Assembly: GCA_003563855.1 (NCBI GenBank)
Contig: PWTM01000031.1
Coordinates: 1 to 40,781 of the forward strand
DNA: 40,781 nucleotides
Direction of reading: 5' to 3'
DNA from: PVC group bacterium
GTDB lineage: Bacteria; Verrucomicrobiota; Kiritimatiellia; PWTM01
The translations under genes were made by a program, and so were the position numbers. Below are positions 1-40,781 of this stretch, piece by piece. How positions within the stretch are numbered: position 1 is the first letter of the stretch; each line of letters starts with the position of its first letter. A model generated the notes under the pieces. The model saw nothing but the letters and a program-made list of their open reading frames with translations. It did not search any database and had not been told where the DNA came from.

Positions 1-723
1 GCCGCCGGCGGTGTCGATGCCGCGGCCATCCGCGCCGTCGAGGCCGCGCCCCACGAGGGCGTCAGCGTGATCGGCGTCGCCGCCGGCGGCCGCTACCTCG
101 GTTGGATCGGGTTCGAAGACCAGGTCCGCGCCGAGGCCGCCGCAAGCATCCGCGAGCTGCAGGCCGCAGGCATCCGCCGCATCGCCATGGTCACCGGCGA
201 CCGTTCGGCCGTCGCCGCCCGCGTCGCCGAAGAGATCGGCTGCCCGGAAGTCCGCGCCGAGTGCCTGCCGGAGGGCAAGGTCGCCTTCGTCGAACAGGTG
301 CGGCGCGACCGCTTCCGCGTCGGCGTCGTCGGCGACGGCGTCAACGACGCGCCCGCCCTCGCCGCGGGCGACACCGGCATCGCGATGGGCGCCGCCGGCA
401 GCGACGTGGCCATCCACAGCGCGACCATCGCGCTGATGAACAACGACCTGCGCCGCATCCCGTTCCTGCTGCGCCTCTCCCGCCGCACGCTCCGGGTCGT
501 CCTCCAGAATATCGGCACCGGACTGGTGTTCATCGTGGGCGGGCTCGCCCTCTCCGGCGCGGGCTACCTCAACCCGATCGTCGCCGCCCTGCTCCACAAT
601 GCCGGTTCGGTCATCGTCGTCCTCAACAGCGGCCGCCTCATCCGCAGCGGCGAAGACCTCCAGGCCGAAGCCGCCGCGCCGCCCGAGCGCCGCCCTCCCG
701 TCGCGACGTCGCTGCCGGTCTGA
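1..723 (+). CDS. P1B-type heavy-metal transporting ATPase, C-terminal part
   Basis: This is the 3' end of a gene that begins before the window; the frame is open from base 1. The 240 visible residues carry the end of the cytoplasmic P and N domains and the last two membrane helices of a P1B ATPase, which exports a transition metal across the inner membrane using ATP. Seen directly: the MVTGD motif, the hinge motif GDGVNDAPALA, the following GIAMG stretch, and two C-terminal hydrophobic segments, the last containing HNAGS and VVLNSGRLIR. These are standard for the family. The metal cannot be assigned because the CPX-type helix and any N-terminal metal-binding domains lie outside the window. 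The protein ends in a short Ala/Pro/Arg-rich tail. The RAYT element starts about 40 bases after the stop codon. Confidence 0.93.
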   Translation, partial: AAGGVDAAAIRAVEAAPHEGVSVIGVAAGGRYLGWIGFEDQVRAEAAASIRELQAAGIRRIAMVTGDRSAVAARVAEEIGCPEVRAECLPEGKVAFVEQVRRDRFRVGVVGDGVNDAPALAAGDTGIAMGAAGSDVAIHSATIALMNNDLRRIPFLLRLSRRTLRVVLQNIGTGLVFIVGGLALSGAGYLNPIVAALLHNAGSVIVVLNSGRLIRSGEDLQAEAAAPPERRPPVATSLPV

Positions 724-763
724 CCGCAACAGCAACGGCTCAGATGCCCACCCGCGCCACCAT

Positions 764-793
764 GGGGTCAGGGCTATTCATTCGCCATTTCGG
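764..793 (+). repeat. Left inverted repeat of the RAYT element
   Basis: The repeat starts GGGGTCAGGGCTATTCATTC and continues through a CATTT core. It is the reverse complement of bases 1851-1880 with two mismatches. It lies 36 bases upstream of the transposase start codon. Confidence 0.8.
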
Positions 794-829
794 TTGACCC
801 GAGGGGTTCTCTCGTGCTTGGGTGACGAC

Positions 830-1870
830 ATGTCACGACCGCTTCGGAGGATGATAGCCGACGGCTGGTACCACGTATTCGCCCGGGGTACTGAGAAGCG
901 GCCGATCTTCCTTACGATGCGCGACAGAGCGCGTCTTCTGGAACTCCTCGCGAAACTGTCGGATCGCTATCGGGTACGAGTGCACGCGTATGCCCTGATG
1001 GACAATCACTACCACGCCTTGCTGCAGACCCCCGAAGCGAACCTGAGCGCGGCCATGCAGTGGTTTCACGGCAGCTATGCCGCCTGGTTCAACGCCAAGC
1101 ACGAACGCGTGGGCCCGCTGTTCCAAGGACGGTTTCGCGCGATTCCCTTGGAGAACGCCTCGTGGGCTTTCCTGTTGAGCTTCTACGTGCACCTCAATCC
1201 CATTCGGGTGAGGGGTTTGGGCCTCGATTCCGAGGGGCGCGTCGCCGAGGCGCGGGGCTGGAGAACGCCGACGGTGGAGCAGGTCACCGAGCGGCTGGCT
1301 CGACTGCGGGCGTACCGGTGGAGCTCCTACAGGGCCTACGCGGGCTATGCGTCGGCCCCGCCATGGCTGGAAACCGCATCCCTGCTTGAACCTGCCCATC
1401 GCATCCCTGAACGACGTCGCACCGCCTACCGCAAGGAGGCCCGCTGGCTGCTTGCGCAGGGGGTGGACCCTGCTCGTGCGGAGCGTCTCAGGGACGCCGT
1501 TGCGATCGGCAGCGCGGCATTCGCGCTGCGCATGCGCCGCGCGACCTTGGGACAACCCATGGATGGGATCAGTGGTCAGCGTGAGTTGCGGCGACGCCTC
1601 CCCGTGGCGGAATTGCGCCGCGCTGTGGAAGCCTTGATGGAGGAGCCTTGGGAGGCATTCCGGCGCCGATACGGCCACCCGGGGTGCGCTCTGTTTCTCT
1701 GGGGAGCGCGTCATCTCTGCGGGCTTACCCTGCGCGAGGCGGGGAAGCAGGCGGGCGGCATGCCCGTCTCCACGACGAGCACAGCTATTCGCCGCTTCGA
1801 GTCACGCGCCGATAGCAGTCCGGCCACGCGCAGCTTGATTGACCGGTTGACCCAAATGACGAATGAATAG
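830..1870 (+). CDS. REP-associated tyrosine transposase (Y1_Tnp/RAYT family) with DnaA-like C-terminal helix-turn-helix
   Basis: The 346-residue protein is a Y1 (HUH) transposase of the RAYT type. Seen directly: the N-terminal WYHVFARG strand, the MDNHYHALL segment with the HUH pair His60 and His62, and Tyr119 in FYVHLNPIRV, the position of the catalytic tyrosine in this family. The last 60 residues (LTLREAGKQAGG, then STAIRRFE) resemble the DnaA C-terminal helix-turn-helix often appended to these enzymes. The ATG at 830 is preferred because the domain begins directly after it; the open frame upstream continues into the left inverted repeat and has no homology. The stop codon at 1868-1870 lies inside the right inverted repeat. 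RAYTs are usually single-copy domesticated-like genes; whether this one still moves is unknown. Confidence 0.92.
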   Translation: MSRPLRRMIADGWYHVFARGTEKRPIFLTMRDRARLLELLAKLSDRYRVRVHAYALMDNHYHALLQTPEANLSAAMQWFHGSYAAWFNAKHERVGPLFQGRFRAIPLENASWAFLLSFYVHLNPIRVRGLGLDSEGRVAEARGWRTPTVEQVTERLARLRAYRWSSYRAYAGYASAPPWLETASLLEPAHRIPERRRTAYRKEARWLLAQGVDPARAERLRDAVAIGSAAFALRMRRATLGQPMDGISGQRELRRRLPVAELRRAVEALMEEPWEAFRRRYGHPGCALFLWGARHLCGLTLREAGKQAGGMPVSTTSTAIRRFESRADSSPATRSLIDRLTQMTNE

Positions 1871-1880
1871 CCCTGACCCC
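1851..1880 (-). repeat. Right inverted repeat of the RAYT element
   Basis: Read on the minus strand this repeats bases 764-793 with two substitutions. It overlaps the last 20 bases of the transposase gene including its stop codon, so gene end and element end are fused. Confidence 0.8.
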
Positions 1881-1924
1881 TCTGACCCTTCGGACGCACG
1901 ATGTTCGGGGTCGCGGGCCGGGGG

Positions 1925-4324
1925 CTACCAGGCCGCTTGCCGGCGGGTGAGGTCGACGAGGCGGAGCAGTTCCTGGACCCGGCCGTCGAGCGGCAACGCC
2001 TCGGCGATCGGACGGAGCTGTTCGAGGACATCGTCCAGTTCCGTTCCGGCCGTGTGCGGGTTGCCGCGCAGAACTTCCGCGAACTCCGCCGCCGCGACCG
2101 CCAACTGCGCGCGCGGCGGCGCGTGTTCGAAGCGCTCGACCCGGTCGGACGCCCCGATCGCGCGCGCCTGCTCGACGACCCGGCCGGTCTCGACGTCCTC
2201 GTAGCGGACGAAGACGGTTCCGATCCGCTCGACGGGCCCCTCGCGCAGCTCGAGTTCGTAGAGCGCCGTGACCGACTGCCCGGAACCGACCTCGCCGGCG
2301 TCGACGCTGTCGTCCCGGAAGTCCTCCTTGGCGAGTTGCCTCCGCTCGTAGCCGACCTGGCGGTAGCGCACAACCTGCGCCGGGTCGAACTCGACCTGGA
2401 TCTTCGCGTCGTTCGCCACCGTGTGCAGCGTCGCCGCCAGTTCGTCCACCAGCACGCGCTGCGCTTCCGCCTCCGAGTCGATGAACGCGTAGGCCCCGTC
2501 GCCCCGTTGCGCGAGGGTCTTGAGCAGCTCGTCGTCGTAGGTGCCCAGGCCGAAGCCGAGCACGGTCAGGTAGATCCCCTGCCGGCGGTGCGCGGCGATG
2601 GCCTCCAGCAGCTCGTCGGCCGTCGTCGCGCCGAGGTTCGCCACGCCGTCGGTCAGCAGCAGCACCCGGTTCGAGGCCCCGCTGCGGAAGTTCCGGGCCG
2701 CCACCTGGTAGCCGAGCGTGAGCCCCGCCTCAAGGTTGGTTCCGCCGCCGACCGCCATGGCCTCGATCCCCGCGAGGATCCGGTCGCGCTCCGCGGCGCG
2801 CGTCGGCTCCAGCAGCAGCCGCGACCGCCGGTCGAACTGCACGATCGCGACCTCGTCCTCCGGGTCCAGCGCCGCGACCAGTTGCGGAATCGACGCGCGG
2901 ATGCGGCCGAGCCGGTCCGGCGTGTCCATCGAGCCCGACGTGTCGATCACCAGCGTCAGCATCGCCCGGCGATCCTGGTCCCGCCCCACCCGTTGCGCCT
3001 TGATCCCGATCTTCAGGACGTGCAGTCCGGGCCGGAACGGCGAGGGCAGCAGCCGCGTGTCGATCGCGAAGGCCCCCTCCACGGGCGGCGTGTAGTCGTA
3101 GTCAAAGGCGTTCAGGAACTCCTCGGTCCGGACCAGCGTGGGCGGCGGGCGCTGCCCGGCGAGGATGTGCGCCCGGGTCTGCGCGTAGGAGGCCGTGTCG
3201 ACATCCATCGCGAAGGTGGAAAACGGCTCCCGCGCTGTCTCGACGAAGGCGTTGAACTCGGGCGGCGCCGCGCGTTCGGCCACGCCTTCGAGCCGGTCCG
3301 CCCACGCGTCCCGGTCGGCCTCGTCGGAGTCGATCCTGATCCGCGCGGTTTCGTCCCGCATCCCCGCAAGACCGGAAAGTCTGTCGTCGACGGACGGTGC
3401 TTCGCCGGGCGGCGCCGGCTCGGGCGCCGCCGCCCGGGCATACAGGAACGCGCGCACCTGCGCATCCGCGTCCGCGGGATCCGCGGCCGGTTCCCCCGGA
3501 GTTTCCTCCCCCAATCGCGCCGATGGCACGGGCTCCGCCGTCAAACGGCGGCGGGCCAGGGCTTCGCCGCGACCCGCAACTTCTCCCCGCCAGTCAGCGG
3601 GGCGCGTATCCCCCACCATCGGCGCCGGCTCGGCGCGGGGCGCCGCCGGTGCCGGCAGCGGCGCGCCTGGAAGCGCCTCATCGGGCGCTTCCGCCGCCGG
3701 GACCGGAGGTCGGGGCGCGACCGCCGGCGGCCGCCCGCGGAGCTCGGGTTCCGCAAGTCGCTGACGCTCCGCCCGCTCCGGCGCCGGGGCGCGGCCCTCG
3801 CGCGCCGGCGGAGGCGGACGATCCCGCGGCGCCGCGTGGTCAGCCAGCCGTTCGGAGAACACCGACTCGGAATCCAACCCGAACGCTCCCAGCTCGTCCA
3901 TGGCCGCCTCGGCATGGATCGCATCGACGGCCGCATAGTCGGCGCGGATTCGCGAGGCGGATCGTCGCGAAGTACCGATTGCCGGCACCATCACCGCCGT
4001 GAGGACGCCCAGCACGAGCACGGCGGCCGCGGCGCGGGCGAGCACGGCGGGGGAGAGCAGGAAACGCAGGACGGCCGGACGGCGCGCGGCGCGGATACGC
4101 GCGAGACGTTCCGGTTCGAGCGGCGCCGGCGCAGACGCGGTCGCGCGCAGCGCCTCGCGCGCCGCGTCCAGGGCGGCCGCCAGCTCCCGCGCCTCCGCCC
4201 GGCAGGCCGCGCAGCCGGCCAGGTGCGCGCGCACCGCCGCGGCGCGCCGCGGCTTCAGTTCGCCGGCGAGGAAGGCCGTCAACTCCGGCTGTGTCTTCGC
4301 ACAGGTTCGCGCACGAGCGTTCAT
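1925..4324 (-). CDS. Anti-sigma zinc-finger / von Willebrand factor A domain fusion membrane protein (YfbK-like)
   Basis: The protein has 799 residues. Residues 10-50 hold a zinc-binding anti-sigma motif, His34-x3-Cys38-x2-Cys41. A single hydrophobic helix follows at about 94-116. Residues 165-320 are a low-complexity Pro/Ala/Glu linker. From about 355 comes the von_Willebrand N-terminal region, then a VWA domain with a complete MIDAS: Asp461-x-Ser463-x-Ser465, Thr529 and Asp559. The C-terminal 170 residues match the YfbK/DUF3520 type tail. The N-terminus should be cytoplasmic and bind the sigma factor encoded two bases upstream, while the VWA part would lie in the periplasm and bind a metal-dependent ligand. 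That topology is inferred. The gene overlaps nothing and is probably cotranscribed with the sigma gene. The ligand is unknown. Confidence 0.9.
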   Translation of the reverse strand: MNARARTCAKTQPELTAFLAGELKPRRAAAVRAHLAGCAACRAEARELAAALDAAREALRATASAPAPLEPERLARIRAARRPAVLRFLLSPAVLARAAAAVLVLGVLTAVMVPAIGTSRRSASRIRADYAAVDAIHAEAAMDELGAFGLDSESVFSERLADHAAPRDRPPPPAREGRAPAPERAERQRLAEPELRGRPPAVAPRPPVPAAEAPDEALPGAPLPAPAAPRAEPAPMVGDTRPADWRGEVAGRGEALARRRLTAEPVPSARLGEETPGEPAADPADADAQVRAFLYARAAAPEPAPPGEAPSVDDRLSGLAGMRDETARIRIDSDEADRDAWADRLEGVAERAAPPEFNAFVETAREPFSTFAMDVDTASYAQTRAHILAGQRPPPTLVRTEEFLNAFDYDYTPPVEGAFAIDTRLLPSPFRPGLHVLKIGIKAQRVGRDQDRRAMLTLVIDTSGSMDTPDRLGRIRASIPQLVAALDPEDEVAIVQFDRRSRLLLEPTRAAERDRILAGIEAMAVGGGTNLEAGLTLGYQVAARNFRSGASNRVLLLTDGVANLGATTADELLEAIAAHRRQGIYLTVLGFGLGTYDDELLKTLAQRGDGAYAFIDSEAEAQRVLVDELAATLHTVANDAKIQVEFDPAQVVRYRQVGYERRQLAKEDFRDDSVDAGEVGSGQSVTALYELELREGPVERIGTVFVRYEDVETGRVVEQARAIGASDRVERFEHAPPRAQLAVAAAEFAEVLRGNPHTAGTELDDVLEQLRPIAEALPLDGRVQELLRLVDLTRRQAAW

Positions 4325-4326
4325 CT

Positions 4327-4881
4327 TCAGATCACCCCGGCTTTCTTCAGGTGCGCGGACAGGCGCCGCGCGGCATGGTGCAGCAGGCAGCCGACGTTCC
4401 CCTCGGTCCGTACGGTTGCCCGCGCGATCTCCCGGTACGAGAGCCCCTCCTGCAGGCGCAGCACCAGCACCTCGCGCTCGGCGTCCGGAAGTCCGTCCAC
4501 GTGATCGAGCACGATGCGGCGGCGCTCCTCGACGGCGTCCGACTCCGCGGCCCGCGCCCGGAGGTCCTGCGTCGGCTCCTCCGCCTGCCGTTCGTGAAGT
4601 TTGCGCCGCCGGCTCTCCCGGCGGATGTAGTCCACGGCCGCGTTGTGCGTGGCGCGGAAGAGCCAGCCGGAGAGCCGGCCGTCGGCCGGGCGCGTGTCCG
4701 CGCTGCCGCGCCAGAAGCGGATGAACGCCTCCTGCACAACGTCGCGCGCCGCCGCCTCGTCGCGGACGAGGCGGCCCGCGTAGCGCAGCAGCGGCATCTC
4801 GTAGCGGTTCACGATCGTCTCCAGTTCGTCCCCGGCTCTCGCCGCGAACGCGATCCCGGCTGTCTCTGCCGTCGGTTCCAT
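4327..4881 (-). CDS. RNA polymerase ECF-type sigma-70 factor
   Basis: This 184-residue protein has the two-domain layout of an extracytoplasmic-function sigma factor. Region 2 is seen around DVVQEAFIRFWR and WLFRATHNAAVDYIRR, and region 4 around REVLVLRLQEGLSYREIA with a downstream recognition helix. The start at 4881 is chosen because a GGAGG sequence lies just upstream and because it gives the usual family length; in-frame starts at 4935 and 5010 would add a basic, unstructured leader. The gene ends two bases before the anti-sigma/VWA gene, so the pair is almost certainly one transcription unit in which the membrane protein restrains this sigma factor. Its target promoters cannot be read from this window. 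Confidence 0.9.
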   Translation of the reverse strand: MEPTAETAGIAFAARAGDELETIVNRYEMPLLRYAGRLVRDEAAARDVVQEAFIRFWRGSADTRPADGRLSGWLFRATHNAAVDYIRRESRRRKLHERQAEEPTQDLRARAAESDAVEERRRIVLDHVDGLPDAEREVLVLRLQEGLSYREIARATVRTEGNVGCLLHHAARRLSAHLKKAGVI

Positions 4882-5002
4882 AGTCCTCCGCGGCGGGGTC
4901 GGTTCCTGTTCCTGAGAGGGGACGACGCTCGGCATGGGTTTCTTCAGCCCCGTGAACGGCGGACGCTTCCGGGCGTTTCGCGCGGGGGGGTGGCGGTGGG
5001 GT

Positions 5003-5174
5003 TCATGCACACGCTCGCGATGCAGGGCGCCGGGTCATGGCGTGCGTGACGTTGACGCTCCGTGCGGCCAGCGCATCGAGGTTCGGCATCTTCACGTTCG
5101 GATCGCCGGCATACCCCGTCGCCTGCGCGCGCCACTGAATCGCCGAAGACGAACACCACGTTCGGGTTGACCAT
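5003..5174 (-). pseudogene. Frameshifted and truncated N-terminus of a type I sulfatase
   Basis: From the ATG at 5174 the reading begins MVNPNVVFVFGD, the first strand of alkaline-phosphatase-fold sulfatases. After the GAT codon one extra T shifts the frame; in the other frame the text continues QWRAQATGYAGDPNV, then MPNLDALAARSVNVTHA, which is the canonical sulfatase N-terminus (metal-binding Asp, then the TPNLDxLA segment). The similarity ends before the catalytic CxPxR motif and a stop follows at 5003. An intact GGAGG lies upstream of the ATG. Only about 55 residues of a 450-600 residue enzyme remain, so this is a relic, cut off near the sigma gene. Confidence 0.65.
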
Positions 5175-5375
5175 GCCTCCGCCCCCGGGCGACGGCCGGG
5201 AATCCGTTTCCCCCGGCCGCTCTGCCCATCGCACACGATCCTAGCACGTCGTCCCCACCTTGACAGCAGCCGGAGCCGGCCGCAGGATAGACGGCGTGCC
5301 CTGTACAGACCGCGTGTACCTCCCGATCGCCGCCCCGAGGCGCAGGGAAGTGCACTACCGACGAAAGCGAAGCCC

Positions 5376-6455
5376 ATGAAATCTTCTTTCCGTATCCGCC
5401 GTCATGCTTATCGAACCGTCTTCCTGGGTTTGGCCGTCGGCCTGGCCGCGCTTGCGACCGGCTGCGGCCCCCGGGCGGACGAGACCGCCATGGACGACTT
5501 CGAGCTTCCGCCCGACCTGATGGCCGGGCCGGCGCCCAACACGGACACGGAAGACGCCGAGGCCGCGGTCGTCACGGTCGACGGCACCGCGATCACCCGC
5601 GGCGAGCTCGACGAGGCGGTCGACCGGCTCTTCGCCTCCCACGGCATCACCGACCAGGTGCCCCCGGACCAGCGCATCGCGCTGCGCGACCAGGTCGCCG
5701 GCGAGGTGCTCGACCAGTTGATCGCCCGTCACCTGCTGCTTGCCGCCAGCGTTGAGGCGGGCGTCGAGGTCGACCCCGAGGAAATCGAGCGGTTCCGCGC
5801 GCGGATCCGGGAATCGCTGCCCGAGGGCGTCACCCTGGACGAAATGCTGGCGTCGCAAGGCCTGACGTCCGAGGGCCTCGAGGACGGCATCGTCAAGGAT
5901 ATGCGCATCCAGCAGTACCTGGCCCGGATATCCGAGGATCTGCCGCCGATCGGCGAGGACGAAGCGCGCGCTTTCTACGAGGAGCATGCCGGGCGGTTCG
6001 AGATCCCGGAGAACGCCCGCGCGCGGCATATCCTGGTCGCGTTCGGCGAAGATGACGACGAGGAACAGCGCCAGGTCCGGCGCATCCGCGCCGAGCGCAT
6101 CCGTCAGCGCATCCTCGAAGGCGCCGATTTCGCCGAGATGGCGGCCGAACACTCCGACTGCGACAGCCGCCGGCAGGGCGGCGACCTCGGGCGGTTCCCG
6201 CGGGGCCGGATGACGCCCGCCTTCGAGGAGGCGGTCTTCACCCGCGAAATCGACGAAATCGGCCCGCCGGTCCAGACGGAATTCGGCTACCACGTCGTGC
6301 AGGTGACCGCGCGGGAAGAAGGCCGCACGCTTTCGTTCGACGAGGTCCGTGAGCAGATCGAGTACAACCTTGCCGAGACCCGCGAACGGGAAGCCTTCCT
6401 CAAGCGCCTCGAAGAACTCCGCGAGGCCGCAACGATCGTCTACCCGGAAGACTGA
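5376..6455 (+). CDS. Parvulin-type peptidyl-prolyl isomerase lipoprotein (SurA/PrsA-like foldase)
   Basis: The 359-residue protein starts with a basic n-region, a hydrophobic stretch and the lipobox LATGC, making Cys30 the likely lipidated residue, so the enzyme is anchored to a membrane facing the periplasm. Residues 60-200 form a SurA_N-like helical chaperone region that begins with VVTVDGTAITRGEL. Residues 205-305 are the parvulin (PpiC) domain, recognised by ARHILVAF, the SDCDSRRQGGDLGRFPRGRM loop, and the closing GYHVVQV strand. A helical segment wraps the C-terminus. The expected role is folding or delivery of secreted and outer-membrane proteins. A TTGACA lies at 5260-5265 upstream but has no well-spaced -10 partner. 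The gene stands alone, with repeat-rich DNA downstream. Confidence 0.9.
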   Translation: MKSSFRIRRHAYRTVFLGLAVGLAALATGCGPRADETAMDDFELPPDLMAGPAPNTDTEDAEAAVVTVDGTAITRGELDEAVDRLFASHGITDQVPPDQRIALRDQVAGEVLDQLIARHLLLAASVEAGVEVDPEEIERFRARIRESLPEGVTLDEMLASQGLTSEGLEDGIVKDMRIQQYLARISEDLPPIGEDEARAFYEEHAGRFEIPENARARHILVAFGEDDDEEQRQVRRIRAERIRQRILEGADFAEMAAEHSDCDSRRQGGDLGRFPRGRMTPAFEEAVFTREIDEIGPPVQTEFGYHVVQVTAREEGRTLSFDEVREQIEYNLAETREREAFLKRLEELREAATIVYPED

Positions 6456-6472
6456 GCCGCGCCTGGCCTCCG

Positions 6473-6840
6473 CCCCAGTACAGCGGGGCCCGTCTCCTGC
6501 CCGGAGCGGGTAGCCGCAGAACGCGCCGAAGTGGGGCGGCGGCGCCCAGTGTGAAAGCGCGGCTGGCCGGCGGAGAGCCGTGGTCCCGTAGATCCCGCTG
6601 TACTGGCCCCGCTGCCGACTGCCAACTGCTCCCCGCTCCTCGCCGCCCCTTACAACGCGTTTCCAGCCCCGAAATGCGGAACCTAAGACCCCAAAACCGC
6701 CCTCTCGAAAGCACAAGCCCCTTGCAGAGAAGGCGTTGATGCGGCTAATCCGCGAAGGGTACAAGCCCCTTGCAGAGAAGGCGTTGATGCGGCTAATCCG
6801 CGAAGGGTAATCCGCGAAGGGCCTTCCCCAGTACAGCGGG
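6473..6840. repeat. Three copies of a CAGTACAGCGGG motif, one inverted
   Basis: CCCCAGTACAGCGGG occurs at 6473-6487 and again, identically, at 6826-6840. The reverse complement CCCGCTGTACTGG lies at 6594-6606. The first and second copies could pair as the stem of a 134-base structure. Function unknown; they may be tips of degenerate small mobile repeats. Confidence 0.7.
6713..6821. repeat. 48-base perfect tandem repeat, two full copies plus a partial third
   Basis: Bases 6713-6760 are repeated exactly at 6761-6808, and the last 13 bases of the unit (AATCCGCGAAGGG) occur again at 6809-6821. The unit length of 48 is divisible by three, so every frame crosses it without a stop and yields a 16-residue repeat, but there is no start signal or known protein, so it is called non-coding. 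Confidence 0.85.
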
Positions 6841-6853
6841 AGCTTTCTCTCCC

Positions 6854-6936
6854 CCGGGAGCGCCGAGCGTCCGCTCGGCCTTCTCCCGGCATGGCCCATG
6901 TCCTTATCCTGCCGACCGGACGGTCGGCGCTCCCGG
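6854..6936. repeat. Nested inverted repeats (REP/BIME-like)
   Basis: CCGGGAGCGCCGA at 6854-6866 is perfectly inverted at 6924-6936. Inside, GCCGAGCG at 6862-6869 pairs with CGCTCGGC at 6872-6879, extended by CCGGGAG with CTCCCGG at 6883-6889, and CCGACCG pairs with CGGTCGG near 6913-6927. The sequence can therefore fold in at least two alternative ways. No U-tract follows, so a simple terminator is unlikely. Confidence 0.7.
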
Positions 6937-7103
6937 CGGTTTGCTCATCGCCCCGCTCCGCCGCAGGCTCCCCGGCCCGGCTCTCAGCGGCCGACCTTCC
7001 CCCCTCCTTCGCGCCTTCGCATGCGTCATCTTCCGGCGCTCGAACAGTGGCGTTTCACGCATTCTTCCCTAAACACATATTTGTTGTTTTCTGATGTCAT
7101 GCC

Positions 7104-7145
7104 CACATATATGTATGTGTTGATGAAGATTCGGTTTCTCGAATC
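7104..7145. promoter_or_regulatory. Two palindromes in the AT-rich region upstream of the amtB promoter
   Basis: CACATA-TATG-TATGTG (7104-7119) and GATTCG-GTTTCT-CGAATC (7128-7145) are perfect inverted repeats in an unusually AT-rich patch about 75-115 bases upstream of the -24 element. That is the distance at which enhancer-binding activators of sigma-54 promoters bind. They do not match the textbook NtrC site, so the role is only a suggestion. Confidence 0.35.
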
Positions 7146-7217
7146 AAAACGCATTTAATCTCCATAGTCTTGTTAGGCCACGCCTTATGACGATGCATGC
7201 CCGATCCTCCCCTTCTT

Positions 7218-7233
7218 TGGCACGGGCTCTGCT
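7218..7233 (+). promoter_or_regulatory. Sigma-54 (-24/-12) promoter of amtB-glnK
   Basis: TGGCACGGGCTCTGCT matches the sigma-54 consensus TGGCACG-N4-TTGCW with one change. The invariant GG (7219-7220) and GC (7231-7232) are separated by exactly ten bases. Transcription would start near 7244, leaving a leader of about 47 bases before amtB. This is the expected promoter class for nitrogen-regulated ammonium transport. Confidence 0.75.
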
Positions 7234-7290
7234 ATTCGGCTGACGACCGCGTCGGTTGATGCGGAAGCGCGAGATGAAGGAGACGGACGC

Positions 7291-8628
7291 ATGAGAACGG
7301 GCCGATGGATTCTGATATTGGGCTTTCTGGCGGCGGCGGCGATCGGGCCGCCGGCGGCGCTGGCGCTGGAGTCCGGCGTTGGCGCGGAAGCGGAGGCCGC
7401 CGGGGACGCGGGCGCCTTCGCGCTCGATAATTTCTTCGTCTTCATCTGCGCGCTGCTGGTGCTCTTCATGCAGCCGGGATTCGCCATGGTGGAGGCGGGC
7501 TTCAACGCGGCGAAGAACACGGTGAACATCCTGTTCAAGAACACGATGGATCTCTGCGTCGGCGCGCTGCTCTTCTTCGCGATCGGCTTCAGCCTGATGT
7601 ACGGCGCCCCGGCGGTCGGCGGGCTGCTCGGCTTCTCCGGCTTCGGGATCGCCGCGACGCTCGAGGAGGCCGCGGGCGCGGGCGTGCTCCACCCGCAGGT
7701 CAACTGGCTGTTCCAGGCGGCCTTCGCGGCCACGGCGGCGACGATCGTTTCCGGGGCCGTCGCGGGCCGGATGAAGTTCAAGGCCTACCTGGTCTACAGC
7801 GCAGTCCTGACCGGGCTCGTCTACCCGATCAGCGGCTTCTGGACCTGGGGCGGCGGCTGGCTCGACGAGCTCGGGTTCCACGATTTCGCCGGTTCGGTCA
7901 TCGTCCACGCGGTCGGCGGCTTCGCCGGACTGGCGGGGGCGATCGCGCTCGGCCCGCGGCTCGGCCGCTTCGGCGCCGACGGACGGCCGCGGGCGATGCC
8001 GGGCCACAACCTGGCCATCGCCACGCTCGGCGTCTTCATCCTCTGGGTCGGCTGGTTCGGCTTCAACCCCGGCAGCCAGCTTGCGGTCAGCGGCGCCGGA
8101 GACGTGGCCACGGTCATGACCGTGGCGGTGAACACCCTTCTGGCCGCGGCGGCCGGGGGCGTCCTGGCCATGCTCGCGACCTGGACGCTCCACCGGAAGC
8201 CGGACCTGACCGTCACCCTCAACGGCGTACTCGCCGGCCTGGTGGCCATCACGGCCAACTGCGACGTGGTCGGCAACGGCGCGGCCGTGGCGATCGGCGG
8301 TATCGGCGGCGTACTGGTCGTGCTCGGCATCAAGCTGCTCGACCGCCTCGGGATCGACGACCCGGTCGGCGCCTGGCCGGTGCACGGGCTCTGCGGCGTC
8401 TGGGGCGGACTGGCGGCCGCGATCTTCGGCGGCGCGCCCCTGCCCGTACAGGTTCTCGGGTCGCTGGTCATCCCGCTCTGGTCGTTCGTCACGCTCTTCG
8501 GACTCTTCCGCCTGCTTCGGTCCGCCGGCCTGCTGCGGGTCGACGCGGAGGAGGAGATCCGCGGGCTCGACATCGGCGAACACGGCGAAGAGGCCTACAA
8601 CGGGTTCCAGATCTTCACGGCCCAGTAG
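7291..8628 (+). CDS. amtB: Ammonium transporter (Amt/MEP/Rh family)
   Basis: The 445-residue inner-membrane protein conducts ammonium into the cell. An N-terminal signal-like segment ends near Ala-Leu-Ala, followed by about eleven transmembrane helices. Family hallmarks seen: [13 protein letters not shown] in the first helix, [14 protein letters not shown] with the conserved Asp and the first pore histidine, and [12 protein letters not shown] with the second pore histidine. Length is normal. It is followed 26 bases later by a PII gene with a clear GGAGA ribosome site, the standard pairing in which the PII trimer plugs the transporter when nitrogen is plentiful. A sigma-54 promoter lies upstream. 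Confidence 0.96.
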
Positions 8629-8654
8629 GGCGCAGCGGAAGGAGAAATGACGCA

Positions 8655-8996
8655 ATGAAACTGATCGTGGCCTATATCCAGCCCCAGCGGCTCCCCTCGG
8701 TGAAGCAGACGCTCTACGAGGCGAAGGTGTACAAGATGTCCGTAACCAACGCGCTCGGGTGCGGCCAGCAGAAGGGCTACCACGAGACCTACCGCGGCGT
8801 GGACATCGAGGTGAACCTGCTTAAGAAGATCCGCATCGAGATCGCCGTCAACGACGCGTTCGTGAAGCCCACCGTCGACGCGATCGTCCGCGGCGCGCGC
8901 ACCGGCGTGATCGGCGACGGGAAGATCTTCATCCTCGACCTGCCCGAGTGCATTCGCATCCGGACCGGCGAGACCGGAGAAGCCGCTGTCGGCTGA
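8655..8996 (+). CDS. glnK: PII nitrogen regulatory protein (GlnK-like), T-loop without Tyr51
   Basis: This 113-residue protein has the ferredoxin-like PII fold. Seen: the N-terminal strand [10 protein letters not shown], the T-loop region [18 protein letters not shown], the GDGKIF segment and the C-terminal ECIRIRTGE signature, which contribute to ATP/2-oxoglutarate binding. Where classical GlnB/GlnK proteins have Tyr51, the uridylylation site in the motif EYxVDF, this one reads DIEVNL, so control by uridylylation at that position is not possible. This subfamily is known from amtB-linked PII proteins and is expected to act by ligand-dependent binding to AmtB. It is cotranscribed with amtB. 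The symbol reflects the amtB linkage. Confidence 0.93.
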
Positions 8997-9025
8997 GGGC
9001 GGTCGCCGCCGCCGTCAGCCCCGGT

Positions 9026-9526
9026 TCACCACCATTCGTCCCGCTCCCGCCGCCGCTCGGCCTCGCGCTGACGCGCCTGCTCGACGACGTTCAGGATCGC
9101 GGGCGTAACCGGGTAGAAGCGCGTCACCAGCGGGCCGCCCGGGGCGTCAGCCGAGGTGATGACCACTGCCCGTTCGTCGATTCGGAAACGGAGCCCCGCC
9201 GTCTCGGTGACATAGCGAAGCGCGTCGTAGAGCGAGACGTTGCGAAGGCGCAGCGTGATGCGCGGCACCCGGTCCGTCGGCGGCCCCCGGTACACGAGAT
9301 TCACGCCCGCCCCCCGCGGATCGGCCGCCTCGGCGCTCTCCCGGAGCAGGTCCAACGTGTCGCCGATGTGCGCGTCGCGCACGTCGATCTCGCCCAACCG
9401 GATGCCGCGGAGACGTTCCGCTTCCGTCCGCGCTGCGGCGTTCCCCGCGCCCAGCAGCACCGCAGCCGCCACCACCGGCCACAACGCCCGCCGAAGAACG
9501 GCCCGATGTCCGAGTCTCGCGCTCAT
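9026..9526 (-). CDS. Exported STN (secretin N-terminal-like) domain protein
   Basis: The protein has 166 residues from the chosen start. A basic N-terminus and hydrophobic segment end near Ala-Ala-Ala, indicating export. The mature part begins IRLGEIDVRDAHIGDTLDLLRE and contains ITLRLRNVSLYDALRYVTETAGLRFRID followed by AVVIT. This is the two-strand, two-helix STN/secretin-and-TonB short domain pattern. In this form it is known from planctomycete and verrucomicrobial proteins, usually as part of larger secretion proteins; here it stands alone. The ATG at 9526 is preferred because GGGAGG lies seven bases upstream, whereas an ATG six bases earlier has no room for a ribosome site. Its partner is not evident; the pilus genes in the window lack a secretin. 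Confidence 0.7.
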   Translation of the reverse strand: MSARLGHRAVLRRALWPVVAAAVLLGAGNAAARTEAERLRGIRLGEIDVRDAHIGDTLDLLRESAEAADPRGAGVNLVYRGPPTDRVPRITLRLRNVSLYDALRYVTETAGLRFRIDERAVVITSADAPGGPLVTRFYPVTPAILNVVEQARQREAERRRERDEWW

Positions 9527-9611
9527 GACCATGCCTCCCGTGCCCCGATTCCCCACCCCACGCGGGGCCGGGGCGCTCAAGGGAGTTAGTCCCTGCCGGA
9601 CACCCGCACGT

Positions 9612-10439
9612 TCAATCCCCCGACGAGCCGCCGCCCCCGTAGCTCTCGGCGTCGGACGGAAACCGCCCGGCCGCCACGTCCGCGGCGTACGCCCGGGCCG
9701 CGTCGCGCACGAGCGTCCCGGCGTCCGCGTACCGCCGCACGAAGCGCGGCGGCGGATCGGGGGTCATCCCGACCAGGTCGTGGAGCACCAGGATCTGGCC
9801 GTCGCAGGACGGCCCCGCCCCGATGCCAATCGTGGGAACGGCCACCGCGGCGGTCAACTCCGCCGCCAGCTCTGCCGGGATCCCCTAGAGGACCAGCCCA
9901 AAAACCCCGGCCTCTTCCAACCGCCGCGCGTCCTCGCGAAGCTGCGCCGCCGCGGCGGCCGTGCGCCCCTGGACCCGGTAGCCGCCGAGCGTATGCACCT
10001 GCTGGGGCAGCAGACCGATGTGGCCGAGGACCGGGACGCCGTTGCGCACGAGGTGCGCGACGGTGCGCGCGCGAAACGCGCCGCCTTCGAGCTTGACCGC
10101 GCCCGCGCCGCTCTCGCGAAGGAACCGGCCGGCGTTGTCGAGCGTCCGCTCACGCCCGCCGTGGAACGAGAGGAACGGCATATCCGCCACCACCAGCGCA
10201 CGCCGCACGCCGCGCGCCACGGCCGCCGTGTGGTGCGCCATCACGTCCATCGTCGCCTGCAGCGTCGTCGCGTGACCCAGCACCGTCATCGCGAGGGAAT
10301 CCCCGACCAGGATCAGCGGGATTCCGGCCTCGTCCAGCAACCGGGCGAACGCCGCGTCGGTCGCCGTCAGGCACGCCAGGCGCCCGCGCCCCTTCTGGCG
10401 CCGGATCCGCTCTGCCGTCCAGACCTCGGCCGCTTTCAT
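9612..10439 (-). pseudogene. panB: Ketopantoate hydroxymethyltransferase gene interrupted by an in-frame amber codon
   Basis: The frame encodes 275 residues of PanB, which makes ketopantoate from 2-oxoisovalerate and methylene-tetrahydrofolate in pantothenate synthesis. Conserved parts are VGDSLAMTVLGH and VADMPF (metal-binding aspartates), VKLEGG (lysine and glutamate), GHIGLLPQ, GGYRVQGR, and after the break PTIGIGAG and DGQILVLHD. Codon 185 is TAG (9885-9887) between LVL and GIPAELAAE. The family has glutamate there, Glu181 in E. coli numbering, an active-site residue, so a single G-to-T change (GAG to TAG) explains the interruption. No frameshift or other damage is visible. TAG ends other genes here (amtB, rpsA, clpB), so recoding is not general. 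It may be a recent loss, a sequencing error, or readthrough. It starts 22 bases after the zinc-ribbon gene. Confidence 0.85.
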
Positions 10440-10461
10440 CACGCTTCCCTTCGGCGAGCTG

Positions 10462-10911
10462 TCAGCGGCGCGCACGGCCGGTCCCCTCGCAGTCCGGGCA
10501 GGCCGCCCGGCCGCTGCCCCCGCACCGCCCGCACGGCCCCCGCTCGCGCGTCTCGCGTCTCCCGTCGCCGCCGCAGAACGGGCACGGCCCGGAACGCCCC
10601 TCCGCAAGGCGCGGCTCGTACCGGCCGCTCCCCCCGCACTGCTCGCAGTCCACCTGCCGGACGGTCTCGACCCTACGACGCCCGCGGCAGTCGGGACAGA
10701 CGGCCGTCCCCTCGCCGTCGCAACCGGCGCATGCGCCGGAGAGCAGCGTCCGGATGGCCCGACCGGGCTCGCGAACCGGGGACTCTGCTTCCCCGGGGCG
10801 GCGCGCGCCCGCCGGGTCCGTCGCCCGCTCCATCGGCGCGAGCCGTTGCGCGAGAAACACCGCGCCGGCAATCACCGCCAGCCCGATCAACGTCATCAAG
10901 CCCCTGCGCAT
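10462..10911 (-). CDS. Membrane-anchored DnaJ-type cysteine-rich (CxxCxGxG) protein
   Basis: The 149-residue protein opens with a short basic end and one hydrophobic helix (about residues 5-22), then an acidic/proline linker. From about residue 58 it carries six CxxC pairs: CAGCDGEG, CPDCRGRR, CEQCGGSG, CPFCGGDG, CGRCGGSG and CPDCEGTG. This is the zinc-binding, unfolded-protein-binding pattern of DnaJ, here without any J domain. It is probably an inner-membrane protein with a zinc-ribbon head; which side the head faces is unclear. It lies between tyrS and panB on the same strand. Function unknown; a redox or chaperone accessory role is only a guess. Confidence 0.75.
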   Translation of the reverse strand: MRRGLMTLIGLAVIAGAVFLAQRLAPMERATDPAGARRPGEAESPVREPGRAIRTLLSGACAGCDGEGTAVCPDCRGRRRVETVRQVDCEQCGGSGRYEPRLAEGRSGPCPFCGGDGRRETRERGPCGRCGGSGRAACPDCEGTGRARR

Positions 10912-10978
10912 CGTCCACCGCCTTCCGCACCTGCCCCGCCCGACCCTACCCGTTCACCGCCGTCCGGACAAGGCCCGC

Positions 10979-12208
10979 TCAAGCGCCGACCCGGATGCGC
11001 GCGAAGCGGCGGCGGCCGGCGCGCAGCACTGCGCCGTCGGGCAACGGCGGGGCCGCGAGGGCATCGTCGACCCGCCGGTCGTCCAGCCGGACAGCCCCCT
11101 GCGTGATCAGGCGCCGCGCCGCGCCGCGACTCTCCGCCAGGCCGGCGCGCACGAGCAGCTCGACCATCCGCAGCCCGCCCCCGGCCGCCTCGGCGGCCGT
11201 CACGCCGACCTCCGGCATCGCCTCCGGGTTCTCGTGCCGGGAGAAGACGCGGGCGAAGGCCTCGGCCGCGGCCCGCGCGGCCGAGGCGCCGTGGAACCGC
11301 GCGGCGATCCGCCGCGCCATCTCCTCCTTGACCGCCCGCGGGTGCGCGCGCCCCGCGGCCACGTCGGCGCGCAACGCCGCCAGCCGCTCCGGCGGTTCGC
11401 AGAGCACCAGGTCGAAGAACCGCCACATGTGCCCGTCGCTGACCGACATCAGCTTCCCGAAGACCTCCTCCGGCGGCTCCGTCACCCCGACCGTGTTCCC
11501 CAGGCTCTTGCTCATCTTCTGCGCGCCGTCCAGCCCCTCAAGCAGCGGCAGCGTCAGAACCGTCTGCGGCGGCTGCCCGAAGGACTTCTGAAGCTCGCGG
11601 CCGAGCAGCAGGTTGAAGAGCTGGTCCGTTCCGCCCAGCTCGACGTCGGCGCGCACGACGACCGAGTCGTACGCCTGCACCAGCGGGTAGAGGAACTCGA
11701 CCAGCGAAATCGGTTGCTGCGCCCGGAAGCGCTGCGCGAAATCCTCGCGCGCCAGCATCTGCGCAACGGTCGCCTGCGCGCTCAGCCGGATGACGTCCTC
11801 GAACCGCATCGCCCCGAGCCACTCGCTGTTGTAGCGCACCTCCGTGCGCGCCGGGTCGAGCACCCGGAAGACCTGCGCCTGGTAGGTCTCGGCATGCGCC
11901 CGGACCTCCTCCGCGGAGAGCGGCCGGCGCGTCTGCGAACGGCCCGACGGGTCGCCGATCCTCGCCGTGAAGTCGCCGACGATGAAGACGACCGTGTGCC
12001 CGAGGTCCTGGAACTCGCGCAGCTTGTTGAGGCCGACGACGTGGCCGAGGTGCAGGTCCGGGGCCGAGGGATCGGCCCCGTACTTCACGCGCAGCGGACG
12101 CCCCTCCGCACGCGCGGCCTCCAGCCGGGCGCGCAGTTCCTCCGGCGACACCCAGTCGACCGCGCGACGGCCGAGGAGCTCGAGCTGGCGATCCGCCTCC
12201 GACGGCAT
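10979..12208 (-). CDS. tyrS: Tyrosyl-tRNA synthetase
   Basis: The 409-residue cytoplasmic enzyme charges tRNA-Tyr. It shows the class I Rossmann domain with the HIGH-type motif LHLGHVVGLNKL, the GDFTARIGDPSGRS segment, the tyrosine-pocket GTDQLFNLLLGRELQ region, and the KMSKS loop as QKMSKSLGNTVGV. A C-terminal S4-like RNA-binding domain (GAARRLITQGAVRLDDRRV) completes it. The spacing and HLGH signature fit the TyrZ-type subgroup. GGGAGG precedes the ATG. It lies downstream of rpsA on the same strand with an 84-base gap, so the two may be cotranscribed. Confidence 0.96.
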   Translation of the reverse strand: MPSEADRQLELLGRRAVDWVSPEELRARLEAARAEGRPLRVKYGADPSAPDLHLGHVVGLNKLREFQDLGHTVVFIVGDFTARIGDPSGRSQTRRPLSAEEVRAHAETYQAQVFRVLDPARTEVRYNSEWLGAMRFEDVIRLSAQATVAQMLAREDFAQRFRAQQPISLVEFLYPLVQAYDSVVVRADVELGGTDQLFNLLLGRELQKSFGQPPQTVLTLPLLEGLDGAQKMSKSLGNTVGVTEPPEEVFGKLMSVSDGHMWRFFDLVLCEPPERLAALRADVAAGRAHPRAVKEEMARRIAARFHGASAARAAAEAFARVFSRHENPEAMPEVGVTAAEAAGGGLRMVELLVRAGLAESRGAARRLITQGAVRLDDRRVDDALAAPPLPDGAVLRAGRRRFARIRVGA

Positions 12209-12292
12209 CGGTGGGCCTCCCGCGCGGACTCGGTCGACCGCCCGGCGGCACGGTCCGCGGCGGACCCCGCCCCGCGGGCGACGGCCGGCCGG

Positions 12293-14059
12293 CTACTCCT
12301 CCTCCCGGCGTTCGCCGGGCCGCCACTCCTCTTTGCCTTCCGCGGCGCCGAACGCCTCGTCGAACGCGCCGGCCAGGTCGACCATGTCTTCGCCCGGCCG
12401 CAGGCCCTCGAGCATCTCTTCGCTGACCTCGAACTCGTCCTCGGGCAGGGAGGCCGCCTTGACGCTGAGCCCGATCTTGCGTTCGACCGGGTCGATCTTG
12501 ATCACCCGCGCCTGCACCTCGTCGCCCGGCTGCACCACGTCGCGCACCTTCTGGACGTGCTCGTCGCTGAGCTGGCTGATGTGGACAAGCCCGTCGACGC
12601 CTTCCTCGAGCTCGAGGAACGCGCCGAAGGAGGCAACCTTGGCGACGCGGCCCTTGACGAGCTGGCCGATCCGGTACTTCGAGGAAATCGACGACCAGGG
12701 ATCCGTCTGCGCCTGCTTGAGCCCGAGACTGATCCGCTGGTTGCCCGGGTCGATCTCCAGCACGACGCACTCGACCTCCTCGCCCTTCTTCAGGAGCTCC
12801 GACGGGTGGTTGACCTTCCGGGTCCACGAAAGGTCGGAAACGTGGATCATCCCGTCGATGCCCGCTTCCAGCTCGACGAACGCACCGTAGGTCGTGAAGT
12901 TGCGGACCTTGCCGGTCACGCGCGAGCCCATCGGGTAGCGCTCGAGCGCGGTGTCCCAGGGATTCTCCTCCGTCTGCCGGATGCCCAGCGAGATCTTCTG
13001 GTCTTCGGCGCTGACGTTCAGCACTACCGCGTCGACCTCGTCGCCGACGTTCAGCGCGTCCGATGCCTTCGCGATCCGCTTCGTCCAGGACATCTCGGAG
13101 ACGTGCACGAGACCCTCGACGCCCTCCTCGATCTCGACGAACGCGCCGTAGGGCACCAGGTTGACCACGCGACCGCGGATGCGGCTGCCGACCGGGTAGC
13201 GATGCTCGATCCCGTCCCAGGGATTGTCCGAGCGCTGCTTCAGGCCCAGCGAAATGCGCTCCTTCTCCTGGTCGACGTCCAGCACGGCCACTTCGAGCTC
13301 CTGGCCCACCGTCACCATCTCCGACGGGTGCCCGATCCGGCCCCAGCTCATGTCGGTGATGTGCAGCAGCCCGTCCATCCCGTTGAGGTCGACGAACGCG
13401 CCGAAGTCGGTGATGTTCTTCACCTTGCCGCGCCGCACCTGGCCGATCTGGATTTCCTTGAGCAACTGCTTCTTCTGCTCGCGGCGCTGCTCTTCGAGCA
13501 GCTCGCGGCGCGAAAGGACCACGTTGCGGCGGTCCTTGTTGATCTTGATGATCTTGAAGGCGTAGGTCTGCCCGACCATCTCCTCCGGGTTGCGCACCGG
13601 CGTCAGGTCGAGCTGCGAGCCCGGCAGGAACGCGTCCACGCCGATATCGACGATCAGGCCGCCCTTGACCCGCCCCTTGATCTCGCCCTCGATCACGCTG
13701 CCCTCGTCGCAGTGATTGACGACGTTGTCCCACTTGCGCTGCTGTTCCGCGCGCGTCTTGCTGATGACGACCATGCCGTCGTCGTCTTCCATGCGCTCGA
13801 TCAGGACCTCGAACTCCTCGCCGGTCTCGATCTCCTTGATGTCCTTGAACTCGTGCGCCGGGATCAGGCCTTCCGATTTGTAGCCGATGTCGACCAGGAC
13901 TTCCGCGGGGCGCACCTCGATGACGCGTCCCTTGACAATGGCGCCCTCCTGGAAGTCGCGGAGCGTTTCGTCGTACAGCCGCGCCAGTTCTTCCCGGGCC
14001 GCGTCCTGCGCGGCCTCGGCGGAGGCCTTCGATGGGGTTGGGGTGGTTGTTTGTTCCAT
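12293..14059 (-). CDS. rpsA: 30S ribosomal protein S1
   Basis: The 588-residue protein consists of six consecutive S1 (OB-fold) RNA-binding repeats. Repeats are visible at EGAIVKGRVIEV, EGSVIEGEIKGR, RRGKVKNITDFGAFVDL, IRGRVVNLVPYGAFVEI, VTGKVRNFTTYGAFVEL and VKGRVAKVASFGAFLEL, with the FGAF/YGAF and ISLGLKQ signatures in the last four. It binds mRNA and brings it to the 30S subunit. The ATG at 14059 gives the usual beginning; 33 extra in-frame codons upstream are not conserved-looking. The C-terminus is a short acidic tail ending in three glutamates. It is slightly longer than the E. coli protein (557). Confidence 0.97.
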   Translation of the reverse strand: MEQTTTPTPSKASAEAAQDAAREELARLYDETLRDFQEGAIVKGRVIEVRPAEVLVDIGYKSEGLIPAHEFKDIKEIETGEEFEVLIERMEDDDGMVVISKTRAEQQRKWDNVVNHCDEGSVIEGEIKGRVKGGLIVDIGVDAFLPGSQLDLTPVRNPEEMVGQTYAFKIIKINKDRRNVVLSRRELLEEQRREQKKQLLKEIQIGQVRRGKVKNITDFGAFVDLNGMDGLLHITDMSWGRIGHPSEMVTVGQELEVAVLDVDQEKERISLGLKQRSDNPWDGIEHRYPVGSRIRGRVVNLVPYGAFVEIEEGVEGLVHVSEMSWTKRIAKASDALNVGDEVDAVVLNVSAEDQKISLGIRQTEENPWDTALERYPMGSRVTGKVRNFTTYGAFVELEAGIDGMIHVSDLSWTRKVNHPSELLKKGEEVECVVLEIDPGNQRISLGLKQAQTDPWSSISSKYRIGQLVKGRVAKVASFGAFLELEEGVDGLVHISQLSDEHVQKVRDVVQPGDEVQARVIKIDPVERKIGLSVKAASLPEDEFEVSEEMLEGLRPGEDMVDLAGAFDEAFGAAEGKEEWRPGERREEE

Positions 14060-14198
14060 AACCGTCACGTTTCGGATTCCGGGCTGTCGCACGGCGGACC
14101 CTCCGCCCGCCCGGCGACGGCAGCCCACTCCCGCGCGCCGGGCAAAGCGACAAACCATATCAAACCGCGCCGCTTGCGCACAATCAGAAAAGCTCGCC

Positions 14199-14975
14199 TC
14201 ATATGGCCTTCAGTTCCCGGACCGCGGCGGCCGGGTCGGGCTGCCGCAGCAGGTGCTCGCCGACCAGCACGGCGTGGACGCCGGCCGCGCGCAGCCGCGC
14301 GACATCCGCGCCGGACCGGATCCCGCTTTCGCTGACCAGCAGGCGGTCCGGCGGGACCCGGCCCGCAAGGCGCAGGGTGGTCTCGATATCCGTCCGGAAC
14401 GTCCGCAGGTCGCGGTTGTTGATACCGATCCGCGTCGCGCCGGCCGCCAGGGCGCGATCGAGCTCCGCCTCGTCGTGCGCCTCGACCAGCGCCTCGACCC
14501 GCGCCTCCGCCGCCTCCGCCAGAAGCGCGCGGAGCGCATCGGGCGCCAGCGCGCCGGCGATCAGCAGCAGGGCCGAGGCGCCCAGCGCGGCCGCGTGCCA
14601 GACCTGCCAGCCGTCGACGACAAACTCCTTGTACAGGAGCGGAAGCGCGACGGCCGCGCGCACCGCGCGGAAATCCCCGGCGCCCCCGCCGAAGTAGCGC
14701 GCGTCCATCAGCACGGAAACCGCCTGCGCGCCGCCCTCCGCGTAGGCCCGCGCAATCGCCGCCGGGTCGAACGGCGCGCGGATCGGTCCGGCGGACGGCG
14801 ACCGGCGCTTGACCTCGGCAATCACGGCCACCGGCGCGCGGCGCAGCGCCGCCTCGAAACCCGGGACCGCGGACCGGTCGCGCGCGGCCTCCCGCAGCCG
14901 GGCCAGCGGGCAGGCGTCCGCCGCCGCGGTCACTTCGCGGCGCTTGTGCGCGAGGATCTCGTCGAGCACCGTCAC
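14199..14975 (-). CDS. trpC: Indole-3-glycerol phosphate synthase
   Basis: The 258-residue (beta/alpha)8-barrel enzyme converts CdRP to indole-3-glycerol phosphate in tryptophan synthesis. Seen: the N-terminal LDEILAHKRREV helix, AEVKRRSPSAGPIR with the catalytic lysine, LLYKEFVVDGWQV, IGINNRDLRTF and LLVSESGIRS, all family signatures in the right order. The start is a GTG at 14975 that overlaps the prfB stop codon as GTGA, which argues for translational coupling; a second in-frame GTG lies six bases on. No other trp genes are in the window, so trpC has left its usual operon. Confidence 0.93.
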   Translation of the reverse strand: MTVLDEILAHKRREVTAAADACPLARLREAARDRSAVPGFEAALRRAPVAVIAEVKRRSPSAGPIRAPFDPAAIARAYAEGGAQAVSVLMDARYFGGGAGDFRAVRAAVALPLLYKEFVVDGWQVWHAAALGASALLLIAGALAPDALRALLAEAAEARVEALVEAHDEAELDRALAAGATRIGINNRDLRTFRTDIETTLRLAGRVPPDRLLVSESGIRSGADVARLRAAGVHAVLVGEHLLRQPDPAAAVRELKAI

Positions 14976-16103
14976 CCCGCCCCGCCCTGCTTGCGGAGAA
15001 ACGCCTCGATAAACCGGTTGATGTCCCCGTCCAGCACCGCGTTCACGTTGCCCATCTCCACGTCCGTACGGTGGTCCTTGACCAGCGTGTAGGGCTGCAG
15101 CACGTAGGAGCGGATCTGGCGGCCCCAGGCGATCTCGCCCTTCTCCCCGTAGAATTTCTCCATCTCCTGGCGCTTGAGATCCTCCTCGCGCTCGTAGAGC
15201 CGCGCCCGGAGCATCTTCATGCACCGGTCCCGGTTGCTGTGCTGCGAGCGCTCCGCCTGGCAGGAGACGACGATCCCGGTCGGCAGGTGAACGATCCGCA
15301 CCGCCGAGTCCGTCTTGTTCACATGCTGCCCGCCCGCCCCGCCGGCGCGGAAGGTGTCGATGCGCAGGTCCTTTTCCTCGATCTCGATCTCGATCGCCTC
15401 GTCCACTTCCGCGGCAACATCCACGGCCACGAAGGACGTGTGACGCCGTTTGTTGGCGTCGAACGGGCTGATCCGCACCAGCCGGTGCACGCCGCGTTCG
15501 GCCTTGAGATAGCCGTAGGCGTACGGACCGACCACGTGCACCGTGGCGCTCTTGATCCCGGCCTCCTCGCCGGGAAGCACGTCGAGCACGTGCGTCTCGA
15601 AGCCGTTCCGCTCCGCGTAGCGCGTGTACATGCGCAGGAGCATCTCCGCCCAGTCGCAGGACTCGGTCCCGCCAGCGCCCGCGTGAATGCCCAGGTAGAC
15701 GTTACACGCGTCGTGGACCCCGCCGAGCAGGGCCCGGAGTTCGAGCTGCCCGGAAGTCCTCTCGCAGCGCTCGATCTGCGCCGCCGCTTCGGCCAGCGCT
15801 TCGGCCGTCTCCGAATCCGACGCCGCCTCCGCGGCCATCTCGATGAAGAGCCCGGTCTCCTCCGCCTGCCGCTCGGCCTCGGCGAAGGGCTCGACGACGC
15901 CGCGCAGCGCGTTGGCCTCGGCAATGACCGTGCGGGCCCGGTCGGGATCGCTCCAGAAATCCGCGGCGGCCGAGAGGGCTTCGAGTTCGTTCAGCCGCGT
16001 CCGCTTGCCCGCGACGTCAAAGATACCCCCGCATCTCGGCCAGGCGGCGCGCAGCCCGGTCCTGGCGCTGAACCAGTTCTTCGCGATCGGGTAACGTGCT
16101 CAT
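14972..16103 (-). CDS. prfB: Peptide chain release factor 2, expressed by programmed +1 frameshift
   Basis: The first 28 codons (ATG at 16103) end at an in-frame TGA at 16019-16017. Skipping the T at 16019 joins CTT to GAC and continues to 14972, giving a 376-residue protein. Seen: the anticodon-mimic SPF in RISPFDANKRRHTSF, the catalytic loop RAGGAGGQHVNKTDSAVR, and the IHAGAGGTESCDWAEML domain 2 segment. RF2 recognises UGA and UAA. The frameshift makes expression self-limiting: low RF2 lets ribosomes pause at UGA and shift. The gene is in the minus-strand housekeeping run between ferritin and trpC, and overlaps trpC by four bases. Confidence 0.96.
16016..16030 (-). promoter_or_regulatory. 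prfB +1 frameshift site
   Basis: The minus strand reads GGGGGTATCTTTGAC. The G-run acts as an internal Shine-Dalgarno directly before the slippery CTT-T and the UGA codon followed by C. This is the same arrangement as in the E. coli prfB site. Confidence 0.93.
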
Positions 16104-16209
16104 AAGACCGACTCCACGTCAGCGGCGGACCTCCCGGGGAGCGTCCGCGGCGAAAACCGGGCGCCCAGCTCCGGAGCACCCCCCTGGAAACCCCGGGCGA
16201 TCGCGGCCG

Positions 16210-16710
16210 TCAGTGCCCGCCGGCGCCCCGCGCCGCCAGCTCGCGGTCGACCATGAACAGACCGCGCGGGTCGTCGCCGATCCGCTCGAGCTTGGCCAGG
16301 ATGTCGGAGGCCGTCGCCTCCTCCTCGACCTGCTCGGTCACGAACCACTGGAGCATGATCTGGGTCGCGTGATCCTTCTCGGCCACGGCCAGGTCGACCA
16401 GCTTGTGGATGTGCGCGGTCACCTTCTTCTCGTGCGCCAGCGAGTCGCGGAAGAGCGCCGTCGGTGAGGCGAACTTCGCCGGGGGCGCGTCGATCGCCTT
16501 CAGGGCCGCCCGGGCGCCCTGGTCGCCCAGGTAGGCATGGAACTTCATCGCGTGGGTGACCTCTTCGGCCGCCTGCTTCTGCATCCACACGGAAAACCCC
16601 TTGAGCCCTTCCTGCTCGGCGTAGTCGGCCATCGAAAGGTAAAGGTAAGCCGAGTACAGCTCGCGGTTGATCTGGTCCCCGATCGCTGCAGCCATCTTCT
16701 TGCTGATCAT
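16210..16710 (-). CDS. ftnA: Ferritin (non-haem, FtnA type)
   Basis: The 166-residue protein has the four-helix ferritin fold. Ferroxidase-centre residues are seen in NRELYSAYLYLSMADY (first Glu), AAEEVTHAMKFHAYL (the ExxH pair), and LQWFVTEQVEEEATASDIL (the Gln and Glu of the third and fourth helices). It oxidises Fe(II) and stores iron as a 24-mer in the cytoplasm. The ATG at 16710 is preferred, with GGAGG nine bases upstream; another ATG at 16716 is too close to that site. The C-terminus is short and Gly/Ala-rich. No Fur box is obvious in the short upstream gap. Bacterioferritin is excluded by the lack of the haem methionine context. Confidence 0.93.
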   Translation of the reverse strand: MISKKMAAAIGDQINRELYSAYLYLSMADYAEQEGLKGFSVWMQKQAAEEVTHAMKFHAYLGDQGARAALKAIDAPPAKFASPTALFRDSLAHEKKVTAHIHKLVDLAVAEKDHATQIMLQWFVTEQVEEEATASDILAKLERIGDDPRGLFMVDRELAARGAGGH

Positions 16711-16793
16711 GGTCATGCTCCTCCCCGGCCGCGGCACCCCCGCCGGGCCGCAGGCAACATGCCCCCATTCAGCCCCGCCGTCAAGCCGACGCG

Positions 16794-19412
<2,619 letters not shown>

Positions 19413-19827
19413 CGCACACATCCTTCCCTTCGAAATGTTCAAGATATCAATGAGCACACCCCATGCCAGCAGCGGCGTAGCGACTCCGCAAGCCTCTCAT
19501 CGCCCCGAAGCAAGCCAGCGGCGCCCGCAATGAACCGTCCGAAAGAGCACGCCAGCGAGCCCGGCCAAACCCTGATCGAGTTTCTAACGCATTCTTCCAA
19601 GGACACTTCCGCATACCCTTCTGCACCAATGCCAAGCCGGCCGTCGACACAGCACATCTTCTCTGTCCCCGCAATCCAGCCCACCGAACAGCTTGCCCAT
19701 GAATGCCAATACGGCGCTATACAGCGACAACCCGATCGCTCCGGATGCGCCATACTGGCCCTTCATGAGCTTTTTCTGCTTCTTGACGCCCTGCCGAGCT
19801 GCGGCTATCGTCGGGTGGCGTCGATAT
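19413..19827. other. 415-base region between clpB and tRNA-Gly without a supported gene
   Basis: The GC content drops compared with neighbours. Short minus-strand frames of 60-104 codons overlap each other in all three phases and resemble nothing I recognise, which suggests a decayed or non-coding sequence. It should contain the clpB promoter, but I cannot point to one. Confidence 0.5.
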
Positions 19828-19901
19828 GCGGGTGTAGCTCAATGGTAGAGCCCCAGCCTTCCAAGCTGGTTGTGTCGGTTCGATTCCGATCACCCGCTCC
19901 A
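19828..19901 (+). tRNA. tRNA-Gly (anticodon TCC)
   Basis: A complete cloverleaf can be drawn. The acceptor stem GCGGGTG pairs with CACCCGC, the D arm contains AGCTCAATGGTAGAGC, the anticodon stem CCAGC/GCTGG encloses the loop CTTCCAA with anticodon TCC, and the T arm reads GTCGGTTCGATTCCGAT. The discriminator is T and the 3' CCA is encoded. TCC decodes GGA and by wobble GGG glycine codons. Confidence 0.97.
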
Positions 19902-19932
19902 CGCCATTGTCAGAGCCGGAATCGGAAGGACA

Positions 19933-20934
19933 ATGCGCACGGCGGGGCATGACAGCGCGCCGTCGAGGTCGCCGGATCCGGCCGCGCTCGCCGCCGCCGT
20001 GCGCGCCGCGGCCCGGGCCGCCGGCTACGAGGCGTGTGGGATCACGACGGCCGAGCCCTTCCCGGAGTACGCGGCCGCGGTCGACGCGCTGGGCCGCGCG
20101 TTCCCGCGGACCGCCCCGCTCTACGCCCCGTTCCGGGACCGGACCGACCCGCGCCGCGGCGCCCCCTGGGCGCAGGCGCTCGTCGTCGCCGTCCGCCGCT
20201 ACAGCAAGTACCGGCTTCCCCCGGGACCGGCGGGGCACATCGGCCGCAACTACCTCTGCGACCGCCGCCTGCCGGCCTGCCCGGACCACGCGATGACCGC
20301 GCGCCTGACCGCCGCGCTGCGCGCGCTCGGCCTGCGCGTGAAACGCGGGTCGGGAACCTCCGACCGCTGGGCCGCGGCCCGCGCCGGCGTCGCGCGGCTG
20401 GGCCTTAACACCTTCGCCCTCACCCCCGCCTCGGGATCCTGGATCAACATCGAGTGCTGGCGCGTCAATGCCGCCTTGCCGCCGGACCCGCCCACGCTGG
20501 ACCCGCCCTGCCCGCCCGGCTGCCGCCGCTGCATCGAGGCCTGCCCGACCGGCGCGCTCCGCGCGCCGCGCGTGCTGCGCATGGACCGCTGCGTGGCCTG
20601 GCTGACCTACCACGCCCCCTGGCCCGTCGCCCCCTCGCTCTGGCGGCGGATGGGCCCCTGGATCTACGGCTGCGACGCCTGCCAGGACGCCTGTCCGCTC
20701 AACCGCGGCGTCTGGACAGAAAGCGAGCCGGCGCCCTGGCTCGAGGCGGTCGCCGCCCTGCTGCGACCGGAAGCGCTGGCCGAGCTCACCGATGCCGACT
20801 ACCGGCGCAAGATTCACCCGCTCTTCTGGTACATCCCCGAAGACGGCGTCGAGCGCTGGCGCGCCAACGCGCGCCGCGCCCTCGCCTATGCGGCCGCGCG
20901 GGGACGGGGAAAGCCCACAACGGACGGCGCTTGA
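19933..20934 (+). CDS. QueG-like double-cluster 4Fe-4S protein (epoxyqueuosine reductase family paralogue)
   Basis: The 333-residue protein ends in two ferredoxin-type clusters, GCRRCIEACPTGAL and GCDACQDACPLN, separated by a segment (RMDRCVAWLTYH) that matches the MDxRRCISYLT stretch of QueG. The N-terminal part resembles the cobalamin-binding region of QueG, which reduces epoxyqueuosine in tRNA to queuosine. However, where QueG has GRDYHK with the catalytic Asp134, this protein has GRNYLCDRR, and the DSAPILER-like segment is not conserved. It may therefore be a related reductase with another substrate. The ATG at 19933 follows GGAAGGA. It starts 31 bases after the tRNA, and a small membrane gene follows. 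Confidence 0.7.
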   Translation: MRTAGHDSAPSRSPDPAALAAAVRAAARAAGYEACGITTAEPFPEYAAAVDALGRAFPRTAPLYAPFRDRTDPRRGAPWAQALVVAVRRYSKYRLPPGPAGHIGRNYLCDRRLPACPDHAMTARLTAALRALGLRVKRGSGTSDRWAAARAGVARLGLNTFALTPASGSWINIECWRVNAALPPDPPTLDPPCPPGCRRCIEACPTGALRAPRVLRMDRCVAWLTYHAPWPVAPSLWRRMGPWIYGCDACQDACPLNRGVWTESEPAPWLEAVAALLRPEALAELTDADYRRKIHPLFWYIPEDGVERWRANARRALAYAAARGRGKPTTDGA

Positions 20935-20947
20935 CGCACCGGGGAAG

Positions 20948-21211
20948 ATGCGGCGAAATGGCGCCGTGAACCGCGCGCTTCCCGACATCGAACGCCCCGG
21001 CCGGACGCGTTTCCGGCCTGGCTTTCCGCCGCTTCTGCTCCTGCTGCTGGTCGCCGCCTTCGCGCTGCAGGTGGCGGCGATCGGGTTCGTCTGGAAGCTT
21101 GCGCGCGATATCCGGCCCGAGCCGGAACCGGCCGACCTTGCGGTCGAGCCGGCGCCGGAGCCGGTGCTGGAGCCGCCGGCGGAGCCGGCCGCCGAACCGG
21201 CCGATCCATGA
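20948..21211 (+). CDS. Small single-pass membrane protein with Pro/Glu-rich tail
   Basis: The 87-residue product has a basic N-terminus, one strong hydrophobic segment (about 28-50, starting LLLLLLVAAFALQV), and a tail made of PEP/EPA-type repeats (PEPEPADLAVEPAPEPVLEPP). Its TGA overlaps the ATG of the next gene as ATGA, so the two are very likely translated together. The type of tail recalls periplasm-spanning proline-rich linkers, but at this length it is no TonB. No family recognised. It could be an accessory subunit of the TauE-type exporter. The start is the first ATG after the preceding gene and is not strongly supported by a ribosome site. Confidence 0.5.
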   Translation: MRRNGAVNRALPDIERPGRTRFRPGFPPLLLLLLVAAFALQVAAIGFVWKLARDIRPEPEPADLAVEPAPEPVLEPPAEPAAEPADP

Positions 21212-21933
21212 CCGGCCAGGCCTGGCTGATCGGCGGCCTGGGCGCGCTGCTGGTGGGCACCGCGAAGAGCGGTGTGCCCGGGCTCGGCATCCTCGCCATC
21301 CCGCTGATGGCCGCCGCGTTTCCCGCCCGCATGTCCGTCGGCGCCCTGCTGCCGCTGCTGATCGCCGGCGATGTCTTCGCCATCCTCTACCACCACCGCT
21401 CGGCGCAGGGCCGCGTCCTGCGCGGCCTCTTCCCCTACGTGGCCGCCGGGATGGCGGCCGGCGCCCTCTTCCTCGCGCGCGTCTCGGATGCGCACCTGCG
21501 CCCGCTGCTCGGCGGCCTGGTCCTTCTCCTGATCGCGCTCGACCTGCTCCGCCAGCGCATGGGCTGGCGCCGGCTGCCGCATCATCCCCTCTTCGTCGGC
21601 GCCACCGGCGCCTCGGCCGGGTTCGCCACCACGATCGGCAACGCCGCCGGCCCGATCATGTCGGTCTACTTCGTCAGCCGCGGCCTGGCCAAGGCGCCCT
21701 TCGTGGGGACACAGGCCTGGTTCTTCTTCCTCGTCAACGTCGCCAAGGTGCCCGTCTTCGCGGCGCTCGGGATGATCACGCGCGAAACGCTGCGATTCAA
21801 CCTGCAGGCGCTGCCCCTCGTCGCACTCGGCGCGCTGCTCGGCGTCCGCATCCTGCCCCATATCCCGCCGCGCCTCTTCACCGCGATCGTCCTCACCCTC
21901 GCAGCCGCCGCAGCCCTGCGGTTGCTCGTTTGA
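21208..21933 (+). CDS. TSUP family (TauE/SafE) sulfite/organosulfonate exporter-like permease
   Basis: The 241-residue protein is almost wholly hydrophobic with about seven or eight transmembrane helices in two related halves. Signatures of the TauE/SafE family are seen: GTAKSGVPGLG in the first helix and the second-half counterpart GATGASAGFATTIGNAAGP. Members move sulfite, sulfonates or other small anions across the inner membrane; the substrate is not readable here. Translationally coupled to the small membrane protein upstream. It converges on a phosphoesterase gene, with a palindromic repeat cluster between. Confidence 0.88.
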   Translation: MTGQAWLIGGLGALLVGTAKSGVPGLGILAIPLMAAAFPARMSVGALLPLLIAGDVFAILYHHRSAQGRVLRGLFPYVAAGMAAGALFLARVSDAHLRPLLGGLVLLLIALDLLRQRMGWRRLPHHPLFVGATGASAGFATTIGNAAGPIMSVYFVSRGLAKAPFVGTQAWFFFLVNVAKVPVFAALGMITRETLRFNLQALPLVALGALLGVRILPHIPPRLFTAIVLTLAAAAALRLLV

Positions 21934-21958
21934 GCCCCCGGTCCCCATCATTCTCGGG

Positions 21959-22064
21959 ATCATTGTCGACATCATTGTCGACATCGTTGTCTTTGGTCTG
22001 GGTCGCGCCCGCTTCGACGCCATCCGCTCTTCGACAATGATCGCGACAAGGATTTCGACAACGA
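21959..22064. repeat. Inverted clusters of a 12-base repeat (ATCATTGTCGAC)
   Basis: ATCATTGTCGAC stands at 21959-21970 and again at 21971-21982, followed by a degenerate copy (ATCGTTGTCTTT) at 21983-21994. About 36 bases later three inverted copies follow: TCGACAATGAT (22031-22041), CGCGACAAGGAT and TTCGACAACGAT (to 22064). The two arms can form a long stem. It lies between two convergent genes, so a bidirectional transcription end is possible, though there is no T-run. Confidence 0.8.
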
Positions 22065-22089
22065 TTCCGCGCGCCCACGGGCCCGCCCC

Positions 22090-23139
22090 TCAGACCAGGT
22101 CCACGAGCAGGACATCCGGCGGACAGCGGAGGCGGAAGGCGGGGTACGTACTGCCGACCCCGGCCGAGACGAACAGGTGCGTCGTGCCGATCCGGTACCG
22201 CCCGTGCTCGAAACAGCGGCCGTGGCGCGAGGGGAGCGCCACCGCGCCGAACCAGGGAAGCCGGATGTGACCGCCGTGCAGGTGCCCGCTGAAGACGGCC
22301 CAGGCCCCGGCCGCGGCGAAGTCCGGGGCGTTGTCCGGCGAATGTGAAAGGCCGATCAACGGGATTCCCGGCTCCGCCCGCAGCGGGTCCGGCCGCGTTT
22401 CCGCCCAGGGCCGGTCGTCGCCGCACAGGTCCACGGCACGCCCCCCGCCCAGGTCCGCACGCCGCGTCCGCCCGGCCAGCACGCGTACGCCCCCCGCCTC
22501 AAGCGCGGCGCGTACGGACCCCGGGCTCGCCGCGTAGTCGTGGTTCCCCAGCACCGCCCAGATGCCCGCCGGCGCCGAGAGCCCCGCCAGCCAGTCGCGC
22601 AACCGCGCACTCTCCGGCTGCCGGAAGACGTAATCCCCGGTCAGCACCACGAGGTCCGGCGCCGCCGACGCCAGTTGCGCGGCGACGGAACGGAAATACG
22701 CGGCGTCCGTCCCGTCGTGGAAGTGCAGGTCGCTGGCATGTGCGATCCGGACGCGCGGCGATCCCGGCCAGGGCGAGGGGGCCTCGTAGCGCAGCACCTG
22801 CAAATCCCGGGTCGTGATCCAGCGCCCCGGCGCCGCGCCGCCGATCTCGACCGGCGGCTCGGCCCGCATCGAACGCCGCGCCCGAACGGAGGCCCGCTCG
22901 AGCGCGATGTGGAAGAGCAGCGCGGCGGCCGGCACGGCCGCCCACGGTGTCCACCCGGCCGCCGCGCCGCCCAGCCCCGACGCCAGCGGGAGGCCGAAGA
23001 TCACGACCCGCCCGATCACGTGCTTCCAGCGCGCGGCATACCAGCGGTTCAGTATCCGCATGTAGAACTGCATCGCCAGGCTGAATCCGCCCGCCGCGTA
23101 GAGCACTGCCGCCGCCGCCGTTGCCCAGCCGTTCTGCAT
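22090..23139 (-). CDS. Membrane-anchored calcineurin-like metallophosphoesterase
   Basis: The roughly 349-residue protein begins with two or three membrane segments (to about residue 95). The catalytic domain then shows all metallophosphoesterase motifs in order: ASDLHFHD, LTGDYV, LGNHDY, GLSHSPD and SGHLHGGH. This set and the membrane part place it near the YkuE/YaeI group, known or suspected to hydrolyse phospho-lipids such as UDP-diacylglucosamine at the membrane; the substrate here is not known. The ATG at 23139 is preferred, but an in-frame start at 23199 is possible. It converges on the TSUP gene. Confidence 0.85.
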   Translation of the reverse strand: MQNGWATAAAAVLYAAGGFSLAMQFYMRILNRWYAARWKHVIGRVVIFGLPLASGLGGAAAGWTPWAAVPAAALLFHIALERASVRARRSMRAEPPVEIGGAAPGRWITTRDLQVLRYEAPSPWPGSPRVRIAHASDLHFHDGTDAAYFRSVAAQLASAAPDLVVLTGDYVFRQPESARLRDWLAGLSAPAGIWAVLGNHDYAASPGSVRAALEAGGVRVLAGRTRRADLGGGRAVDLCGDDRPWAETRPDPLRAEPGIPLIGLSHSPDNAPDFAAAGAWAVFSGHLHGGHIRLPWFGAVALPSRHGRCFEHGRYRIGTTHLFVSAGVGSTYPAFRLRCPPDVLLVDLV

Positions 23140-23311
23140 GGCGCCATGATGCCGTCCGCCGCGCGCGTCGGAAAGGGCGAAAAGCCCCGCCGCCGCCACG
23201 TCGCGACGCGGCGCAGGACCGCGCCCCTCGCCCGGCCGCCGCCCTCAACCGACGCGTGACTGCTCAAGCCGCTCGGCGATCCAGACCTTGATGACGGGCA
23301 GCTATCATCCG

Positions 23312-23831
23312 TCATGGTCCGGGAGCCCGGTCATCGAGTTTGGCGAATCGGGCGAGTTTTCCGCGCAAGGCTTCGCGCAGGCGGGGCTTCTCGCGGGCGT
23401 AGAGCGAGACGAGTTTCTTGCCCGCCTGCTGGTAGAGCTTGCGCTTTTCGAGCATGCCGATCTGGTAGTCGAGGTTGCCCTCCATCCCCCAGTACTCGAC
23501 GTAGAGATCGTCGAGGTCGTGAAGCAAACCCCTCCGCTGCCGCGCCATAGGCCTTGAGCGCCTTGAGCGCGTACTGCCGCGCCTGGGGGTGCGGATCGCG
23601 CAGGGCCACGGCCGCGAGCGCGCTGACCGCTGCGGCCGGGTCCGCGCCGAACGCCGCCAGCTTCCCCAGCGCGGAGGCCGCCAGTCGGCGGATCTCCGCC
23701 GAGGGCATGCGGAGCATATCCGCGAGTTCCGGCACCGCCGCCGGGTCCGCGGCGCGCCCCAACTCCACCGCGCGACGCACGAGCCGCTGGTGCTCCCGCC
23801 TGTCCATCGGCGATTTCATGCCGCTCCCCAT
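23312..23831 (-). pseudogene. Broken HEAT-repeat protein fused to a nuclease-like C-terminal remnant
   Basis: From 23831 the frame encodes HEAT-type repeats: AVPELADMLRMPSAEIRRLAASALGKLAAFGAD, then ALRDPHPQARQYALKALKAYGAAAEG. One extra G in a run of four then shifts the frame. In the new frame the text continues LLHDLDDLYVEYWGMEGNLDYQIGMLEKRKLYQQ, then GKKLVSLY, ending at 23312. The second part resembles the IEYWG...Y..K..LY core of restriction-endonuclease-like domains found at the end of longer HEAT-repeat proteins. The stretch expected between the two parts is missing, so the gene has both an internal deletion and a frameshift. Family length comparison is from memory. Confidence 0.6.
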
Positions 23832-23909
23832 CCCGCCGACCGGGCTGACTCGCTACCGCTCGTCGATGTTTGGCGCCGCATCCTCCGCGCGGCGGCGAGC
23901 GAAAGCGAG

Positions 23910-25175
23910 TCAGCGCGGCGAACGGTTTGTGCCGGGGGCTTCACGGGCGTGTCCCTTCCGTTTGCGCCGTCCGGCCCCGGCCGGCCGGGCGCGCGCCCGG
24001 CCCCTCGGCTCGGCCGGCTCTCTTACGAGGCGCCAGCGTTCCAGCGCGCGGAGGGCGCGGGCGTGTTCCCCTTCGTCACCGCCCCGCGCCGAAACGACGG
24101 CCAGATCCCAGGTGCGGCCGTTCGGGGTCAGGATCCGGCGGGTCGCGTCGGGCTCGACGAAGCCGACGGCCGCGTAGTGCGACTGCAGGCGCCGGCGCAG
24201 CGCCGGGTTCGTTCCGGACGCCAGCAGGCCGAGTTCCTCGAGCCGGTAGAGGAAGCTCTCGGCCGAGACGCCGAAGCGGTGCTTCACCCGCAGCAGCAGC
24301 TCCCAGGACCAGCGGCCGTCCGTCAGCCCAAGCTGGCGGGCCGTGGCGCGCACCGCCGGCTCCGGCATCAGGAAGACCGCGGCGAACCGGCGCGCGGCGT
24401 GCACGGCATCGAGCGGGTTTACGGTCGGCTGCAGCTCGATCCCGTGCATCGCCGCCGTCGCGAGGTAGACCCGGCCAAGGCCGCAGGCAAGCTGGAAGAG
24501 CATGCGCTCGACGCCCAGCCGGGCGTCGAGAAAGAAGAACGCGTTCTGGTTCGCCGGGTCGTACCAGGTGAAGCTCGGCGGCGCGGTCTTGCCCGCGCCG
24601 CGCGGGATCGGGGCGACCACGACGCGGAGGCCGGCCGACTCGAAGAGCTCGAAGTAGTCGAAGATCACGCCGTCCCCGACCCCGAAGAAGCCGCGCACGG
24701 CCCGTGCATGCCGCTCCATCCCCTCCTCGCTCGGCTCGACCGGGGCGCAGAGGGGGATGCGCGCCTGCTTCGGCGCGCCCGCCAGGTCCTCGAGCGCCAG
24801 GATCGCCTCGATCGTCTCCGAGGCCATACGCTCGGCCCGCGCGACCAGCGGCGTCTCCTCCGGCTTCTCGACGAGGAACGGCCGCGCCCGCGCCCCGCCC
24901 GTGCGCACCTCCAGCGCCTCGCCGGCGGGATTGAGGAGCGCGTCGGTGGGCAGGCTCAGTTCGCGCGCGGCCGCCAGCAGGACGCGCGCCGAAGGCGCAT
25001 TCATACCGCGTTCGATGTTGCCCAGCGGCCCCGGCCGGATCCCGATCCGCGCGGCCAGCTCGCGGATGGTCAGCCCCGCCAGCCGCCGGTGAAACCGCAG
25101 GTTGCGCCCGATGAACGCCAGGTCGCGCCCGGCCGCCGGCCCCCGTCCCGCTCCGCCGCGTGGTTCCTTCCCCAT
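23910..25175 (-). CDS. XRE-type transcriptional regulator with ImmA/IrrE-like domain lacking the zinc motif
   Basis: The 421-residue protein has an N-terminal helix-turn-helix of the XRE type (about residues 20-75: IGRNLRFHRRLAGLTIRELAARIGI...NIERG). The middle (about 170-290) follows the ImmA/IrrE pattern, including the GLRVVVAPIP strand, the FFLDARLGVERMLFQLACGLGRVYL segment and AARRFAAVFLMP. In active members the latter segment carries HExxH; here it reads LACGLGR, so the zinc-protease site is absent. The C-terminus is a basic Arg/Ala/Gly tail. ImmA-like proteins with HTH often regulate fatty-acid/glyoxylate genes or phage and stress genes. The target is not evident. A TTGACA-N17-TTGCAT promoter fits upstream. 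Confidence 0.8.
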   Translation of the reverse strand: MGKEPRGGAGRGPAAGRDLAFIGRNLRFHRRLAGLTIRELAARIGIRPGPLGNIERGMNAPSARVLLAAARELSLPTDALLNPAGEALEVRTGGARARPFLVEKPEETPLVARAERMASETIEAILALEDLAGAPKQARIPLCAPVEPSEEGMERHARAVRGFFGVGDGVIFDYFELFESAGLRVVVAPIPRGAGKTAPPSFTWYDPANQNAFFFLDARLGVERMLFQLACGLGRVYLATAAMHGIELQPTVNPLDAVHAARRFAAVFLMPEPAVRATARQLGLTDGRWSWELLLRVKHRFGVSAESFLYRLEELGLLASGTNPALRRRLQSHYAAVGFVEPDATRRILTPNGRTWDLAVVSARGGDEGEHARALRALERWRLVREPAEPRGRARARPAGAGRRKRKGHAREAPGTNRSPR

Positions 25176-25207
25176 AATCCAGCCCCGCCTCCCCTGAAGA
25201 TGAAAGA

Positions 25208-25236
25208 ATGCAATCCTAATCTATATTTTCTGTCAA
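25208..25236 (-). promoter_or_regulatory. Putative sigma-70 promoter of the XRE/ImmA-like regulator
   Basis: On the minus strand TTGACA (25236-25231) and TTGCAT (25213-25208) are spaced by 17 bases in a strongly AT-rich patch. The start codon follows about 33 bases downstream of the -10. Confidence 0.45.
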
Positions 25237-25337
25237 CACCTCTTCTTCATGAAAACACATCTCTCCATACCGCGAAACACATTTCGGTCGTTTGGTTTGC
25301 GTGCTCATGCGGATCACGATGGCCTCCGGCTTTCCCC

Positions 25338-25369
25338 TTTCAGCGTTTCAGCATTTCAGCGTTTCAGCC
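25338..25369. repeat. Four tandem 8-base TTTCAGCN repeats
   Basis: TTTCAGCG, TTTCAGCA, TTTCAGCG and TTTCAGCC follow one another without gaps. They lie in the 315-base intergenic region (25176-25490), which otherwise holds only the AT-rich promoter patch and a small palindrome CGAAA-CACA-TTTCG at 25273-25286. Function unknown. Confidence 0.75.
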
Positions 25370-25490
25370 TCTTCCTCATGTTAAGCTGCCCCGCTCCAGC
25401 GCGCTGCACAGACGGTGCGCCGAAAGCTGGGGAATGTCCACGACCGGGGAGAACGCGGATGGAGAAGACCACGTTGGAGAGCACCCACGC

Positions 25491-26153
25491 ATGAGACGAC
25501 TGCTCGGCATTGCCCTCGGCCTGTTCCTGGCCATGACGCTGCTCTACCTGGCGGCCGAATCGATGGGCTGGACGGACGAGCAGCGCGTCCGGGACGCGCT
25601 CGAGACGATCCGCGCCTCCGAGCGCGGCGCGCTTCTCGCGGCGGCCCTGCTCGCCGCCCTGCTGGCCGCCGACCTGTTCCTGCCCGTGCCGTCCAGCCTG
25701 CTGATGACGCTCGCCGGCGCGCTCTTCGGGATCGGGGCGGGCGCCGCGATCAGCCTCGCCGGGGCGATGGGCTCCGCCCTGCTCGGGTTCGGGCTCTGCC
25801 GGCGGTTCGGCCGGCCGGCCTTCGCCCGCCTGACCGGCGCGCAGGATGCCGAGCGCATCGAGACCTTCTTCCGGAACACGGGCGCCTGGGCGATCCTGCT
25901 CAGCCGGAGCGTGCCGATGCTCACGGAGATCGTGAGCTGCCTCGCCGGGTTGAGCGGGATGCGGGCGCGGCTCTTCCTGGCGCTCTCGCTGGCCGGCACG
26001 GCGCCGGTCTGCCTGGTCTACGCCTGGGCCGGACATACGGCCGGCGCACAGGGCGGCGCCGGCGCCGCCGTGCTCGTCGCCTTCCTCGCGCCCGCCGCCG
26101 GGTTCGCGCTCCTGCGCGCGCTCCGGCGCCGCCCCGCGGCGCGGCCGGCCTGA
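25491..26153 (+). CDS. VTT-domain (TVP38/DedA-like) membrane protein
   Basis: The 220-residue protein has about five or six hydrophobic segments. The VTT/SNARE-associated core is seen as FLPVPSSLLMTLAGALFGIGAGAAISLAGAMGSALLGFGLCRRFG followed by the second half LLSRSVPMLTEIVSCLAGLSGMRARLFLALSLAGT, with the two re-entrant proline/glycine-rich stretches typical of DedA-superfamily lipid scramblase or transport proteins. Specific substrate unknown. The ATG at 25491 fits the start of the first membrane helix; an in-frame ATG at 25436 would add 18 hydrophilic residues. It converges with the phosphate transporter gene ten bases after its stop. Confidence 0.85.
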   Translation: MRRLLGIALGLFLAMTLLYLAAESMGWTDEQRVRDALETIRASERGALLAAALLAALLAADLFLPVPSSLLMTLAGALFGIGAGAAISLAGAMGSALLGFGLCRRFGRPAFARLTGAQDAERIETFFRNTGAWAILLSRSVPMLTEIVSCLAGLSGMRARLFLALSLAGTAPVCLVYAWAGHTAGAQGGAGAAVLVAFLAPAAGFALLRALRRRPAARPA

Positions 26154-26163
26154 CGGCCCCGCC

Positions 26164-27723
26164 CTAGTCGTCGAGCGCCTCGCGCGCCCCGTCCGGAAGC
26201 GTACCGGCCGCCTCGAGCGCCCGCAGCCGGAGCGCCAGTTCTTCGTGGTGCACCTTCTCGTGCCGGTCGGAACGCCGCTGGATCCAGCGGCGGATCAGGA
26301 GGTTGCCCGCCACGGCCACGAGCAGGCCGACCGTCCCGAGCCGGACGACCACGAACGCGACCAGCGCCGCACCCGCCATCGCCATGAACGCGGCGGAGAA
26401 CCAACTGAAGACCACCCAGATCGCGCGCCCGATCTTGAGGTCCGCATCGCCGTAGGACATCACCCGGTCCGCCATCCCGGTCGTCACCACCGCCGCGAAG
26501 GCGACGTAGGTCGTCGAGACCGGCAGGCCGCGGCTGGAGGCGAAGGCGATGACCCCGGCGCTGACGGCCATGATGACCGAGGCCCGCAGCGGGTCGAAAT
26601 GGATGCGCTTGCCGTGCGCGTCCCGCATCGGCGGCGGCGCCAGCGGCGCATTCGGGTCGGCCGGCCGGACCAGCCGGCGGGCGATCGCGCGACACCAGTT
26701 CGGGGCGTAGAGCGCGATATGGTCGAACTGGCTCCCCGTGTTGACCGCGGCCCGGGTCACGCGCTGCGCGTTCTTCGTGAACATGCCCGAGGCCATGAAG
26801 ACCCCGCAGGCAAAGAGGGCCCAGACGGGGATGGGGATCGCCGTCGCGACGCCCACGCCGGTATCCGCGTGCCGCCAGAGCCAGAGGGCCGCCAACCCGG
26901 GCGAGGCGGCGTTCGCCAGGTCGTTCTGCCCGAAGGCGAACGCCATGCTCAGCATCCCGATCACCGTCGTCACGCGGAAGAGCTGCCGGGCGCCGGCCGC
27001 GCGCGTGAAGGAGAGGACCAGGTGGATGGCCAGCGTCAGGCCGCCCCAGAGTCCCAGGAGCGAGAGCGCCGGCCCGTAGGCGTCGAGGGTCGCGCCTTCC
27101 AGGAACCGTACCGCCGGGAGCCCGGTCAGCCCCTTGGTCACCATGAACCAGAGCAGCCACGTGAGCAGCATCCCCGCGATCCACGGGCCGTGCAGCAGCA
27201 CCTGCATCGGGTCGTCCGACCGCCGTCCGATCGCCGCGCGGAAGACCCGCTGGAACATGAACGCGGCCAGCCCGCTGAGGGCGATCGAGACCAGGATCGC
27301 GATCAGCACCTCGCCCACCTTGTCCCAGTGGACGATGCCGAGCGAGGCCGCGACCGCAATCGAGGCGCCGACGAGTTCGAAGACCAGCGAGGCGGTCGTA
27401 CTCACCGGCATGCCGAAAGCCGAGTAGCCGTAGAGCAGGAGCGTGTCGACGATGTAGACGGTAACGTACACGGCCATCGCCGCCCGCACGGTCAGCAGCG
27501 CCGGGTCGAAGATCCCGCTGCGCGCGGTCTCCATCACGGGCGAGGCCATGCTCGCCCCGGCGATCACGGCCAGGGCGGCGAGGATGACCGCCACGCGCCG
27601 CGTGAGCACGCGCGCGCCGAACGCCGCGTTGACCAGGTTCACCGCGTCGTTGCGGCCCACCTCGATGCAGTCCCAGACCAGCAGCAGCAAGGCGAATCCG
27701 ACGGCGACCTCAAGAAAGCCCAT
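26164..27723 (-). CDS. PiT-family inorganic phosphate transporter
   Basis: The 519-residue protein has about eleven membrane helices and the duplicated PiT signatures: GRNDAVNLVNAAFGARVL near the N-terminus and FGQNDLANAASPG in the second half, plus the paired FGMPVSTTASLV and RGLPVSTTYVAFA segments. It moves phosphate (often as metal-phosphate) into the cell, driven by protons or sodium. A charged cytoplasmic tail follows the last helix. The first signature has GRND instead of the usual GAND. No PhoU-like gene is adjacent, in contrast to many PiT systems. The ATG at 27723 follows a G-rich stretch. Confidence 0.93.
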   Translation of the reverse strand: MGFLEVAVGFALLLLVWDCIEVGRNDAVNLVNAAFGARVLTRRVAVILAALAVIAGASMASPVMETARSGIFDPALLTVRAAMAVYVTVYIVDTLLLYGYSAFGMPVSTTASLVFELVGASIAVAASLGIVHWDKVGEVLIAILVSIALSGLAAFMFQRVFRAAIGRRSDDPMQVLLHGPWIAGMLLTWLLWFMVTKGLTGLPAVRFLEGATLDAYGPALSLLGLWGGLTLAIHLVLSFTRAAGARQLFRVTTVIGMLSMAFAFGQNDLANAASPGLAALWLWRHADTGVGVATAIPIPVWALFACGVFMASGMFTKNAQRVTRAAVNTGSQFDHIALYAPNWCRAIARRLVRPADPNAPLAPPPMRDAHGKRIHFDPLRASVIMAVSAGVIAFASSRGLPVSTTYVAFAAVVTTGMADRVMSYGDADLKIGRAIWVVFSWFSAAFMAMAGAALVAFVVVRLGTVGLLVAVAGNLLIRRWIQRRSDRHEKVHHEELALRLRALEAAGTLPDGAREALDD

Positions 27724-27812
27724 GCGCCCCCCCCAGCCCGCGACCCCACCCGGCGTCGCGACCGGCTTCCTAGCACAAGCCTGACCGGCGCGCAACACGT
27801 GCGCGGCCCGGG

Positions 27813-29144
27813 CTAGACCGGAAGCCGCAGCAGGGGGATGCCCACGCGGCGACGTTCCGTTTCGCCCGGCAGCCGGTCCGTCTTCCGGCGCGGCGCGGCA
27901 TCCCGGGCCGCGGGGCGGCGCATCGGCAGGAACAGCCCGGTCCCCAGGCCGAGCCGGTGCTTCCCGTACCGCCGGTTCACGCGATCGATGAGGCGCGAGG
28001 CCTCGGCCATCTTCTCGATCCGCACCGGGTCGTCGAACAGCTCCGGCTGGGTCATCGGGTCGGACTCCAGCTCCTCGAGCAGGACCATCGTCGCGCGGTA
28101 CGGCACGCCGGCGGCATAGAGCGCGTCGAAGAGCGCGCGGACCGCCGGCACCGCCTCGTGCGTCGCCGCCGTCGCGCGGGTGAGCCGCGCCCCGAGGGAC
28201 GCCTGCCCGAAGTCCTGCCGGCGCAGCGCGACCGTGACCGTCCGCGCCCGGAGCCCGTGCCGGCGCAGCTTGATGAAGGCCGACTCCACGTTGCGCAGCA
28301 GCTTCGCGTAGACGAAATCGCGGTCCGCCGACGGCGCGGCGAACGTCTTGCCCTTGCTCAGGCTCGCTTGGAGCGGGGGCGCCCCGGACTGCACGGCGTG
28401 GACGGCATCGCCGCGCAGCTCGCGCCAGATTTCCCGGCCCGGCTTCCCGAGCAGGCGGCCGGCCCAGGCCTCCGGGCGGCGGACGAAATCCAGCGCCGTG
28501 CGCAACCCGTGCCGCTGCAGCAGCGCGACCGTGTTGGGCCCGAACCCCCAGACGTCCGAGAGTGCGCACCGCGCCAGGAAGCGGTGGAGGTGGCGGCCGG
28601 CCACCGCGGTGAACCCGCGCGGCTTGCGGAAATCCGAGGCCAGCTTCGCCAGCCCCTTCGAGAGGCTCAGCCCGATCGAGACGGTCAGGCCCAGTTCGGC
28701 CTCGGCGGCGGCCTGGAACCGCCGGGCGATCTCCGCGTAGGAGGCGCGGTAGAGCCGGCGCAGCCCGGTCAGCTCGGCGAACCCCTCGTCGATCGAGTAC
28801 GCCTCCACGTCCGGCGTGAACCGGCGCGCGATGTCGAACATCCGCTGCGAGAAGAGGCTGTAGGTCTCGTAGTCGCTCGGCAGCACGACCAGGTCGGGGC
28901 AGAGGCGGCGCGCCTCGCCCAGCGCGATGCCGCGGCGCACGCCGCGCGCCTTCGCCTCGTAGCTGGCGCAGGCGATGATGCCGCGCTCCTTGCCGGTGAC
29001 GACCGGCCGGCCGCGCAACGCGGGGTCCGCCGCCTGCTCGACGGCCGCGAAGAAGGCGTCGCCGTCGAAATGCAGGATCGCGCGCGGAAAGCCGTCGAGC
29101 CGCAGGGGCGGGCCCGCGTCCCCGGCTGTCGTTCCGCCGTCCAT
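27813..29144 (-). CDS. dinB: Y-family DNA polymerase (DinB/Pol IV type)
   Basis: The 443-residue translesion polymerase has the catalytic aspartates in HFDGDAFFAAVEQ (residues 25-37, Asp27) and YSIDEGF (Asp119, Glu120), the FGPNTVALLQRHGL helix-hairpin-helix of the thumb, and the little-finger domain (SLSKGKTFAAPSADRDFVYAKLLR onward). A clamp-binding-like QPELF lies at about 365. The long basic C-terminus (to 443 residues) exceeds E. coli Pol IV (351). It lies 18 bases after lexA in the same direction, so it is almost certainly induced with it as part of the SOS response and bypasses damaged template bases with low fidelity. Confidence 0.93.
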   Translation of the reverse strand: MDGGTTAGDAGPPLRLDGFPRAILHFDGDAFFAAVEQAADPALRGRPVVTGKERGIIACASYEAKARGVRRGIALGEARRLCPDLVVLPSDYETYSLFSQRMFDIARRFTPDVEAYSIDEGFAELTGLRRLYRASYAEIARRFQAAAEAELGLTVSIGLSLSKGLAKLASDFRKPRGFTAVAGRHLHRFLARCALSDVWGFGPNTVALLQRHGLRTALDFVRRPEAWAGRLLGKPGREIWRELRGDAVHAVQSGAPPLQASLSKGKTFAAPSADRDFVYAKLLRNVESAFIKLRRHGLRARTVTVALRRQDFGQASLGARLTRATAATHEAVPAVRALFDALYAAGVPYRATMVLLEELESDPMTQPELFDDPVRIEKMAEASRLIDRVNRRYGKHRLGLGTGLFLPMRRPAARDAAPRRKTDRLPGETERRRVGIPLLRLPV

Positions 29145-29162
29145 GCCCCGTCCCCTTCCCCG

Positions 29163-29747
29163 TCAGTACTTGCGGATCACCGCGCGCACCACGCCGCCGA
29201 TCGTCAGCGAGCGCGTCGGGCGGATCGGCGCGTAGGCGCGGTTCGCCGGGTCGAGCCGGACGCCCGACCGGTCGCGCGCGTAGTACTTGATCGTCCACTC
29301 GTCGTCGACCTGCGCCACGACGATGTCGCCGTTGCGCGGCGCGCGACCGCGCTCGACGAGCGCCAGGTCCCCGGGATGGATGCCGGCCTCGATCATCGAG
29401 TCGCCGCTGACCGTCAGCAGGTACGTGGCCTCCGGCCGCTCGACGAGAAAGGCGTCGAGGCTGAGGGTGTCGACCAGTTCCTCTTCGGCCGGCGACGGGA
29501 ACCCGGCCCGGACCGTGCCGAGCAGCCGCACATCGGCGCGAAGCCGTTCGGTCGGCGCCAGCTTCCCGCCGGCGCCCTTGCGCAGGTAGCCGAGCTCGGC
29601 CATGCGCCCGACGGCGCGGAAGACCGCGTTCTTCGAGCGGCACCCGAACAGGACGCGCATCTCCTCGTACCCCGGCAACCGCCCTTCCCGGCGCAGGAAC
29701 CCGCGCACGGCCGTCACCTTCTCTTCCAGCCGCATCGGCGCCTTCAC
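29163..29747 (-). CDS. lexA: LexA-type SOS repressor
   Basis: The 194-residue protein joins an N-terminal winged-helix DNA-binding domain (residues 5-65) to an S24 self-cleaving domain. Cleavage would occur at Ala81-Gly82 in GTVRAGFPS. The catalytic serine is Ser117 in VSGDSMIEAGI and the lysine is Lys154 in DEWTIKYY. In response to RecA filaments such proteins cut themselves and release SOS genes. The start is GTG at 29747 with GGAGGG six bases upstream; an ATG five codons on is less well placed. A UmuD origin is unlikely because the DNA-binding domain is present. The operator at 29793-29808 shows self-regulation. Confidence 0.92.
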   Translation of the reverse strand: MKAPMRLEEKVTAVRGFLRREGRLPGYEEMRVLFGCRSKNAVFRAVGRMAELGYLRKGAGGKLAPTERLRADVRLLGTVRAGFPSPAEEELVDTLSLDAFLVERPEATYLLTVSGDSMIEAGIHPGDLALVERGRAPRNGDIVVAQVDDEWTIKYYARDRSGVRLDPANRAYAPIRPTRSLTIGGVVRAVIRKY

Positions 29748-29785
29748 GGTCCGCCCTCCCCGCTCCCCACCCCGACCCCGGCTCC

Positions 29786-29814
29786 ACGGTACGTGAACGA
29801 TCGTTCACCTTCAA
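29786..29814 (-). promoter_or_regulatory. Predicted lexA-dinB promoter overlapping the LexA operator
   Basis: On the minus strand TTGAAG (29814-29809) and TACCGT (29791-29786) are spaced by exactly 17 bases. The spacer is filled by the palindromic operator. The -10 is weak but the spacing is ideal. Confidence 0.6.
29793..29808. promoter_or_regulatory. SOS box (LexA operator) GAAC-N4-GTTC
   Basis: GTGAACGATCGTTCAC is a perfect 16-base palindrome containing GAAC-N4-GTTC, the Gram-positive/DinR type of LexA box rather than the E. coli CTGT-N8-ACAG. It sits 45 bases upstream of the lexA start codon and 127 bases before pilB. Confidence 0.85.
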
Positions 29815-29817
29815 GCC

Positions 29818-29848
29818 AAAGAAGGTCCGGGCAAAAGAAAGTCCGGGC
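29818..29848. repeat. 16-base-period direct repeat between the lexA and pilus promoters
   Basis: AAAGAAGGTCCGGGC (29818-29832) is repeated as AAAGAAAGTCCGGGC (29834-29848) with one change. The second copy ends two bases before the TTGACA of the pilus promoter, a position suited to an activator. Confidence 0.6.
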
Positions 29849-29849
29849 G

Positions 29850-29879
29850 TTGACACCGCCCGCACGCCTTCCGTAGTAT
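29850..29879 (+). promoter_or_regulatory. Sigma-70 promoter of the type IV pilus cluster
   Basis: A perfect TTGACA (29850-29855) and TAGTAT (29874-29879) are spaced by 18 bases. Transcription would start near 29886, about 50 bases before the first pilB start codon. Confidence 0.7.
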
Positions 29880-29935
29880 GCGGTCGCAGCGGCGTGGCGC
29901 GGTCGGCGTCGGACCCGCGACGGAGGATCGGCTCC

Positions 29936-31644
<1,709 letters not shown>

Positions 31645-31645
<1 letters not shown>

Positions 31646-32748
31646 TGGGCGAACTCATGAAGGCCGGCGAACTGCAGATGGACGACCTGCTCGCGCTGGT
31701 CGTCGAAGAGGGCGCGTCCGACCTGCACATCACCGTCGGCTCGCCGCCCGTGCTGCGCATCCACGGGGCGCTCCAGCCGCTCGATTCCGAGCCGCTGACC
31801 GCGGACGACACCGAGCGGATCATGCGCGCCATCACCTCCGAGGATCATATCCAACGGGTCCGCGAGGGCGGCACGACCGACTTCGGGTTCGGGTTCCGGG
31901 ACCTCGCGCGGTTCCGCGTCAGCGTGCTGAAGCAGAAGGGCTCGTTCGGCATCGTACTCCGGCAGATTCCCTCCCGCCTGATGACGCTCGAGGAGATCGG
32001 CCTTCCGCCCCAGGTCAAGGAACTGCTCTACCGCCCGCGGGGGCTGATCCTGGTCACGGGCCCCACGGGCTCGGGGAAGACGACGACGCTGGCGAGCATG
32101 CTCAACATCATCAACGAAACGCGCGACTGCCACATCGTCACGGTCGAGGACCCGATCGAGTACTACCACGACCACAAGCGCAGCATCGTCACCCAGCGCG
32201 AGATCGGCGTCGATGTCTCCGGTTTCGAGGAGGCGCTGCGGCGCGCGCTGCGCCAGGACCCCGACGTCGTGCTCGTGGGGGAAATGCGGGACCTGGAAAC
32301 GATGGAGGCGGCCATCACGGCGGCGGAGACGGGCCACCTCGTGTTCGCCACGCTGCACACGACGGGCGCGGCGCGAACGGTCGACCGCATCGTCGACGCC
32401 TTCCCCACCGACCAGCAGGAGCAGATCCGGACCCAGCTCTCCTCCACGCTGGTCGCGGTCATCTCGCAGATCCTGCTCCCGCGCGCCGACCGGCCCGGTC
32501 GCGTCGCGGCCTTCGAGATCATGATCGCCACGCCCTCGATCCAGGCGCTCATCCGCGACAACAAGACCTTCCGCATCACCTCGGACATCCAGACGGGCGG
32601 CCGCCTGGGCATGTTCACGCTCGATACGCACCTGTTCGACCTCTACCGCCGGGGCATGGTCAAGTACGAGGAGATGATCACCAAGGTCCAGGACGCCGAG
32701 GGCGTGCTGGAGAAGCTCGAGGCCCTCAAGCATTCGAAACGAAGGTAA
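31645..32748 (+). CDS. pilT: Type IV pilus retraction ATPase
   Basis: The 367-residue hexameric ATPase drives pilus retraction. Seen: the N-terminal [18 protein letters not shown], Walker [12 protein letters not shown] (from residue 139), the [20 protein letters not shown] Walker B region, [21 protein letters not shown], and the C-terminal [15 protein letters not shown] segment that corresponds to the AIRNLIRE retraction motif of PilT. It lacks the N-terminal extension and zinc motif of PilB. It lies between two PilB-type genes and is translationally coupled to the first. Confidence 0.93.
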
Positions 32749-32754
32749 GGCGCC

Positions 32755-34485
32755 ATGTCCGAGCCCACCGAATCCAACGCCGCGATCCAGGACTACCTCC
32801 TGCAGCAGGTGCTCGAGGACGGCCTGGTCACCCCCGAACTGGCCGCCGAGATCATGGAGGAGCATCGCCGCACCGGGACGCCGACGCGGGAGCTGATCGT
32901 GGACATGGAAGCGGTCAGCGAGGACCAGATCCTCGACCTGATCGACCGGCAACTGGACTCCTACGTCATCGACCTCTCCTCGCGGTCCATCGACGAAGAC
33001 ACCGCGCGCACCATCCCGGCCAGCGCGGCCCGGATGTACAACGTCGTGCCGGTCGAGGCGAAGGACAACACGGTGACGCTCGCGACCTCCGACCTCCTCA
33101 GTCCGGAGGTCATGGACGAGCTGGTCTTCGTCCTGACCCGCGACATCCAGTACGTGGTCGCCCGCCGCCGCGATATCCATAACGCGATCCTCGAGATCTT
33201 CGGCGACGTGAGCGAGTCGGTCGGCGACATGCTCTCGCAACTGGAATCCGACCTGGAGTCCGCCGGCGACCTGCTGGACATGTCGAAGGCCAAGGGCGGC
33301 GATATCGTCGACCTCGAGCAGGTGGCCAACCAGGCGCCCGTCGTTCGTTTCGTCAACCTCGTGCTCTACCAGGCGGTCCAGGACCGCGCCTCCGACATCC
33401 ACTTCGAGCCCTTCGAGGACGCGTTCAAGATCCGGTACCGCGTCGACGGCGCGCTCTACGAGATGGCGCCGCCGCCCAAGCAGCTCGCCCTGCCGGTCAC
33501 CTCCCGGATCAAGGTCATCTCGGGACTGAACATCGCCGAGCGCCGGCTCCCGCAGGACGGGCGCATCAAGCTGACGATCGGCGGCCGGCCGATCGACTTC
33601 CGCGTCTCGACCCTGCCAACCCAGTTCGGCGAGAGCGTCGTGCTGCGTATCCTCGACCAGAGCATCGTGCAGCTCGACCTCGAAAACATCGGGATGCCGG
33701 ACGATATCTACGAGACGTTCAGCTACGACATCACCAAGCCCAACGGCATCGTCATCGTCACGGGCCCCACGGGCTCCGGAAAGACGACGACGCTCTACGC
33801 GGCGCTCAAGCGCCTGAACCGGATCGAGACCAAGCTGCTGACGGCCGAGGATCCGGTCGAGTACGACGTGGAAGGGATCATTCAGATCCCGATCCACGAA
33901 TCGATCGGCCTTACGTTCGCCCGCACGCTGCGCGCCTTCCTCCGGCAGGATCCCGACATCATCCTCGTCGGCGAGGTCCGCGACCTCGAGACCGCGCAGA
34001 TCGCCATCCAGGCGTCGCTGACGGGCCACCTGGTGTTCAGCACACTGCACACGAACGACGCGCCGGGCGCGATCACGCGCCTGGTCGACATGGGCGTCGA
34101 GCCCTTCCTTATTTCCTCCACGCTGGAAGGCATTCTCGCGCAGCGGCTCGTGCGCACGATCTGCGCGCACTGCAAGAAGCCCTACGCGCCGGAGGCGTCG
34201 CTGCTCCAGCAGCTCGATCTGCGCACCGAGCAGATCGGCGACCGCCCGTTCTATTTCGGCGAGGGATGCAAGCAGTGCAACAACACCGGCTACCACGGCC
34301 GCCGCGGCGTCTTTGAGTACCTGCGGATCACGGATCCGATCCGGGAGCTGATCAACCAGCGCAAACCGACGCTGCAGCTCCGCGACAAGGCCGTCGAGAT
34401 GGGGATGCGCACCTTGCGCGAAGACGGCGTACGCTGCATCCTGGACGGGTACACCACGGTCGAAGAAGTGCTGAAGTACACCTGA
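32755..34485 (+). CDS. Type IV pilus / type II secretion assembly ATPase (PilB/GspE family), second copy
   Basis: This 576-residue paralogue has the same architecture as the first copy: an N-terminal MshEN-like region (LLQQVLEDGLVTPELAAEIMEEH), ASDIHFEPFED, Walker [13 protein letters not shown] (from residue 337), FLRQDPDIILVGEVRDLETAQ, LVFSTLHTNDAPGA, and the tetracysteine CAHCK with CKQCNNTGYHGR. The linker between N-domain and ATPase is longer and acidic. It begins six bases after pilT and precedes pilC. The two ATPases may serve different assemblies (pilus versus secretion pseudopilus) or work as mixed motors; the sequence does not decide. Confidence 0.92.
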   Translation: MSEPTESNAAIQDYLLQQVLEDGLVTPELAAEIMEEHRRTGTPTRELIVDMEAVSEDQILDLIDRQLDSYVIDLSSRSIDEDTARTIPASAARMYNVVPVEAKDNTVTLATSDLLSPEVMDELVFVLTRDIQYVVARRRDIHNAILEIFGDVSESVGDMLSQLESDLESAGDLLDMSKAKGGDIVDLEQVANQAPVVRFVNLVLYQAVQDRASDIHFEPFEDAFKIRYRVDGALYEMAPPPKQLALPVTSRIKVISGLNIAERRLPQDGRIKLTIGGRPIDFRVSTLPTQFGESVVLRILDQSIVQLDLENIGMPDDIYETFSYDITKPNGIVIVTGPTGSGKTTTLYAALKRLNRIETKLLTAEDPVEYDVEGIIQIPIHESIGLTFARTLRAFLRQDPDIILVGEVRDLETAQIAIQASLTGHLVFSTLHTNDAPGAITRLVDMGVEPFLISSTLEGILAQRLVRTICAHCKKPYAPEASLLQQLDLRTEQIGDRPFYFGEGCKQCNNTGYHGRRGVFEYLRITDPIRELINQRKPTLQLRDKAVEMGMRTLREDGVRCILDGYTTVEEVLKYT

Positions 34486-34505
34486 GCCCCGGGCGCTCCC
34501 GGGGC
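34486..34505 (+). other. Perfect hairpin between the second pilB-type gene and pilC
   Basis: GCCCCGGG pairs with CCCGGGGC around a four-base CGCT loop. No U-run follows and the pilC ribosome site GGAGGA begins two bases later, so it is more likely an mRNA-stability or processing element than a terminator. Confidence 0.6.
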
Positions 34506-34519
34506 GCGGAGGAACGGTC

Positions 34520-35767
34520 ATGCCGACGTTTGTCTACGAGGCGGTGGATGCGAAACGCAAGGTCACCCGTGGAACCATCGAGGCCGAGACCCAGAACGCC
34601 GCAGGGGCGAAGCTGCGCGAGAAGGGCCTCTTCCTGACCAAGATCGCCGAGGCGACCGCCCGCAGCAAGGCGACCCAGCGGAAGGCCGCCGGGACCAAGG
34701 GCAAGGGCTTCGTCCTGGGCGGTCGCGTCAAGGCCAAGCAGTTGATGATCGTCACCCGTCAGCTCGCCACCCTGATCGACGCCGGACTCCCCCTGCTGCG
34801 CGGACTCCAGGTCATCCAGCGCCAGGAACGGAATCCCGTGCTGAAACGCACCATGGCCTCGCTCGCCGAGTCGATTCAGTCCGGCAGCACGCTGGCCGAG
34901 GCCATGGGCGAACACCCGAAGGTCTTCAACCGCCTGTACGTCAACATGGTCCGGGCCGGCGAAATCGGCGGCGTCCTCGACGTCGTTCTCACCCGCCTGG
35001 CCGAGTTCATGGAGAAGGTCCAGAAAATCAAGAGCAAGGTCATCAGCGCGATGACCTACCCGGTGGTCGTGCTGTTCGTCGCCGTGCTGATTCTCTTCTT
35101 CCTGCTGACGCAGATCGTACCGAAGTTCGCCGAGATCTTCGAGGACCTGCTGGACGACGCCACGCTGCCCGGCCTGACCCAGTTCGTCATGGCCGCCAGC
35201 GAGACGCTGGTCCGCCGCCTGCCGCTGGTGATCGGCGTGGTCATCCTCCTCACGCTCCTGCTCTCCGGGCTCAAGCGCACGAAGAGCGGCCGGCTCGCGC
35301 TCGACCGCTTCAAGCTCCACATGCCGATCTTCGGCCCGCTCGTCTCGAAGACGGGCATCGGCCGGTTCAGCCGCACGCTGGGCACGCTGCTCAGTTCCGG
35401 CGTACCCATCCTCCAGGCGCTGAACATCGTGCGCGACACGGCGGGCAACGAGGTCATCGCCCGCGGCGTCAACGTCGTGCACAACAGCGTGAAGGAGGGC
35501 GAAAATATCGCCCCGCCGATCGAGGCCACCGGCATCTTCCCGCCGATGGTGATCAGCATGGTCGAAGTCGGCGAGGAAACCGGCCGGCTCCCGGACATGC
35601 TCATGCGCATCGCCGACGCCTACGACGAAGAAGTGGACAACACCGTCGCGGCCCTCAGTTCAATCATCGAGCCGATCCTGATCGTCTTCCTCGCCGTCAT
35701 CGTCGGCACGATCGTGGTCGCACTGTTCCTGCCGATGATCGAGGTCATGAACCGCATCCAGGCCTGA
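34520..35767 (+). CDS. pilC: Type IV pilus inner-membrane platform protein (PilC/GspF family)
   Basis: The 415-residue protein has two T2SSF domains, one in each half, and about three transmembrane helices. Family features: the N-terminal TFVYEAVDAKRKVTRGTIEA, the ARQLATLIDAGLPLLRGL-type segment (here TRQLATLIDAGLPLLRGL), GEIGGVLDVVLTRLAEF, and the second-half counterparts FSRTLGTLLSSGVPILQAL and GEETGRLPDMLMRIADAYDEEVD, with a hydrophobic C-terminal helix. It couples the assembly and retraction ATPases to pilin extraction from the inner membrane. GGAGGA lies upstream of the ATG. Confidence 0.95.
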   Translation: MPTFVYEAVDAKRKVTRGTIEAETQNAAGAKLREKGLFLTKIAEATARSKATQRKAAGTKGKGFVLGGRVKAKQLMIVTRQLATLIDAGLPLLRGLQVIQRQERNPVLKRTMASLAESIQSGSTLAEAMGEHPKVFNRLYVNMVRAGEIGGVLDVVLTRLAEFMEKVQKIKSKVISAMTYPVVVLFVAVLILFFLLTQIVPKFAEIFEDLLDDATLPGLTQFVMAASETLVRRLPLVIGVVILLTLLLSGLKRTKSGRLALDRFKLHMPIFGPLVSKTGIGRFSRTLGTLLSSGVPILQALNIVRDTAGNEVIARGVNVVHNSVKEGENIAPPIEATGIFPPMVISMVEVGEETGRLPDMLMRIADAYDEEVDNTVAALSSIIEPILIVFLAVIVGTIVVALFLPMIEVMNRIQA

Positions 35768-35790
35768 GCGGCCGCGCGCGAGCTTGACCG

Positions 35791-35846
35791 CGCCCGGAAC
35801 CGGGCGGAAACTGCAATGGGACGGACGCCGCGCGCGAAGCGCGGCG
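35791..35846 (+). other. Two hairpins in the pilC-pilin gap
   Basis: CGCCCGG-AA-CCGGGCG (35791-35806) and CGCCGCGC-GCGAA-GCGCGGCG (35826-35846) lie in the 98-base gap upstream of the pilin gene. Such structures often protect or process highly expressed pilin mRNA; neither is followed by a T-run. Confidence 0.55.
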
Positions 35847-35865
35847 CCCGCCCGGGAGAAACGGC

Positions 35866-36396
35866 ATGAACAGGCAACATCGTGCACGGGGCTTCACACT
35901 GATCGAGCTGCTGACCGTCATCGGGATCATCGGCCTGCTCGTCGCCCTGCTCTTTCCCGCCATCGGCACCGCGCGCAACGCGGCCGCGCGCGCCCGGGCG
36001 CGCCGCGAGATGAGCTCGATCGACAGCGGCATGCGCTCCTTCCGCGTCGACTACGGCCGGTTCCCGCTGCAGGACGGGACCGAGGAGGACCGCCAGTACA
36101 GCGACGCGGACTACGTCAACCTGATCAACAGCCTCCGCGGCAACAATCCCACGGACAATCCGCTGCGCAACGCCTACCTCGACGTCTCCGAATCGAGCCT
36201 CGAGAACGGCGTGCTGCTCGATCCGTGGGGCGAGCGCTACCGGGTGGCGGCCGACTGGAGCGGCGACAACCGGATCAGCGCGACCGCCATGAGCCCCCAC
36301 CCCGAGGTCCGCGGGCGTGGCGTCGCAGCCTGGTCCGTGGGCGCCGACGGCGAAAGCACGCCCCGCGACCGACACATCAAGTCATGGGAGAACTGA
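35866..36396 (+). CDS. Type IV prepilin / pseudopilin (GspG-like)
   Basis: The 176-residue protein has a short basic leader, a prepilin peptidase site (RG|FTLIELLTVIGI, cleavage after Gly9) with the conserved Glu at +5, and one hydrophobic N-terminal helix. The C-terminal region shows LLDPWGERYRVA and AWSVGADG, the calcium-binding-like GspG/T2SG features. Length is normal. It follows pilC and is probably the major subunit, or a pseudopilin, of the machine encoded upstream. No prepilin peptidase, PilM-Q or secretin gene is in the window. Confidence 0.92.
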   Translation: MNRQHRARGFTLIELLTVIGIIGLLVALLFPAIGTARNAAARARARREMSSIDSGMRSFRVDYGRFPLQDGTEEDRQYSDADYVNLINSLRGNNPTDNPLRNAYLDVSESSLENGVLLDPWGERYRVAADWSGDNRISATAMSPHPEVRGRGVAAWSVGADGESTPRDRHIKSWEN

Positions 36397-37241
36397 GCCC
36401 CCGCGGAAGGCGCCGGGCACGTGCAGCCCCGCCGGACCGGCACGTGCTCTACGAGGCCGCCGTGCAGGCGGTCGACTGGGAGATCCGGTTCCTCCAGCGG
36501 CTCTATCGGGCCGCCGCCGGGCGACCCGCGCGACGGCTTCGCGAGGACTTCTGCGGAACCGCGGCGCTGGCCTGCGCCTGGGCGGCGCGGCATCCGCAGA
36601 ACCGGGCCTGGGGCATCGACCTCGACCCGGAAGTCCTCGCCTGGGGCCGCCGCGAGCACCGCGACCGGCTGCCGCCCGAGGCCGCGCGCCGCGTCGTCCT
36701 GCGCCGCGCCGACGTGCGGCGCGCCCGTACGCCGCCCGTGGACGTGGTCGCCGCGCTCAACTTTTCCTATTCCGTCTTCAAGACCCGCGCGCAGCTCGGG
36801 GGCTGGATGCGCCGCGCCTGCGCCGCGCTCGACCGGCCCGGCCTCCTCGTGCTCGACGCCTACGGCGGAACCCGGACCATGACGACCGGCGAGGAGCGCC
36901 GGCGCGTGCCCGCCTCGATCTCGCCGGCCGGGGAGCCCGTGCCGCCCTTCACCTATGCCTGGGAGCACGCGCACTTCGACGTGATTTCGCACCACCTGCG
37001 CTCCTGCATCCACTTCACGCTCCCGGGCGGCCGGACCCTGCGACGCGCCTTCACCTACGACTGGCGGCTCTGGACGCTGCCCGAACTGCGCGAACTGCTC
37101 GCGGAGGCGGGGTTCGACCGGGTCGAGGTCTACCTGCACGGCTGGACCCCCAGCGGCGCTTCCGACGATGTCTACCGCCGCCGGAAGCGCTACGAGAACG
37201 CGCTCGGCTGGGTCGCCTACCTGGCCGCGGTCAAACGCTGA
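36384..37241 (+). CDS. Class I SAM-dependent methyltransferase
   Basis: The 285-residue protein has a Rossmann-type methyltransferase domain. The SAM-binding motif I reads LREDFCGTAALACAWA, followed by the acidic loop GIDLDPEVLAWG, VDVVAALNFSYSVFKT, and LLVLDAYGG. The C-terminal half contains DVISHHLRSCIHFTL and AFTYDWRLWTLPELRELLAEAGF. This set recalls a family common in planctomycetes and relatives without known substrate. The ATG at 36384 overlaps the pilin gene by 13 bases, so it is translated from the same message; whether it modifies a pilus component is open. Confidence 0.85.
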   Translation: MGELSPRGRRRARAAPPDRHVLYEAAVQAVDWEIRFLQRLYRAAAGRPARRLREDFCGTAALACAWAARHPQNRAWGIDLDPEVLAWGRREHRDRLPPEAARRVVLRRADVRRARTPPVDVVAALNFSYSVFKTRAQLGGWMRRACAALDRPGLLVLDAYGGTRTMTTGEERRRVPASISPAGEPVPPFTYAWEHAHFDVISHHLRSCIHFTLPGGRTLRRAFTYDWRLWTLPELRELLAEAGFDRVEVYLHGWTPSGASDDVYRRRKRYENALGWVAYLAAVKR

Positions 37242-37267
37242 GAGCGGCGGATCGTGCAGGCCCGCGC

Positions 37268-38686
37268 ATGACCCCCCGACCACGCGCCAGCGGACGGCGC
37301 GGGGGGCGGATGGCCTGGGCCTGCGCCCTCGCCGCAATCGCGTCCATGCCCGCGGCATCCGGTTCGGGGCCGACGTCGCCCCGAAGCGACCCGGTAGCGC
37401 CGGGCCCGGTCCGCGAGATCGAGATTCGCGTGCGGCGCACGGACCCTGACGTGGTGCGCGAGGCGCTGCACTTCGCCGAAGGCGACACCCTGTCCTCCGA
37501 AGCCCTCGCGGCGTCGCGCCGGTCGCTTCTCGAACTCGGCCTGTTCCGCACCCTCGACATCACCCCGGCGTGGGTCCCCGAGCTGGACGGCTACCGGGTG
37601 ACGGTGCAGGGCGAAGACGGCTGGTTCATCCTGCCGTGGCCCATGTTCGGAAGGGCCGGCGGCGAGACGTTCGGCGGGCTCCTGCTTCTCGTCCATAACG
37701 TCTTCCGAAGGTCGGAGGGCCTCATGCTCCTCGGCATGCGCAGTGAAGACCGCGTGTTTGCGGTCGGTGGCCTTCACCTGCATGGGCACGGTCTCAGCGG
37801 CGGCTTTCGGGACGACCAATGGACGGAGGTCCAGTACGCAGACGGCGCCTACAGCCGTCTTCGCTTCCGCGACAGCTCGGGAAGCCCTCGGCCCTCCGAC
37901 TACGGCGAGGTCGTTCGGACGCTTCGCCGCGAGGAGACGGATGGGTTTCTCGGGGCAACCTGGCGCGCATCGTCCGGACTGAGCCTCTCGCTTCGCGTCG
38001 CCCTCGCCCGGCTGGCCGCGGAAGACGAGTCCTCCGGGACACGCCAGGAAACGCAGCTCGGCTCCCTGCTCCTGTCGGCCGCCTACGGCACGCCCGGAGG
38101 CAATGGCGAAAGCATGGGCGGCATGTTCGGCGCGTTCGGACGCCTGTTCGGTCTCGGCATGGCCGGCGTGCAGGACCGGCTCCAACCGCGCACCGGGAAC
38201 GACTGGTCGACCCGGGTCAGCGGCGCCATCGAGCGCGGCGACTCCGTACTGGGTTCCGACGCCGAATACGTCCGGGCAACGGCCGGCCTTCGGGTGTCCC
38301 GGCATTTCGAGGACTGGAGCCGCCTGACGCTCGGACTGATGGGCGGATGGGGAACCCGCCTGCCGGAAAGCCGCGCCTTCACGGCCGGCGAGCCCGGGGC
38401 GCTGGCCGGCCGCTACGCGCGCGATCACCGCGGCGATCGTCTCCTCGCCGCCTCGCTGGGCTACGGCCGACCGTTCTTCCGCAGTCGCGTGGGCACCCTC
38501 CACACCCAGGCCTTTGCCGACGTCGCGCGGGTGGTCGGCCCGGAGACCCGTGGTACCACGACGGGCGCAGGGCTCAGCATCGCCTACACGTTCTGGCGCT
38601 TCCCCCTCCCGATCGGCGGGGGCGTCACCTACGGCTTTCGCGATCGCGACGCACAGTTCAGCCTCGCCGTCGGCGGCGCCTTCTGA
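37268..38686 (+). CDS. Outer-membrane beta-barrel protein with a single POTRA-like domain (Omp85/BamA superfamily-like)
   Basis: The 472-residue protein begins with a basic, then hydrophobic segment (about residues 12-32) typical of a signal peptide. Residues 48-115 (VREIEIRVRRTDPDVVREAL...ALAASRRSLLELGLFRTLDI...GYRVTV) form one POTRA-like fold. The rest is rich in alternating hydrophobic/polar strands with many Gly and aromatic residues, such as GLHLHGHGLSGGF and SLSLRVALARLA, and it ends in AVGGAF with the terminal phenylalanine required for outer-membrane insertion. It is shorter than BamA (five POTRAs) and nearer TamA-like or patatin-type barrel proteins. Function unknown. An alternative start lies at 37310. 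Confidence 0.7.
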   Translation: MTPRPRASGRRGGRMAWACALAAIASMPAASGSGPTSPRSDPVAPGPVREIEIRVRRTDPDVVREALHFAEGDTLSSEALAASRRSLLELGLFRTLDITPAWVPELDGYRVTVQGEDGWFILPWPMFGRAGGETFGGLLLLVHNVFRRSEGLMLLGMRSEDRVFAVGGLHLHGHGLSGGFRDDQWTEVQYADGAYSRLRFRDSSGSPRPSDYGEVVRTLRREETDGFLGATWRASSGLSLSLRVALARLAAEDESSGTRQETQLGSLLLSAAYGTPGGNGESMGGMFGAFGRLFGLGMAGVQDRLQPRTGNDWSTRVSGAIERGDSVLGSDAEYVRATAGLRVSRHFEDWSRLTLGLMGGWGTRLPESRAFTAGEPGALAGRYARDHRGDRLLAASLGYGRPFFRSRVGTLHTQAFADVARVVGPETRGTTTGAGLSIAYTFWRFPLPIGGGVTYGFRDRDAQFSLAVGGAF

Positions 38687-38764
38687 CGCGGCTTCTCTCG
38701 CGAACACCGCGCCCTTATACTCGCGCGCAACACCGAATGCCCGGATGACACGGGAGCCCGTACG

Positions 38765-39907
38765 ATGACTCGATCGCCCCCCCTCCGTCCCAAGTGGCCC
38801 GGGACGATGACCGATCGCGAGCGGTTCAACCGCCAGATGCACCATCGGCCCGTGGACCGCTGCTTCAACATGGAGTTCGGCTACTGGCACGAATGCTTCG
38901 ATCGATGGCCGTTCTTCCGCGGCCACGGGATCCGGTCCAACGGGCAGGCCGACCGGTTTCTCGGGTTCGACCGGATCGCGCACACCGGCGCGCCCGGGCT
39001 CCACCCGCCGTTCGAGGAGAAGACCGTCCGTGAAACGGCGACCTCGCGCATCCGGATCAACCGCGACGGCCTGCTGGCCGAGGTCCCGAAGGACGGCCAC
39101 GCGACCATCCCGCACTTCATCGAGTCCTCGATCAAGACGCCGGACGACTGGAAGCGCGTGAAAGCCGAGCGCTTCGACCGCAGCCATCCCGACCGGCAGA
39201 TCGACGTCGCGGCCCTGCGGCGCGCACACCCGCCGACCCGGGACTACCCGCTCGGCGTGGGCTGCGGCTCGATGATCGGAAAAATCCGCGACCTGCTTAC
39301 GTTCGAGGGACTGGCCTACGCCTGCTACGACTACCCGGACATGGTGGAGGACATGGTCGAGACCCACTGCCTGCTGGTGGAAGACTTCCTCGACCGGGTG
39401 CTGCCCGCCATCGATTTCGACTTCGCCTCCGGGTGGGAGGACATCTGCTTCAAGAGCGGCCCGCTGGTTTCCGTCCCGTTCTTCAGGGACGTGGTCGTGC
39501 CCCGGTACAAGCGCATCCGCGCCAAGCTCGACGCCCACGGCATCGACCTCTGGTACACCGACTGCGACGGCGACGTCCGGCCGATCCTTCCCCATCTGCT
39601 CGAGGGCGGCATCAACTGCCTGTTCCCGTTCGAGGTCCATTGCTGCGCCCACCCCGCGGCGCTGCTCGACGCGTACGGGCCCGAGCTGCGCATCATGGGG
39701 GGAGTCGACAAGATGCAGCTCGCACGCGGCCGCGAGGCCATCCGGGCCACCCTTGAAACGCTCGTCCCCCTCGTCGAGCGCGGCGGCTACATCCCCTTCT
39801 GCGACCACCGCTGCCCGCCGAACGTCGACCCCGACGACTACCTCTACTACCTCGATCTCAAGGAGCGGATGTTCGGTCTTCCGGCCGGGCCCCGCCGGGC
39901 GCCATGA
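38765..39907 (+). CDS. Uroporphyrinogen decarboxylase-superfamily protein
   Basis: The 380-residue protein follows the URO-D barrel: TDRERFNRQMHHRPVDR at the N-terminus, GCGSMIGKIRDLLTFEGLAYACYDYPDMVEDMVE, FDFASGWEDICFKSGPLVSVPFFRDVVVPRYKRI, LWYTDCDGDVRPILPHLLEGGINCLFPFE and RIMGGVDKMQLARG, closing with GGYIPFCDHRCPPNVDPDDYLYYL. In this superfamily, besides true HemE, many members are corrinoid-linked methyltransferases or of unknown role, and the abundance of such paralogues in Lentisphaerota/Kiritimatiellota fits. It lacks the clear HemE N-terminal PVWxMRQAGR motif, so haem synthesis is unlikely. Its stop overlaps the next start (ATGA). Confidence 0.85.
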   Translation: MTRSPPLRPKWPGTMTDRERFNRQMHHRPVDRCFNMEFGYWHECFDRWPFFRGHGIRSNGQADRFLGFDRIAHTGAPGLHPPFEEKTVRETATSRIRINRDGLLAEVPKDGHATIPHFIESSIKTPDDWKRVKAERFDRSHPDRQIDVAALRRAHPPTRDYPLGVGCGSMIGKIRDLLTFEGLAYACYDYPDMVEDMVETHCLLVEDFLDRVLPAIDFDFASGWEDICFKSGPLVSVPFFRDVVVPRYKRIRAKLDAHGIDLWYTDCDGDVRPILPHLLEGGINCLFPFEVHCCAHPAALLDAYGPELRIMGGVDKMQLARGREAIRATLETLVPLVERGGYIPFCDHRCPPNVDPDDYLYYLDLKERMFGLPAGPRRAP

Positions 39908-40728
39908 TCCGCATCGACAGCCCGCGCAACGACCGCGTCAAGGAGCTGGTCCGGCTCCGGCGCCGGAACGCCCGCGACGAGGCGGGGCTGATCCTCGTCG
40001 AGGGCTACCGCGAGGTGAGGCGGGCACTCGATCATGGGGTCCGCCCCTCCGCGCTCTACTACGCGCCGCCGCTGTTCCAGGGCACGAACGAGCCCGGGCT
40101 CATCGCCCGCTGCCGCGAGGCCGGCGCGGACCTCTTCGAGTGTGCCGAGACCGTCTTTCGCAAGCTCTCCTACCGCGACCGGCCCGACGGGCTGCTGCTC
40201 GTCGCCCCGCAGATTCGCCTCGGGCTCGACGACCTGCGCCTGCCTCCGGCGCCGCTCCTGCTCGTCTGCGAGCGGATCGAGAAGCCGGGCAACCTCGGCA
40301 CGATGCTCCGCTCGGCCGACGCGGCCGGGACGGACGCCGTGCTCGTCTGCGACGGGTGCACGGACATCCACAACCCGAACACCGTCCGGGCGAGCGTCGG
40401 CGCGCTCTTCACGCGCCCCGTCGTCGAGGCGGCCACGGCCGAGGCGCTCCCCTGGCTGCGGGCGCGCGGCGTGCAGATCGTCGCGGCCGCCCCGGCGGCC
40501 GACCGGCTCCACACCGAGGCCGACCTGACGGGGCCGGTCGCCCTCGTCGTCGGCGCCGAGCAGTACGGTCTGACCGACCCCTGGCTCGCCGGGGCCGATA
40601 CGCGCGTGCGGATCCCGATGTGCGGCGACTGCGACTCGCTCAACGTCGCCGCCGCCGCCACCATCCTCCTCTTCGAAGCCGTCCGCCAGCGCCATCCCGG
40701 CGCCACCCGCCGCAGCAGCGACGGATGA
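39904..40728 (+). CDS. SpoU/TrmH-family RNA 2'-O-methyltransferase
   Basis: The 274-residue protein has an N-terminal substrate-binding domain (SPRNDRVKELVRLRRRNARDEAGLILVEGYREV) and a C-terminal SPOUT knot domain. The three knot motifs are present: ERIEKPGNLGTMLRSADAAG, LVVGAEQYGLTD, and IPMCGDCDSLNVAAAATILLFE. It methylates a ribose in rRNA or tRNA. The N-terminal domain and the CGDCDSLNVA motif III suggest the RlmB/TsnR-like side rather than TrmL. It overlaps the UroD-like gene by four bases and is the last gene in the window. Confidence 0.92.
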   Translation: MIRIDSPRNDRVKELVRLRRRNARDEAGLILVEGYREVRRALDHGVRPSALYYAPPLFQGTNEPGLIARCREAGADLFECAETVFRKLSYRDRPDGLLLVAPQIRLGLDDLRLPPAPLLLVCERIEKPGNLGTMLRSADAAGTDAVLVCDGCTDIHNPNTVRASVGALFTRPVVEAATAEALPWLRARGVQIVAAAPAADRLHTEADLTGPVALVVGAEQYGLTDPWLAGADTRVRIPMCGDCDSLNVAAAATILLFEAVRQRHPGATRRSSDG

Positions 40729-40753
40729 ACAGGTCCATGCCCCCAAAACGGCC

Positions 40754-40781
40754 AAAAAGGGGTCAAAAAGGGGTCAGTCCC
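40754..40781. repeat. Tandem AAAAAGGGGTC repeat and possible tip of another RAYT-type element
   Basis: AAAAAGGGGTC occurs twice in a row (40754-40764 and 40765-40775), followed by AGTCCC to the window end. The resulting GGGGTCAG is the same eight-base tip as on the inverted repeats of the RAYT element at 764 and 1880. The rest of any element would lie outside the window. Confidence 0.5.

Follow-up and report, generated by a model that had tools for sequence, protein, structure and literature searches.

A Probable LexA-Type Operator at the Promoter of a Repressor–Polymerase Gene Pair in Kiritimatiellae and Its Relatives

Among verrucomicrobia, the LexA protein of V. spinosum reportedly recognizes the motif TGTTC-N4-GAACA; the change of motif is said to have been traced to residues of helix 3, and the regulon reportedly includes recA. 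In Gram-positive bacteria the SOS consensus is CGAAC...GTTCG, i.e., with a C at position 7. The accessible text of PMC3323433 gives CTGT-N8-ACAG as the consensus of the E. coli LexA box and places the B. subtilis DinR/LexA box in the GAAC-N4-GTTC class. A comparable arrangement of genes is the lexA-imuB-C-polY operon of Geobacter sulfurreducens, for which the motif GGTT-N10-AACC is reported in the part of PMC8565304 consulted. It shares with the locus described here an autoregulated lexA with a Y-family polymerase, recA being outside the regulon, but there an imuB-C gene lies between lexA and the polymerase gene, whereas at the present locus 18 bp separate the two. In Acinetobacter, according to the accessible part of PMC4807011, UmuDAb did not take the place of UmuD in the work of the polymerase. 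That protein belongs to another group of organisms, and its neighbor is ddrR, where here it is the gene of a Pol IV-like enzyme. A literature search limited to open-licence papers found no paper on LexA in Kiritimatiellae.

The window, i.e., the whole stretch of DNA that was analyzed, comprises 40,781 nucleotides of contig PWTM01000031.1 (assembly GCA_003563855.1). On its minus strand, the gene of P0001 (29163..29747, GTG start) codes for a LexA/UmuD-type S24 autoprotease-repressor of 194 aa (Pfam Peptidase_S24, PF00717, 6e-29). The gene of P0002 (27813..29144) starts 18 bp after it on the same strand and codes for a Y-family (DinB/Pol IV-like) DNA polymerase of 443 aa (Pfam IMS 5e-45, IMS_C 4e-16), whose best NCBIfam match is DNA polymerase IV, with 237 bits and under the cut-off of 371. 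Read along the minus strand, the putative promoter of this lexA-dinB pair consists of the −35 element TTGAAG (29814-29809; homolog consensus CTTGAAA), a 17-nt spacer (29808-29792), and the −10 element TACCGT (29791-29786), which is weak (3/6 vs. TATAAT) and stands where many homologs show TATnnT. The strict promoter scan did not report this promoter. Within this spacer lies the perfect 16-bp palindrome GTGAACGATCGTTCAC (29793..29808, no strand), which ends 45 bp before the start of the repressor gene. The initial annotation had placed a perfect palindrome between the −35 and −10 elements of lexA-dinB, and the sequence bears this out; the GAAC-N4-GTTC that it named is real, and the palindrome runs 2 bp further on each side. 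GAAC-N4-GTTC occurs once in the window for 0.55 expected, and at least once in 42 of 100 shuffles, so that the GTGAACGATCGTTCAC site, taken alone, proves nothing. The 3.27-Mb genome has 65 such places (seven for the reversed control), and TGAAC-N4-GTTCA occurs in it exactly once, at this site. Just upstream of the −35 element there is an imperfect direct repeat (AAAGAAGGTCCGGGC / AAAAGAAAGTCCGGGCG, plus strand, 29817-29848), adjoined by a terminator-like hairpin (minus strand, 29862-29844).

P0001 scores 107.2 bits against the NCBIfam LexA model TIGR00498, below the cut-off of 110.95 that a number of its homologs in relatives pass, and 110 bits against the UmuD model NF007621, which equals that model's cut-off of 110 and points to a UmuD-type C-terminal domain. 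The profile of its family matches UmuD with 107.4 bits over the C-domain, and LexA C-domain chains with 91.9 and 88.5. As expected of an S24 LexA, the Ala81-Gly82 cleavage site, Ser117, and Lys154 are invariant in all 40 aligned homologs. A LexA DNA-binding domain is not among the Pfam matches of P0001, and a PDB search with its N-terminal 80 residues by themselves returned no LexA. The AlphaFold model (mean pLDDT 80, with a poor linker at residues 73–100) has helices at 7–21, 27–34, and 39–51 together with two strands, which corresponds to the N-terminal winged helix-turn-helix of LexA, and the full-length model matches the LexA fold, including LexA-DNA complexes (3jso, E 5e-12). As judged from sequence, it also has the operator in its own promoter that autoregulation by a LexA protein calls for.

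The site becomes convincing by comparison with homologs, not from the window alone. Homologs of P0001 were taken from named contigs, namely the best 80 of 406 relatives; from genomes of the class, of which 111 out of 345 matched at E ≤ 1e-40; and from the nearest genomes, of which 41 out of 58 matched at E ≤ 1e-3. The resulting 194 loci collapse to 127 distinct proteins, of which 126 have 200 nt or more of upstream sequence. Exact TGAAC-N4-GTTCA is found upstream of 68 of these 126 (shuffle mean 0.04) and GAAC-N4-GTTC upstream of 91 (shuffle mean 0.66), the reversed patterns never, where the shuffles are of mononucleotides and thus cruder than those used for the window. The promoter context is conserved as well: among 69 exact sites, TTG stands 5–8 nt before the 16-mer in 61 and TAnnnT at its end in 55, both being present in 54, as against 1.4% of random positions. 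Forty operators chosen from the 69 align to nCTTGAAAnTGAACGATCGTTCAGTTATnnT. The consensus of the clade is [C/G]TGAAC-N4-GTTCA[G/C]. The operator finder applied to the loci has a scoring bonus for TGAAC, which favors T at position 7, and is blind to the base at position 8. The same box precedes homologs on contigs labelled Nitrospirae, Omnitrophica, Roizmanbacteria, and Gottesmanbacteria. The comparison thus supports the initial proposal of a LexA-family operator in the lexA-dinB promoter spacer, the lineage being of Kiritimatiellae/Lentisphaerae type. Rarer operator classes were also seen (loci L133, L139, L264–L271, and L283): CGGAC...GTCCG with the helix SKGGV, GGTACG...CGTACC with SKSPV, and, where a site was found, TAGAAC...GTTCTA with SKNT. 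A further type is that of the cultured Pontiella sulfatireligans (L087), whose box is GTAC-type and whose repressor has Asn44.

The bases of the operator appear to follow the recognition helix of the repressor (residues 39–51, an AlphaFold helix; 29595..29633, minus strand), in which Ala41 covaries with operator position 7 and Arg44 with position 8. When 13 of the 127 proteins are dropped for lack of a clear site, 114 rows remain, in which operator positions 8 to 3 were paired with repressor residues 34–59. Among these 156 pairs, position 8 paired to residue 44 scores highest (z 21.2), followed by position 7 paired to residue 41 (z 19.3). Repressors with Arg44 or Lys44 have G at position 8 in both halves in 24 of 26 cases, and in one half in the other two (L135, L275). 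None of the 59 with Gly44 has G in both halves, 94 of their 118 half-sites having C at position 8; the remaining 29 rows have neither Arg/Lys nor Gly at residue 44. Of the 12 Thr41 members, 11 have A at position 7, while 80 of 84 Ala41 members have no A there and T is found in 155 of their 168 half-sites. Of the 18 rows with Pro45, 13 have T at position 5, compared with 5 of the 96 rows that lack Pro45; this association is weak because Pro45 arises only once on the tree. In the full-length family profile, residues 41 and 44 align with Ala42 and Glu45 of E. coli LexA, which are among five DNA-contacting residues listed in the consulted part of PMC3091678. On a tree built without the recognition helix, the residue-44 trait changes nine times. 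The quick tree offers three independent pairs on supported branches (operator changing in the same direction in a mean of 2.9, never in the opposite one; median p 0.25), and the careful tree five (mean 4.7, opposite never; median p 0.0625). Because p never falls below 0.05, the covariation corrected for phylogeny is suggestive, not significant.

The initial annotation had put the box in the Gram-positive class instead of that of E. coli, and this is right for only part of the sequence. The GAAC-N4-GTTC core belongs to the DinR type, and as with B. subtilis DinR the box lies at the promoter of lexA and of a translesion polymerase. Unlike the DinR box, which has C/G at position 7 (C in the consensus), the present one has T/A there, its conserved unit spans 16 bp, position 8 being C or G, and recA and uvrA show no box in this genome. 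The length of 16 bp and the outer CTG...CAG are shared with the E. coli box: with T at position 7 and C/G at position 8, much of the clade reads CTGAAC-N4-GTTCAG. The likeness stops at this outer CTG, found in most Gly44 members, for where CTGT-N8-ACAG has CTGT, most Gly44 relatives have CTGA and the present site GTGA. The repressors are alike in fold, cleavage site, catalytic pair, 16-bp palindrome, and the placement of contact residues in the same helix; they differ in the inner half-site, here GAAC, in residues 43–44, here mostly [FHY][GRK] and not Glu-Glu, and in the regulon, which here apparently consists of two genes. V. spinosum LexA, from the same phylum in the wide sense, likewise has a 14-bp palindrome, but its inner arms reportedly read TGTTC against TGAAC here, and its regulon is said to contain recA.

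Genomes in which the polymerase gene has moved away from the repressor gene provide a separate comparison. A close homolog of P0002 is found in 28 of 58 genomes, and in 11 of these its gene is unlinked to the P0001-type gene. Eight of these 11 genes have their own box upstream (G005, G011, G020, G024, G032, G033, G044, and G054), exact in G005, G024, G032, and G054; the G032 box and the first ATG of its reading frame overlap, which makes the promoter position there uncertain. The three without a box upstream (G014, G030, and G041) all belong to one family. The flanks of the boxes are of the class expected from the helix of each genome. The Arg44 genomes G024 and G054 have GTGAAC...GTTCAC, and in G044, whose repressor has Gln as residue 40, the lexA-like and the polymerase gene both carry the variant AACTATAGTT. 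In G022, which has the polymerase and lacks P0001, there is no box at the polymerase gene. G005 and others had been considered as having extra regulon members and were rejected as such, the boxed gene being the unlinked polymerase gene itself. In G036 (C25, 24695-26660) a single box separates the lexA-like gene from a divergently oriented polymerase gene, and this one operator may therefore serve both. In other relatives small unrelated genes lie between the two (L068, 4560-5130; L070, 4565-5060), confirmed as four-helix-bundle (TIGR02436) or GxxExxY (TIGR04256) proteins; similar insertions in L074, L076, L096, and L103 were recognized by eye.

Position, conservation, covariation of repressor and operator, and the boxes at unlinked polymerase genes, all drawn from comparison of sequences, indicate that GTGAACGATCGTTCAC is very probably the operator of P0001, through which it would repress its own gene and that of the Y-family polymerase. 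The frequency of GAAC-N4-GTTC in shuffled windows would suit a palindrome arisen by chance and devoid of function, but its sequence and its place in the promoter are conserved across homologs in several phyla, and on this ground we reject chance, whose probability is negligible. One could also take GTGAACGATCGTTCAC for the site of another regulator, since TetR operators are typically palindromes that are short and perfect, or for an element serving the divergent pilB-like gene (29894-31645, plus strand; a PilB/GspE-type ATPase, Pfam T2SSE), as the box sits between two divergent genes. This is very improbable: a foreign regulator would not account for operator bases that follow the helix residues of P0001, nor for the recurrence of the box at unlinked polymerase genes, and we reject it for these reasons. 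The pilB-like gene has its own near-consensus sigma-70 promoter, TTGACA-18-TAGTAT (29850-29879, plus strand; 10/12, shuffle mean 0.0), about 40 bp downstream of the box and clear of the operator. That gene opens a row of three T2SSE ATPase genes (29894-34485, plus strand), the first and third of which carry an MshEN domain, so that two PilB/GspE-type ATPases flank a PilT-like one.

A wider role, in which GTGAACGATCGTTCAC would be the SOS box of the whole organism and P0001 a global LexA over recA, uvrA, and other repair genes, draws on two observations: P0001 is the only LexA-type (TIGR00498-type) match in its genome, and the relative G051 has exact boxes at recA (L183) and beside an S24 UmuD-like gene (L341, C109). 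This genome has no close P0002 homolog, and its regulon seems to have moved or widened. It is also the only one with a recA box among the 30 genomes examined, the present one included, of the 57 with a recA match; a uvrA box is found in none of 30 relatives. In the present genome, which is 89.8% complete, there is no site with up to one mismatch in 3.7 kb upstream of recA and none with up to two mismatches in 400 bp upstream of uvrA, and the best site at a second UvrA-type gene has two mismatches. The initial annotation had offered the box as a general SOS box, checkable at recA, uvrA, and imuA/dnaE2, and had stated beforehand that its absence in front of recA or other repair genes would speak against this; such an absence is what was found, which leaves the general prediction unsupported. 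DnaE2 is not encoded (best match 619 bits vs. a cut-off of 939) and exceeds the cut-off in only two of 38 genomes. A search of the genome with the profile of 40 operators, under stricter filters that may lose weak sites, returns only the GTGAACGATCGTTCAC site at E ≤ 1, once per strand. There are 29 further sites with one mismatch; most of the 24 examined lie inside long reading frames, and no repair-gene promoter was recognized among them, neighbors being judged without family search. Furthermore, G019, G020, G044, and G054 carry a second, better-scoring LexA beside the P0001-type protein. A global SOS role is therefore improbable, and the recA, uvrA, and dnaE2 results lead us to reject it; in this genome the box looks like a private switch of the lexA-like gene and polymerase pair and not the master switch of DNA repair. 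A box match in G003, at what we take to be a riboflavin-synthase-like gene, was set aside as a probable chance occurrence. The present genome also has an open frame of 1819 aa (C187, 5180-10537) with two UvrA-type units in tandem.

With GTGAACGATCGTTCAC as the operator of P0001, the LexA/UmuD family suggests how the switch would work. A P0001 dimer bound to it would cover the promoter spacer between the −35 and −10 elements, thereby repressing its own gene and the co-transcribed polymerase gene. Upon DNA damage, RecA filaments would stimulate self-cleavage of P0001 at Ala81-Gly82, the operator would be emptied, and the repressor–polymerase pair switched on. The module would thus be a compact, autoregulated translesion-polymerase unit with a tiny regulon, the lexA-like gene and the polymerase gene.

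The C-terminal tail of the polymerase suggests a further role for the repressor. Residues 382–401 of P0002 (ASRLIDRVNRRYGKHRLGLG; 27942..28001, minus strand) follow a Q..LF clamp motif and resemble the N-terminus of RecA. Both the clamp motif and a [YFWL]GK[HY]-type core are present in 56 of 56 usable homolog tails. A RecA-N-terminal motif has been described for Y-family polymerases, and in UmuC a tail such as the one described below binds UmuD' (both in the accessible part of PMC6511836); the likeness of the P0002 core to that motif is drawn here. The alignment of the polymerase tail to RecA N-termini by hhalign has the expected register with a probability of 3.8%, and the RecA-like reading is hence only suggestive. 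The last 25 residues (27816..27890, minus strand; RK..LLxGETxRxRLxIP...) are conserved and form a candidate partner-binding tail, RK..GETxRxRL standing at the C-terminal end in 52 of 56 homologs; the G022 polymerase keeps this tail in a genome without P0001. Because P0001 has a UmuD-like half and the polymerase a conserved tail, P0001 may in addition work as a subunit of the polymerase, in the manner of UmuD. Intact, it would repress the operon, and when cut with the assistance of RecA it would yield a UmuD'-like half that becomes an accessory subunit of the released polymerase, docking on the RK..LLxGETxRxRLxIP tail that follows the putative RecA-binding motif. In that case the operator would switch a self-contained mutasome that resembles Pol V but is built around a Pol IV-type enzyme. 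Such a mutasome would occur in Kiritimatiellae and, whether transferred or inherited, in Nitrospirota, Omnitrophota, and CPR bacteria. This extended reading is tentative and on balance rather unlikely.

These results provide a comparatively supported operator for a large class of bacteria, most of them uncultured, together with a natural series in which two helix residues change with two operator positions, so that LexA specificity can be tested directly by swaps of helix and operator. They also point to a control of the response to DNA damage reduced to a repressor and an error-prone polymerase, with recA outside. Such a pair accords with the view, stated in the accessible part of PMC7739468, of translesion synthesis as the core of the SOS response. 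If the UmuD-like half of the repressor does serve the polymerase as well, a single molecule would link repression to the activation of the polymerase.
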